A stretch of DNA of 64,000 bases, from contig JAULSN010000006.1 in NCBI GenBank assembly GCA_033439765.1, positions 806,001-870,000 on the forward strand. The letters run 5' to 3'. The DNA comes from Lasiosphaeria ovina. Its lineage: Eukaryota; Ascomycota; Sordariomycetes; Sordariales; Lasiosphaeriaceae. The position numbers and the translations under genes are program-made. The notes beneath the pieces were generated by a model. That model searched no databases. It saw only the letters and a list, made by a program, of their open reading frames with translations, and was not told where the DNA came from. Shown piece after piece: positions 1 through 64,000 of this stretch (its first letter is position 1; each line of letters starts with the position of its first letter).

Positions 1-2782
1 GGCCTACAGCAGCTGTGGGCGGTGGCTGCATAATGTCCCGCTGGCTTGCTTGATATTGGACGCTGGCATACTCACGCCCCGGCATATCCGGTCGGGCGCT
101 GCTGAGCCGGGTTCCGTACTCTCTGGCAACCTCGTAGCGTATTGGCTCAACCCCCCCGGGCCTCACGCTGGCTGATCGTACAGTCGCATACTCCCGGAAC
201 ATCTCGTCCCCTACCCGTCTTTCGTAAGCAACGGGCATTTCGTAGCGAATCCCCTCGGCCGGTCGAACGCTGGCAGCGCGAGGGGCAAACGAGTCGCGGG
301 ATCGCTCTTCAGTCGCCCTAATCTCATATCCTGCAGCACTATCATAGCGGATTGACTCCACCGGTGGACGAGTGCTCGCTGATCTGGCAATGTATTCGCG
401 CGGAATTTCACGGCCTTCCAGGCGACCCCGAGATTGCACGTACTCACCAGCAGGCGGTGCCATTGGCGGGTGACTCGGATGACCCCGTTCCCTGTATATA
501 CGAGAATCGGTCGTGGAAAATTCCGGTTGAGTGACAACGCGCCTCGGGGCCCCATAAGACGGTGAGGCTGGCCGGTACACCACGGCATCATCCTCAAACA
601 ATTCGGGCCTTCGCGAGGCAGCTCGAGCGATTGGCGCTCGCTCGTAAAGTCTCTCCGAGTCTGCTTGGCCTCTAGAGTCCGACACCATACCATCCCTGAC
701 TCCTGTTGCCGAGCGTGGAGGTTCGATATACTCGCGGCCAAAAGAATCAACAATAATGCGAGCCGGCGCCGGTTGCGGAGGGGCCATAGCTGGGGGTGGT
801 CGCTCGTACATAGTCAATGACGGCGACCGCTCGCGATATGCAGGCGGACGTACGGCCATGCCCGGTGGAGCACGGGCATCGTGGTAGTAGGCAGAAGAGT
901 CCCCATAGGGGGCCTCAACGATGTGGGACACAGGCCGCACTGTACGCACCTCCCGGGTGAAATATGGAGCGGAAGGAGTGTTTGGAGAGTCTGGCCGGAC
1001 CTGGTGGGCAGGGGGCGCCGTTCTGGCCTCATCATAGTACACCCTCTCGTATCTTGGAGAGTCAACGATGATGGGCTGTGGGTCGTGACGAGGGCGACTA
1101 TCGTCTTCTCTGCCATATCCGACAGCCCGTCTTTCCCTATGGACGGCTGCTGGGTAAGGCTCTTGGAAGCCATCATCCACCACAACCTGCTGGTCATATC
1201 TGTGGTCAAAGTTGAAGTTGGAATTCTGCTGCTGCAACTGTCTTTGGCGCTTGTTCGGGCGGGCATAAGGGGCTGTCACGGGAGAGCGAGAGCGTGGCTC
1301 AGGTTTGATGTATGGCGACCCACTCGAGGTCCCAGCTGTAGCCGCGGCGTCGGCAGCAAACCGGCCAGCCTTTCTCTTATTTTTCTTGTTCTTCTTCTTC
1401 TCGGCCCCTCTGCTACCCTGCGGGGAGCTTTCTGGGCTGGAGGCAGCAGAGGTCTGCTTCCTCAGTGCAGCAACTTGCGCAGGGGTTGCTCGGCGTGTGC
1501 CGGCGTCTGACAAGTCTATACGGTTTTGCCTAGCAATAGCCAAAGGAGAGACGTGGGCTGGTTGGGGTGCAACAGGAGAGAGATCATGGGCACGAACGAC
1601 AGGAGGTCTTCCGAAGCCGCCCGCCTGGCTGAGCAGTTGCTCGCTGACCCTGGCCAGATCGCGTCGATCTGCAGTCCCCACCATACCCATATTGCTCGAC
1701 TCCCCAGACCGACTTTCTACGCCGCTCCCTCTAGAATCCGTCGTCTCGGGCGGGGCGATCGGCCGGAAAGCTTGGCCAGCACTCGCAGTATCGCCAGATA
1801 AGCCTGGTCTAGCAGACACTTCATCTGGTTGTTGAGGCGCATTTGCGGGGCTTGTTGTATTCGGCAGCAGCTTATTCTGTTCTTGGAGCATTGTTTGTAG
1901 CGGCCTCGAGTCCGGCAAGAATTGGGCGACTTTTTGATGAATAGGCTGCGGGTCTAGCTCAGGCTCGTACGGCGATGCATCTCGCATCTGCTCGTCATCG
2001 GACTCGTCAGGTAAAGGGACGCGCGACAGCTGGTGGGACTGGGGAGTGTCGACCTGGCTCGAATAGAAGGTGTTATCATCGAACGAGTCGCTCGACGCTG
2101 AGGCGTTAGCAGAGGCTTTGACGGGTGTATCGTCAGCAGACTGGGCAGTGGGCGCATCAGCCAGAGACAAGGCTCTCGCCATGACCTCTGTGACATTGAG
2201 CTCGGCTAGCTGCTCCGATGCCTGGAGAGACGCCCTCAAAGCAGCGCGGCGCTGTTCGAGCTGCTCCTTGAGACCTTGCTCGACTCTCTTTCTTTGAAGT
2301 TGTATCTCAGCCTTAATGAGATCATCAGACTTCTCCAGCAAGACAGGGTTAATCTCTGGTTTTCCAGACCCAAAGGGCCGCGACGGCCCGTCTGAAGAGC
2401 TCGAGAGGGTGTCCAGCCCAGGCACTCTAGGAGCCATGTTCACCGACTGCCGTTGCAGAGTCCCCTGGAACGATTGCAAGTCGTCAAGCGCGCGTCGGCC
2501 ACCATTCAGCGTGGCTGGTTTAGCTACTGGCTGGGAGGCTGCTGGCGTCGCAGAGTTGGCAGCATTAGATACGGGTGGCGTGCCAACGCCCTGGGAAGGT
2601 TTGGTAGGGAGATGGGATGGCTTGATGCGCGGGTGTGAACCCGTGATGACCTCGTCGCGAAATTTCAAAACCTTTTCGTACTGACGAATCTGATGGAGCT
2701 CGTCAGGAGCAAGTGCCGTCAATGGCGGCGCGTTGATCGCTCCGCCATTCGAGGCAACCTCACCAGCACCTCTTTGCGCCAT
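1..2782 (-). CDS. large low-complexity nuclear-type protein, 3' end outside window (partial)
   Basis: One reading frame stays open from an ATG at 2782 to the left edge (927 codons, no stop), so the C-terminus is missing. I do not recognise the family. The N-terminus (MAQRGAGEV) leads into a short conserved-looking helical stretch (ALAPDELHQIRQYEKVLKFR, about residues 20-50). A Gln/Glu/Arg-rich coiled-coil follows at about 150-205, then long Ser/Pro/Asp-rich disorder. A Lys-rich stretch near residues 460-470 (KKKNKKNKRK) resembles a nuclear localisation signal. The visible C-terminal third is rich in Arg-Tyr-Glu and contains recurring SxRPxxxIRYE-like segments near 345, 245 and 140. Codon use and an uninterrupted 2.8-kb frame support a real gene. 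It is divergent from the nucleotidase gene at 3568. Function unknown; a nuclear scaffold or chromatin-associated role is only a guess. Confidence 0.8.
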   Translation of the reverse strand, partial: MAQRGAGEVASNGGAINAPPLTALAPDELHQIRQYEKVLKFRDEVITGSHPRIKPSHLPTKPSQGVGTPPVSNAANSATPAASQPVAKPATLNGGRRALDDLQSFQGTLQRQSVNMAPRVPGLDTLSSSSDGPSRPFGSGKPEINPVLLEKSDDLIKAEIQLQRKRVEQGLKEQLEQRRAALRASLQASEQLAELNVTEVMARALSLADAPTAQSADDTPVKASANASASSDSFDDNTFYSSQVDTPQSHQLSRVPLPDESDDEQMRDASPYEPELDPQPIHQKVAQFLPDSRPLQTMLQEQNKLLPNTTSPANAPQQPDEVSARPGLSGDTASAGQAFRPIAPPETTDSRGSGVESRSGESSNMGMVGTADRRDLARVSEQLLSQAGGFGRPPVVRAHDLSPVAPQPAHVSPLAIARQNRIDLSDAGTRRATPAQVAALRKQTSAASSPESSPQGSRGAEKKKNKKNKRKAGRFAADAAATAGTSSGSPYIKPEPRSRSPVTAPYARPNKRQRQLQQQNSNFNFDHRYDQQVVVDDGFQEPYPAAVHRERRAVGYGREDDSRPRHDPQPIIVDSPRYERVYYDEARTAPPAHQVRPDSPNTPSAPYFTREVRTVRPVSHIVEAPYGDSSAYYHDARAPPGMAVRPPAYRERSPSLTMYERPPPAMAPPQPAPARIIVDSFGREYIEPPRSATGVRDGMVSDSRGQADSERLYERAPIARAASRRPELFEDDAVVYRPASPSYGAPRRVVTQPEFSTTDSRIYRERGHPSHPPMAPPAGEYVQSRGRLEGREIPREYIARSASTRPPVESIRYDSAAGYEIRATEERSRDSFAPRAASVRPAEGIRYEMPVAYERRVGDEMFREYATVRSASVRPGGVEPIRYEVAREYGTRLSSARPDMPGREYASVQYQASQRDIMQPPPTAAVG

Positions 2783-3567
2783 GATGTGGGCTTTTCCGTC
2801 TGTCGCCTGCTACCGCAACGGCAGGAGGGAGCTCGCTGCGAAGTATGCAGCTCTGTCTCCAGCCACTGTTCATGAGTGTGCAACAAGCGTAAATGAGAAA
2901 GAAAGAGAGAAAGAAAAAAAAGCAAAAAAAAAAAAAAAAAAAGCTAATGCCGAAATCGCACGCGATGAGTGGGCTATAGAGAAGAAGCCGGATGCCAGGG
3001 AGTGATGGGCGCGTCCTGGTCATGAAAGTTTACGGATTGTTTTGGGAGAATCAATCGTTGTCGGCCACGAAGGCTGGGGTTTGGAGGGACAAATTTCCAC
3101 TGCCTGACCCCGGCAAGAACAGAAAATGCAGGCTGTGCACGGGCCAAGACCTGCACAAGCAAAGCCGCAGTGGGTCTTGGCTGCAGCATCCAAGCCAGGG
3201 CATTCGGCAAACAACACCGTCCATGTCATGCAAGTCGGCCTGAGTCACCTAAATTCAACAAGAGCTGGAAGGCCATATTGAACACCCCAAAAAAAGGCCA
3301 GTGTAAAACAGAGACTCGGGGCAAACAGCACTCGTGTAAGGCAAGGTATGAATATAAATAGTCCCAGAAAAGACTCGACTTGGAATATTAGCACTGATTG
3401 TTCAAAAACCACCATCAAATTACCAGTACCTGCTAGATTCGAAACCTACATCCCACGCTCTTGTCCATTTGAGAGATATCTTGCCTAAACTCAGTTGTCT
3501 ATTTGCATTGTCAAGACTCTGCCATTCTTCACAACACCTGCTTCCGACTGCCAAATACCAACACACC
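2783..3567. promoter_or_regulatory. divergent intergenic promoter region
   Basis: This 785-bp spacer lies between the starts of two divergently transcribed genes (2782 minus, 3568 plus). It contains an A-rich tract with a long A run at about 2924-2942, seen as T-rich from the leftward gene, and a pyrimidine-rich leader just before the ATG at 3568. No convincing ORF was seen. Confidence 0.5.
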
Positions 3568-4498
3568 ATGGAACCCGACGAAGCAGACGCCAATGGAGTG
3601 GAATCCAGCGGCAAGAAAGTCTTCTTTTTGTAAGCACAGGCTACCTACCCGGTCCCGGCCCCTTGATACCAACGGATAAGAATGGGGCTCACTAACATCT
3701 CGAACAGCGATATTGACAACTGCCTCTACCCAAAGAGTGAGTGAAGGGTGGATCCTTCTTTCATGCCGTTGTCCTTTGAACGGGTAGCTGAGACATATCT
3801 AGGTGCCAAAGTCCACGACCTCATGGCGGATCTGATCGACAAATACTTCGCGGCGCACCTGTCACTTCCCTGGGAGGATGCTGTCCGGCTCCACAAGGAG
3901 TACTTCCAGAACTATGGGCTGGCTATCGAGGGCCTGGTTCGGCACCACCAGATTGACCCTCTCGAGTACAATGCCAAGGTCGACGACGCCCTTCCGCTCG
4001 ACGATGTCATCAAGCCCCGTCCCGAGCTCAAACGGCTCCTCGGCGACATCGACAGGAGCAAGGTAAAGCTGTGGCTCTTCACAAATGCCTACGTCAACCA
4101 CGGGCGGCGTGTCGTGCGTCTCTTGGAGGTCGAGGACTTTTTTGACGGCATAACCTTTTGCAACTACGCCTCGGTGCCATTCGTATGCAAGCCGCATTCA
4201 GACATGTACCGCAAAGCCATGATGGAAGCAGGCGTCAAAAACGTCGAAGACTGCTACTTCGTCGGTAAGTGAACCCAATCTGTTGTCGTGATATAAACAC
4301 CAAATCACTGACTCTTTCCCCCCTGGAGATGATTCCTACAACAACTGCAAACAAGCACATGAGCTTGGATGGACGACGACCCACCTTGTTGAGGAAGGAG
4401 TCAAGGTGCCGAGGACTCAAGCATCCAAGTATCAGATACGGCACTTGGATGAGCTGAGGATCGTATTTCCCGAGCTCTTCAAGTCAGGGACGAGCTGA
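3568..4498 (+). CDS. HAD-superfamily pyrimidine 5'-nucleotidase (SDT1/PHM8-like)
   Basis: Four exons: 3568-3629, 3708-3736, 3803-4264 and 4329-4498, total 723 nt, 240 aa. All introns are GT..AG (GTAAGC, GTGAGT, GTAAGT donors) and the joined frame is continuous. HAD motifs are complete. Motif I is FDIDNCLYP (nucleophile Asp22, general acid Asp24), motif II is LFTNA (Thr124), motif III has Lys160 in CKPHSDMY, and motif IV is the VDDSYNN pair Asp185/Asp186, whose codons span the third intron. The helical cap between motifs I and II fits the SDT1/PHM8 family of cytosolic nucleotidases, which dephosphorylate pyrimidine nucleoside monophosphates (PHM8 also lysophosphatidate and other nucleotides). 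Length matches the family. The start is the ATG directly before the motif I exon. Exact substrate is inferred from the family. Confidence 0.9.
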
Positions 4499-4826
4499 GA
4501 GGTTTAGTGCCACATGATGAATGACGTGATAGAGATAGAATACCCAGAACGAGACAGAGTCGTGCATTAAAGTTAATCGACAAACGAAATAAACAAAAAA
4601 ATTCGAAGCAGATTGATCATGCATATGAAGATACCTATAACACCTTTGAACACAAATAGACGGGTATCGATTCCTTCCCCTCCCCCTGTCTCGCCGTTGC
4701 ACCGTGGGATCAAATGTAATGCCAGAGCTTCACCGAAAGACTTTCCCAATTCTGTCCCATGGCCTTCCAAAGATGAATGCACTTATCTCGAGGGCGTTTC
4801 CAACGCATGATCCCCTTCCCCCCAAC
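4499..4826. other. convergent 3' intergenic region
   Basis: This 328-bp spacer lies between the stop of the nucleotidase (+) and the stop of MED21 (-). It is AT-rich in its first half and should hold both 3' UTRs and poly(A) sites. No ORF or repeat of note was seen. Confidence 0.5.
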
Positions 4827-5417
4827 TCAGTTGCGGCGGATACTGCGGAGGACCTGGTCGAGCCTCACCAAGATCTCGTCCTTTTCCTTGATCGCATCGA
4901 GGCGCTGCGCCTCGGCGACCCGGAGCTCCTCCTCGAGGTCCTTGATCAGCTGCTCCTGGTCGTGCTCGCTATTGTCGAGGCCGGGCAGACTCGATATCAG
5001 GTACTCAATCTGCTGCTCCTTGGTGATGAGGTCGCGCGCCAGCTCGAGCTGGCCCGCCTGGAAGACATCGGGCGGGAACGAGTCCACTGTTTTGTGAGTA
5101 ACGCGCCGTCCAGCGCCCCTCCCCGGTTAGCATATTTGAACCCATGCTTCAGGACATAAATACCAAAAAAAAAAGGTGGGTAGTTGCACGCGCTCGGCGC
5201 ATACCTTCTTTGGGGTTATCTTTAAGGTCGTGTATCTTGTCGTTGGGCCCAAAAGTCTCGAGCTCATGGTGGCGCTCGATGTAGTAGTAGCACGCGATGA
5301 ACTGATCCACGAGCTGTCGGCGTATCGTCAACGCCGGCCGCAGCTGAAAAGCAAGTAAATGGCAAGGCTTCTTACCTGATCTGCAGCATCCTGAAGTTGT
5401 GTGAGACGGTCGCCCAT
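4827..5417 (-). CDS. MED21: Mediator complex subunit 21
   Basis: Three exons on the minus strand: 5376-5417, 5205-5313 and 4827-5086, 411 nt, 136 aa. The first exon encodes MGDRLTQLQDAADQ, the hallmark MED21/Srb7 N-terminus. I placed the first intron at 5314-5375 (62 nt) rather than at a nearer AG that would leave only 32 nt, because this joins DAADQ to LVDQFIACYYY as in the family. The remainder is helical and coiled-coil (about residues 70-130), as expected for a subunit that pairs with MED7 in the Mediator middle module. It links activators to RNA polymerase II in the nucleus. It is divergent from RRG7, with 346 bp between the starts. Confidence 0.93.
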
Positions 5418-5763
5418 GTTTGCTTTCCTAACGTTTGACTCTGGCTGGGCGCCTGGCTATTGTGGTTGTGGCAACGTGAAGACGAACTGGTGGTTTTAAT
5501 GTCGTTTTTGAGGTTGACTTCCGGCCGGTTGACTTGGTTGATACAATCCCGCTGCAGGGGTGTGGGGCCGCAAATCGTCGGGTTTATTGAAGCTGTGACC
5601 AATCACACAACGCACTTTGCACTTTAAAGCCTGCTTGCAGGAGAGCTTCCAAAAACTTTGGCAGTTAAAGCTTCTGACCCTCTTCTCCCCTGTGCTATTG
5701 CTCGCTACCCATTTCCCCCCACGGCCAGCAAACACGGCACCAGCTTGCCTGTGTCGACTCGCG
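5418..5763. promoter_or_regulatory. bidirectional promoter MED21 / RRG7
   Basis: This 346-bp region separates the two ATGs. It contains a CCAAT box at 5599-5603 in plus orientation, a candidate Hap/NF-Y site, plausible for a gene with a mitochondrial product but unproven here. A frame at 5617 that runs into RRG7 starts with TTG and is not taken as coding. Confidence 0.5.
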
Positions 5764-6639
5764 ATGCTCTTGCCACGGATACCATGGAGCGCCGCTGCGG
5801 GCTTCTCAGTCGTGAGGTCCTGTCTCGGACTCGGATCAGCAGCTCTTCCCCGGCACAGCTTCTGTACCGGCCGCGCTCTGGCGAAGGAAGACGATGGAGA
5901 CGGGAACAGCAATGCCGACGCGCCAGTGGAGACCTCCACATCCCCTAGTCCTCAGATTGATGTTTCTGGTATTTCTCCCGCTCCTGGACTCACATATCCC
6001 AGCCCCAACACAACGAACCATCACGACCTGGCCTCGTTCCTGTCGTACGCAGAGCGATCCGGCCTGGACCAGAGCTCCAAGGTCTTTGTCGGTACGCACT
6101 TCGAGTACACAGTGGCAGCAACCTTGGCCGCATACGGGTTCGACCTGCGCAGGGTTGGCGGTTCATCTGACTACGGCATTGACTTGCTGGGCACTTGGTC
6201 TGTCCCCCCGTCTCCATCTTCGGCGGGCAGCCCCGTCCACCAGCAACCGCCGTTCAGGGTTCTGCTGCAGTGCAAAGTCACCCAGCAGCCTCGTCCCCAC
6301 CTCATCCGCGAGCTCGAGGGCGCCTTTATCGGCGCGCCCGCTGGGTGGAGAGGATCAAAAGTGCTGGGATTCCTCGTCACGGAGCGCCCGGCCACCAAGG
6401 GTATTCGGGACTCGCTGGGGAGAAGTCGCTGGCCTATGGGGTTCATCTCATGCTCGAGGCTAGGTCATGTCCATCAGATCCTCTGGAACATGCGCGCCGA
6501 AAGTGAAGGCCTCGAGGGCATTGGTGTCGGAATGCGGTACTGTCCACCTCAGGAGGACGGCACAGAGGGCAAAGAGGGCCAGGAGCTTGTCCTCACTTGG
6601 AAGGGCGAACACCTGCCCTACGTCAAACGCGACACATGA
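5764..6639 (+). CDS. RRG7: RRG7-family mitochondrial protein with restriction-endonuclease-like fold (DUF2034)
   Basis: Intronless, 291 aa from the first in-frame ATG. The N-terminus is basic and Ser/Ala-rich (MLLPRIPWSAAAGFSVVRS), as expected for a mitochondrial presequence. The core matches the RRG7/DUF2034 family: GTHFEYTVAATLAAYGFDL (about 110-128), then GGSSDYGIDLLGTW (about 133-146), then VLLQCKV (about 167-173). Together these supply the E...D...QxK residues of a PD-(D/E)xK nuclease fold. Yeast Rrg7 is required for respiratory growth; its biochemical activity is not settled. Pro/Ser-rich insertions before QCK look like linkers. It shares a divergent promoter with MED21. Confidence 0.88.
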   Translation: MLLPRIPWSAAAGFSVVRSCLGLGSAALPRHSFCTGRALAKEDDGDGNSNADAPVETSTSPSPQIDVSGISPAPGLTYPSPNTTNHHDLASFLSYAERSGLDQSSKVFVGTHFEYTVAATLAAYGFDLRRVGGSSDYGIDLLGTWSVPPSPSSAGSPVHQQPPFRVLLQCKVTQQPRPHLIRELEGAFIGAPAGWRGSKVLGFLVTERPATKGIRDSLGRSRWPMGFISCSRLGHVHQILWNMRAESEGLEGIGVGMRYCPPQEDGTEGKEGQELVLTWKGEHLPYVKRDT

Positions 6640-6849
6640 AGTATGAGATTCGTATATCTACCTGGATTAATGATATCCAACAAGCCTGATAGATACGTCT
6701 GCAAAGATGGCCAAACATTACCTCCTCTTCTCTTGAGCAGAGACGTATACATTCGAGGGGGGGAAGACCGTGCGACCTTCGCCCACATCAACAGAAGGAG
6801 AAGATAGAGACATTATGAACATAACCATCCGTGCGCAACAGCAGCAGCT

Positions 6850-7431
6850 TCATTCTTCCCAGACAGCTTGCTTAGCCTTCAGGGCCTCCTCTTCTCTTTT
6901 CTTCTCGCGCGCCTTCTCGTCCTCACGCCGCCTCCGCTCCTTTTCGCGAACGGCACGGTCATATGCCCGCTGCTCCTCGTTCGGCCGGGGCACTTTCATG
7001 CCCAACGCGCTCGCGATCATTCGGCGCGCCACGGCGTCCGTTTTTTCCGGCCTTGCCGATGCCACCGTCCCGCCTAGAAGGCCGCTATTAGGAGCTTCAT
7101 AGGGCAGTTCGAATGTTGGTCCAGAGGTCGTCGGTGAGAATGGCCGCTTGCCATACGTCGGTGACATAGGTGTGGGGGGTGGAGCAGTGGTGCCAGCATG
7201 GCCACTGCCGCGCCCCAGCTGCCTCTCCTGCTCCGGCGACGAAGGTCCCGAATTGTCGTACTCCTTGTCGACCTCGGAGTCGGAGCTGATGGCTTCATCC
7301 TCCCAGCTGTCTGCAATGGCAGCGGTCTTGGTCTTGGAACGAAGGCCGGTGCCTTTTGGAGCCGCCGGCGTCTCGATCGACAGCTTCGAGACTTTCGACT
7401 CGAGGTCGGGTGCTAAAGTCTCAGGCGCCAT
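6850..7431 (-). CDS. conserved-type small coiled-coil protein, function unknown
   Basis: Single exon, 193 aa, from ATG at 7431 (the open frame extends six codons further to a TTG, not used). The N-terminal half is acidic and Ser/Pro-rich: SWEDEAISSDSEVDKEYD is a likely disordered, phosphorylatable stretch, followed by a Pro/Thr-rich linker with SPTYGKRPFSPT. The C-terminal 60 residues start with RPEKTDAVARRMIASALGMK and pass into a strongly charged Glu/Arg/Lys helix ending in AVWEE, a probable single coiled coil. I do not recognise a named family; the compact C-terminal block looks conserved. It is convergent with RRG7 (210 bp apart) and divergent from PIM1. Confidence 0.75.
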   Translation of the reverse strand: MAPETLAPDLESKVSKLSIETPAAPKGTGLRSKTKTAAIADSWEDEAISSDSEVDKEYDNSGPSSPEQERQLGRGSGHAGTTAPPPTPMSPTYGKRPFSPTTSGPTFELPYEAPNSGLLGGTVASARPEKTDAVARRMIASALGMKVPRPNEEQRAYDRAVREKERRRREDEKAREKKREEEALKAKQAVWEE

Positions 7432-8469
7432 GATAAGGCGGGCTTCCAAGCGAGGTGGTCTGATCTAATCTGGTCCGCACTGTGTATTCAAAGCGACGAA
7501 AGCATACCAGGACCAGCCGTGGTTGTTGAGGTCTGTTTGGTGAAGTTGGCAGAGGAAGAGGAGGGACGGAAGGCTGCCCGTTTTTTTCTTCTTCAACAAC
7601 ACTCCAAATTTTGCGCGGCACAGGACGGCCCAACGGCCACGGCCCCAAGTCAGCTGCGTTGCGTAGCGTGTAAACCGAACGACGCCGACTGACTATACAA
7701 ACACTTTGGCGACACGATCAAACTGCGACCAGTAAAGCAAGCAATATGTGGTGATACAAGACGATTTAATCGATGGAAATGACAGATGTGTCGCTCAGGG
7801 AGAAATGCGGTGCCTATGTCGGTGCAGTACACCTTTGATTCTTCTGGATGAAAGAAAGGGAGCTCCGCGATCCCTCTGCAGTGGAGTTGGTTGCTTGTGC
7901 CTCCCACTTACTAGCGTAGTAGAGACGGATGCAGGCTGGGTCGAAATGGCGGGGTCAGCTACCGCTGTGAGTCGAGGGATTTGCGGGGACCTTTGGGTTG
8001 TGGCTGGAGTTCTCCAAATTGTGCTACCGGGTCCAAAACTTGTGGCTGAAGCATCCTCACCTCCATTTTCCAAGGTACCTGGTACCTTGGTGTCCAGCCC
8101 ATGCTCCGCAGCTTGGGCCTATGCTTGCCGAATCGGAGCTAAAATTACAAGCAATCTCTACCGCCTTCCATGTTCGCCTCTTCCATCGCATTATTCAGAC
8201 ATCATTGCGTGGGTCTCGGCTTTTGGGGTTGTCTTAGGAGCTACCGTTCGAGCTGCCAACCACCCCTAGCGCAGACCTCGAAGCCCTTCCTTTTGATATA
8301 CTTTCTTATTCGTCTATAACCTGTGTATTTATAGTGCACCAAACATTCGGCAAGGTGTCCATTACCTCCCCATTTCGACGCTTGGTCAGCTCGACCTTTG
8401 AGTTTTCGAAGCTCGCAAAATCCTGACGTCAAAAGCTCCCGCCGAGCTCTGGCCTCCACGCCCTCCAAG
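7432..8469. promoter_or_regulatory. divergent intergenic region upstream of PIM1
   Basis: This 1.04-kb spacer lies between the starts of the coiled-coil protein (-) and PIM1 (+). Open frames of up to about 170 codons occur but lack family features and have poor composition, so I read them as chance. The last 70 bp before the PIM1 ATG are in frame with it only from a TTG. Confidence 0.4.
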
Positions 8470-11400
8470 ATGCTGTCGCGACAACGCCTCCCGCGGATCC
8501 TTGCACCCAAGACCCCAACAGCCTTCTTAACAAGACCAAGGGCCCGGGCTTTCTCCTCGGTACCTCCGTCTGTACGGCCCGGCCGGCAGTCCGCATTGCG
8601 ATTGCGAGCACTCTCACGGACCGGTTCCCAGGTGTCGCTTTCGAACTTTTCGAGCTATGCTGCGCTCGGGAAACAGAAGGATGGCTTCTTTGATGGTCAG
8701 GTCGAGCCCCTGTCAGAAGAAGAGATAAAGGCAAATCTTGAGGAGGCAAAGGCGAAGGCGAAGGCCGAGGTAGAGGCCGAGGAGAAAGACGTCAGCGAGG
8801 CCAAGCCGTCCAGCTCAGACACACCGCCCGGTAACTCTGGTCAAGGGGCTCCGGAATCGCCGGATAGCAAAGGCAGTGCTGCAGGTGGCGCCGCGTCGGG
8901 GTCGGCAGGGGACGGTGCTGGAGATGGGGGCAGACGAGGCCGAAAGCCCGGCGACCGGGCATTGACAAAGCCTCAGGTGCCAGAGATCTACCCCCAGGTC
9001 TTGGCGATACCAATCGCCAAGCGCCCGCTCTTTCCAGGTTTCTACAAGGCCATCACTATCAGAGACCCCGACGTTGCCAACGCGATAATGGAAATGATTA
9101 AGAGGGGCCAGCCATATGTGGGCACGTTTCTTTTCAAGGACGAGAACGCCGACGACGATATAATACGCAGCCCGGATGAGGTCCACGATGTTGGTGTCTT
9201 CGCCCAGATCACCAGCGCTTTCCCCATCAAGCCAGGTGGTGAAGGCAATGGCATAACCGCAATTGTCTATCCGCACCGTAGGATCCGGCTGTCTTCTTTG
9301 ATCCCCCCCGGAGCGGCGGACGCCTCGAAACCTGCCGAGACAACAGAGCCTGCGCCTCCTGAGCCGATCCCTAAGCCCATAGAAGAGGCGGCGCAGAAGG
9401 GAGACGTAGTCGCGAGTTTCGAAGAGAGTGCGGTTGTCCAAAGACCCGACGCGGCGCAGAAAACGTTATCCCCGACGTCTTTTCTCAAGAAGTTCCCCGT
9501 CAGCCTCGTCAACGTGGAAAACCTAACCGAGGAGCCCTTTGATCCCAAGAGCCCGGTGATACGCGCGGTCACCAACGAAATCGTGAATGTTTTCAAAGAA
9601 GTTGCCAGCATGAACGCCCTTTTTAGAGACCAGGTGTCTACGTTTTCTATGAGCCAGTCGGCCGGCAACGTTGGGGGCGAACCCGCCAAGCTGGCCGACT
9701 TCGCTGCTGCTGTCTCTGCCGGAGAACCAAGTGAGCTTCAAGATGTTCTGTCAAGTTTAAACGTTGAGGAAAGGTTGCACAAGGCTCTTTCGCTACTGAA
9801 AAAGGAGCAGCTCAATGCTGAGCTGCAATCGAAAATCACAAAGGATGTAGAGAGCAAAATCACCAAACGTCAACGCGAATACTGGCTTATGGAACAGATG
9901 AAGGGCATCCGCCGAGAGCTGGGCATCGAGTCTGATGGGAAAGAGAAGCTTGTCGAAAAATTTAAGGAGAAGGCGGACAAACTGGCAATGCCAGAGGCAG
10001 TCCGTAAGGTCTTCGACGATGAGCTTAACAAGCTTGCCCATCTTGAGCCCGCCGCATCCGAGTTCAACGTTACTCGCAACTATCTCGACTGGCTCACGCA
10101 GATTCCCTGGGGACTGAGGAGCGCCGAGAACTTTGGCATACAGAATGCGATAACAGTCCTAGATGAGGACCACTACGGTCTGAAGGATGTCAAGGATCGC
10201 ATCTTGGAATTCATTGCTGTCGGGAAGCTCCGTGGGACTGTCGAAGGCAAAATCCTGTGCTTTGTTGGTCCCCCTGGAGTAGGCAAGACAAGCATTGGTA
10301 AGTCAATAGCACGCGCACTCAACCGAGAGTACTATCGATTCAGCGTTGGCGGTCTCACCGATGTTGCGGAGATCAAGGGTCACAGGCGGACGTATGTCGG
10401 AGCGTTGCCGGGCCGTGTCATCCAGGCACTCAAGAAATGCAAGACCGAGAACCCTCTGATCTTGATCGACGAAATCGACAAGATTGGTCGCGGGCACCAA
10501 GGAGACCCGTCGTCTGCGCTTCTTGAACTCCTTGATCCCGAGCAAAATAGTTCTTTCCTCGACCACTATATGGACGTCCCAGTCGATTTGTCCAAGGTCC
10601 TCTTTGTTTGCACGGCGAACATGACTGACACGATCCCACGGCCACTTCTCGACCGCATGGAGGTGATCCGGCTCTCGGGCTACGTCGCGGACGAGAAGAT
10701 GGCTATTGCGGAGAAATACCTCGCCCCCCAAGCCCAGGATCTTGCTGGACTCAAGAATGTTGACGTGAACCTAACCAAAGAGGCAATCGAAGAGCTCATC
10801 AAGTCATATTGTCGCGAGTCCGGCGTCCGGAACCTCAAGAAGCAGATCGAAAAAGTTTACCGGAAGTCGGCGCTGAAGATTGTGCAGGACTTGGGCGAGG
10901 AGGTATTGCCCGAGTCAGAAGCCCTGACTGACGAAGGCAAGGCCGCCCTAGAGGAGTCCGAGACGAAGAGCGAGAGTAGCGATAATAGCGAGACAAGTCA
11001 AGCCGCCACGGAGGCATCTGAGAAGGAAACGACCGAGAAGCCTAGGGTGGCTCTGAAAGTCCCCGACAGCGTTCATGTCGTCATTGACAAGGAGAACCTC
11101 AAGGACTACGTCGGGCCGCCAATCTTTACCTCTGACAGGCTCTTTGACGTTACCCCTCCTGGTGTCATCATGGGGCTGGCTTGGACCCAGATGGGTGGTG
11201 CAGCTATGTACATTGAGTCAATCGTCCAGTCCAGCCTTACGTCGAACAGCAGACCCTCGCTTGAGATAACAGGAAATCTCAAGACGGTAATGAAAGAGTC
11301 GACGACGCTCGCCTACTCTTTTGCCAAATCGATGATGGCCAAGGAGTTTCCCGACAACCATTTCTTAGACAAGGCCAAGATCCATCTGCACGTTCCCGAG

Positions 11401-11859
11401 GGGGCAGTGCAGAAAGACGGCCCCTCAGCTGGCGTTACGATGGCAACATCGCTCCTGTCGCTGGCGTTGGATACGCCCGTTAATCCTACCGTCGCCATGA
11501 CTGGTGAGCTAACCCTGACGGGAAAGGTGCTCCGCATCGGAGGTCTGCGGGAAAAGACGGTTGCCGCGCGGAGGGCAGGCTGCAAGATGGTCATCTTTCC
11601 CGAGGACAACTTGTCGGATTGGCTCGAGCTTCCAGAGGTACGTTGTCGCAGATACTTGAACACGATATGGCATGACACAGTGACGCTAACATCGTATCCA
11701 CAGAACATCAAGGAGGGCATTGAGGGCCGGCCGGCAAGCTGGTACTCGGAGGTGTTTGATCTCATATTCCCCGACCTCGACCGAGAAAAGGCCAACAAGA
11801 GCCGAATCCGCGAGGTTAAGAAGGCACATGACGAAGACAAGTCGGATAACGACGAGTAA
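8470..11859 (+). CDS. PIM1: mitochondrial Lon protease (ATP-dependent, AAA+)
   Basis: Two exons, 8470-11637 and 11704-11859, giving 1107 aa. The ATG at 8470 opens an Arg/Ser-rich mitochondrial presequence (MLSRQRLPRILAPK). Domains in order: presequence and acidic linker to about 170; Lon substrate-binding domain from about 175 (PEIYPQVLAIPIAKRPLFPG); helical region; AAA+ module with Walker A GPPGVGKTS (about 600) and Walker B LILIDEIDK; a Ser/Glu/Thr-rich insertion near 820-860; and the peptidase domain with catalytic Ser986 (DGPSAG) and Lys1019 (LTGKV). It degrades damaged matrix proteins and maintains mtDNA. The 66-nt intron has a GTACGT donor, a GCTAAC branch site and a CACAG acceptor. It is a multiple of three without stops, so a single open frame runs through it. 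Confidence 0.96.
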   Translation: MLSRQRLPRILAPKTPTAFLTRPRARAFSSVPPSVRPGRQSALRLRALSRTGSQVSLSNFSSYAALGKQKDGFFDGQVEPLSEEEIKANLEEAKAKAKAEVEAEEKDVSEAKPSSSDTPPGNSGQGAPESPDSKGSAAGGAASGSAGDGAGDGGRRGRKPGDRALTKPQVPEIYPQVLAIPIAKRPLFPGFYKAITIRDPDVANAIMEMIKRGQPYVGTFLFKDENADDDIIRSPDEVHDVGVFAQITSAFPIKPGGEGNGITAIVYPHRRIRLSSLIPPGAADASKPAETTEPAPPEPIPKPIEEAAQKGDVVASFEESAVVQRPDAAQKTLSPTSFLKKFPVSLVNVENLTEEPFDPKSPVIRAVTNEIVNVFKEVASMNALFRDQVSTFSMSQSAGNVGGEPAKLADFAAAVSAGEPSELQDVLSSLNVEERLHKALSLLKKEQLNAELQSKITKDVESKITKRQREYWLMEQMKGIRRELGIESDGKEKLVEKFKEKADKLAMPEAVRKVFDDELNKLAHLEPAASEFNVTRNYLDWLTQIPWGLRSAENFGIQNAITVLDEDHYGLKDVKDRILEFIAVGKLRGTVEGKILCFVGPPGVGKTSIGKSIARALNREYYRFSVGGLTDVAEIKGHRRTYVGALPGRVIQALKKCKTENPLILIDEIDKIGRGHQGDPSSALLELLDPEQNSSFLDHYMDVPVDLSKVLFVCTANMTDTIPRPLLDRMEVIRLSGYVADEKMAIAEKYLAPQAQDLAGLKNVDVNLTKEAIEELIKSYCRESGVRNLKKQIEKVYRKSALKIVQDLGEEVLPESEALTDEGKAALEESETKSESSDNSETSQAATEASEKETTEKPRVALKVPDSVHVVIDKENLKDYVGPPIFTSDRLFDVTPPGVIMGLAWTQMGGAAMYIESIVQSSLTSNSRPSLEITGNLKTVMKESTTLAYSFAKSMMAKEFPDNHFLDKAKIHLHVPEGAVQKDGPSAGVTMATSLLSLALDTPVNPTVAMTGELTLTGKVLRIGGLREKTVAARRAGCKMVIFPEDNLSDWLELPEVRCRRYLNTIWHDTVTLTSYPQNIKEGIEGRPASWYSEVFDLIFPDLDREKANKSRIREVKKAHDEDKSDNDE

Positions 11860-12156
11860 AGAATCAGCACGGCCACTAAGAAGTGTCTAAGGCACAGCAC
11901 AAGTGACACAGCACCGTCCTACATCAAGCGACCGGGGAAAAACCCTGACGCACATTTTGCAGATGATGCAAAGCTGCCGCCTCCTGGTGGTGGCCATTGT
12001 GATGTTGCATCTACCCAATAGAGAGCCAAAGTGGCCCCTTTCCCCCATGGGACGGGACACGGCGAGAGCATGCGTTGATGGGACGCGGGGGAGAGGATGG
12101 GGGACCAGGGAAAGCATTATCAGGCGTTTGAACTGGGAGGAGGGACCGAACAGCTT

Positions 12157-12187
12157 GCTTGCTGGCTGGCTGGCTGGCTGGCTGGCT
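12157..12187. repeat. GGCT tetranucleotide microsatellite
   Basis: About six tandem copies of GGCT, starting from a TTGC-type flank, within the spacer after PIM1. The same tetranucleotide (as AGCC) recurs at 48097 and 48507. Confidence 0.9.
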
Positions 12188-12705
12188 AGCAGGTTGGCTA
12201 TAGCTGGCCAAAACGACGTGGACGAATTTCTTTTCCTGACCCAACTTTTTACTTTTCCCTCGTCGAAGCGGCTGTCTCCCCATCTCCCTCGTGGGAGGAT
12301 ATTTAGAAGCATGGCATTGCATCACATCGCATCAGATCCGGCATAAATTATACACTGTACCTACTACATGTAGCACGCACAACATAAACTCTTCACTCCG
12401 TTGTTTATTTATCTTTTCAAGGCGCCGAAGCCCCTTCTTTCTATGTGTACAGCTCCTATCCTGTTCCTTGGTAAAGGCAGTGGTACTTTTACGGATATGT
12501 TTTTCTCCTGTTACTATCCGTATGGGAAGCCTTGTCTGTTGTGGCGTCGGTGTTGCCGGTGATGGTAATGGTGGTGGCCGTCATCGGAGTTCAACTGCTG
12601 TAAATACTCTTTTTATTTTTCCAACCATAGTTGAAGAGCCTTTTGCTCTATGCTGTCGAGTAGAACGGCAGGTAGTTGTGACGGTATTATATACATGTGA
12701 ATGTC

Positions 12706-12733
12706 TTCCTCCTCCTCCTCCTCCTCCTCCCCC
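12706..12733. repeat. CTC trinucleotide microsatellite
   Basis: About eight to nine tandem CTC/TCC units ending in a C run, in noncoding DNA. Confidence 0.9.
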
Positions 12734-13519
12734 TAGCCAAGCCGGGCAACCCACGCAAAATATGACACGAATGCAGTTTTATTAGAACAACTACCTACGG
12801 AGCAATGTACGAAGCAGACAAACAGACTGACAGTGCATGCATGCAGTTTAAGCACATGGACACACGCAAGCAAGCACGCACGCACGCCAAGGCGCAGCGG
12901 CCGCGGCCAAGCAAGGCCCAAGAGTTGGAAAAGGGAGCCAACCAGGCAAACTGGTGCCCAACTCCCTAGAGTCTTTCTCTTATTTTTTTGTTGGATGGAG
13001 TGGTGTTGCTGAACGTCTATTGGACTTGGGCTCTTCACGGCTCGGATGGCCCGTTGATGTATGTGGGTGGTTTCCCCCCCCTCCATCCATCCACCCATCC
13101 CTTGCGGAATATCCCCCCGCGGATCCTCAACCCCACAATATTTCCCGCGTCTAGGGGAGGGAGGGGGGAGGATGTGAGGCTCACTGCGCTGTTTTGGAGG
13201 GAGGCATATTTGCACGAGATATTATAAATATCATCCGTACGCTACCCCCAAAAACCATAGCAAGAAGAGCGTGAGACAGGGTAGGAAAGATTGACCCAAA
13301 GGATATGGGTGCAAGCTGGGACGGATAGGAGGGTGCCTTTTCGTGACAGAATACACCATATAGAGGAGTGAAAAGGGGCTGCTGTATGCGTATACTCCGA
13401 ACCTGCCTGCCTGCTTGCTTGCTTGCACATGTACCCTCTGGGCATGCTTTGAAGGTGGCTGTGGTTTTCAATGTCCAAAGCCCGATGACACGGTAGGGGC
13501 AGCAGCGAGAATGCAGCAA

Positions 13520-13543
13520 GTCAGTCTGTCAGTCTGTCAGTCT
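13520..13543. repeat. GTCAGTCT octamer repeat, three copies
   Basis: Three head-to-tail copies of the octamer in noncoding DNA. Confidence 0.85.
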
Positions 13544-16500
13544 TGAAGCGACCCTCCACCAACTCCGTTTGTTTCCTTTCCCCGAGGAGCGGCATCAACA
13601 TCACACCCATCACCCCCACCGAGGGACCTCAAAAAGTGTGGAGAACAAGAGGGTATGGTATGGGCATCGCTGCAGCATGTCCAGATCAGCAGTTCGGAAC
13701 CACCTGCTGCCTGCTTTTTTTTGCGTCTGCAGCCTCATTTTTGGAAGCATGCCGCTGGATTGGCTGTCCCCCGCATATAATGTGGTTGGAGGAACAGGCG
13801 ACTCTCTGGGGCCGGTTCCCTTCGGTCGGAGTAGGCATAGGCATGTAGGTAAGGTAGGCAGACATGTTGATGCCCAATACAAACCCGATTTTAGTGGACG
13901 AGACGCTGGGCCAGAGTCCAAGAGGCCAAAAGCCGGCAGGGCTGGTCTCTTCGCGCGCGCTGGGCCGGGCTCACCGGCTGGCCTTGGCCGGTGAGCTGGG
14001 CCCCTTCAACCGGCCGGAGAACCTTGAGAAGGCAGGGCTGGGGACGGCTCTATTCGACGTCAAGAGTCGGGGCTATAATTACACAGGTCCTTCTATTCAT
14101 GCGAGCGCATAACGAGGGTTTTCACTGCCGTTGAGGCAGGTGACAGGCACGGTGAGATGTCGGCTGCTTCACCGAACCGGAACGATGCATATGAAATGGC
14201 TGATTTCGGGACGAAAGGCCCAAAGCTTGAGATGCCATGCTGGCCGAATGCAGGTAGCGTAAGCAACCGGAGATGCAGAAGGGGCAACAAGGCGTTTAGG
14301 ACTCGCCCGAACTCGGCCAGGTTTCCGCATTGAACCGTCGGATCGTGCCCTACACATGGTCCATCTCCCAATGCCGGATCCGGATTATCGGCTGCCATTG
14401 GGCGGCGCAATGGCAGAGAGGTGAGTAAGGAGCGGTGTTGTTGTGGTTGTCGTTATTTTCAATGTCAGTGCTGTCGCCCATTTGATCTATCCATACCGAT
14501 TCTCAAGCTACACCTGGGCCGGCTGCACCTGCCTTGGTATGTATGTACCTAGGTAAGGTAGGTACGCACAATTCGACGTCAGGAGTAAGGAGCACTCGAG
14601 TACCTCTGAAAGGTGACGATGACACCAAACTCTAATCGTGCCACCAGATCAATCCATCAGGGGCTGCAGTTCGTCGTCTTAGCTTCGGCGATGAGCTACA
14701 TCTGGTTGGGGGCACGTGGTCAGGGGAATTTGCAACGCGGCGGTTGAGTTTTTTTCTCCTTCCCATGCTCAGAGGGCGAAGCGAGCATTCTGTAGTCTGG
14801 AGTCCTGGACGGGATGCTCCGTAGGGAGAAAGAGGAGTACTGCTCCGTTCCTTCCTTGGGTTGACTCAAACCATTCAATGAGCGGTCAACGTTTCCATGC
14901 TACAGATCTAGAAACAAAACCGCCCGGTTTGGGAAGGAGTTCAGATTCAAACAACTTGGAACTCGGACCGGGCTTGGCCCATGAGCCCTGTGCGGAATTT
15001 GACGATGGGTCTCACAACTTTCCAGAATCACTCTATCGTTGGTTGTATCTTCATCTATTTAATGTAGCAAGGCTGTTTGGGACCCGGTAATTGCCCTGCC
15101 TACTACCCGCGATAAGTTACTTATATATCCATGGATTATCAAAAGCGAACTCTCCCGAGTTTAGCGAAAGGCAGTATTCCCCAAGGTCTGTCTCTCTGTT
15201 CCATATTGGGGCGGGTATCACCTTAACCTCCTTGGGGAAACTAGATTTCTCTAATGATAGGCCCATGGATGCAAGAACCAGAACAAACCCGGTCAAGGCC
15301 TTCTCGGACCTGTGTCAGGGGTTTTCATTTTTTCGTTCTTTAACTCTCAAAGTGTTCCCGACTTCACTGAAGTCGGTGAGCTGCAGTGGGGCCCTAGGAG
15401 AAAAGCAGGGGGAGGATCACCACGTCAAGACCTTCCAAAGTCCCAAGGGGACGAGCTTGGGCTAGGGCCCGGCCTGAACCCTGGTAACCTCAGCTCCAGT
15501 GCAGATCCTGGCACTTGAACGGGACTAACCCTGGAAGATCCCGCCTCCACAAACTGGGCTTCCATTTTTGAAAATACACGATACAGTTGTAGCTGCCAGT
15601 GACATGCTTAATACCTGCCAGAACACGGGCGCGAAGAATCGCGCAACAGAACGTACGATGCATCGGAGGGTGCGGGAAGGGCTGCCAGGCCGGAGCCCAA
15701 TGGGCTAGGCAATGTACTGCACAATAGTCAATGGCCTCGCGCTCCAGGACCGCCCAAGCCAGAAATATGTCGCACCAAAGGGGGTAGCCCTCGTCCATGC
15801 ATATTGTCTCGCCGACGTACCCAAAGCGCTTGTTACACGTGTTGAACCCCACAAGCCTCCTCCCACTCCCACGCCCACCAGCCTAGCCCAGCCCAGCCCA
15901 GCCTCCAAAGGGAAGCAAAGCTGGGGGGGCTGTCCCACCCGATGGAACACCGTCCGTCCGCCTACATCTCTCGCTCCCGTCTGCACTCTGCAGTGTGCAG
16001 AACGAGCCAGAGGCAAATAGGAGTCGAGCCAGAGACCAATCCAACGCCCGCCAGCCATTTCGACAAAGCGGAGAGACAAACAGCAGCCCGAAGCGCATCG
16101 AGAAATCGCACCGGGCGCTGGCTGCACTGAGGACTGCCCGAGGGGGAAGAAAGAAGCCTGCCCAGCGCATCCATACCAGACTAACTTACTTCCTTTGCCC
16201 CCGCCCGCCCGCCTTGACCCTACATCAGACGGAGAATATCCACGCCTCAGTCGCCCACCCCATCCACGATCACCACACAATACCTGGTGCCAAACGCCTG
16301 CAACTGCTTTCCGAAACAGAGACTGGCCACTCGGATGCCGGGTTATTGAGGCAACACACCCATGGCATTATCACCCTGCGGCTGCTAGTCAAGTCTTGAG
16401 GTTCCATGACCGTCGACACCTCGACGCCTCGACGCCTCGACGCCTATCCCTCCCAGCGCATCGCGTCACGTCTCCCTGCCTCGTCGGTGCCCTATTCTAA

Positions 16501-16895
16501 CCCAAACCCAAGGTTCTGGAATTGTCATGTCCCAGTGGCGCTGATGGACTGCTCTGAACCTCCGCCAAACATCTTTCGTCTGGTGTCCCAGCCATCGGCT
16601 CCCTGCATAGTCGTCCGCGCTTAATGCGAGCCCGACGAAAGCTTGGTTCCTCCCCCGGCACCCCTATATACTTGGAGCCCTCGTCGGCCCGGCCTCCATC
16701 GGCAACCTAGGACACACGGAAACTGATCAGAGAGGAATATAAATAAAGAGAAGGGATAGACAGAGTTCGACGTCTCCTGGGTTACGGCCCCGCCCCTCGC
16801 GCGGCACACCAGCGGCCGAAGCCCTATAGGCCTACCTACCTATTTTGCTGAGCGCCGTTTGGTCCCTTGAGGAACCCGACCCTATCCCCAGCCTC

Positions 16896-19865
16896 ATGGC
16901 ACAACCTCAGATCAGCCCCCCTGTGCGGGATACGCCGTCAACGGCGGACAGCAACGGCCAGCTGCAACAGAGTTTATGGCGCAGGATGTTTGGGCGGGAT
17001 AAAGACAGCAATGCTCCAGGCTCGGATGCTGGATCGAAAAGGTCGGGCTCTGAGCAGCAGGATGACACCAAGGCCGGCCTCATTCGACGGGTATCGCGAA
17101 AAGTGGTTCCCGGTCTGCCTAGGGCCCAGACATTCAAGAGGCAGCAGTCCGAGTTGCGGAACAAGCTGGAACCCGTGCAGCCCACACCGGCCGAACGAAG
17201 AGCCGTGTCCGTGGACAGACGTATGCATGCCTCTCACAGCGCATCGTTCTCGAATCCTCGGACCAGCGCGCCCGATTTCTTACGCCGCTCGTTTAGTTCC
17301 GCACCGTCTGTCCCGTCATTGCCCCGGAGCTCGGTCGAAGAGATTACGCTCGACGCCATTGGACAGCTGGATGGGTTTGAACCAGAGCCTGATTTTGAGC
17401 CTCAGCCAGAGCCAGAGCATTCTAACAACGTCGACCATATTCCGGACGTCGTCGATGCCCTCTCCATCACTACGTCGCAATATGATACCATGATCCACGA
17501 GGAACTAGAGCGGATATGGATCCTCAATCTCTCGATGCACTTCCGCGACAAGTCCAAGCGAGAGAAGTTTTTCGTTACTTACCGGGAACACAGCACTCTT
17601 TGGCGGCGCGTGACGGTTTCCCTTGACTACCGCGACGCCCCTGAAAACTCGCTGGAGATGGAGCTGGTCCAAACCAAGTTCCAGCGCGACAAGAGCGCCA
17701 AAATTTATGAGGCTATTAGGGAGAGCCTAGCGGACATCCAATTCTACGACACTGTGACCAACCTAAAGTTGCAGACAACGGAGGGAAGGTTGCACGTCCA
17801 CGTGGTGGAGGATGTCAATGTGCGTTGTCTGACAATAGTGATGGGATGACCCCCAGGTTTGCTGACCCCGATACAGGAGATCGTCAACTACCCCACGGTG
17901 CGCATGATCCAGCACATGAGGTGTAGGCGGGTCAAAGAAAGGGAGATTGAGTTCGACTCGCACATGTCGGGCTTCGTATACAAGGTTCGCGTCAATGGTG
18001 AGGTGCTCGTCAAGAAAGAAATACCCGGCCCCGACACGATTGACGAGTTCCTCTACGAAATAAACGCCCTCAACCGGCTTCGCACTGCCCAAAATGTCAT
18101 CCAGTTTTACGGTGTTATCGTCGACGACAAGGAAGAATATGTGAAGGGGCTGCTGATTAGCTACGCAGACCAGGGCGCCTTGCTTGATGTTATCTTCGAG
18201 AAAGACCACTCGCTGCCCTGGCCGACACGCGAGAAGTGGGCACGGCAGATTGTGGCTGGCTTGTCCGAGATTCATGAGGCTGGTTTCGTCCAAGGAGATT
18301 TTACGCTGTCTAATATCGTAATCGATGACGATGGTGACGCCAAGATCATAGACATCAACCGACGCGGCTGCCCTGTTGGCTGGGAACCTCCAGAGGCGTC
18401 CCCTCTGATCGAAAGCAACCAGCGGATTTCGATGTACATTGGTGTCAAGTCCGATCTCTTTCAACTCGGCATGGTCTTATGGGCACTAGCCACCCAGGAA
18501 GATGAGCCCGAGGCCCATGGACGCCCCTTGCTAATCGCACCTGATATAAACGTGCCAAGCTGGTACCAGCGCATCGTTCAGATCTGTTTAAGCGAGGACC
18601 CGCGGTACCGTGTTCAAGCTCTGCGCCTCCTTTCGCTATTTCCAGACTTCGACGAGGAGAGCCAGTACGATGGGCATCATACCGCACCCTCTATTTCCAT
18701 CGACGACAACTACTCACGCCATGAGGATCTAACCGAAAGCTTCGTTGGGAGCGCAGTCCCCCGTATCAGAACCGTTCAGCCACCGGACTGGTCGTATCTT
18801 GGCTGGAGCAACCCCCATTTAGGTACAGTGGCGGCCGAGGACCCATACTATTACCCAGCGAGAGGAAGATCGCCACCTTCTCCAATGCCAAGCAACCATG
18901 GAGACTATGGCTCATCGCGGTACGGCCACCACATTCGCCCTTCCTGGTCTGAAACGCAGAATAAGGGGATGATGGCACTGTCGGTCAGTGACTTGACCAA
19001 CAGCGAATTGGATGTGGACCATCGGGGAGAAGTTAAAACCAACGGGGTGGCGCCGCAGACAGTAGGATCGATTGCTGAGAAACCTGATGCACCGCTGGCA
19101 GACTCGGAAGCCAGGGATGGAATCCAAATTCTGTCGACGGAGGCGATACAACCACCACAATTAGCCCCGGAGCGAATTTTGCCCAAGGGGGGCAGCCGAC
19201 AGCTGAACGGTGAGCGCGTTCAGGAAGGTGAAAAGCCTACTGTGTTGCTAGAGAGGTTGGCACACGTCGATACAGCCACGCAAAGGCGCGTGGAGTCGGG
19301 TCAAGAGTGCGATCCGGTAGCCAATAACGAAAGACTTCATCCGAATGCAGGCGGGGCGGGGAAACCAGAACCCGAATCCCCAGCTGACAGCGGCAAGGAT
19401 GTCATGGACTCGACTGAGCGTCGACAAAGAGTGCCGGGTGGGTTTCGAATCTCCAGTCTAGAATTGCCGAACGGTTTCAATCACGAAAATACGGGCGAGA
19501 TTCTTGATGAAGGGCAATATCCTGCCATTTCGCTATTCGGGGGAAATTTGCGGGAGGTAGCAGCATCAGACAAACCCGCAAGCGAAGTACGGTCGGATGT
19601 GACGACAAGGATAGCCGGGCCCGGCTCTGAGCTTCCAGCCCGGCAATCATCGTCCTCGAGAAGTCCGGCGAGACCAGCAACCCCGCCAGCAACATTCGAG
19701 CTGCCTGACGACCTTAAAGGCATTGGTTCGGCGTATGATTTTGCTTCAGAGGGGGGACACGATTTGATCCCCGAAGACGACTTCGGCATAGATCTCGACT
19801 CAAGTCCTACCATTGCCGCCATAGCCACGCCAGTAGCAGACGACAGCAGCGGCGTCGTTCGCTGA
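16896..19865 (+). CDS. non-canonical protein-kinase-domain protein
   Basis: Two exons, 16896-17819 and 17877-19865 (57-nt intron), 970 aa from ATG at 16896; the frame upstream begins only with TTG. Residues 1-200 are basic and Ser-rich (WRRMFGRDKD, LIRRVSRKV). A predicted folded segment spans about 210-310. The kinase domain runs over about 315-600. It has a Gly-loop-like SGFVYKV, VKKEI with candidate ATP-binding Lys near 354, a catalytic loop VQGDFTLSN with the Asp near 449, and a DIN triplet near 466. HRD is thus changed to QGD and DFG to DIN, although Asp, Asn and Asp persist. Motifs after the activation segment are weak (SDLFQLGMVLWAL). The C-terminal 370 residues are disordered. It resembles fungal-specific kinase-like proteins; substrate unknown, and it may be weakly active or a pseudokinase. 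Confidence 0.85.
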
Positions 19866-22800
19866 GAAATGAATGACGATACGAAACACCAGAGACACGA
19901 TGCTCTTGTTATGCCCCAAATGCAGAAACGCCATGTAAATGAGTCATATTTCCGCTTTTTTTTTTTTTTTTTTTAATCTTCTTTATCATGATGAACATGC
20001 CTTTGATCATGTCTATTTCTATTCCTCAACGAGAAAGCTATCTGCCTGTTTGACAGAGACTATTGGCGCAAGCGACATCTTTTTTTACGTCTTTTTGCGA
20101 TCTGGGAGGCTTTTATGTGTGCATTATTGACCCGTGAGCTATATGCCGGGATTGGGCGGCCAAGAGTGCTTCTTGTTGTTTTCCGTTTCGTTTATCAAAA
20201 TCCCAGTGGGAAGGTGGTGGTGAGGGAAGCTTGGGAGGCATCTTGCCGTTTAAAATTTTCTGTTTATTTTTCTTCCGGTCTATATAAATCACTTGTATGT
20301 ATAAGAAAATAAATAAACGGCCCTCGTCCAGGCCGATGAAGGAGCGAGCTCTGTACAGTTCCTTCGGCTTTGGGTAGCCCTGCTGCTAATAAAGTGGTTT
20401 CTTGAACTGGATGACTAAGGGGAGGAGCAGGTGCCCACTGCTCCATGACCCAAGCCAAGGATTCCCATTCCATGGGGCTCACATAGCCAGGCCCTACCTT
20501 GCGATTGCATTTTTACAAGTCATTTGACAAAGATGATACATGAGCTACTCTAATCTTGCCATATTTCCTGTAAATTAGGTAAAAATGCAGGTTGAGATAC
20601 ATTCAGCCACTGTACGGCAAACACTACATTGGGTATCCTGGTGGTAACTTCAGGGGTACCATTTGGATGGCTTCATTGTAAATTAACAACACAGTTTATT
20701 GTCTTGCAGGGATTGCTGTCACACGTTCCGTATACCTTGGATACCTATCTAGATGCCCTAGGTAGTTAGAAGCCAGGACATTGGGAAGGAGTTAGTTGAC
20801 TACCTCGGGTGGTTGTCTGTCACTAAGGTATTATCCGAGACAATTTTGTTGATCGGCGGAGCGAGTCCGTGATCTGATGTATTTACTGAGTGACGTCGAC
20901 ACCACCTTAACTACAGTAGGGCTAGCTGCGCATCTCGTTGCACTAGGTAGTTATTAGCTAGGCAGGTGGCAAGTGTTTTTTGTTGTGTCGCCATCGTTCT
21001 GAGGCCAGGGTAACAATGTCTCGGTGGGGAGGGAGGTTTAACTGAGTGGTAAAACCCAAGACATGATTGGCTGTAAATTGTTCAATGGGGTTTCTTATTT
21101 GCTGAGTAGCCCCGCGATATTCTCGCAACTCTCGGCACTTGACATCATATACGCAGTATCGACACAAGAGAAACCGAGGGATCATCTAGACGATCGATGC
21201 AGGAACACATAGCCATCGAGAAATCGTTCATCTGATATTTGTTTGCCGCATCTTGTAGCCTTGAACACGTGCAGAGTGCCAAGCCGAGGTACGGATACGT
21301 AAGGTAGGTATTGGAGATTTCGACTGTCGCAACTTGATTGGACACGAACATGGAACGAAACGAGCCGGAAACGAAATAAGGCAGTCGTTGCAGAATGTTG
21401 AGGAAGCATGTTCCTCTCGGCTTAAAACCAGCGCACACTTCGTACCTAGGGCCGCCTTGGTCCAACGTGCGTACGGCGTAGAACAGCGTTCGTTTCTCTT
21501 CGTTATTTAGTTCAGGCAACTGCGACAAACTCATCGGTGAGAACACAGGGGACAGGGCACATAAAACTCCTCATATCTCACCTACGAACCTTACCCAGAG
21601 AGTAGGTACATGTGTGTTAGCCTTGACGCCTTAGGCCGAAAGGTACCCCTTTAGCCTCGGTGGCATAGGTTCGTCAAAAAGAAGGTCAAAGTCAATCCTT
21701 GCTAGCAGGAACATCTCTCCCCTCCCGCAAGACTGTAAGACGGCGCTACCGGAGTGCCAGACAAAAGACCAAACTTGAGGACTCTAGATATAAGTACGAA
21801 TCGGTACTCCGTATATTTGTCTCGATGATGAAACCCCTCCTCTGAAGCAGCATAACTGATCTGTCCCGGGTCTCTCCGCCTTTGAGAGGAGGCAAAACAA
21901 CGTAGGCAGGGTTGCGCGGCAAGCGGGCTTTTGGAGAAGAAGCTGAGTGTTGAATGGCGGGGTGCAATGGCGGGCCGGGATGAAAAGAATTCCAAGCAGT
22001 GGGGCATGTAGGTACCGAATCTGGACATGTCAGGGACCCAAATAGTGGTGTGGACCAATCACGGAGCTCTCAAGATCTGAAGAACCCCACGTTGACGTGA
22101 ACGCCTCCCCAACATTTTGCTCAACAAAACGCCTGCAACAGCAAGATTGATGCAATGCCGCCCGCCCGTTGCAGAGGCCCCCCTCTGTTCTGGGCAGGGA
22201 GATGCCATTCACAGGCCATCAATGGCACGATTGCTGCCTCTTGTCGGCCGAGGTCTTCAATTTTCTTGCAATTTAGCGCTCCGAGTGGGACTCGTTCTCT
22301 TGATTTAGCCCTCGGCCATCACCAACACACCACCGCCACCCACTAGAGCCCCAAACTAGCTAGTGAGCGCGGCCTCTTGTTCATCATCATCGCGAGATAT
22401 CGGGACACTGGAGCTCGGTGGCCATTTCCTGGGCACGCTTTTGACACGACGATATCCACTCTGACACGCCCAACAAGACGCCGAGCTTGCTAGGACATCC
22501 GAGACCAGATACCTTCAGTTAGCCGTACCTGTCCGTACATGCCTTTCCGGATCCTCTGAACCTGCACCACTGCCTGGCCCGTGGACGGTGGTTGCCGATC
22601 GCAGAAAAAGTCGAGGACCCTCCTTGAACCCTCAGCATCCCACTCTCCCCCGCCTGAACCCACCCGGGCCCATCCTGGACCCCTGATACCTTAGTTTACT
22701 TTACAGCCGTATAAAACTTTCGTTCCGACCGCTCATCACTCCTCTGTCCGCTCTCTTTCCCATTCCGCTTCCGCTTCCTCCCCACCCTCAAGTCACGGTC

Positions 22801-22924
22801 GCCGACGTCGACGTCGACCCCCGATTTAGAGAGAGCCAGCAGATACCAGCTGCGACGGTCTCGACTGCGCCCGCCTGACCCAACCCTCGCCGACCTCCAG
22901 CCACGAGCTGAAGCCGCCCAAGCC
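19866..22924. other. 3-kb intergenic region upstream of OLE1
   Basis: It begins with the kinase 3' region, which has a T run at about 19956-19974. The middle is AT-richer with several CTAGGTAG motifs (near 20757 and 20944). The last roughly 800 bp are pyrimidine-rich and probably hold the OLE1 promoter and leader, with a CCAAT at about 22053. No gene was recognised in it. Confidence 0.5.
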
Positions 22925-24776
22925 ATGGCGTCGTCCTCGTCGGCTTACGTCCAGGCTGAGGCCTTCCCCGACGGCGTCACCGAATATGTCCCGCTGCGCA
23001 ACAAGAAGTACGACATGCGGAAACCCCATATCACAGAACAGCCGATTACACTGAAGAACTGGTGTAAGTGCCGAATCCCGCCCCCGTTCTCTGTTTTGGC
23101 TTGATAGGAGGCGTGTACTGACTGGGTTTCGTGTCTAGATCAACATGTCAACTGGCTTAACACGACATTTATCATCTTCGTCCCGCTCATGGGAACTGTG
23201 TCGGCATACTGGGTGCCCCTGCACATGAAGACTGCTATATTTGCGGTAGCCTATTACTACTTTGCTGGGCTCGGAATCAGTGAGTTCCCATTCGAATCTC
23301 GGACCAAGTCGGCGAACGGTTTGACTAATTAGTCTTCAGCTGCCGGATACCATCGCCTCTGGGCTCACACAAGTTACAAGGCCAGCCTGCCTCTCCGGAT
23401 TTTCCTTGCCGCTGGTGGTGCTGCTGCTGTCGAAGGCAGTGCCCGGTGGTGGTCGAGGTAGCTTCAAACCACCCCATTCGCCTTACAAGACCACTAGCTG
23501 ATCCTGATGATGCAGGGATCACCGCGCCCACCACCGTTACACTGACACGGAGAAGGACCCGTACTCGGTCCGTAAAGGGTATGTACCGCCTCCACTGCAC
23601 CGTGAACTGCACAAATTGCTAACATACTGTGCGCAAAATCTAGACTTCTCTATAGCCAGTGAGTATACAATTGTCTGCCATTTTGGAACCCCCACTCACA
23701 CATCACAGCATTGGTTGGATGGTCATGAAGCAAAATCCTCGCAGAATCGGCCGGACTGATATCAGCGATCTCAATGGTACGGATCCTCTACACTTCTGTC
23801 TTGGCGCTAGCCTTGGCACTCGATACTAATGTCACAACAGAGGATCCGGTTGTCGTATGGCAGCACCGCAACTACCTGAAGTCTGTTATCGTCATGGCTT
23901 TGGTTGTGCCCACGTTGGCCTGCGGCTTGCTCTGGGGAGATTTCCTCGGCGGCTTCATCTATGGCGGCATCCTCAGAATCTTCTTCATTCAGCAAGCCAC
24001 CTTCTGTGTCAACAGCTTGGCCCATTGGCTCGGCGACCAGCCTTTTGACGACCGGAACTCCCCGAGAGATCATGTGATCACGGCTTTCGTCACCCTCGGC
24101 GAGGGTTATCACAACTTCCACCACGAATTCCCGAGCGACTTCCGCAACGCCATTGAATGGTGGCAATACGACCCTACCAAGTGGGCTATCTGGATCTGGA
24201 AGCAGATGGGACTTGCCTACAATCTGAAGACGTTCCCGCAGAACGAGATTGAGAAAGGCCGTCTCCAACAGCTGCAGAAGAAGCTCGACCAGAAGCGAAC
24301 CACTCTCGACTGGGGCATCCCTCTTGAAAACCTCCCTGTGGTTAGCTGGGACGATTTTGTGGCCGAGTCAAAGAATGGCAAGGCCTGGGTTGCGATTGCA
24401 GGCGTGATTCACGACGTTGGAAAGTTTATTGCAGACCACCCAGGTGGCAAAGCCTTGATCTCAGCTGCTGTTGGCAAGGATGCCACGGCTATCTTCAACG
24501 GCGGAGTCTATGAGTAAGGACCACGTTCACTTCATCTATATATTCGCCTTGTATACTGACACTAGCTGCAGCCACTCCAACGCCGCCCACAACCTGCTCT
24601 CGACGATGCGAGTCGGTGTTCTTCGCGGAGGCTGCGAGGTTGAAATCTGGAAGCGCGCCCAGTCGGAGAATAAGGACGTCGCGGCCATCAACGATTCGAC
24701 TGGGCAACGGATTGTTCGCGCCGGCACCCAGGCTACTCGCGTTACCCAGCCAGTTGCAAGCGCTGATGCAGCATAA
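22925..24776 (+). CDS. OLE1: stearoyl-CoA (delta-9) fatty acid desaturase with C-terminal cytochrome b5 domain
   Basis: Eight exons: 22925-23063, 23139-23279, 23340-23457, 23516-23578, 23644-23658, 23709-23776, 23841-24513 and 24572-24776, 1422 nt, 473 aa, frame consistent throughout. It introduces the delta-9 double bond into palmitoyl- and stearoyl-CoA in the ER membrane. The three di-iron histidine boxes are HRLWAH (about 98-103), HRAHH (about 135-139) and HNFHH (about 272-276). Hydrophobic segments ([29 protein letters not shown]) fit a four-pass membrane protein. The C-terminal domain has the heme-ligand motif HPGG (about 381), the fused cytochrome b5 typical of fungal OLE1. Exon 5 is only 15 nt, between two canonical introns, and places LLYSH between histidine box 2 and the next segment. 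Confidence 0.97.
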
Positions 24777-26338
24777 CGTATTTGATACCAACAATTTGGG
24801 AGGCGTGAATGCATTTGTTTTAGACTGTCTAGCTATGTGTCGTGGTCGATACTAGAAGCGATCAAGGGCGTCTTTATCACATTAGAGCTGCTATCATTTT
24901 CACCGGCGAGAGATGGCATTGCTGCTGCCGTATAGGTGTTTGTGAGTGGCCAACTTGGCATGGCATTGCGGTAAAATACCATTATCCAACCTCGGGGACG
25001 ATTCTGCATTTTTGGCGTTCAAGAGGAGAGAGGAGAGACACTAGGTCAAAAGGAGCTTGTCTTTCATAGGGGGTCATAATGAGTGGGACGACAAAATAAA
25101 TAGGACAAGGATATCAATACACTGCACATATTTGAGTTTGTACACAAGTTAGGTTGGTGGACTGTCTTGGCCGAGCACATAGGAGTATAATTACATTTCG
25201 TACAAATTTCAACGTCATGAGACATGGGTATCTGCAATGTGGCGTCTCTGCATGAGGGCCTGGGGAGCTTCCGTATTTCCGTAGGACCCCGGGACAATGT
25301 GTCGGTACAAGGAGTACCGATATCCGTGCCGCCTGTCAAATAAAGTTCAACGGCTCGCCTCGGACACACCAAACATCAACTAGGTAGGTAAGCTCAGTCC
25401 ACCTCCGTCGGTGCCCTATGATACTACATCTATTCTGTTGAGCATGGCACCAACTAGCACGTAGACGAAGGTGTGAAGTGTTTGTCTATATGGTCACTGA
25501 GACTCTCTTCATTATGTGGAGAACCAAGAACTAATAGAAACCCGACTGCGCCGTCTCCTAACTAGGTACCGTTGTGTGTGTGTATAAAGACGTGAGAAAA
25601 TATGTCCGCCGAAAAACCCCTTTCACCCACAGCAGCAGCATGGGTAGAAGAAGAAAGGGGGTTGAGATGGACGAGTATGGGGAGTTCTCTAGCAAGAAAA
25701 AGAAAAAAGAAAAAAAATAAGGGTGAAAAAAATCATGCAATGGACCCGGCTGCTTTGCCTTGGCAACCAGTCAACCAGTGCTCAAAATGCCGCCCGACCG
25801 CGCCGTCGCCCTGCTCGCCATGATAAAGAGCAAATATCCTCCAACCCGAATTGAGGAACCCAAGCCTGTCCTATAAACCGAAGGCGCCTCGGCCCATGCT
25901 AGGGTACCGAGCCTTGCCTGCCCAGACCCTAAACCGCCATGTATGCTGTCCGTGAAAATCGCAATGCGTGTAAGGCTGTGAAAGAAGAAAGCCCCCGAAC
26001 TGAAAACCCAAATGAGCCACCCATCAAGCCGACTTTCGCAAATATGCCGCCGCAGCCGCTGTGGCCACAACCGAAAGCTTGTGATCTGCTTGACCAATAA
26101 AAATATACCTGTTGTCTCGAGAACCATCTGTGAACGGCCAAAGGATATAGGTAAAGAACTAAGCGTATGGGGATGTCTTCGTATCGAATTCCTTGGTAGG
26201 CGCAAGGAAGTTGCCCAAGGTAGGCAGCCTTTTCCCCACCATGACAGAAAATTAAACTGCGTGGAGAGGTGGGGGACAAAGGCAAAAAAGGAATGGGAAA
26301 GGAAAAAAACAAATCAAGGGGAAAATGGGGCAGCGTAA
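24777..26338. other. convergent intergenic region
   Basis: This 1.56-kb spacer lies between the OLE1 stop (+) and the SNF2 stop (-). It contains a purine-rich A/G stretch around 25680-25735 and a TAGGTAGG motif at about 25381. ORFs of 100-145 codons on the minus strand near 25771-26312 overlap each other in different frames and lack features. I see no gene. Confidence 0.45.
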
Positions 26339-29300
26339 CTACTTGAAAAGACTGCGCAGATCCATCAAGCGCTGTCTCGCCGCCTCGGTCCGGTCCATGA
26401 CCTTGTCCTTGTCACGGCCGTCCATACTGAGGCTCGCGAGCTTCTGCTTCTTCTCCTGTAGCTTGAGCATCTTCTCCTCGAAGCTGTCCTGCATAATGTA
26501 GCGGACTGTTCGGACCGGGCGCTTCTGACCTAAGCGGTGGACACGATCGACGGCCTGAGCTTCGGCCGCCGGGTTGAATTGCGGCTCCATGACGAACACG
26601 CTGTTGGCCGTCGTCAAGTTGAGGCCCAGTCCGCCAGCCATGATGCTGACGAGAATGACCTGCACTGACGGATCATCTCGGAATGAATCCATGGCGGCGT
26701 TCCGCGCCGTGCGCGTCATTTTCCCATCGAGGCGCGTATAAGTAATCCCGGCGTTGTCCAAGGCGATCTGTATCAAATCGAGATGCGACGTCCAGCCTGA
26801 GAAGACAACGGACTTGTATGGCGGCTCGTCGGGGTTCTGTTCGCTCTTTTGCTTCGAGGCCAGCAAGTCCTCGAGGAGGGCACGAGTCTTGGTGTGAGGA
26901 CCCGTATAGCGTTCGTCCGCCACAATCTTGCCTGTTCCACCCTTGTTTGATTTCGCTGACCGAGATTCATGTTCCAGGTCGGCACGGGTCCGGCGAAGTG
27001 GTACGCACGAAGAGCTGTCGGTAGCCTCTCCACATCCCGAACAGGAGGATCTGCCTTCGGCCTGTTGCTCACCGCGCAGTGTACCAATGCAGACTGGGCA
27101 GAATACGTGAAAGCATTGCGCCATATAGCCCATGATATCGTCCTCCTGTCGCTCCGATTCAAGGTCAATGACCTCGTTGGAGCCTAGCTTGCGATTGCAC
27201 CTGAAACAAGTATCGCTATTGCCCTCCTGCATCAAGTAGAGCATCTCGTAAGCCTTGGCTTCCTGCAACATTGGCTTCTCTTCGTCTTCGTCGCTCTCAA
27301 TGTCTATCGCAGTGTCTGCCGTCATGCCCTGAAGTTCGGCAAGGTCGTCATCATTGAGTAGATCCTTTCCGTGGGCACAAATCAAGCGGAGCTGGAGAAT
27401 AGAACGCAGGATATGGATCATTGTCTTGCCGCCAAGGATTCGCTCCTGTCCTATACCTTGGCCCGTCAGGACCTGCACTCTCTCCTGAGCGGTCTTAGCA
27501 AACCAGTCGTAGATGCGTTGTTCATCTGGGCTAAACGGGAGCCTGATAATCTCATCAACCCGCGGCGGTAGGTCGATTTTATCCTTCAGGCGGCGAAGCG
27601 TTATCGTGTCAATCAAGACCCGAAGCTTGGGCACAATTTCGGGGTCGGCGTTCTTGAAAGGGGTGATGATGTACTGCAGGAACTTGCTCTTTTCGTCAAA
27701 CGGCTTGAGTCGTACGAATGCCAGAAGTGACGCAAGATCTTCCAGCTTGTTTTGTATCGGAGTTCCCGTAACTGCCCACCGTCGGCTCGCCTGCAGTCGG
27801 CACACGGATTTGAACGTCAGTGTGTTCTGCTCCCGAATCATGTGGGCTTCGTCGAGGACGATTCGGAACCACGAAATCTCCTCCAGAGGATAGACGCCTC
27901 GCTTCTTCTTGACCCGCGCATTCAGCTCACTCGAGACAGAGCCGTAGGTTGTGATAACAATGTCAAACTGCGCCAGCTGCGCCACATCCTTCACGCGGTT
28001 GGGACCGTGATATATGTGATACGACAAACTGCCAGGCTTGACATGTTGCTTGATCTGCTCCTCCCAGTTTGTGACGGTGCTCAGGGGACAAATGAGAAGG
28101 GTTGCTTTTCCATTCTGCTTGATCGGCGTAAGGCCGACGCTTTGAGGCTTCGGAACGTCAAAGGATCTCGAGTTGTTGGAAGGCTTCTTCTCAGGCAGCC
28201 TTGGCTGTACTGGGGGCTGTTTCCACCAAGCCGCCGACTCGTCCAACGTTGTCGTCAAAAGAGACAATATACTAAGAGTCTTGCCCAGACCCATCATATC
28301 GGCAAGGATGCCACCAAGAGCGGCCGGCGGACGGTCCTGCTGTGCCTGGTTCGTGATGACGTTGTAGTATATATCCAAGCCGTGTTGGTTCTTCCTGCGC
28401 TGCCACGTGGAGCTGGCCACGGAATCGCCATATGCGGGGATCATGTCTACCTCCCTGTTGGTCATGAAGAAGAGGGCTTGGCGCTGATGCTGGAGCAGAG
28501 GCGTTACGATCCGTTCGTCCGGGTCCATGACTGGGAGGTCTTCTGACTTCTGGAGCGAGTCAAAGACGCCCATGACTTCAGAGCGGATCTCCTCCACAGT
28601 GCGCACCGTGGGTGGGTGCTGGGGATACGGAAATTTGTCTCCTAGACTGCTGAGGCGAGATGGAGGCGGGAGCCTGTTTTCTTGCGCCAAAGGATTGACA
28701 ACCTTCACACCAGCGTCGACCCGGGGAGGACTGAGGAGGTTCACTTGAAACCTAACCAAGTGTCTTCCCACGGCCACGGCAAATCTCCGAGGGCCGTACA
28801 CCATCAACTCAAACTTGAGGACGCACGAGACCGCCTGACCAGTCTGTTCACCAGGAAGCTTCCGCCGCATGGGTATCCGACAATCAGTGCGGATTTGGAA
28901 GGGCGAATCGAGAAGAGGTGCAAGACAGTTGGCCGTCCTAGGGTCCAAGTTTCCGAAGATTACGCGCGTATAGTCGTAGACGTGAATCTTACTCGTGGGA
29001 TCGTCTGCCCTTCTCTTGAGAACAACCTTGACCTGCGGCCAATAGCCAGCGCCGGCGATAGATACCATGTTGGGTTTGGGGGCCGGGACACGGTGACAGT
29101 TGATGGTAGCCCCTTCAATCATGCCAAAGCAGACCTCCTCGTCTCTGGTGACGTCCTTCGGCTTCTCAGCCATCACGACGGCGTCCGAGTCATTCTCGGT
29201 CAGATCGACCGTCTCCATAGGCTTCAGGACAGACAGCGAGGACTGGCTGTCAGTCGCCTCCTTCTTGACGTGCTCGCCCAATGAACCGCTGCTTAACCTG

Positions 29301-29941
29301 GTGAATCCGCCTAGGCCGCCGAAAGGGCTGTTCGCGCTTGGAGGGTCGGCTTCCGACTGCGTCTTTCTGCGCTTCGGCTGGGGCACGGCTATGCGCTCTT
29401 GAACATTATTCAAGCGCTCAATCCGCTGGCCGAATCCGTTCTGGAATATGGGCATGGTCGGGGGGTTAGGCGGGCGGGGGTTCTGGCCGTCGAAGGCAGG
29501 CACCGAGAGGCTGCTACCGGATGGGTTGCTGGGGTTTGTGAACTCAAAGGTCATGGCGTCGGGTAAGTTCGAGCTGCTCAACGAGCGGCTCGGGGCGCCA
29601 ACGACAGGTTGCGTCGTCGAAGAGGCGACAGAGGCAGCCCTCGGGTTGAGGAGCGTAGCCGCGTCCCACGGCATGGCGTCCCGCTGCTGGAGTGTGGTCA
29701 AGTTGAGACGTGGGTGGCCTAGAAGTCAAATATAAATCAGCACGACCTCTCGCGTGGTTTGTGGCAGGTTTGTGGACGGAGGCGCAAGGCTGCAGAATAG
29801 CATAAAAAATGCCGAGGGGGGAAGGCTGACGATCGCATCCGCTGCATCGACAAGTTTAGGGCGAAGGTAGGCATTTGGGCGCAATGCGGGGACCTGAAAG
29901 CTTGATTCATTCTCACCATTTGTTTGGTTGTCGGAAGCCAT
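26339..29941 (-). CDS. SNF2-family ATPase with HIRAN-like and RING domains (HLTF/RAD5 type)
   Basis: Two exons: 29917-29941 and 26339-29718, total 3405 nt, 1134 aa. The long frame itself starts only at TTG. A short upstream exon (MASDNQTNG) with donor GTGAGA and an acceptor CTAG at 29719 supplies an ATG and joins in frame. The N-terminal 200 residues are disordered with a PKRRK basic signal. A HIRAN-like segment is suggested at about 205-320. The SNF2 ATPase has Walker A-type GLGKT (about 484), DEAH (about 629) and TGTPIQNKLEDL. The RING Cys/His set (CFRC, CFHVFCPVC, CSGC; about 844-900) lies between the two helicase lobes, and the C lobe ends with DRVHRLGQKRPVR (about 1070). Proteins of this plan remodel stalled forks and ubiquitinate PCNA. 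Assignment to RAD5 itself versus an HLTF-like paralogue is unresolved. Confidence 0.92.
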
Positions 29942-29980
29942 TCCGACGGGTTGACCTTTTTTCTTCTTCCAGAAAAGCCC

Positions 29981-30011
<31 letters not shown>

Positions 30012-31210
30012 GCAACACGCAGACTAGCTAGCCTACTTCCCCGGGGCGTGATGCAACAAAACCCGGCATAACAGGAAGGCTGTCAGTTTGGGCGATGAGG
30101 CTGGCCTAAGTGGTGGGGCTTTAGACATGGGGTTGCAAATCGTGCACAGAGTACGAAATATCCAGGTTAGGTAGGTAGAAGGCTGTGATGTACGTTGGTG
30201 GTGGCGTGTGCCACGCGAATCTGCGGTGTAGGGCGCGTGGAGGGGTATTGATAGGCAAGCTAACTATAACGTCAGGTGGAACGAGGGGCACCGACCAGCC
30301 GCCGTGAGGGAAGGCACGGGGCCTGCGTGCAGCTTGGAGGAGGATAATAATAAAATAAAGAAAAGCGTTTTGCGTTTTGCTTGAAGCCAAGCCGTGTTGC
30401 TAAGGCCGGCGAGGATGAGGGCGGGGAGAATGACGGGAAGTGGCAGTTTGTGGAAGTGCTGCCGTCGACCTGAGTTGATACGGGGGCGTCACTTGCCCTG
30501 CTTGAGATGCCGAAAGCTTTATCGGAGCTCCAACCTGGCAGTCAGTCGGTCGGCTGGATCGATAGGCGCGTGACCCTGGACTGCAGAGATTGCGAAGCAC
30601 GTGCCGGCTAGACAAACACTAAGCTGGCAGGGTTGTAACGGGCAATCATCTCGACCGGCATTCGAGTTGTTGCTGGCACTTGCTGCAGCGCTGCTGTCTT
30701 CCATCTTGATTCCACCCAGCTTCCATGGTTTTTGGGAGCTAATTTTACCTGCTCGTGGCTATGGAGCACAGTCGAACTCTTGCCCCATTCAACCCGCATG
30801 ATCGCCCAGATACCACCAAGACGCAGTGCCATTCAGATGTTAGGTATCTAAGGTACTTATGTGCTTCCCTACTTTTTTTCCAGTTTATTTAGTTTGAGTG
30901 TTTTTCTATTTCACTATCAATACTCAGGTATAAGTGTTAAACCCCCAGATACGGATACTGGTAGAGCAAAAGCCACTTTACGGACTGTTATTACATGAAC
31001 ATTCAAGCGCAATGATGCCCGGAAACCGCAACCCTCCCGAGCGGATCCAACTTGGATATAACCATCTCGTGCTGAAATTCAACCAAGCATCGCCGGCCTT
31101 TGTTTCGCATACGAAGACGTGAAAAACAGTTAGTTGCCTGACATGTAAAGCAACAGTAGCTGGGGGCTCCCTATTAAAGGACGGAAGGAGTAAGTTTCTG
31201 GTATGGGCCG
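29942..31210. other. intergenic region upstream of the SNF2 gene
   Basis: This 1.27-kb spacer lies between the SNF2 start (-) and the stop of the doubtful frame at 31211 (-). It begins with a GCTGCT-type run at about 29986-30005 and contains TAGGTAGG near 30172. No supported gene. Confidence 0.45.
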
Positions 31211-32017
31211 TTATTGATCGTGTATGCCAAGCCTATCAGTCGTTATCTCAAACTTTAGTGGTAGCTGAATCTCAACCGCATGATCGCGGCCCCGGCTCCT
31301 CGTCCTCTGCCGCCGCCGCCGACGGCGGCCCGGGTCTTTCAGCGAGTTTGGAGACCGGGATCGAGACGGACTCTGGCTCCTTTTTCTGCAGCGGCCGATT
31401 TTTACGAACCGAACTAGGTGCGTTCTTCTCGCCGGCGAGCACGAGCTGTCTCTGGGGGCACTCCGTGACGCGTTGCGGGACGACGAGAAGGTGGAGATGG
31501 TAATCACGGAAGTCGATCGGTTCCGGCAGCGGCCCCTGAACGTAGCAGACTCGCCCGATGGTATCTGCTTGGCGGTAGTAGTGGTGGCGGTAACAAGGGC
31601 GACCTCTTCTCTCCGGTGCCTCTTTCTTCCTCTTGGCACATCCGACTCGGGTGACACGAACCGCCCCGCTGCATTCATGTCCTCGTCCCTGGGAACTGAG
31701 GCCTCTGGCTTTGCGCTCATTCTGTTCGAGCCTTTCTCGCCTCTGGCACGCTGTGAGGGGAGCACCGAGCAAGGTGGTCGAACTCGCCCATCAACCCACC
31801 CGCTACAAGCAGCTTGTGTTTCGAGACAAAGGGATGATGTTGGAGTATTTGTGCTGCGTACTGAACTGTGCCCCGCAACGTGGCTCGAGTGTCTTTGGAA
31901 AGGGAACTCAGGTCTACTAGACTTGGGATGGAAAGCCAGCTCTGACCTAGATTTTGATTGGGGAATCGCCGTTTCTCGCCTTTGACAAAGGAAGCGTGGA
32001 AATGGAAGGGGCGGCAT
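31211..32017 (-). pseudogene. Arg/Ser-rich frame, possibly a frameshifted gene remnant
   Basis: An open frame of 268 codons starts at ATG 32017. Its last 60 residues look protein-like: an Arg/Ser block (SQSPSRSRSPNS, RRRRRRQRTRSRGR) followed by HAVEIQLPLKFEITTDRLG. The overlapping minus frame at 31272-31772 has no ATG but encodes an apparently folded segment (GRVCYVQGPLPEPIDF and RDYHLHLLVVPQ). The simplest reading is one ancestral gene whose frames no longer agree, broken by frameshift, or one with unrecognised introns. I do not recognise the family. Pure chance in GC-rich DNA cannot be excluded. Confidence 0.3.
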
Positions 32018-32814
32018 GGCCTTGCGCAACAGCAGCCTCTTTAAAAAGGCAAGGCACAGTAGCACTGATGTGGCTGCCTATTTTTCAGGAAACCTACCAA
32101 CTTGCCTGACTCGTAGTCCTAGGAAAAGAGACACGCCGGACCTGGCAGATCCCCTTAGCAAGCACCCAGAGCTGGATCCGATAGGATCCTGACCACCAAC
32201 ACGGCAACTATCGTCGCTCGAGCGTCTCCTGTTACCCTCCAAAGAGAGTTCCAAGGCGTGCTTCTACCAGGTAGTGGCATACCCGGTCGGTGGGGGAGGG
32301 GACAGTTAAGTTTACCTAGTCAAGGCATCTCCCTACTTTCATAGGAGAGTGAGCTGTGATTGGTGTCTAAAGACGACAACTGACTGCCAAACTGCTGATG
32401 AGGCCCCAAAATAAGGCCCTTCCGGTTCCAGATTATGGATGCACCTGGTAGGTCGGTTGGGGAAACTGCCCATGCTGTTGCGGAACGTTGTTCCACAAAT
32501 AACTGCCTCGCCGGTAACACGTCATGGTCTATCCACTTTTTTATCCCATTGATTCCCCAAGTTTTGAGTGGCTGCTCCAGTTGGACTAGGCTGGGTAGAG
32601 CCATCCAGTCAAGTCGGGCACATGAAAGTTGTGTGCGTGTGTATGTTGATGCCTTGGCAGGGTCATTTCGACACCACTCTAGGCTGCCATGTCAATATAT
32701 GGTACCTAGGTAGTTAATAGTGTACAGGTAGTTGTTACAATAGCCTTGCCAGAAAGGAAGGCAACGAGGAGCGCGAAGCCTTGTGTAAAATGGTGAGCTT
32801 CGGCAGCTTTAGAC
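32018..32814. other. intergenic region
   Basis: This 0.8-kb stretch downstream of AIM41 contains a GGTACCTAGGTAG motif at about 32700-32712. No gene seen. Confidence 0.4.
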
Positions 32815-33432
32815 CTACTGCGGCTTTGCCACTTCCTTGACGATCCTGGCTACAAGTGACTTCTCAACATCCTTCCCGTCTAGGGGCCCGCCGGGCTTAA
32901 ACACCGCCTTCATCAACTCTCCGGCCAGAGACTTGGCGTCTTTCGATTCGAGCTCGTCCTTGGCGGCTATGATCATCTCTCGCAGCTGTTCTTCGCTGAT
33001 GCTCTCGATTCCGCTACTCGCTGCGTACTCTTCGAGGACGCGTACCTGCGCTTCCTCCTTGTCGGCCAAATCATCCCGTCCTGCGCCTCGAAACTCTCCA
33101 GCCGAGTCTTGGGATGTACGTGCAATTCTGCGTAGAAGAGCAACGAGCTGGAGGTTCGTCTTGATTGGCTTGTCCGTCTTGCTGGCGTTGAGCGTCGCTG
33201 AAAGCACAGAGCGTAGGACTGCCAGGCGCGTCGAGTCCTTATTCCTCATGGCCGTCTTGAGGTCGGTCTTAAGTTTTGCTAGCAGCGGCGGCGGCGGCGG
33301 CGCCTCGGACGAGTAGGAGCGGGGCATCTGCCTCAAAGGCGCCAGGCTAATTGCTTTCGTCATCGGCCATGTTTGTTGCAGACTCGGCCGGCCGAGCCTC
33401 CTGAATATGAAAGCCGAGGTTGTGCTCGCCAT
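32815..33432 (-). CDS. AIM41: AIM41-like mitochondrial protein with YqeY/GatB-type domain
   Basis: Single exon, 205 aa, ATG at 33432. The N-terminus is Ser/Arg-rich and lacks acids for the first 40 residues (MASTTSAFIFRRLGRPS), a mitochondrial presequence, followed by a Pro run. Residues about 50-205 form the YqeY fold: LAKLKTDLKTAMRNKDSTRL, then LRSVLSATLN, then a helical C-terminal part with EEQLREMIIAAKDEL and KDVEKSLVARIVKEV. Length matches yeast Aim41 and bacterial YqeY plus a presequence. YqeY domains resemble the tail of GatB amidotransferase subunits and may bind tRNA. Loss of Aim41 in yeast affects mitochondrial inheritance; molecular function is not established. Confidence 0.92.
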   Translation of the reverse strand: MASTTSAFIFRRLGRPSLQQTWPMTKAISLAPLRQMPRSYSSEAPPPPPLLAKLKTDLKTAMRNKDSTRLAVLRSVLSATLNASKTDKPIKTNLQLVALLRRIARTSQDSAGEFRGAGRDDLADKEEAQVRVLEEYAASSGIESISEEQLREMIIAAKDELESKDAKSLAGELMKAVFKPGGPLDGKDVEKSLVARIVKEVAKPQ

Positions 33433-35499
33433 TTAAGCTTTACGGCGCGGAATATGGCGGAGCTCGGGGTGGTCGACGGCTTCGGTATCGGTCTTAAGAC
33501 GGGGGTGGGTGCGATGTGCGGAATGCGGAATGCGGAATGCGGAATGCGCCTGAATGTTTCTCTCTCTAACGCAAGGTACGTATTCGTGTGTTTTTTTCTT
33601 GTCAGAATCAGAATCGAGATCATCGCGTTCTGGTCTTTTGCGGGACGACCCGCCAAAATGTCCCGTTTCCAAGGACCAATTAGAGGCCCTGTCATTTACT
33701 TAGTGCGCTAGTTTGTGGAGCTTCCCCTGTCCGTACTGGCTTAATGCTTATCACAGCTGGGCAAGCCAACCTAAAATCTGGGCATGAGGGTCTAGACTTC
33801 ACTCTAGGTTGCCACTGGAAAGGACTCGTCACGTCTTCGAGAAGCGCAACAAGGTATTTATTTTCGAGTTAAAAAGAAAAGACTGTGTTTTCCAGTGTGG
33901 TGATGACCGTATTTTGCATTTTGCTTTGCGCACGCTTTATTTGATAAGTGCATCCGGTTCGTTTCGGGCCACTTCGCGACTTAGCCTTGGCCATTCAGGA
34001 TTCAGATGTATCCGCATCCATGCTGGATCGCGATTAGCAACAGCGATTTACCGTCACCTGACTGTATTTGCCCCGGACACGACAAGATCCACAACAAGGG
34101 TCGGAAAGTTGCCGGGATCCCCGACAGCTCGACGTTTTTTCTTAGCCCTGTTGGGTTGCAATACGGGATTGTGATGTCGTCAAAAGGGGAAAGATGACGG
34201 GAACCTGGAGAATGAAAAGGAATTGCATTGCCAATGGTCGAGATAATAGCATCAGGTGTCAAGATCGAATGGGCACCCGCGGTCATAGCCTCTAAATCCT
34301 CGGCACAGGGCAGGAAATTGAGAGACAAGGCAAGGCCAGGGACGGAGCCCGAAGGCTGCCAGCGGTAGTGTGTTTGCCAGCCAAGGCACGTCAGTTAAGG
34401 TATGTGATAGTGTGTGACGAAACGCATCCGAATCCGCCATGCAATCACCGAGTCCCAGACGGCCGGAACCGAGATGGAGGGACCGTAATCGTGGAATACC
34501 TGTAGCCACCTAGCGCCTTCCGCCCTTTCCCCTTTCCCCTTGGCGGGCCCGTAGCTCCTTCCGTGGCCGAGTTCTCGAGGTGGAAGAGAAAGACCGCTCC
34601 TTCTCAACCTCCATGTCTCCATGCCTGCCCGAAGTGGCTTCGGGCACGGATGGCATGCATGTTAAGCCAGGCGTACCTGCCCTACGTGCTAGGTGCCTCT
34701 CTTGTCTATTAATCCCGTCATATTTGGCTGCTCTGCCTGCTCTCGGACCTTCTGCTTCCAGTTGCTGCTTACCGCTTGCCCGTCTGGAGTCTGCCCGGAC
34801 AGAAATCTGCCTCCCATCACCCACCATTTCAAATTCATTATATCCTGGGTTTCTGGCAAGGTGGCCGTGATCCACGCTCCATAAATCTTCAACAAGTCAG
34901 CGGGCCCTATTTTCTGCCGCGACAGCACGCCCTCTTCCACGGCAGCGTCACGGTCGATGTCGGCGGTGGGGGACAGGGTTGGGGGTTTGGGTTTTTGGGG
35001 CAAACATCAACGACGATCTAAGTAGGAGCCATGGGGGCCAAAAAAAATCGAATCGGGATGTTGCTATAATCACACAAAGCGAACAACGAGCAACAAGCAA
35101 CCCGCGTCAGAAAAGCCATATGGTACCTTATCTATGATCGTCATCGTCATCATCATAGCTCATTAAGCTGGCAGTTAATATCCAAAACACCTCGCCATGC
35201 AGCTGCCAAGCCTACTGAAAAAGCAACGCAAAACGCACACGCACACACGGACTACGCACCCAAATACGCACACGAGAGCTTGCGGCAGAACTATCCTCGT
35301 CAATGCCGAGCCCGTTTTCTCGAATCCCCAGAGCGCCCCCCCTTTCCCCCACTATGGCCGCCCTTGTGACTAACGTCGTGTCGATGGTGTCTGCTGCTGC
35401 TGGTGCCAGGTTTACGGCCAATGCAGACGTAACTAATATCACAAGCCGTCAGCCGACTGTCGGGAGAGCCTTCGCCAATCTACATGCAAGAGGGCCCGC
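33433..35499. other. 2-kb spacer between AIM41 and the methyltransferase
   Basis: The first 250 bp should be the AIM41 promoter, with CCAAT at about 33675. The rest holds short conflicting frames. One minus frame at 34689-35003 reads rather protein-like (ADLLKIYGAWITATLPE) but starts at TTG right after an in-frame stop. No supported gene. Confidence 0.45.
33517..33549. repeat. 7-bp tandem repeat (TGCGGAA), four copies
   Basis: Four head-to-tail copies of a heptamer about 100 bp upstream of the AIM41 start, probably in its promoter or 5' leader. Confidence 0.85.
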
Positions 35500-37220
35500 T
35501 CACACTGGAAAGTATGCCTGCCGAGGTGACGACCTGCGTTAGCAGATGACCTACAGCAAGCACGAGCACACGGGAGAAGCATTGCATGACGAGAGGACTT
35601 CTCTTTCTCGAGCACCGGCGCCCAATGCTTAACGCTTTCTGCCCGATATCTGCTCCTACCTTAAAACCAGGATTATCAGCCTCGCTGCGGGCCTGCGCCA
35701 CCAGAAGCTGGACGTCGGCGATCGTCATGCTAGGCCCACAGTTAACGTCCCGGTCTCGACGACGACTTGAATCCGCAGCTTTCCACTCACCCAAGACGCT
35801 GTGTAAAGGGGTACACGGCAAGCGATGACAAGAGCCGGTGGACGTTTGGACGATTCGCCTCTCCGAGAGCGTTGCTTTGTGGATCTGTTGGAGCTTCAGC
35901 CACCCGAGTCCCTTGCCTTGGAAAACTTCTCAAGCTCTCGGTTTCCTACCGTTAGACCACCCGCTCAGGGGCAGAGTCAACAGCCGCGACTCGACCTCGA
36001 CAAATCCTGCTTGCGTCATCCAGTTTTGCAGGCGCAGCGGCGCTCTGGGATCCTTGTAGGGCTGCATGCTCTGCATATAGCTTTGGGACCACACCTGGAG
36101 AGCGTGGTCTTCGTATGCAAATCAGCACTCGAAACAATCAACGCCACACAAAGATGCTGCAGACTTACTCTCAGTCAAGGTCCCATTATCAGACTGAACG
36201 TTGGCGTATAGTTCCACCATCTGACACCACCCTCCCGGACGAAGAACTCGCAGAATGTCGGTCATATAACTCTGCCACCTGTTCGCATGGATGCCGCCTG
36301 CCATCATTCTGCTCTGCACCAGGTCGAAATAATTCGAGGCGAAGGTGAATCTGGACTTCGGTCAGCGTAGCCAGATTGCTGGCATTCAGAGCTGGGCTGT
36401 CTCACGGACTGTTTAGATCGTCCACTTGGAGATCGAGGTTAGGGGGGAGGCCGTCCACCGTTGGGTACGGGTATACGTCGATTCCGATGACCTGGATGGT
36501 GTACAGAATGTCAGCGGGTGAAATGACAACCATACACAGACACAGAGCATGGTCAACGGTCGTTCCCTGACGAAGAAGCCGCGCTCCGTCATTCCGGTTA
36601 TCACCCCTCCTCTAGAACAGGGTGTCGCCCCTGACTCGGGACCAGAGGCTGTTTCCGGTACTCTCTCGCTCGGTTCGATTCGTATCGAGGGGGGGCGTCT
36701 GCGCTCAAGGTGTCACATCAAGACAGCTTGGGGTTGTTGCTCGCCAGGCTGGCCCCTAGAATGCTGATGGAAGACACGAGAGAGAGACAGGACTACAGAC
36801 CTCGCATTCCGGATGCTGCTCTGCAACCTCCAAGGCCCACGAACCAGATCCGGAGCCGCATTCTAAAATTCTCCGTGGACGTGGGATCGGAGGGAAAATC
36901 AGTCTATTATCGAACATCAGGTTGAAAACCTCGTGCATATATTGGAGGCGCTCGACTTCGTCCTAGTTTGACGGCACGGGGGTGGTTACCATGATGGGAA
37001 CGACTTGGACTAGCGGACCGAAAGCTACTTACGTCGTCCACCGGGGCGAAGTAGACGCCATTTTCTACAGCATAGCGCTGGAATTCCCTGTTGTGGTGTA
37101 CGACAACCTCACGATATGTGTTGTCGACGGGAATAGTCTGGGAGTCGCTATACTCGGCTTAGTACTCTCTATTTGGGCGCGGTCTTGGAGCCTGACGGGG
37201 TTAAAATACTCTTCGTCCAT
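35500..37220 (-). CDS. SAM-dependent methyltransferase, multi-exon (first exon uncertain)
   Basis: No long open frame exists here. Joining minus-strand exons with GT..AG borders gives a continuous protein: (?)-37152 to 37033, 36962-36801, 36491-36406, 36350-36169, 36108-35950, 35884-35791, 35729-35660 and 35517-35500, 297 codons including the stop. Motif I is ILECGSGSGSWALEVAEQHP (exon 36962-36801), followed by VIGIDVYPYP. Further on come FASNYFDLVQSRMMAGG and DILRVLRPGGWCQMVEL, the class I Rossmann methyltransferase pattern seen in the LaeA/TAM-type fungal family. The C-terminus ends NPGFKAYFPV. The start is unresolved: an ATG at 37220 (MDEEYFNP) could join through a 44-nt intron, which is very short, or an exon further upstream may exist. 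Substrate unknown; no biosynthetic genes lie nearby. Confidence 0.8.
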
Positions 37221-40200
37221 GTGGCACTGCAAGTGTCTTGTTGAAATGGTCTGCGAATATGGTATAGGAAATACCTTGAACACGACAATGCAAAGATGGT
37301 GGGAAAAGAAGTCAAGACTTTTGCAGCCAGAGTCACGGGTGCTAGAAAGATTAAGGTCGGGGACCTGGGACCAAACATCGTGATGGCGTTCACGGGCGTT
37401 AGGTGGGCTTCAGGGCGTGGGCGGAATATCTCTTAACCCCTTGCTCCTCGGACGGGCTTCAGTGAACAGTGTCGGACCGGCTGCCATTTCTTTCTCTATG
37501 CGGCATCCGGGCCTGGCACACTGGTAAAATGAGAAAAGCCTGGTCTGTGGATACTCTTCCAGTCTCTCCGACCCAGATAATTCAGTCTGGGCCCCGCTGG
37601 AACCCTGCGCGCCACGATGTCGTTGTCGATCATAGTCGACTTTGCTGGCGCATTGTCCCCGTCGTATATGGGGGACAACAGCACCCTCTCAGCCAATGTC
37701 TCCTTCCTAGGTAAATCTCAGCAATACCTGGCGGGGGAGACATTTGCCATCCACCCCTAGCCCGCAGTGCAGCAGTTTGGCTCCAAGCACGTATGTATTG
37801 GTCGCTACACCGCTTGGCTCAGGACGGGCTGACCTCGACTACGTGGACGGCCCCACGCATTGGAGTGCGACTTGTTACAAGCATCGGCAGAGGGAAAGTG
37901 TGTGTGGCTTTAGGTGTTTCACGCTCGACAAACACTGGGACTCACTGCACCACCCTCTGTTAATCGGGACACACGTCTCCCCTCGTGGCCCCCCTCCCTC
38001 GTCCCCTCGTCCCCTCTCCCCGGCGTGGCGGGCCTCTCTCGGCGGTCCCAGCATGGCTCTGCTAGCTCCGGTTGAAAGGCGCTGATATTATTTTGATTGG
38101 AGACGCGGGGGGTGTTTCGAGTGGCTGCTTGACGTGTCTCTTCGTCGACCCAGGGCTGGGAAGCTAGGACACTCTTAGCCTGATGCAGCACGCCCAAACC
38201 CACGAGTGGATGTACTGTATGTACGGGATGTGAGGTAATCCTGGGAGCTCTGCGGGCCTGCGGTGGTCTTGTTGTCAGCGGGCGATCCAACCGGCCACCG
38301 GCTTCCCTTTCGACACAACCGAAGCACGAATGGGAACCGTTGCGGGCTTACTGCGCCGCCATTCCTATAATATAATGCTAGCCCCCATAACGACACTCGC
38401 ATATGACCCGTCAATAACGGACTAGAGGATCAAAACAAGCAAGAGAAAACCGGGTCGTCGGGCGACGTGAACCTCTCAGACACCCGGCGCGACGTCCATT
38501 CAAAACCGAATGCACGGCTTCACCACGTCCTACCAACGGGAGAAGAGGGACTTTTCTCGTTTGGTAAAACCACGCAGTACCGTACATACACTCCCGGGCG
38601 AATCCCAACGTCAAGCAAGGGTCAACCTGTGTTGCAAAAGCTGTAGCGGTTCGAACGCCGAGGGGAGCGGGAATGAGGAGAATCCCAAGGACATGGACCT
38701 GGGATCGCAGAGAGGGTTAAAGCCCACCGCGGCCCCGCCAGGACGGTGCCGCCGTTGGAACACGTTTACACAAGAGTCGGGATTAAGAAGGAGAATGGAA
38801 GGATTTGGAAATTATGGAAAAATTTCCCGGCCTCTCCTGTTACGTAGCTAGCGAACGCTACATGGGCCGGCACCAACACTCCCTGTCACATCACGGATAT
38901 GTCGCCGTCACATCACGCCCTCTTCTGGAAGTCCAACTGTGGTACCGTCCTTGCCGGATGGTGGTCGCGACGGCTGGTGACGGGTAGAAGCCAATAATGC
39001 AATGCGTGGTTGCGAGGACAAATTTTGTCGATGTTTCGCTACCAAGGCGTCCAAAAGTGCGTTCCGTTAATGAGCTGCCTGAGTGAGCTGCGGGTATGGC
39101 AGCGAAGCAGCCGGCCCGGATTGCAGCAAGGGCCAAGGTACGTACCCTGCCTATCTGTCTCGGAGCGAGGCAGAACGAGTCTTGATGGCGCGAAGGCGCT
39201 TCTCCCGCCCCCCCTGCTCCCACCCTGTCGGTAAGTATGTACCACCCAAGTCACCAAGGTACCTCCTATCCAAGAGCTGTGCGTCAGTCGGAGCCGGAGA
39301 GGGAGGGAGGGCGGATAGCAAGGTACCCATGCCAGAACTACCTTCCATCCTACCTCCTACCTCCTACCTAACCTATCTTCTTCCTACAGTACATACATCG
39401 TAGCATCTAGGTATGTATGTACCTGCTCTCTCTGTCGGCAGCTGTTATGGGGCGGCCGCATGCACTAAAACTTCTGATGTGGAATTATTGCTCATGATTT
39501 CTGCAGCTATTACGGACATGTACTCTGCAGCCGATGTTCAGGCAGCCGGGGTGCTTGCTGGTCACGCTGCAACCATACATGGCAGGTATTCAACCGTTTG
39601 TCCGCAATACTAATACTGCGTAGAGGTCGAACCCCAGTGCCGGCGTGGATTCGAAAACCGAATACGTAACCGGTAATCTCTTCGACTATTACATGCCGCC
39701 GCACTGTTGCCATAGTGCCCCTGCTTCTTATCGAAATGAAGTCGGGAAGGTACCCCATGCCTAGGCTTACTATGTAGCAGAGAACAACAACATGGACCGG
39801 GGAGGTTTTTTTTTATTTTGCGCACCACTTTCACTCGGGGCGGGCGAGCGCACGAAGCAGCGGACGAAGCAGCTCGATAGTCGCGAAGGCCATTTCGGGT
39901 GGGTGGGACTCCAGAAGTGGTCGGAACCATGCAAGGCGCCACAAGGGCTGATAGGTATCCTCAGTGCTGGGACTGGGACGGGGCTCTCTGGCGACCCGAG
40001 GGGGCGGCTGCCTCGGGATGTCGTCCCCTTGCTGGCGCGTTGGGTTGCCGACCGACAATAACTTGCTACAAAGTTGCGCTGTGCCAGTACAGAACGCCCC
40101 CGCAGCTCCAGGGGAAGATTGTACATGATGTTGATGGTCTTGTTGGAGCCAGATGGGAGTCTGACGGCAGAGAGATGCATTATGCATTTTATTCATTTTG

Positions 40201-42961
40201 GACACGATGGCTACATACATAGCAGGTAAAGGTAGGCAAGTATTGTCTGTCTTGCATGCTGCAAGCTACTCCGTACATACGCTGAACGACATTACAGACA
40301 AACGAGACCCGTCGGCCGACCCCCCCTTTATTTCCCGACCAGGCCGATTCTGGGACGATGAGCACGGCATGCACAGAAGGACGGGCGGGGCAGCAGGGGA
40401 AGACCCGCCCGAACAAGGGTCTGTTTTGCGTGCTCGGCGGGATTGTCGACATCGACAAGGGCTCACCACCGCCTCGGGACAGGGAAGTACTTCATACGTG
40501 TACTTTTCCCACACACCCACAAAACTTTCAGATCCGCTCACTGCCTCCCTGCAGCCCGACCTTTCTGGAGATTGTCCAGCTCTCGCCCAGTCGCGGGCGC
40601 AAACGAGGACTCGACGAGACACGAGATGGTCGGCCGACTTTCCGTAACCAGCAACGTCCTACCACCGAAACCCTCCCTCATCAGACCGGTTCAGGATAGC
40701 CAGCGAGCCAGCCATTCGCCCGTCCTGTTTCTGATGATGCTATTATGATGCTGACCTACTACCTCTTGTCTGTAGGTCCAGGTCAGGGTCAGCTACATAC
40801 TTGATACTACATACATACCTTACTTAGCTTGGGTGCAACTACCTATTCCATGACACAGAGACTTTGATCATAGCTATTCGTATCCCGTGGCTCTTTCCAG
40901 GCTGGGACGCCCCAAAACAGTACTGCCCGCCCCATTGTCTGCCGCCAATGATGATTCTCTTTCCAACCCCTCCCCCCCTCCTTCCCCTCCCTCCTTTGCC
41001 AGTCAGTTACCAAATACCACCCTCCAGCCCTCCATCAGGAGGCGGACTGGACTTGGGGGGAGGTCAGAATCAAAATTCTGCTCATGCTCAGTGCTCGATC
41101 CCCCGACTCATGTCAACAAGCACCTGTCCCTTCCCTTCAACCTCGTCCCAGCACAACGGTTTGTGCGACATGACAGATAATGGAGAGTGATCGTTTTCGG
41201 CGACCTCGCTGGCCTTGGCGGTCCTGTTTCTCGGTCAGATGTCTCAGCAGATTGGGCCGGCCGCATATTGCACGGAGCAGTGAACACACGGATCCCTCTC
41301 ACTGCACCAACCTCCCGAGTAGCTGATCCCAGCCCACGACCCAAGACGCCAAATTATTACCACAGTACCTACAGTACTCAGTAGGTACATTTCTCCAACG
41401 GAAGAGGCGATGGGAGCCGAACAGGGCGGGCCTGATGGAGCAAGGCGCGTATTTCGTGCATCCCGTTAGGAGGCATCCCACCCGTGTCCACTGTCCATCA
41501 ACATGGTTAGACGACGGGTCGTGGCCGCGGCTTTCCACAACGGAGCTGGCGGGTGGTATATCCCGCGTTGGTAAGAACTGGAAAGGATGATAACCAGCCT
41601 GACTTTTCCTGCCTTTCCGACTTGAATGTTGGGCCCAACCTCGCCAACACAGGTAACCAACGTTTCGTTTTTTTCTTTCTTTCGACTTTCCTCTTTCGAC
41701 CTGCATCCTTCCCGTCTCGCTCTCCCCTGCATCTCGATTCTCCGAACTCTGAGCAAACAAGGCTGGGAAACGAGGACGACGGCCGGTTGAGATTGCCTAT
41801 GCAACTTGTATGCGTGTATGGAGCCACTACGGTGGTCATGAGGGTTTTTCTACTCGTTATCTATGACAATGACAGCCACCAGACAAAAGCCATCAGTAAA
41901 GTGCGGGGGACGTTTTGTCGTTTCATTTGTCCCTCCTTTTCTTCTTTTTCTTTTCTTTTTCTGCCTTTCCTGTTTCCTGGCTTGTGGGAAGGAAGCTACC
42001 CAACTAGTCTCTGTTCGTGGGCCTGCTTAAAACCCGTACCCAAGCTAGCCTATAGAGTCCGGCCAACCCACCGCGAAGGGGTGTCAGCAAATTCACATCC
42101 CATGTCAACCCAGTCGTGGTTTGCCAACCCTGTCCAGGTGGAAAACACGTAGGAGGCAAGACGAAAAAGCGAGTGATCTCGGGAGGAAGATATGGAAAAG
42201 AAATAAAACAAAGTGTAACGAGGAAAACGCATTCTAAGTCTGTATGCCCCAGTACTCGGTATTCATTCCGTCCTAACTCTAGACATCTGTCCGTACTTAC
42301 CTGTCTACCTGGCAGATACGTAAGGTAGGTAGGTAGGTGCCTTGCCTATCTCAGTTACCTTGGTCTCGGCCGCCGGACTGCCCCGTACTCTATGTTGTAC
42401 ATTACAGTACATTCTACCTACTACCTACCTAACCCTCCCGCATCCCACACAAACGGCCAATGTTACTTCCCGCGTGTTGATACTCTGCTCGCTGATTGCC
42501 ACTCCCCCACGTAACCCATTCTGGAAACGCTGAGACTCATATATACTAATACCAGTACTTATTCGTAACATATGATTATCACCGCCCCTTTTCTACATAC
42601 CTACGTAGCAAGCTGTTGCTTCTCTGTCTGTCTGTCTGTCTGTTTGAGCTGGATTTTGGAAACAAGCCAGACTGCGTTGCGTTATTCCCTTGGTAAATCA
42701 TGGAGATTTTCCCTCTCATGCCTGTGCTTGCTTGTGGTTGTGTGTTCTTCGCTTCCCTCGATCCGTTTCATGCAGAATACTCGTACCCCCTTCCCCACCA
42801 CCTCCCTTTACATCCTACCTACATACATACTACATACATATACACGGATATTATATGTTTGTGTGTGCTGCCTCGGTGGTGTAAATTTGACGCATTTTCC
42901 CCTTTCGAAAAGGAAAAAAAAATTTAAAAAATTTTATGTTCCCGCTCCTCGAGGCATGGGT

Positions 42962-42976
42962 CGTGTGCGTGCGTGC

Positions 42977-43024
<48 letters not shown>
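42962..43024. repeat. GT dinucleotide microsatellite
   Basis: About 60 bp of nearly pure GT, starting with GTGC variants. Confidence 0.95.
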
Positions 43025-43080
43025 ACTTTTCTTTTGGGTCTTTGTCAACGTTCTCACCCCCTCTCCGTCCTGTCCTCTCA

Positions 43081-43116
43081 CGCACACACACACACGCACG
43101 CACAAGCACACGCACA
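43081..43116. repeat. CA-rich microsatellite, inverted relative to the GT tract
   Basis: About 36 bp of CA/CGCA units, 56 bp after the GT tract. The two tracts are roughly complementary and could pair as an imperfect hairpin. Confidence 0.9.
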
Positions 43117-43680
43117 AATACTTTATACTTTATACGTTTGACGTCCACATGTATTGTATCTGTGTCCATTGAAGCGTCTGTATGACTACGGGATCATCTC
43201 CTATCCTATCTCTCCCCTCCTTGCTTCTCTGAATGCCACCCTCTCCTTCCTACACGTACCGCACGCGGCGAGTACAGAAGACATCATCAGCCAAGTAGAC
43301 CGGGGCCCTGGAGCATAGCGAAGAGAATGGCCGGGGCGGCTAGTCTAGGGTATCCGGTGCTCATCTTCCTGGGAGGTAGCTAGCTCAGGAAAGCTCTCTT
43401 TCCAAGACGGGGGGTATGCTCAGGGAGTAGCAAGGCACGGTCATATGGCTACCGCAAGAAAAGAGCGGAGTAGGAACAGTAGTATAACATAAGCACTATC
43501 CGCCTGCCTTCCCAGTCCCGCCCACCTGATGTCTTTTTTCCTCTTTCTGTAACCAATCACCCAGATTCTCCATGCACAACCTCTAATTATCTAATCTTTC
43601 TCTACACCCTTCCCCCTTCCGCCTCCTGTCCCACTCCTGCCACATCTAATACCAACCGACCCCTTCACCCCCGCCCCCAC

Positions 43681-46442
43681 CTAGCACCATGTGAAAACTG
43701 GATTCTTGCTCTTGACCGCCTCGAGACGCTCGACGATAACCTTGCGCTGGTTCCCTTCCATGCCCTCGGCGGCAGCATAGCCAAGGTCACCCTCGAGCTC
43801 GTCGTCGTCGCCCTCGCCGACGGCATAAGCGTAATCACTGCTATAGCGGTGGTGGCCGCCGTTACCGTTACTATTCCCGTAATACAGGTTGCTGTTGCGG
43901 CGGCCGGCATGGTTGGCAAACGAGAAGCGGCGTTGGTGCTCACGCTGGCGCTCGGGCGAGTACATATTAAGCGATCGAGCCGGGGGCCCGTGGCTTAGGG
44001 AGGTGTGTGCTAATGTGGGGCGTGTAGCGCCGCCACCGGGGTTGGTGGGCCGCTGCTGCTGCTGCTGCTGCTTCTGTCGCTCCACTTCGCTCGTATCGCG
44101 GTTGGTAACGGGGAGAGAGGAACTGACGCTGCCGTTGAGGAGGGGAGAGTGGCCGAGGGGCTCGCTGGGGACCGAGTGCGGCACCCCGTCAACGCCGGCA
44201 GCATCCGAGTCGGGCACCGGGATGATTCCCGAGGCTGATATCGAGGCCGACCCAGGAGTTGTCGCCATCTCGAAGCGCCCGGAGTGAGGCAGCTCAGAGG
44301 GCTGCTGGGGCGGAATGGATATGTTTAATATGTCAACATTTACCGTGGCCGAGGCGGCGCGGGCGGGACCCGGCGTAGAGTTAGTCGCGCCTATATCCAT
44401 CTCCTCCTCCTCGATGTCCTCGGCAACGAAGAGATCGGCCTCGGCGCGGCGGCGCATCTCCGAGCTCGTGAGCCTCATAGGCACGGCAATTGGCACGTCG
44501 ACCAGATCATCCCAGACACAGACCTTGGCGCGGCGCGTCAGCTCGAGTGGCCCGTGGTCGGCCATCTTGAGCGTCTCGACAACGTTCCATGCTTGTCCCT
44601 TCATGACGGCTATCTGCCGCGCAAACATGCGTTCCTGGAAGTCTGGGTCGATCTGGAACACACGCCGGAGCGCGAGCTGCGTCTGGCTCCACCAGTGCGT
44701 CGACGTCAGCAGTGGGAGAAAGTGGTCACGCGTCTTTTGCGAGAAGGGCCGCCCGATGAGGTCGACTGGGAGGAAAAGCCAGCCAAAGGGGAAACTGGAT
44801 AGAGGGTAAGAAGTCAGCACGCATAACCTGGTGAGCACTCAATGTCGTCTAGTGGCACTTCGAATAAACTCACCTTCTCCACGCGTCAGGGTGTTTCCAG
44901 GGCCACGACAGCGAGTTGTCAATGGCCCCTATTGTTATCTTCGGTTCACGAAAGCCGGACGATGGTAACGGCGACGTTGCGTCCATGGGCTGCTGCCTCC
45001 TATATGGGTACGAAGCCCGTGTCCGGCCGGGCTCTAGCTGCGACAAGTCGACAGGTCTCGGTCCTAGGTCGGATTCGTCTTCTGCCGCTGTGCCGTTCTG
45101 CTCCTCCATATTAAAGTGAACCGGTTCCGAGACAACAGATACCTGTTCCGTCTCCCAGTCCACCTTGATCATCCAATTATCCAGCCCTCTATCCGTGTTG
45201 CGCATGATGTAATCCAAAATCACGAGCTTCTCTAGCTCTTCTCTGAACGATTGCTTCAGTGTTGGCGTCCAGACAAAGTTACCAGGCCCCGGTGTAGATG
45301 ACCGCGGGCTGTCCTGTCCGTCGCCGCCCTCCACATCGTCGGCTGGCGCGCCCCTCGACGGCCGGCAGTTGTCTGCCCACCGCTTCTTGCGTTTCCTGTG
45401 GGGGTCGTTCGTCCGGAACCCAGACAGGTATTGGTCCGGCCATGGGTGCTCCCTCAGGAAGACGTTTGCGTCCTTGAAACCCTTGAGGAAGACCTGAAAG
45501 CTGCCCGGTTTTGCGGGCAGTGGCTTTTTGTTTCTTGAGAAGTTGTATCGCTCCCAGAAGGGGTAGTGGAAGGACTTTGACGAGAGGTTGACCACGTCGG
45601 TGTAGGGCACCATGTGGGTGCGGAGCTGGGCATCGAGAACATAGGCGGCAGCCTCGCTGACGTAGGAAAGATTAGGAATGAGGCTGTCATGGCAAGGACA
45701 GACACGGGTTAGCTAGGGGGTCATTTTAAACGGTAAACAACAGTAGAGGCGCAACGTACCAAGCCCTGCCGAAACAGCATGGGAACAGGTTTCTGTGGAT
45801 CCACTTATTCCACTTGGGGTTGCCGGCGGCGTAGGGCTCCTCGTCCTTGGGCTTGAAGACACCGATGACCTTTCCTTCGGGATTGCGGGCAAAGTAGCTG
45901 CCAGAGCTACCCTGGGCTATCATGCGCGGGTGGACGCCCTGCTGGATGGCGGATCTGACGCTGCCGACAATGACATCGAACTCGGCCCTGGTCATGTAGC
46001 CGGGCTCGGGTCGGGCGAGCATGTCAGCGGTGACGGGGCGCACGCCCTCTGGGGGCTGGAAGACGGAGTGGTGGATCTCGAGGCGCTCGTCATCATCGCC
46101 CGTCTTCTTGGCTCGGCCGCGCTTGAACTTGCTGGCAATCTCGTCGGCCCAGCGCTCGAGGCGAGCATTGATGGCCTTGAGGTCGACGCCCGAATTGCTG
46201 CGCAGACGGCGGCGGTGGCGCGAGGAGCGCGACATTCCGGGGACGGAGCTCGACGACATCTTGGGGCTGGTCATGCCCGAGTGGGGCCGCGGCTGCGAGA
46301 CGGGAGCAAAGCGCGGCGCCGACGCCGGCTGCAGCGACGCCGAGCTGTAGGCAAGCGGGTCATCATCGGAGTCGTCGCTGAGGAGGTCGTCGGCTTGGGC
46401 GAGGCGTTCGTAGCCTGTCGTGGCAGGCCTGGAGCGCGGCAT
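43681..46442 (-). CDS. LSB6: type II phosphatidylinositol 4-kinase
   Basis: Three exons: 45760-46442, 44874-45683 and 43681-44794, 2607 nt, 868 aa. The ATG at 46442 gives MPRSRPATTGYERL. The N-terminal 160 residues are acidic and Ser-rich. The kinase core begins with QGSSGSYFARN (about 176), then GVFKPKDEEPYAAGNPKW, then the Cys-rich palmitoylation-type segment FPCCFGRACL, whose last Cys codon is formed by splicing the first intron. The catalytic loop is DYIMRNTDRGLDNW (about 385-397), and [27 protein letters not shown] follows across intron 2. This is the PI4KII pattern: it phosphorylates phosphatidylinositol at the 4-position on vacuolar, endosomal and plasma membranes. A 300-residue low-complexity tail with a Gln run (from CTG repeats near 44053) extends beyond yeast Lsb6. 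Confidence 0.95.
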
Positions 46443-48096
46443 TGCGACCGGAACTCGAGCCACTGGAGAAAACAAAGACAAGGAGAAAACAGAAAAAGTA
46501 AAGGACTGATTAGGCAAGAGTATGATCCCTCATGCCATGGTAGTATGCACAATGAACTGCGTGCGTGCGCTTGCGTGCCGGTGCCGTTGGGGCGTGGTCC
46601 GAATGGAGTCGTGTCGTGGGATCGGGAGACAGACACGTCGACGGAAAGGGGAAAGGGGGCTCGCAGCGAAGAAGGCCGAATCGAGGGACTGAGTGCGAAA
46701 AAGAGAAGAAAGAAGAAAAAAAAGATTTAATAATGCATACAATCAATTAAAGTTACGGCATCTCTTTCAACCCGAGCGTCAATGTCGATGGTAATTATTG
46801 TGTAAAGCGGCTGCACTGCACTGCGCTGCGCTGCCCCGGATCAAGTGCAGTTCAAGTTTTGGCGATCCGGCTTGTCATCATCGGGTAAGGCAAGCCTGGG
46901 AAGTCAGCCGTCAGCAAGCGTGCCAGAAGCAGTAGCCAGCCAGGCACGCGTCCAATGACGTGCAATTCGGCAGGAGGAGTCCCCCAACGTGGGGTGCCCG
47001 TAACGGTAATGGCGGGGCTCGCTAGCCACAGGAGGCGTCCCCCGTCCGAGGCAAAGGCGGTTCGGAAATTCGGGGCACGGAATTCCCAGTCCAGTCCCAT
47101 TCCCGGTTATGCCCTGGTTTTCTAGCCGGCGCAACGGCCTTCCAGCAGATGGAAGACTTCTCGACAGGAAAGCGCCCAAACAGGACCTGCGGGCGGCAGG
47201 TCCGGCATAGGTGATTTTGGCTGTGCACCGTGGTCAAAGTTGACCAGGCGTCCCAGCTGGTAGGTTCTAGCTTTAGGTAGGTCCATATCCATCCGAACTT
47301 ACAGGCGTCCAACGCCGCTGAAGGAATCGTTGGGGACCCTCCGTACTGCCTTGGGTGTCTGCGTTTGCGCGACTATGAACCTACACCTCATTGACGGTTC
47401 CAACAACGACTAACCTTCGTTTTCGTAGGGCTGCCGGCTCGAACCGTGGGTTCGGCGGAGCGCCCGGCTTTTGCCCTCTTTGGCCTTTTGTCGTGATAAG
47501 AAAGAGCATATTGACCTGCTCCGGCAGCACCGGATGTTCACGGAATTGCTGTGAATGGCTGCATGCACTCCGTCTGACTAATCCCAAACAGGCCTCTCCT
47601 GACACCCGACACTGCCTAGAAGTGAAGTCTAGATAGGCACAGACATTTGGTTCAACGTGCCACCGAGAGACCATCTCCAATGGATCTAGAACTACTATGT
47701 GTGTACATGTCTGCTCCAGGGCCGTTCGCTTAGGCCTCTAGCGGCGCTGCAGCAGTAAGAGGCTAAGAAAAGCGGGCTCCCGAAGCAGCCAACCCGGACG
47801 TGCCAGGTTTTACCGAGCAAGAAGCGTGAGAGCTTGAGAAGGGCCTCGCCTCGCCTGGCCCGCCGCCGTTGGCTCGCAAGTCCACAGCGAGCCCCATGTT
47901 TGCGCAGTACAACACAGAGAACGCCGCCTGCCGATGTATGCAAGGAGGGTCTGCCTGCATTGGAGGCGTCCAATCGCGAGCACTCTTAAATTCAATACTC
48001 CCGCCGCACGCAGTGAGAGAGGCTCTGGGCCTCGTTGGAGGCGTCCCACCTGTTTGTTATTCGTAAAGTCGATGAATAAATAAATACTCCAGAGGT

Positions 48097-48130
<34 letters not shown>
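48097..48130. repeat. AGCC tetranucleotide microsatellite
   Basis: About eight tandem copies, the complement of the GGCT tract at 12157. Confidence 0.95.
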
Positions 48131-48506
48131 ACTCAAGCATGGCATCCATCCCATCCATCTATGTAGTACTTTGCCTCTCCGAGTCTCTGACTAGGTCGTT
48201 TCCCGAACTCGTTTCACGCCGTGACCACGTCTTCTCCACACGCAGCTTGTTGCCTACTGGCCGGGCTTGCTGTGCCGCGGGGCGTTAGTTTCACATCTCG
48301 ACAACCTCCACTGAACAAGTGTAAGTGGGATAAAGCCTTGCTTCCACCCCCCTTACCTTGTCTTTTGCCCATCTTACCAAAATCTCTCCTGAACAGGGTG
48401 CCGGAAGGCGACCAGTAATCCAAGGGGGAAAAATATAATACAAAGTATACAAAAACCAAGGAAAAAAGGTACAGACGACGAGGAAACCCCAAGACGAATC
48501 AGCAAA

Positions 48507-48532
48507 TCAGCCAGCCAGCCAGCCAGCCAGCA
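48507..48532. repeat. AGCC tetranucleotide microsatellite
   Basis: About six tandem copies, 90 bp upstream of the small Cys-rich gene. Confidence 0.95.
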
Positions 48533-48585
48533 AGCTGAGTGGGAAACACATAGGCAGACAGAAATCCGTCCCCTCCCCCCCTTCC

Positions 48586-48609
48586 AAAAAAAAAAAAAAA
48601 AAAAAAAAA
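48586..48609. repeat. A24 homopolymer in a 5' leader
   Basis: An uninterrupted A run ends 15 bp before the ATG of the gene at 48625. If transcribed it puts an internal poly(A) tract in the leader. Confidence 0.9.
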
Positions 48610-48624
48610 GGGAAAACAACAAAC

Positions 48625-48855
48625 ATGCCGGACCGCCAGTTCTACTGCTGGAAAGTATCCGTCACGTACCGGTGCGGGTGCGTGGTTCTGTCGGACACGC
48701 ACCACAGCTGCGCCGCGAACCGGGAAAAGTGCAGCTCGTGGACGACGTACCGTGAGACGGCCAAGGACTGCGACACGCACCGCATCGGCGGCCTCGACAG
48801 CAGCAGCGACAGCAACGAGTCATCACAGGACTCTTCGTCGGTGGCGTCCTCCTAG
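48625..48855 (+). CDS. small Cys-rich protein, function unknown
   Basis: Single exon, 76 aa, ATG at 48625 in an A-rich context. Six cysteines lie at residues 8, 17, 19, 29, 36 and 49, with a CxC pair (RCGCV) and His/Cys spacing (DTHHSC, EKCSSW, DCDTH) that suggests metal binding or a compact fold. The last 20 residues are Ser/Asp-rich (DSSSDSNESSQDSSS), an acidic, probably phosphorylated tail. There is no signal peptide or membrane segment, so it is probably intracellular. I do not recognise the family; similar short CxC proteins with Ser-rich tails occur as conserved hypotheticals in filamentous fungi. Good GC codon bias and the ordered Cys pattern argue that it is real. Confidence 0.6.
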   Translation: MPDRQFYCWKVSVTYRCGCVVLSDTHHSCAANREKCSSWTTYRETAKDCDTHRIGGLDSSSDSNESSQDSSSVASS

Positions 48856-49653
48856 GCGTTCCCCCCTTCTGGTACCTAGTGTGGTTGTTATGGTCGGTTG
48901 TTGTTATTTTACGGGAGATGGAGTGTGGTTATCGTTCAAGAAATATGGAGTGTGTGAGTGAGCAAGCGGACGAGCAAGCGAGTGAGCGGGTGTATATTTG
49001 TTTGCACTCCGTATGGGCATTTTATCCTGGTGGTAGCAAAGCGCTTCAAGTTGGCATTTTCTTGGGTTACGAGGGTTATATAACAAACACGATACTGCTT
49101 GGCACCTTGAGGGATAGTAGTCATCACATCCCGCTCGTATCATTACTTGTTGTGTGCGGCGGATAGGCCTTGTTCGTTGATATATTAAGATTACATTACT
49201 CGTCGTGGACAGCCCCCAGGTGGCCATCTCTCGACCAACTATCTGCCTGGTGCAATGCCAAAGCTAAGTCTTGCTACGCATATGGCCATGTTTCAGCAAC
49301 CAGCGGCCGCCATCTCCACTCTCCTAGGTGAGAGTCGAAGCAGCCGGCTCATTAAAAGTGGTTTGTGTCGTCAGCTATCAAGTGCGCTCCCCTTTCCGCT
49401 CGCCGAGCTTCGCAGCACACCTTGGCTGAGTGATGTCGACTTGGAGCCCCCACAGCAACAGCAATCCCTCGGACAAAAAAGCAAGGGGTATCACGCTGCT
49501 CCAAGACTCCTCATAACCTCCGAATTCAAAATGCAAAGGAAATATTAGGCAAAATGACGCCCGACCTCCCAAACCTTGCTTCCTCCCCCATCTCAGATAC
49601 CCATATTCTGAGTCTGCACCCGCAGACGAGACGATCCCAGAGCGACCTGAACC
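48856..49653. other. convergent intergenic region
   Basis: This 0.8-kb spacer lies between the stop of the Cys-rich gene (+) and the stop of the coiled-coil gene (-). No ORF with features was seen. Confidence 0.4.
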
Positions 49654-51558
49654 CTAAGATCGACGCCGGGTTAGGCATGGAGCTATGCCTTGAAAGTGAA
49701 GGCCGTTGTCGCGACCATCCTCGTCAGATCGGCAGAATAGCTTGTCTGCCAGGGCCCGCTCCGACTTGAGCCGTGCCATAATAATCGCCTTATCCATCTC
49801 GGCTGCCGGGTCCATGGCTTTCTGGATCTCGGCCATGATGCCATCGTACTGGGCGGCCGGGGACATCATTTTGTTGATCCTCTTGTTATTCGCCGAGGCT
49901 TCATCTTGTTGCCTCCGCCGACGGCAAGGTTGGCATTGATTTTCCGCCAGAGAAGCATTATTCCCGTTCCGACATATCCACCAACCCCCGTGCTTCTGCC
50001 AGTGCTTGTACGGCCAGCCTTCATTAGGTTCATGCCAATGTTTGTTGAATGGCTTCTTCGGCACCACGTGTCCTTGTCCCTCCCTGATTTTCTGGGAGCT
50101 GTTGGCGAGAAGGGCCAAGAGCTCTTTGAATCTGGCCACCTGGCCTTGAGCGGATAACTCAATCTTGTCCCTCGAATCGAGAATTTTGAACCATTCGGGG
50201 ACCGCGACGGCGTCTTCACGGCCGTTGCCGGAGATTGTCTGCATGGTCGAGTCCAGCGAGGGATTGGGATTCCAGCCAGTTGCGGGCTTCGTAGAACGGG
50301 GGTTATGGGCCCTGTGCGGACGTAGGGGTCTTCCGGATTCTGGTTCTTCCAGGTTTTTGCCCACCATTCTGCCCACCATCAGCTTCATCCAGTCAAGGTC
50401 CTCTTCCTCGGCAATCTTTTCGGCCGCCTTCTCTCGAATCGTCGCCAACCTAGCCGCAGGATCAAATTCACACAGAAGAGACTCCTCCCTTTCTTTGGCG
50501 ACCTGGCGCATGATCGCCTTGATCTCCTTCTCCAACACACGTATGTCGCTCTCCACTCTCATCTCCTCCGCCACGAAACGGTAGAGGAATCTTTCTTCTG
50601 CGGGGGTCCGCTCTTCTCCCATGCCCCGCCTCATTTTCATGCTTGCGGACAGATACTCTGCTTGGAGTTGGCGGATAATTTGACGCTTATAGCACACCTT
50701 CTGCACGAGAACATCAATCTTTTTCTGCTCTGCTTGCATCTTGAGGTTGAGGGGTTGACAGTCCTCGGCATAGGCAGATTGGAATTCTCCAAGTTGTGCG
50801 AAGTCGAAGCCTTGCACAATAGGAGCGGTGAACGTGCAGTTCCAGTACTCGCTGAATCGGCGGTTGTCTTCCGCCATATCGGCCGGTGGGAAAGCCATGA
50901 GATGGGCATACGACTGCTCGCATTGTACTTGTGCTTCTGACTCCGACTCCGGCTCTGTCTCTGGTTGCACCGGCTCGTCGGCACAAATCGTATCGGCACA
51001 AGGCCGAGATGGGGAGAAGTTCCGCCCAGGAAGTCCCACGAACCCTTCCTCTGCCATGCCAGGAAGGGTCACTGTGACATGAGGGACGTCGGGCTGTTGG
51101 GCATCTGCACTGGGTAGCTCCGGGTGCACCCCAGAGGGCGCTGCCAAAGTTGGACACATTTGGGCGTCATCTTTGCCGGGGGTGCCGGGAATGATTCGAG
51201 CGATTGCTGGCTCGAGGTTCTCGGATGGGCCCTGGCGGCGGTGGTGCTGTGGTCTAGAGGCACCCGAGAGAGCCATGACCGCCTTGGACTGTGGCAAGGT
51301 AGGCGACAAGACGCATCCGCTGTCGTGACTTGGGCACTGAATTGAGGCGCCGAAAGAGGGCTGGTCGAGAGGGGACCGGTCGCAGGAGAGCCGATCGAGA
51401 AGGACTTGATCGCAGGATGGCGGAGAAGGCGCGATGCGAGAATCCCGCGTTCCGCCCGTTGCATCGAGCTTGGGGAAAATGAACGACATGCTCTTCATAG
51501 CTAGTCCGTGGAATCCTTCAGGCTGGAGAGCCCGCAGGCCAGATAATTCTGGTACCAT
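49654..51558 (-). CDS. coiled-coil protein with RanBP2-like zinc-binding segment, function unknown
   Basis: 634 aa from the first in-frame ATG at 51558. The frame continues upstream to a TTG at 51621 and could join an upstream exon through an acceptor near 51646, so the N-terminus is uncertain. The first 250 residues are Pro/Ser-rich and disordered. About 270-420 forms long Glu/Lys/Arg helices (EQKKIDVLVQKVCYKRQIIR, EEMRVESDIRVLEKEIKAIM), a likely coiled coil. Near 530-555, GGWWICRNGNNASLAENQC followed by QPCRRRR resembles a degenerate RanBP2-type zinc finger (W-x-C...C-x-x-C). A short helical tail follows. I do not recognise a named family. It is followed downstream by the convergent Cys-rich gene. 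Confidence 0.75.
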   Translation of the reverse strand: MVPELSGLRALQPEGFHGLAMKSMSFIFPKLDATGGTRDSRIAPSPPSCDQVLLDRLSCDRSPLDQPSFGASIQCPSHDSGCVLSPTLPQSKAVMALSGASRPQHHRRQGPSENLEPAIARIIPGTPGKDDAQMCPTLAAPSGVHPELPSADAQQPDVPHVTVTLPGMAEEGFVGLPGRNFSPSRPCADTICADEPVQPETEPESESEAQVQCEQSYAHLMAFPPADMAEDNRRFSEYWNCTFTAPIVQGFDFAQLGEFQSAYAEDCQPLNLKMQAEQKKIDVLVQKVCYKRQIIRQLQAEYLSASMKMRRGMGEERTPAEERFLYRFVAEEMRVESDIRVLEKEIKAIMRQVAKEREESLLCEFDPAARLATIREKAAEKIAEEEDLDWMKLMVGRMVGKNLEEPESGRPLRPHRAHNPRSTKPATGWNPNPSLDSTMQTISGNGREDAVAVPEWFKILDSRDKIELSAQGQVARFKELLALLANSSQKIREGQGHVVPKKPFNKHWHEPNEGWPYKHWQKHGGWWICRNGNNASLAENQCQPCRRRRQQDEASANNKRINKMMSPAAQYDGIMAEIQKAMDPAAEMDKAIIMARLKSERALADKLFCRSDEDGRDNGLHFQGIAPCLTRRRS

Positions 51559-52623
51559 GTACGGTGTTGAGATTGCCGGAAAGAAGATGCAAGGTTCGCC
51601 AGTTTTGAGTTGCAGGTGCAAGCGAACCTTGGTGGCTGAAAACCGTCACGTAGTTAAATTTTTTCCACCTGCAAGGCGGAACCGGTGCCGTTGCAAAGCC
51701 GAGGTGAACGTGAGGGGCGGACGGAAGAGAGGCAGAGGTAGGTGATGGAGTAGGTGATGGGGTGGTGAATACGATGTGAGGTGAGTGCCAGTCCTGACTG
51801 AAGTGCGCGTGCTCCTGTTCCCTCCTTTTTTTTTTTTTTTTTTTTTTTTTTGGTGTGTGGTTTTGGCAGCGAGCAACGCAAACCGATCGCGATTTGCACC
51901 AGCTTCGTCAGGAAAAGGCGACGCCGGTAGTGAGTTTGTGCAGAGCGCCGATGGTTCAGACTCGGGCGCCCAGAGCAAGCTTTCTAGTGATGGGAGCTCT
52001 GGATTATCGGGCTCATGGAAGTTATTTCTGGGGGCGCGGGAACCGTGGGAAGTGAGGTAGTAACTTGGTTGCCAGATCGGCTGAGCTTAGAGATGCGAGT
52101 GGAGGGATATCAGAAAACGAATGGACACAGCACAATGAATACAGCGCAGCGCGGTTGGAAGAAAAAAGCCATGATTGTCGAGAGCGTGCCGGTTGTGGTG
52201 ACAAGCTGGAAGCACCCCGTCCTCGATCTGTTGCGACTCTGCCCGCCGTCGGCATCAGTTAAATTACGTACGGTGCCTACTAGATAGGGAACGAAAGACG
52301 ATGTGGTGAGGGGTTCCCGGAGCCATGACCTAGGATGGTCCAGTGAGGAAGTCACGTCCCAGGCACGCCTTCTTTAGACGGAAGCGGGCGGCATATCCAT
52401 CTGGTCCGGTCTCGTGTCTTGGTAAGAAACTTCGGGTGAAGAAGGAGCGCCCGTGGACACGACCACAACCACAGCCAGGACCACGATTCGGACTCGTACC
52501 AGGCTCAAGTTCTCTAACTTGAGCTCGTATCGCGCGCGTCTCCGCCTGTCCTGTCCTGTGCCGCCCGGTTCAGTAAAGATTCCTAGACCTGGGCCGCCTG
52601 TCTTTGACAGACTTAGACTCCCG
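51559..52623. other. intergenic region upstream of the coiled-coil gene
   Basis: This 1.07-kb spacer lies between the IRC3 stop (-) and the coiled-coil gene start (-). It contains the T26 run at 51826-51851 and a possible upstream exon or leader of the coiled-coil gene. No other gene seen. Confidence 0.4.
51826..51851. repeat. T26 homopolymer
   Basis: An uninterrupted T run; it reads as A26 in the sense of the leftward gene, about 270 bp upstream of its ATG. Confidence 0.9.
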
Positions 52624-54771
52624 TCACGACGGCAAAGGGCCAACTGAAACAATCTCGCGGAGCTTCCGTTCATGCTCTTGGTCCACGGCGAGGCTCGCCT
52701 TGTGTCTCCGCTTCTGATCGGCTAACAAGTTGGCGAACCTACCCCGGGCACCGTGCTTAAACTTTGCGATCATATCGGCTGCCTTTCCCCCGGTGAGGTC
52801 CCCTGGCCCGTAGGGTTCTTCTGGAAAAGTCCTGAATTTGTTCAAAAATTTCAATTGACCTTCTGTCGCCGGCCCTTGGCGCCATCTCGTGCCCAGATAG
52901 ATAGTCCCAAAGTAAAACTTTTCTCCGGCGTATTTATCGCAGCCATGCACGGCATCAATAAAGCTTTCTGCAACCAATAGCTGACGCGGAGCTGCATACG
53001 GCGACTTCGACAAGCCGGGCGGTAGAGAACGCACCTCCCAGGCCTTGAACCGGGGCGCACCCGACGTTTCATCATCCTCGACCTTCTCCAGCCTCAAGAA
53101 TGTCCCTGAAGCGCTGTCGAGGACGTAGCGATTCTGGGCCACTTGGACCCAGGCAAACTTGCTAATCGCCCGGATGTGCTTCTCGCCGGATGAATCGGCC
53201 ACCAGGTCAAATACCGAGTCGTATTCGGTGAAGGTAACCTTGTAAGCGCGCCCTGCCGTCTGCGACACGTCGACGGGCTGCTGGGCTAGCTTCTTCACCG
53301 TTTCGTCGGACATGGTGTGGTCCCGAATCTCCTGCATGGTGTTGACTGACGCGGCGTCGAGTAGCTCGGCAGGATCCAGGCCGAACAGCGTAGGAGTCGT
53401 GACAACGCCCGCCTCCAAGCTGGATACCATGTCAATTACATGACAGTTCTCCTTGCCGGGGTGCAGCCTCATTCCCCGCCCGATCATCTGCACGAGAAGG
53501 TTGCGGGACCTCGTTGGCCGAGCCAGGAGGACACAGTCTATGTTAGGGATGTCGGTGCCCTCGGTAAAGACGCCGCAGTTGAGAAGGACGGGGAACTCGC
53601 CTGCCTTGAAGGCATCTAGGCACGCGGATCTCTCGCGCGTGTGAGTACCGCCTGTTACGAACCGGGCATCGACTCCGTAGTGGCGGAACCTCTGCGTCAG
53701 CGAGGCCACGTGGGCGAGGTCGACGCAGAAAACGAGGGTCGACTTCCTTCCCGAAGCCTTGGCAACCCAAGCCCGGACGGTGATGTCGTTGATCTCGTCC
53801 GTGTTGACGGCGCGGGAGAGGGCGGCCGTGTCAAAGTCCCCGCCGCCCCCCTTTCCGAGCCGGCCGACCTTGGAAAGATTTGCCTTGGAGTCAACAGTGG
53901 TGAAAACGGCATCAGAGAGCCACTTCTCGCCAATCATGTCGACATAGTCCTTGTGGTAAACGATCTCGTCGATGGCGGCGCCCAGCGCCAGTCCGTCGAA
54001 TCGAGAAAATGTGGCAGAAACGCCTACCAGGTGAGGCGAAGTGGGCTGCTTAGTCGCCAGGCCCAGGTGGCCCAGGACTCGCAGGTAGCCGGGGGCCACG
54101 ATGTGGTGGGCCTCGTCGACCAGAACCAACTTGAAGCGGTTCGGGTCGAACTTGGCAATGCGGTCCTTGGAGGTCAGGCTCTGGATGCTGGCAACGGTGA
54201 TGTCGGCGGTGCCAGAAGCCGAGAGCTTGGCCATCTCGACTTCGATGGTCTTGTCTGGATAGACGTTTGCGCAGTGTCTCGCGGCCTGCTCGACAAGCTC
54301 CTTTCTGTGGGCCAGAATGAGGGTCTGGGTGGCTGTGGGAGACAAGGGCTTGACACGGTCAATGAGATGTGTGAAAATGACCTTGTTTGCCAGACAGACA
54401 GACTCATGTTAGCACAAGTGCGGACATAGGGGTCAGATGGGGGAACACTGAACAGTGATTGGGATGCTGGTTCATACAGTCTTGCCGCTTCCCGTAGCGA
54501 GTGAGACACCAACGCGCTTGTGGCCCTGGTCAAAGGAGGTCAAGATGGACTGGATGCAGTCTTCCTGGTAGTTACGAAGACGTATGCCGAGGGACGTGGC
54601 TGGCGGGCCATGCGTCTCGTCTTGGCCAGGCACGGGCAACGGACCGGCCGATGATGACCATCGCTGTTGTTGTTTTTGTTGTTGTTGCGATCGCAGTTTG
54701 GCGACTACTAGCATGTGCTTTGTCAGGGGGCTTCGCAGTCTCTGCGACCCGAGGCCAAGAAGTCTCCTCAT
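52624..54771 (-). CDS. IRC3: mitochondrial DEAH/DExH helicase IRC3
   Basis: Two exons, 54478-54771 and 52624-54381, 683 aa. The ATG at 54771 gives an Arg-rich presequence ([19 protein letters not shown]) with a short Gln-rich stretch ([10 protein letters not shown]). Superfamily 2 motifs: Q-like [10 protein letters not shown], Walker A LATGSGKT (91-98, ending exactly at the intron), motif Ia [12 protein letters not shown] (about 186-190), SATFSRFD, and motif [15 protein letters not shown] (about 393). The long C-terminal region ([32 protein letters not shown]) matches Irc3. Yeast Irc3 is a double-stranded DNA helicase that remodels branched mtDNA and supports mitochondrial genome stability. 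It is divergent from the HET gene. Confidence 0.94.
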
Positions 54772-55876
54772 GGCAGCAAAGCAGGCCCTTTTACTCTATT
54801 TTGGTTGTCTTGTTGCTCATTCATCCCGTCTTTGCAATGCAACACTAGCCGATGTCGTTGGAGTTTGGGTTGAGGCTGAGCGTATTCCGTACTGTGCAGA
54901 GAAAAAGGGTGCAGTCAGAATGCGTAGCTTTCTATTGGCCGCAACGCCTACTTATAAAAACATGGGCGGAATCTACACCTCTCCTAGGATTTAAAACCAT
55001 ACTGCGGTGACTTTTTTGATACGGGATATAAGCCTGAAATACAGGGGGTTTGAAGTCACTTTTCTAGCAGGTTCTTCCCAAAAAAGTCACCAAAGGTCAC
55101 GTGGTGGCTTGATTGTATCACGCTATGGTACCGAGGGAGCAGTACCTAACACAGCTGACTGCTAAATAGGCCTCACACTCTGCAGGGCCATCAGTGGGCC
55201 TCAGCTTCAGCTCACATGACGGATCGACTTGAACCATCTGAAGCCCGCAACCAATTGGGCGGCCACGTCGGGCTTGTTTCATTGTGCACCTTGTCTGAGG
55301 CACAATACGATCGGAACAGCTACTGATCTGGGCTGGCCCTGAGCCTCTTGTAGATTCTACTGCGACATGAGCAGGGGCGGTCTGCGTGGCAAAAACAGGC
55401 ATTATTATTGGCCAGCACGAGAAAGAAATGCAGCCCCGTCTCCTGCTTTCGCGGCGGCACGTGATTTTTCAAACCACAAAATGCGGGTCTCCGAGGGGTT
55501 GGGCTTCCTCTAAGAGCCTTTCGTTCCTCAAGGCATTCCTCGAGGCATTGGGCAGCACCTCTGCGTTCACGTGCCCTCAGCATAGCCACGATAGGCGTAT
55601 GCGCTCTTTTTCTCAGCTACCCCACCGTTTCTCCCCAACCCCGTCCTGCCCAACCTCATTCCAGCTGCCTTCTGATGTGACGAGACCGGCATTCACTCAT
55701 ACCATTTCATGACAGACAAAATACCAAGAATAGAGCAACGACCTTGCAAGTGTTCGTTTCTACCAGATCTAGCGACCGGCTGGCACTCTTCACCCCGAGC
55801 GCAGATTAGATGACCGTCGAGAGTATTGCTCTAATTAAGAGCCCAACCCAAACTACCAAGGCTGCTTTTTACCAAA
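54772..55876. promoter_or_regulatory. divergent intergenic region IRC3 / HET gene
   Basis: This 1.1-kb spacer separates the IRC3 start (-) and the proposed HET-gene ATG at 55877 (+). The last 150 bp are moderately AT-rich and end ACCAAAATG, a good fungal start context with A at -3. No supported ORF. Confidence 0.5.
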
Positions 55877-58800
55877 ATGGTAAGAGCTGATCATAGTTGG
55901 GCATACTGCTTCGCTGATTTGATGACTGACTGAGGGATCGGTATCCGGTATAGGAAGTAAGTAAACCTGGGCCGAGTATGGCATGCCGCTTCACTGATTT
56001 GATGACTGACTGAGGGATCGGTATCCGGTATAGGACGTAAGTAAACCTGGGCCGAGTATGGCATGCCGCTTCACTGATTTGATGACTGACTGAGGGATCG
56101 GTATCTGGTATAGCGAGTAAGTAAACCTGGGCCGAGTATGGCATGCCGCTTCACTGATTTGATAACTGACTGAGGGATCGGTATCTGGTATAGTTTGTAA
56201 GTAAACCTGGGCCGAGTATGGTATACCGCTTCACTGATTTGATGACTGACTGAGGGATTGGTATCCGGTATAGGACGTAAGTAAACCTGGGCCGAGTATG
56301 GCATGCCGCTTTACTGATTTGATGACTGACTGAGGGATCGGTATCTGGTATAGCGAGTAAGTAAACCTGGGCCGAGTATGGCATGCCGCTTTACTGATTT
56401 GATAACTGACTGAGGGATCGGTATCTGGTATAGCCTGTAAGTAAACCTGGGCCGAGTATGGCATGCCGCTTTACTGATTTGATAACTGACTGAGGGATCG
56501 GTATCCGGTATAGGACGTAAGTAAACCTGGGCCGAGTATGGCATGCCGCTTCACTGATTTGATGACTGACTGAGGGATTGGTATCCGGTATAGCTTGTAA
56601 GTAAACCTGGGCCGAGTATGGCATGCCGCTTCACTGATTTGATGACTGACTGAGGGATTGGTATCCGGTATAGGACGTAAGTAAACCTGGGCCGAGTATG
56701 GCATGCCGCTTTACTGATTTGATGACTGACTGAGGGATCGGTATCTGGTATAGCGAGTAAGTAAACCTGGGCCGAGTATAGCATGCCGCTTCACTGATTT
56801 GATAACTGACTGAGGGATCGGTATCTGGTATAGCCTGTAAGTAAACCTGGGCCGAGTATGGCATGCCGCTTCACTAATTTGATAACTGAGTGAGGGATTG
56901 GTATCTGGTATAGTTTGTAAGTAAACCTGGGCCGAGTATGGTATACCGCTTCACTAATTTGATGACTGACTGAGGGATTGGTATCCGGTATAGCTTGTAA
57001 GTAAACCTGGGCCGAGTATGGCATGCCGCTTCACTAATTTAATGACTGACTGAGGGATTGGTATCCGGTATAGGACGTAAGTAAACCTGGGCCGAGTATG
57101 GCATGCCGCTTCACTGATTTGATGACTGACTGAGGGATCGGTATCTGGTATAGCGAGTAAGTAAACCTAGGCCGAGTATGGCATGCCGCTTCACTGATTT
57201 GATAACTGACTGAGGGATCGGTATCTGGTATAGCCTGTAAGTAAACCTGGGCCGAGTATGGCATGCCGCTTCACTGATTTGATAACTGACTGAGGGATTG
57301 GTATCTGGTATAGTTTGTAAGTAAACCTGGGCCGAGTATGGTATACCGCTTCACTGATTTGATGACTGACTGAGGGATTGGTATCCGGTATAGCTTGTAA
57401 GTAAACCTGGGCCGAGTATGGCATGCCGCTTCACTGATTTGATGACTTACTCTGATCACGACTTTCAACGTTTATAGCGGAAATATGTCTACGAACCTCT
57501 TCGCCACGAAAATTCCGAGATTCGTCTCCTTACGTTAACCCCTCCCACATCCGACAGTACGACCTTGGAGTGTAGACTGTCACATGTTCCCCTACCGAAG
57601 GCTCCACGGTATATCGCACTATCCTATCACTGGGGTGATCCAACGGTCACGATCAACATCAAAGTCAACGGCAGAGAGATTGGAGTTACCGTCAGCCTCG
57701 AAGCCGCTCTACAACGATTGCGGGCTGCAGGGTCATATGTTGTCTGGGCAGATGCATTGTGTATCAACCAAACAGACAAGCAAGAAAAGAGCCTCCAGAT
57801 TCCTAGGATTAGCGCAGTCTTCAGAAAGGCATATGAGGTGGCCGTCTGGTTGGGTGATGACCTCGGCATCGATGAAACCTCTAGAGAGTACCTGCGTGCT
57901 GAGACGGCTCCGAAGCTTGAGGGAGATACCTGCCTCTCAACTCTCCCCGTGTTCAATTCCCTGCTTGATCGGCCATTCTGGAGACGTGTCTGGATCATTC
58001 AGGAACTTGCTGTTGCTTCATGCATTACTCTCTACTGTGGACCTTACCGAATTCCATGGAAAGCAATTGACGCCAGTTGCAATTGCTGCCAAAATGGAAA
58101 CCTTATCAATCTTCGAGGGCGTCTGGCGGATGAAAATGTTTGCAGATTCACAATGCTACGTGGAGTCCGAAAGAAGGTTTTAACTCGGCAACCGATTCGC
58201 TTGTTGGACGCCCTCCACCGTACCAGATCTTCTTTAGCGACGGATCCACGGGATAAAATTTTTGCCCTGCTTGGGCTCACGTTCGACGCCCAACACTTCG
58301 TTCCGGAACCAAGCTATATGGGTTCGGTCTCAGATAGCTTTCGGGAGTTTGCGACTTCGTTGCTAGAGAGCAATGAGCCCCTTGACTTCATCTATCTAAG
58401 GAGTGCTAATCGGAAAGTGGGTGCAGAGCTGCCCTCGTGGGTGACTGACTGGACCGATCTTGACGATCCTGTTGCTCACCGGCAATTCGAATACATCATG
58501 GCTCTCGAAACGCCTGTTCCCGAAGATCCGGATACTGACAGAGACGCGGTAATATCAAAATCTGGTCTCGAGCTGGAAGCTAGAGGTGTTCTGTTTGACA
58601 CTGTAGACGGCTTAGGGACCGCACTCGCCATGGATTCTGGAGACGTTTCCGCCGACGAAATTGCAATCACACACAACTTGATAACGCCCTACAGCTCAGA
58701 GGATGAAATATCTTCTATTATTCACAAAACTCTGGTGTCGGCCGAATTACTCCCTGGCGATCAATGCAAGATATCAGACGGCCTTCACGGAGACTTTCAT

Positions 58801-59244
58801 CACCTTTGGAGTATAGAGACTCCACAACAATTGGAGGAACTTTCGACTGTCGTCTCATCAGCTCCATCAAACTCAATCTGTATCTGGCTTGCGGAGAACC
58901 GGTCTTTCATCGTGTACGGACGGACGATCGAGTGGTGGACGAAGCGGTGGAGCTTACTGGGGACTGAAAGTAACTCCGTTCAGGATGCGCGTCATTTCTT
59001 CAACGCTATTCAATCCCGTATGCGACTTCTCATGACGGAAAAAGGTTATCTTGGGTGGGCACATCCACAGACAAGGAAAGGGGACAAAGTTGCGATTCTT
59101 TTTGGATGCAGTAGGCCTGTTATACTGCGAGTATGTCAGGGTGGCTATCGTATTGTGGGCGATGCCTGTCTTTCGGGGCAATCGATTGACGGACTACGGA
59201 AGATAACCGTTGATGAGAAGGTTGAAAATGTGCGAATCCTGTAG
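55877..59244 (+). CDS. HET-domain protein whose 5' end is a tandem array of single-codon micro-exons
   Basis: The body, 57478-59244, is one exon encoding a heterokaryon-incompatibility (HET) protein: KYVYEPLRHENSEIRLL, ALSYHWGD, VWADALCINQTDKQ, AVWLGDD and WRRVWIIQELA, with the domain at about residues 60-195. No second domain was recognised in the remaining 400 residues. In frame, the body is closed upstream by TAG at 57475-57477, which is also the end of a TTTATAG acceptor, so a start must lie upstream. The proposed model has exon 1 ending ATG at 55877-55879 directly followed by GTAAGA. Nineteen 3-nt exons follow, at 55954 and every 80 nt to 57394, then the body: 1827 nt, 608 aa. Order: E-D-R-F-D-R-P-D-L, then D-R-P-F-L twice. 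HET proteins trigger cell death on non-self fusion. HET identity is secure; the splicing model is inference. Confidence 0.75.
55901..57447 (+). repeat. 80-bp tandem array, 19 full units plus a partial, each an intron plus one codon
   Basis: Period is exactly 80 bp with no indels. Each unit contains, in order, GCATGCCGCTTCACTGATTT, ACTGAC, GTATCCGGTATAG, a variable triplet, GTAAGTAAACC and GGGCCGAGTATG. Units 10-14 and 15-19 show a five-unit higher-order repeat (400 bp) with triplets GAC, CGA, CCT, TTT, CTT. Outside the triplet nearly all differences are transitions (GCATGCC/GTATACC, CCGG/CTGG, GATCG/GATTG, GATGAC/GATAAC). Unit 13 has ACTGAG in place of ACTGAC. The flanking introns share only half a unit each: the first (55880-55953, 74 nt) has a unique 5' half, the last (57397-57477, 81 nt) a unique 3' half. 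Confidence 0.98.
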
Positions 59245-60126
59245 GATGGTTCTACAATGATCATCATTTATGGCGTTTGGGTAGTTGTCAAACGAAAAGC
59301 CGCTCTGGAGATCAACCTCGTCCTTCATCTATCTCAGCGCTGCCAAAAATGCAAGCAAGGCAAAGCAACGGCCTTCCTTGTCCGGGCAATTGATCACGTC
59401 GTCTGGATTCCGTTTCCACTGCATAAACCCTCACCGGGCTACAAGTGCCACAGTGAGCTACTGCTCCCTCTGTACCTCCCCGCTATAAGTGCAATCTTGC
59501 TAACCCACACAAGCCACAGGCCTTCCCCGCATTCCTTAAAAAAGGTAACTAAAAATTTAGCGACACCCATTTCGCCTTCTACTGTACTGTACTATCAAAG
59601 ATTAATTAATTTGTACGGGCTGTATTTGCATACCTTACCGATGAATTGTGGCGGTCTGTTACGGAGACGCACTGGGTTCAACGTTTACTTTACCAGTGCT
59701 GCCCCACCCCCCACCACGGTAGTAGATATTATCCAATACGAATAGAAAACCCAAGCCTACTACCTAAGGTAGGTATCCCGTACCTTCCAAGTTAGTACAG
59801 ACGCCTCTGGATGTTTTGTCCAGGAGAACCTTGATAGCCAACCTAGCAAACCATCGGAAAGAAGCACCCGTCTGGGACCCAGTCAATTCCGAGTCCTCGT
59901 TCATTTGCATTGCCATTGCCATTTCCACCCCACCACCATCTCACCCACTCTCGTCGTCAAGCCGGCACCTCGGCCGCAGGCAGTGGAGGCAGAAACCAGA
60001 CCAACCCAAGGCCTGTCATGTTCTGCCAAAGCATGACCGGCCCAAGCTTCACAGAACATACCTAGGGCAGTCACAATATCTAATTTGCTATCTAGTTTAA
60101 TATCTGGTCTAAGGTATCGTACTACG
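59245..60126. other. intergenic region HET gene / RRN5
   Basis: This 0.9-kb spacer begins with the 3' region of the HET gene and ends with the RRN5 promoter. It contains the motif CTACCTAAGGTAGG near 59760. A 160-codon frame at 59257 lacks features and is not called. Confidence 0.45.
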
Positions 60127-62163
60127 ATGGAGTCGGACGGCAGCCTGCCAGGCAGCTACAGCTTCAGCCATGAAGAAGATGAAGAAGATGCACGCGACCT
60201 TCGCAGCGATAGGGAGCATCAGCCCGCCCGATTGCTACCTCCCCCTAGAATTGTAAAGAGTAAGCCTGAAGATAAAGTCGGGTTACTGGGGGGCGAGTCG
60301 GACGTCGTCCCCCATTACCGATCCTCGACGGCTGGCAGCCACTACAACAATCTATCCGTCGACGAGGAGAGCGAAGGCGACGAGGCCGACAACCACCGTC
60401 CCTCGCCTTCGTTGCTGAGCGGTGCTTCATTGTTAGACGCCGACGCGGTCCCGTCGCGGTCCAACTCGGCGCCGTGGTCTCCGCGAAAACGCTCCTTCAA
60501 CCCGCCGTCAATAGAGGACCGCCCGTTCAAACGCATCAAGGGCACACTCAACCACGAATATCTGGCCCTGCTAAACGTCGACATCCAGGACGCTGCGGAC
60601 CGCTTTCTTCCGCATGACGGGTCCGATCTCACACCCTCGCAAATTGGCTTCAGCTACTGGACAGACGTGGAGAAGGAGCTTTTCTTCGAGGCCCTGTCGC
60701 GCCTGGGCCCCGACGACGCCGTGGGCATTGCCGCCCGTGTCAAGACCAAGGCTGAGCTGGAAGTCGCCCAGTACCTGAGTCTGCTGCGGCAAGATGCAGC
60801 TGCGCGGAGGCAGCGCGACGAGCTGAAGCCCATTGTGCCCGTCGATATACCAGCTGCTGTCGAGCTGAGCCAACCCTGCTGCCGCGCGCTGGACGAGGCC
60901 GCAGACGCCGTGTCATTCCGCCAGGAAGGGCACGAGGAGACGCTCGAGAAGGCACGCTGGGGCCCCAACAGTTGGCTGATATCCCAGTCCAACTGGAGCG
61001 AGATGGAGGCAGAAAACAGCCAGAAGACACAGGACAAGAAGCTGAAGTCCTTGGAGCTCTTCAAAACTCGCGCTTGGCTACGGCTGTCGGAGCACGTTTT
61101 CATGAATGCCTCCTTCGAAGAATACAACTGGCGCAGCGTCTCGGACGAGAAGCCTGCCATACGCACCACTGCATTTGAAGACCTCTACTCGCTAGCCTTT
61201 TCCGTGACGAGACGTCTCGTCGCTGCCGCTCTGTACGTCAGCGAGTCACGCGTGCGCACGAAGCGCGAGGTGAACCGGAAAATTAGTAGAGAAGTATGGC
61301 GTCAAGATGTTGAGGCTGCAATACTATCCCTCGGGCTCAATCCCAATGGCCACAAGTTTTGGGCCCGATGTCCTAGGCGGCTGAGACTAGATGTGTACGA
61401 TGATAGCGATGACGCGCTGTCAAAGGGCGATGGTGGAGGCGACGACGAGGATCCGGGGCCGATGTCTTACGATGACGTGGAGAAATCCCTAGGCTACGAT
61501 GGTAGCGGAAATAACCACGAAGACATCGAAGACGAGGACAACGACGACGACGACACCCGCCGTTTAGTAAATTCTGATCGAGGGGAGGATGAAGAAGATG
61601 AAGAAGAGGACCTGGAAGCGCTTTCTGACACGCCATCTATCGAGGATTCATCTCCCATCGTCAAGGGAGAAGTAGACGATGACGACGGCGTAGATCGGAG
61701 AAGCAACCCGGAGATAGACCACGGCGACTATGAGAACGACGATAAGGAAGCGATTCAGGCCGAAGCCAGCGAGCTCACCCGGTACTCTGGGCTCGGCTAC
61801 CCCTTTACGGCACGGGCGCGGCGGGCCCTGGAAAAGAGCATCCGCGCTGCGCGCGCCCAGGAGGCTTATGCCGACGCCGTTGATGCCAGTGCCGCCTACC
61901 ACGAGGAGAGACGAATGTGGGCGTTGGTGGGCCAGGCGCCTCCACGAGGGCTGGCGGCGGCGGCGAAAGCTTCGGTAGCGGCGGCAGATATGGCCAAGCC
62001 GCCGAGAATAAAGCAGACGGTGGAAGGTTTTCTACCGGCTACTAGGGCGGATCGTTCTGGCTGGAGGGAGGCCGTGCCGCAAGAGGCGGTGGCGATGAGT
62101 CTCTGGGAGGTGCAGCTGCAGGGAAAGCAGGGAGAAGTTAGAAAAAGGGAGCAAGGTGAATGA
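60127..62163 (+). CDS. RRN5: RNA polymerase I-specific initiation factor RRN5-like protein
   Basis: Single exon, 678 aa from ATG at 60127 (the open frame starts 14 codons earlier at TTG). The N-terminal 150 residues are acidic and Ser-rich and end in a basic SPRKRSFNPPSIEDRPFKRI. A SANT/Myb-like domain lies at about 176-230 (FSYWTDVEKELFFEALSRLG, then IAARVKTKAELEVAQYLSLL), the signature of Rrn5 in the upstream activation factor of Pol I. A helical middle region follows (WRSVSDEKPAIRTTAFEDL, SFAVTRRLV-type). A very acidic stretch runs at about 440-560 (EDEDNDDDD, EDEEDEEEDLEAL). The C-terminus has an Ala/Arg helix. Rrn5 helps recruit Pol I at rDNA promoters in the nucleolus. The acidic insert is longer than in yeast. 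Confidence 0.82.
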   Translation: MESDGSLPGSYSFSHEEDEEDARDLRSDREHQPARLLPPPRIVKSKPEDKVGLLGGESDVVPHYRSSTAGSHYNNLSVDEESEGDEADNHRPSPSLLSGASLLDADAVPSRSNSAPWSPRKRSFNPPSIEDRPFKRIKGTLNHEYLALLNVDIQDAADRFLPHDGSDLTPSQIGFSYWTDVEKELFFEALSRLGPDDAVGIAARVKTKAELEVAQYLSLLRQDAAARRQRDELKPIVPVDIPAAVELSQPCCRALDEAADAVSFRQEGHEETLEKARWGPNSWLISQSNWSEMEAENSQKTQDKKLKSLELFKTRAWLRLSEHVFMNASFEEYNWRSVSDEKPAIRTTAFEDLYSLAFSVTRRLVAAALYVSESRVRTKREVNRKISREVWRQDVEAAILSLGLNPNGHKFWARCPRRLRLDVYDDSDDALSKGDGGGDDEDPGPMSYDDVEKSLGYDGSGNNHEDIEDEDNDDDDTRRLVNSDRGEDEEDEEEDLEALSDTPSIEDSSPIVKGEVDDDDGVDRRSNPEIDHGDYENDDKEAIQAEASELTRYSGLGYPFTARARRALEKSIRAARAQEAYADAVDASAAYHEERRMWALVGQAPPRGLAAAAKASVAAADMAKPPRIKQTVEGFLPATRADRSGWREAVPQEAVAMSLWEVQLQGKQGEVRKREQGE

Positions 62164-62447
62164 TTATGTTTTGTTGGCGGCGGGATCAAAAAGTGAGAAA
62201 TACCCCTTTTCTGTGCGCTACACGGGAAAATGCCAAAATCCAAGATTTACTCTGCGGGTAATTGATCATGTGGGGATATCGCTCATGAAATGTCACGAAA
62301 CCCTCTGTGGTGATTCAGGGGCTTTTTTCCCTTGTTTTTCCCACCCCCTTTTGTATTCCTTCTCCTCGCTTTCATTGCCTACACTCGCATAGTCACCCGG
62401 TAACACACCACAACACTCCCAGCCTCGAAGCCTCTATGACTAACCCA
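62164..62447. other. convergent 3' intergenic region
   Basis: This 284-bp, T-rich spacer lies between the RRN5 stop (+) and the stop of the PAP/MJ1316 gene (-); both 3' UTRs must share it. Confidence 0.5.
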
Positions 62448-64000
62448 CTACACGCCACTTCCAAAAATCTCATCCAGCCGCGTTCTCCGCTCCCACACCA
62501 CTGCCCCGTTGCTGCGCCGCTTGAAATACAGGATGCGGTGCTGCGGGATAAACTCCTCGTCCGTCTGTTCCGTCTTCCACGCGTCGAGCGGGCGCTCGCA
62601 CGCCCCAACGAACCGGTCCTCATATCCGACTAGGAAGTCGCCCTCGGCGAACCCGCCGTCCCATCGCAGGCGGTTCATTACATCCGCTGCCGTGCGGAAC
62701 TTGCGCCCCGTGTCGAGCTTCACGGCTTCCTCGGCTTTCTTGTTGTTCTTGGCGGCTCTCTTCTTGCTCCTCCGCCTCTTGGCCTCCTCGTGGCTGAGGA
62801 CGCCAAAGCCGAGCCCGTCGTCGTCTTCGTTATCGTCCGCGCCATAATCTTCATCGTCGTCGCCGTCGTCATCCTCATCATCATCCTCGGACGACGAGAA
62901 CTCGTCCCCGGGCGTGTAGTCTCCCCACTCGCGCGCGTCAACCTCGAACCGAGCGGTGGCGGCTGCCAGCTCGCGCCCTTTGACAATCTCGGCGCCGATC
63001 CAGCTCGACTTGGCGTCGTAGTACCGCTCGTCGCCGCGCATCTGCTCCTCGAACCGCCCCAGCGCCGTCTGCACGCCGCCCAGCGCGAGCTTGATGTCCT
63101 CGCGGCTGGTTTTGGTTTTATTGTCAGCGACGTCGGCCACGTCCAGCCCGATGAGGTAGCAGCCGCGGTATTCGCGGGTTGCTGTGCCGTCGTCGTCTTC
63201 GTTGTCGCTCTGCCGGTCGGGGGGGGAGGAGGAGGAGGATGCTGGCGCGTCGGCGTCAACCTCGACAAACCGCGCGGGCCACATGCGTGCGTGCAGCGCG
63301 GGCGCCCGCCGCGCCAGGTCGACTAGCAGCATGACGCAGCGGCTCTCGAGCCAGCCGACAAACTGCTGGCCTTTGGCGAGAGACAGGCCCCAGTACTGCA
63401 CTTCGATCTTGACGTACGTCTTGTACGCGGCGAGGAAGGCCGTGGCGGGCGCCGTCTCGGGGGCGAGGAACGATGTCCATGTGGTGGTGGTGCTTCTTTC
63501 CCCGTCGCCGCCGGAGAGCAATGCCGCCGCACGACGGAACTCGTCGGCGATGGTGCGCGTCGAGGGCACCGAGGCGGCGTGCGCCGTGTTGAGCGCGGGC
63601 GGGAAGTAGCCGAGGATGGCAAGCGGCTCGCGCGCGGCGTTGCGCGAGTAGGGGGGCTGCGGGTGGGCGCCAGAAGAGCGATGGAACAGCGGGTCAAAGA
63701 CCATCTGCGTCGCCCAGTCGAACGTGGCGTAGTGCTGGAAGAAGGACACGAGAATGTCCCCCAGCGAAGGCGTTTCTCGGGAGGAGGGCTGCTGCTGCGC
63801 GAGCAGCTTGCACACGCGCGCCAGCAGGATGGAGATCTGCACGCCCCCGAGGAACCCGAAGCGCGCCGCGTAGATGCCGCGCGACCGCGCCCACGTCTTG
63901 ACGAACCGGTGCGCGGCCCGGAACGCCACCGGGTCCGGCGCCGACCGCGCCAGGTAGTCGGCGTCGCGCGCCGCCTTGAGTTTGGCCAGCGTGGACGCCG
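62448..64000 (-). CDS. poly(A)-polymerase-central / MJ1316-domain protein (5' part outside window)
   Basis: The frame is open from the right edge (64000) to a stop at 62448, about 517 codons. The start lies outside and the codon at 63929 is only a GTG. The visible N-terminal part matches the poly(A) polymerase central-domain type: FRAAHRFVKTWARSRGIYAA, GFLGGVQISILLARVC, and DILVSFFQHYATFDWATQMV. An RNA-binding-like middle follows, then an acidic linker (SSSEDDDEDDDGDDDED) and a basic block (KRRRSKKRAAKNNKK). The C-terminus is the MJ1316 RNA cyclic-group end-recognition domain: TAADVMNRLRWDGG, VGYEDRFVG, EEFIPQHRILYFKR and RLDEIFGSG. Fungal proteins of this plan often also carry phosphoesterase domains upstream. 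RNA-end processing or repair is a reasonable inference; the substrate is unknown. Confidence 0.88.
   Translation of the reverse strand, partial: ASTLAKLKAARDADYLARSAPDPVAFRAAHRFVKTWARSRGIYAARFGFLGGVQISILLARVCKLLAQQQPSSRETPSLGDILVSFFQHYATFDWATQMVFDPLFHRSSGAHPQPPYSRNAAREPLAILGYFPPALNTAHAASVPSTRTIADEFRRAAALLSGGDGERSTTTTWTSFLAPETAPATAFLAAYKTYVKIEVQYWGLSLAKGQQFVGWLESRCVMLLVDLARRAPALHARMWPARFVEVDADAPASSSSSPPDRQSDNEDDDGTATREYRGCYLIGLDVADVADNKTKTSREDIKLALGGVQTALGRFEEQMRGDERYYDAKSSWIGAEIVKGRELAAATARFEVDAREWGDYTPGDEFSSSEDDDEDDDGDDDEDYGADDNEDDDGLGFGVLSHEEAKRRRSKKRAAKNNKKAEEAVKLDTGRKFRTAADVMNRLRWDGGFAEGDFLVGYEDRFVGACERPLDAWKTEQTDEEFIPQHRILYFKRRSNGAVVWERRTRLDEIFGSGV

Follow-up and report, generated by a model that had tools for sequence, protein, structure and literature searches.

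Array layout and the HET gene

The window analyzed here is a 64,000-nt stretch of Lasiosphaeria ovina DNA (C29:806001-870000) that harbors a gene with a HET domain, which in its family triggers cell death in fungal self/non-self recognition, together with a tandem array of closely spaced splice signals upstream of it. The relevant features are as follows.

55877..55879, + strand: proposed first coding exon (ATG, 3 nt), with the donor GTAAGA directly after it, in phase 0 with the triplets and the gene body; putative translation start
55880..55953, + strand: predicted first intron, 74 nt, with a unique 5' part and an array-like 3' part
55954..57396, + strand: array of 19 predicted one-codon exons alternating with 18 internal introns of 77 nt each
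55954-55956, then every 80 nt up to 57394-57396, + strand: the 19 predicted one-codon exons
57397..57477, + strand: predicted last intron, 81 nt, with an array-like 5' part and a unique 3' part ending in TTTATAG
57478..59244, + strand: HET gene body, 588 codons plus stop, in phase 0 directly behind the last acceptor
57610..58005, + strand: HET domain (PF06985), body residues 45-176, E 6.1e-26

The HET match reaches 92 bits against a Pfam cut-off of 22.5, and the domain search of the body found HET alone, with no NACHT-ANK combination. A search of the window for TATAG-NNN-GTAAGT returned 19 matches, all on the + strand between 55949 and 57402 and at constant 80-nt steps, compared with a mean of 0.00 over 100 dinucleotide shuffles. 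All 19 micro-exons that a first-pass annotation had placed in 80-bp units 5' of the HET frame were recovered in this way, and the spacing of exactly 3 nt between TATAG and GTAAGT that it had reported is exact in 19/19. TRF described the same region as an 80-nt period with 19.4 copies (55900-57451, 93% matches, without indels). All 20 introns start with GT and end with AG; the length of 77 nt initially attributed to them applies to the 18 internal ones, and the first (74 nt) and last (81 nt) depart from it. Similarly, the ACTGAC motif said to lie about 24 nt before the AG of each unit is present in 18 of the 20 introns, where the A of the motif stands 24 nt ahead of the end of the intron, and is absent from the last intron and from the intron at 56837; the intron at 56757 contains one additional internal TATAG. 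The longest donor-acceptor-donor chain elsewhere in the window has 5 donors vs 20 in the array when exons of 1-30 nt are allowed.

In order, the triplets are GAA GAC CGA TTT GAC CGA CCT GAC CTT GAC CGA CCT TTT CTT GAC CGA CCT TTT CTT, translating to E D R F D R P D L D R P F L D R P F L, with stop codons in 0/19. The 3' end of the array holds two complete copies of a D-R-P-F-L block, and the introns of this block are repeated along with the codons.

Joining of the HET frame to an upstream start

The ATG directly followed by GTAAGA that had been noted before the first unit is indeed present at 55877, and the HET frame adjoins the terminal TTTATAG of the last intron, the body beginning with CGG at 57478. 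This ATG is in phase 0 with the body whether zero, some or all triplets are included, and the single 608-codon frame proposed earlier is stop-free over its 1 + 19 + 588 codons. Three other ATGs lie upstream at 55675, 55709 and 55810; the frame from 55709 closes at 55811, and the out-of-frame ATG at 55810 closes at 55888, overlapping the proposed start.

A TAG triplet stands immediately 5' of the first body codon, and the body has no in-frame Met before residue 226, which lies C-terminal of the HET domain; the HET frame therefore requires a start joined by splicing. Furthermore, those homologs of the window gene whose models extend that far conserve a YxPL...EIRLL-like stretch directly behind the last acceptor (YEPL...EIRLL in the window), so that an upstream exon must be joined to the body. 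Both observations, as well as the triplet-specific variation described below, speak against regarding the array as a non-coding minisatellite or promoter repeat whose intron likeness stems from one ancestral intron, with transcription starting downstream. Such an origin would suit the clean 80-bp tandem repetition and could draw on the ATG at 57584, which is in another frame; we consider it very unlikely.

Predicted one-codon exon arrays elsewhere in the genome

Pattern searches were extended to the whole genome (51.7 Mb, 32 contigs). The arrangement GTAAGT-intron-YAG-3nt-GTAAGT was found 61 times and its reversal 7 times; the 61 matches comprise 18 in the window array, 25 in an array on C27, 2 + 11 in the two parts of an array on C28, single matches at C27:5323 kb and C23:985 kb, and 3 unrelated singles. 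When the exon length was widened to 0-30 nt, 172 matches vs 111 reversed were obtained among the matches listed, and subtraction, on the assumption that each place is counted once, leaves 111 vs 104 for exon lengths other than 3 among the matches listed. By this subtraction, the excess of donor-acceptor-donor pairs lies at exon length 3, with no clear excess at other lengths. The GTATGT version of the pattern yielded 7 matches vs 0 reversed, one of them belonging to the C28 array, and the GTGAGT version 5 vs 6; no new arrays with GTATGT or GTGAGT donors were found genome-wide. The further arrays are located as follows.

C27:2336667-2338558, - strand: array of a second HET gene, 25 matches to the 3-nt-exon pattern
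C27:2332001-2342000, positions ~4625-6790, - strand: second HET gene with its array, 29 predicted one-codon exons and 67-nt introns
C28:3289 kb (4210-4447 of the piece) and C28:3296 kb (2367-3285 of the piece), + strand: decayed array in two parts, 3 + 12 donors

In the second HET gene, 29 one-codon exons are predicted (GAG + 28), separated by introns that measure 67 nt except for one of 63 nt; 28/28 array donors have TAG 3 nt before them, at a spacing of 70 and once 66. Exon 1, whose frame is open for about 200 codons further upstream, ends with MAPTAAQGIGWIHDDFE, the body begins with ILWKRSIALGFLSELLP, and exon 1, the 29 one-codon exons (predicted insert EALLLDDLLDRVDEWLDLRRRLRLDRVDD) and the body are all in phase 0, with the HET match at C27:2335918-2336352. 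A chain search with exons of 1-30 nt split this array into chains of 16 + 14, assigning exon length 1 twice and 19 once where an AG was nearer. In the larger part of the C28 array, a 3-nt exon is predicted in 12/12 at spacings of 69-72. Predicted exon length is thus constant at 3 nt across loci with varying intron length (74/77/81 in the window, 67/63 on C27, spacings of 69-72 on C28).

The two parts of the C28 array appear to be one array interrupted by the insertion of a repeat element that is about 6.9 kb long and has GTGTA at each edge; the same exon-1 motif, WIHDDFE, lies upstream of the array, and no HET body was noticed behind it. The C27 intron-repeat unit occurs at five places in the genome, namely one array and four partial or decayed copies. 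Those at C27:5323 kb and C23:985 kb are short decayed pieces with a similar upstream flank, and the former has WD40-like open frames downstream.

The window intron unit gave 20 matches genome-wide, all within the window array. Its core alignment with the C27 unit scores about 2 sd above shuffles, so that the two units may or may not share a common descent. A HET family search of the genome returned 150 scored matches from 315 candidates, and the best 30 of these 150, with 1.5-kb flanks, contained no further arrays, the longest chain having 4 donors vs 20 in the window. No match was found in a plasmid collection, and no relative of the window HET body was found in viral contigs, where the loose array pattern occurred in at least 120 stretches with one match each among the matches listed. 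According to a passage of PMC12258605, L. ovina has, with 162, more NLRs than any other of the Sordariales studied there.

Hypervariability confined to the triplets

Per-site pairwise comparisons were made between 18 of 19 aligned units of the window array (the last unit being dropped because its intron end differs), 26 of 28 units of the C27 array (short unit and last unit dropped), and 9 of 12 units of the decayed third array on C28. Window triplets differ by 0.231 transitions and 0.473 transversions per site and pair (total 0.704), compared with 0.041 and 0.0014 (total 0.042) for the introns, in which 1 column in 77 carries a transversion; triplets therefore exceed introns 17-fold in overall differences and 328-fold in transversion density. 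The corresponding transitions + transversions are 0.172 + 0.473 (total 0.645) for triplets vs 0.075 + 0.0011 (total 0.077) for introns in the C27 array, and 0.213 + 0.352 (total 0.565) vs 0.127 + 0.0098 (total 0.136) in the decayed third array. In each of the three arrays, no other 3-column window varies as much as the triplet. A plain minisatellite was rejected on this ground, since the variation is specific to the triplets.

Transitions at CpA/TpG are the mark of RIP in Pezizomycotina, and RIP acts as a mutator in the hypervariable repeats of fungal NLRs. Variable intron columns fall at TpG/TpA or CpA/TpA in 8/11 cases in the window array and 14/18 in the C27 array; TpG and CpA together make up 11 of the 38 G+C positions of the window consensus. 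Transitions are thus concentrated at CpA/TpG, and the variation of the intron repeats looks RIP-like. With transversions specific to the triplets and introns that change almost exclusively by transition, it is improbable that the triplets arose from the same process as the changes in the repeats.

The diversity of the codons beside near-identical introns may reflect either diversifying selection or intron insertion between older codons. In the latter case, a mobile intron copy would have been inserted between existing codons and later homogenized, so that triplet diversity would be old exon sequence; such a history is compatible with codon-by-codon splicing. The introns are nearly free of transversions and look too young for the diversity of the codons that they flank, and the C27 array unit also occurs at other loci in the genome. 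However, the window unit is found nowhere else in the genome, and codon and intron variants are linked in its array: identity between introns is 97.9% where they follow equal codons, compared with 95.4% (p 0.0002), and preceding introns are linked as well (p 0.001). In the C27 array, the preceding intron is linked to the codon (p 0.0002), and the following one not significantly (p 0.061). On balance, we regard intron insertion as rather unlikely. The linkage of codon and intron variants, together with the repetition of D-R-P-F-L with its introns, indicates instead that much of the window array grew by duplication of unit blocks.

Deposited protein models and homologs

The deposited L. ovina model of the second HET gene, P0121, reads ...WIHDDFE-VRRPCYWTTYC-WLQFC.... 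An exon-chain search of its first 45 residues on the C27 DNA, which allowed GT/GC donors, AG acceptors and introns between 40 and 2600 nt, gave one minimal solution with 11 introns and 12 exons, including nine consecutive predicted one-codon exons (GAG GCC TTG TTA TTG GAC GAC TTA TTG). Under the same flanks with GT donors and at most 16 introns, no solution was obtained for 150/150 shuffled and 150/150 other 11-mers. Given these controls, the annotation behind P0121 most probably spliced nine one-codon exons. The model nevertheless looks mis-framed: exon 1 is extended by GTAAG, the nine one-codon exons are read out of the predicted frame, and the chain then depends on an exon of 1 nt and an intron of 1527 nt; no solution exists when introns are limited to 200 nt or less. 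For these reasons, P0121 may be a gene-finder product.

A search for homologs of the C27 gene found 1185, of which the best 120 were listed and 39 aligned. The exon-1 motif is present in 12/39. In 7 of these 12, only 2 residues separate the motif from the conserved W of the body; the distance is 7 residues in P0147, 14 in P0128, 17 in P0126 and 24 in P0137, and the twelfth is P0121. In the seven homologs with a near-direct join, skipping of the whole array, or its absence, is possible. This pattern, in which exon 1 is joined almost directly to the body, is what would be expected if 55880-57477 were removed as one long intron, either directly or with nested inner introns, so that the triplets would never enter the mRNA and the protein would start M-RKYVYEPL. 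The ATG-CGG join is in frame, and P0006, a homolog of the window gene, begins MDHFYQPL without an insert. However, non-coding triplets should vary like the neighboring repeats and have instead diverged 17-fold more, largely by transversions; exon length has been kept at 3; and P0121 contains nine one-codon exons. Removal in one piece would also need an intron of 1598 nt holding 19 consensus acceptors, which would be unusual for a fungus. We therefore judge whole-array removal to be quite improbable.

In frame 0, the C27 intron repeat translates to ...MDEMVMIADLGVCGG.... A peptide pattern built from this repeat after the homolog alignment had been viewed matched the very N-terminus of 15 of the best 120 C27-gene homologs, compared with 0 of the best 120 window-gene homologs and 0 in 20 shuffling rounds. 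The array architecture would account for such odd N-termini in public HET models, as these 15 seem to start inside an intron repeat, and related repeats very likely precede the HET body in the species concerned. Names among the C27-gene homologs include Immersiella, Parachaetomium, Podospora, Parathielavia, Triangularia, Lasiosphaeria hispida, Rhypophila, Canariomyces, Schizothecium, Fusarium and Cladobotryum; we take Fusarium and Cladobotryum to belong to Hypocreales and the other genera to Sordariales. Over residues 1-170, the model P0152 from Fusarium falciforme reads through several tandem intron repeats, and its protein letters suggest exons of 3 or 6 nt, the reading frame itself forcing multiples of 3. 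With residues 1-200 of P0152 as query, the protein itself was the sole match.

Comparison with known systems

The first-pass annotation knew of no described system with such an architecture. This claim does not hold: passages of PMC3689799, PMC4986451, PMC10197012 and PMC9815663, citing Iotti et al. 2012, describe NACHT-ANK (nank) genes of Tuber melanosporum with dozens of codon-sized 3-bp mini-exons that are alternatively spliced. As far as these passages tell, the L. ovina genes resemble the truffle genes in having tens of one-codon exons per gene (19 predicted in the window, 29 on C27) and in belonging to the fungal self/non-self recognition class, with internal exons predicted to be exactly 3 nt in 19/19 cases in the window and in 28/28 plus GAG on C27. 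They differ in that, for truffle, a passage of PMC9815663 describes the diversified part as what may be the recognition domain at the C-terminus of an NLR, whereas the array here precedes a HET domain and is found in Sordariomycetes. Judged by these partial accounts, codon-sized microexons are known already, and what appears to be new is the HET domain instead of NACHT-ANK, the N-terminal position of the array and the near-identical introns. No description of a one-codon exon array in a HET gene was found in the literature searched, which covered few subscription papers or bioRxiv preprints.

Other systems share single aspects. Fungal NLR repeat genes (e.g., WD40) also contain highly similar internal repeats, which undergo exchange and reshuffling according to passages of PMC9815663; their repeats are coding, whereas here it is an intron that repeats, with a single codon as its payload. 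Stwintrons, described in Hypoxylaceae and other fungi, are likewise sequence-similar introns, and they are removed in consecutive steps, as proposed here (PMC12403724, PMC8469720 and PMC9024468, in part). Unlike stwintrons, in which one intron splits the splice signal of another, 20/20 window introns are intact and lie 3 nt apart, with no external splice signal interrupted by an internal intron. In recursive splicing, ratchet points also place an acceptor beside a donor and allow stepwise removal, with which the 3-nt spacing is compatible, and the 1-nt exon of Arabidopsis indicates that extremely small exons can be spliced (passages of PMC8605326 and PMC4674806); unlike at ratchet points, the codon between acceptor and donor would here remain in the mRNA, 19 times in succession. 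The Xlr2 microexon of Trichoderma virens is another microexon of a filamentous fungus, and a regulated one, described singly there and predicted in an array here (PMC11121469, in part). Introner-like elements would occupy many independent gene positions as near-identical introns, whereas all 20 matches of the window unit lie in its array and the C27 unit is present at five places.

Proposed mechanism and implications

The size and phase of the triplets, the splice signals, the HET body and the variation specific to the triplets are all directly observable in the DNA, and from them we infer that triplets are included in transcripts. It is probable that intron-by-intron splicing inserts as many as 19 residues (EDRFDRPDLDRPFLDRPFL) behind the initiator Met and ahead of the HET body. 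At the level of sequence, the earlier proposal of a HET N-terminus encoded codon by codon has good support from hypervariability confined to the triplets, a fixed length of 3 nt, a second HET array and the P0121 model; its extension to mature mRNA is the inferential part. Each intron of 74-81 nt would be recognized as a unit (intron definition). As an acceptor and the next donor are 3 nt apart, they could hardly be bound simultaneously, and neighboring introns would be taken out one after the other, with every splicing step bringing a fresh GTAAGT next to the new junction, as in recursive splicing. Any triplet could be skipped without a frame shift, so that one gene could yield HET proteins with many different N-terminal tails, from 0 to 19 residues long. 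Going by the HET family, this tail is predicted to form a variable segment beside the domain that triggers cell death in self/non-self recognition. The repeated D-R-P-F-L block suggests unequal exchange between near-identical repeats, which would change the number and order of codons between alleles.

More tentatively, and with the odds somewhat against it, the array might represent a reorderable codon library. Every copy of the intron repeat would bring a single codon with it, unequal exchange would reshuffle these codons and add to their number while RIP wore down the introns, and by including a variable set of at most 19 codons, all in frame, one HET gene would produce many N-terminal tails. 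It would then act as a codon-level combinatorial generator on an allorecognition death effector, present in HET genes of several Sordariomycete lineages and parallel to the truffle NLR microexons.

If transcripts include the triplets, the N-terminus of a fungal self/non-self recognition effector domain would be assembled codon by codon, and these genes would provide both a test of how the spliceosome handles 19 (or 29) successive one-codon exons and a genetic system in which recombination inside introns shuffles codons. Triplet inclusion would also suggest that the microexons of truffle NLRs are no single oddity.

The array-encoded LDRPF (last array codons, 57314-57480) recurs in the HET body as LLDRPFW (57961-57981). 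A 5-mer is shared in 385/20000 codon-order shuffles (about 2%) and in 38/5000 body shuffles; the likeness was spotted post hoc, and mimicry is not claimed. On either side of the HET gene, the open reading frame at 52624-54345 (- strand) corresponds to a helicase, and that at 62448-63929 (- strand) contains poly(A) polymerase central and MJ1316 domains.
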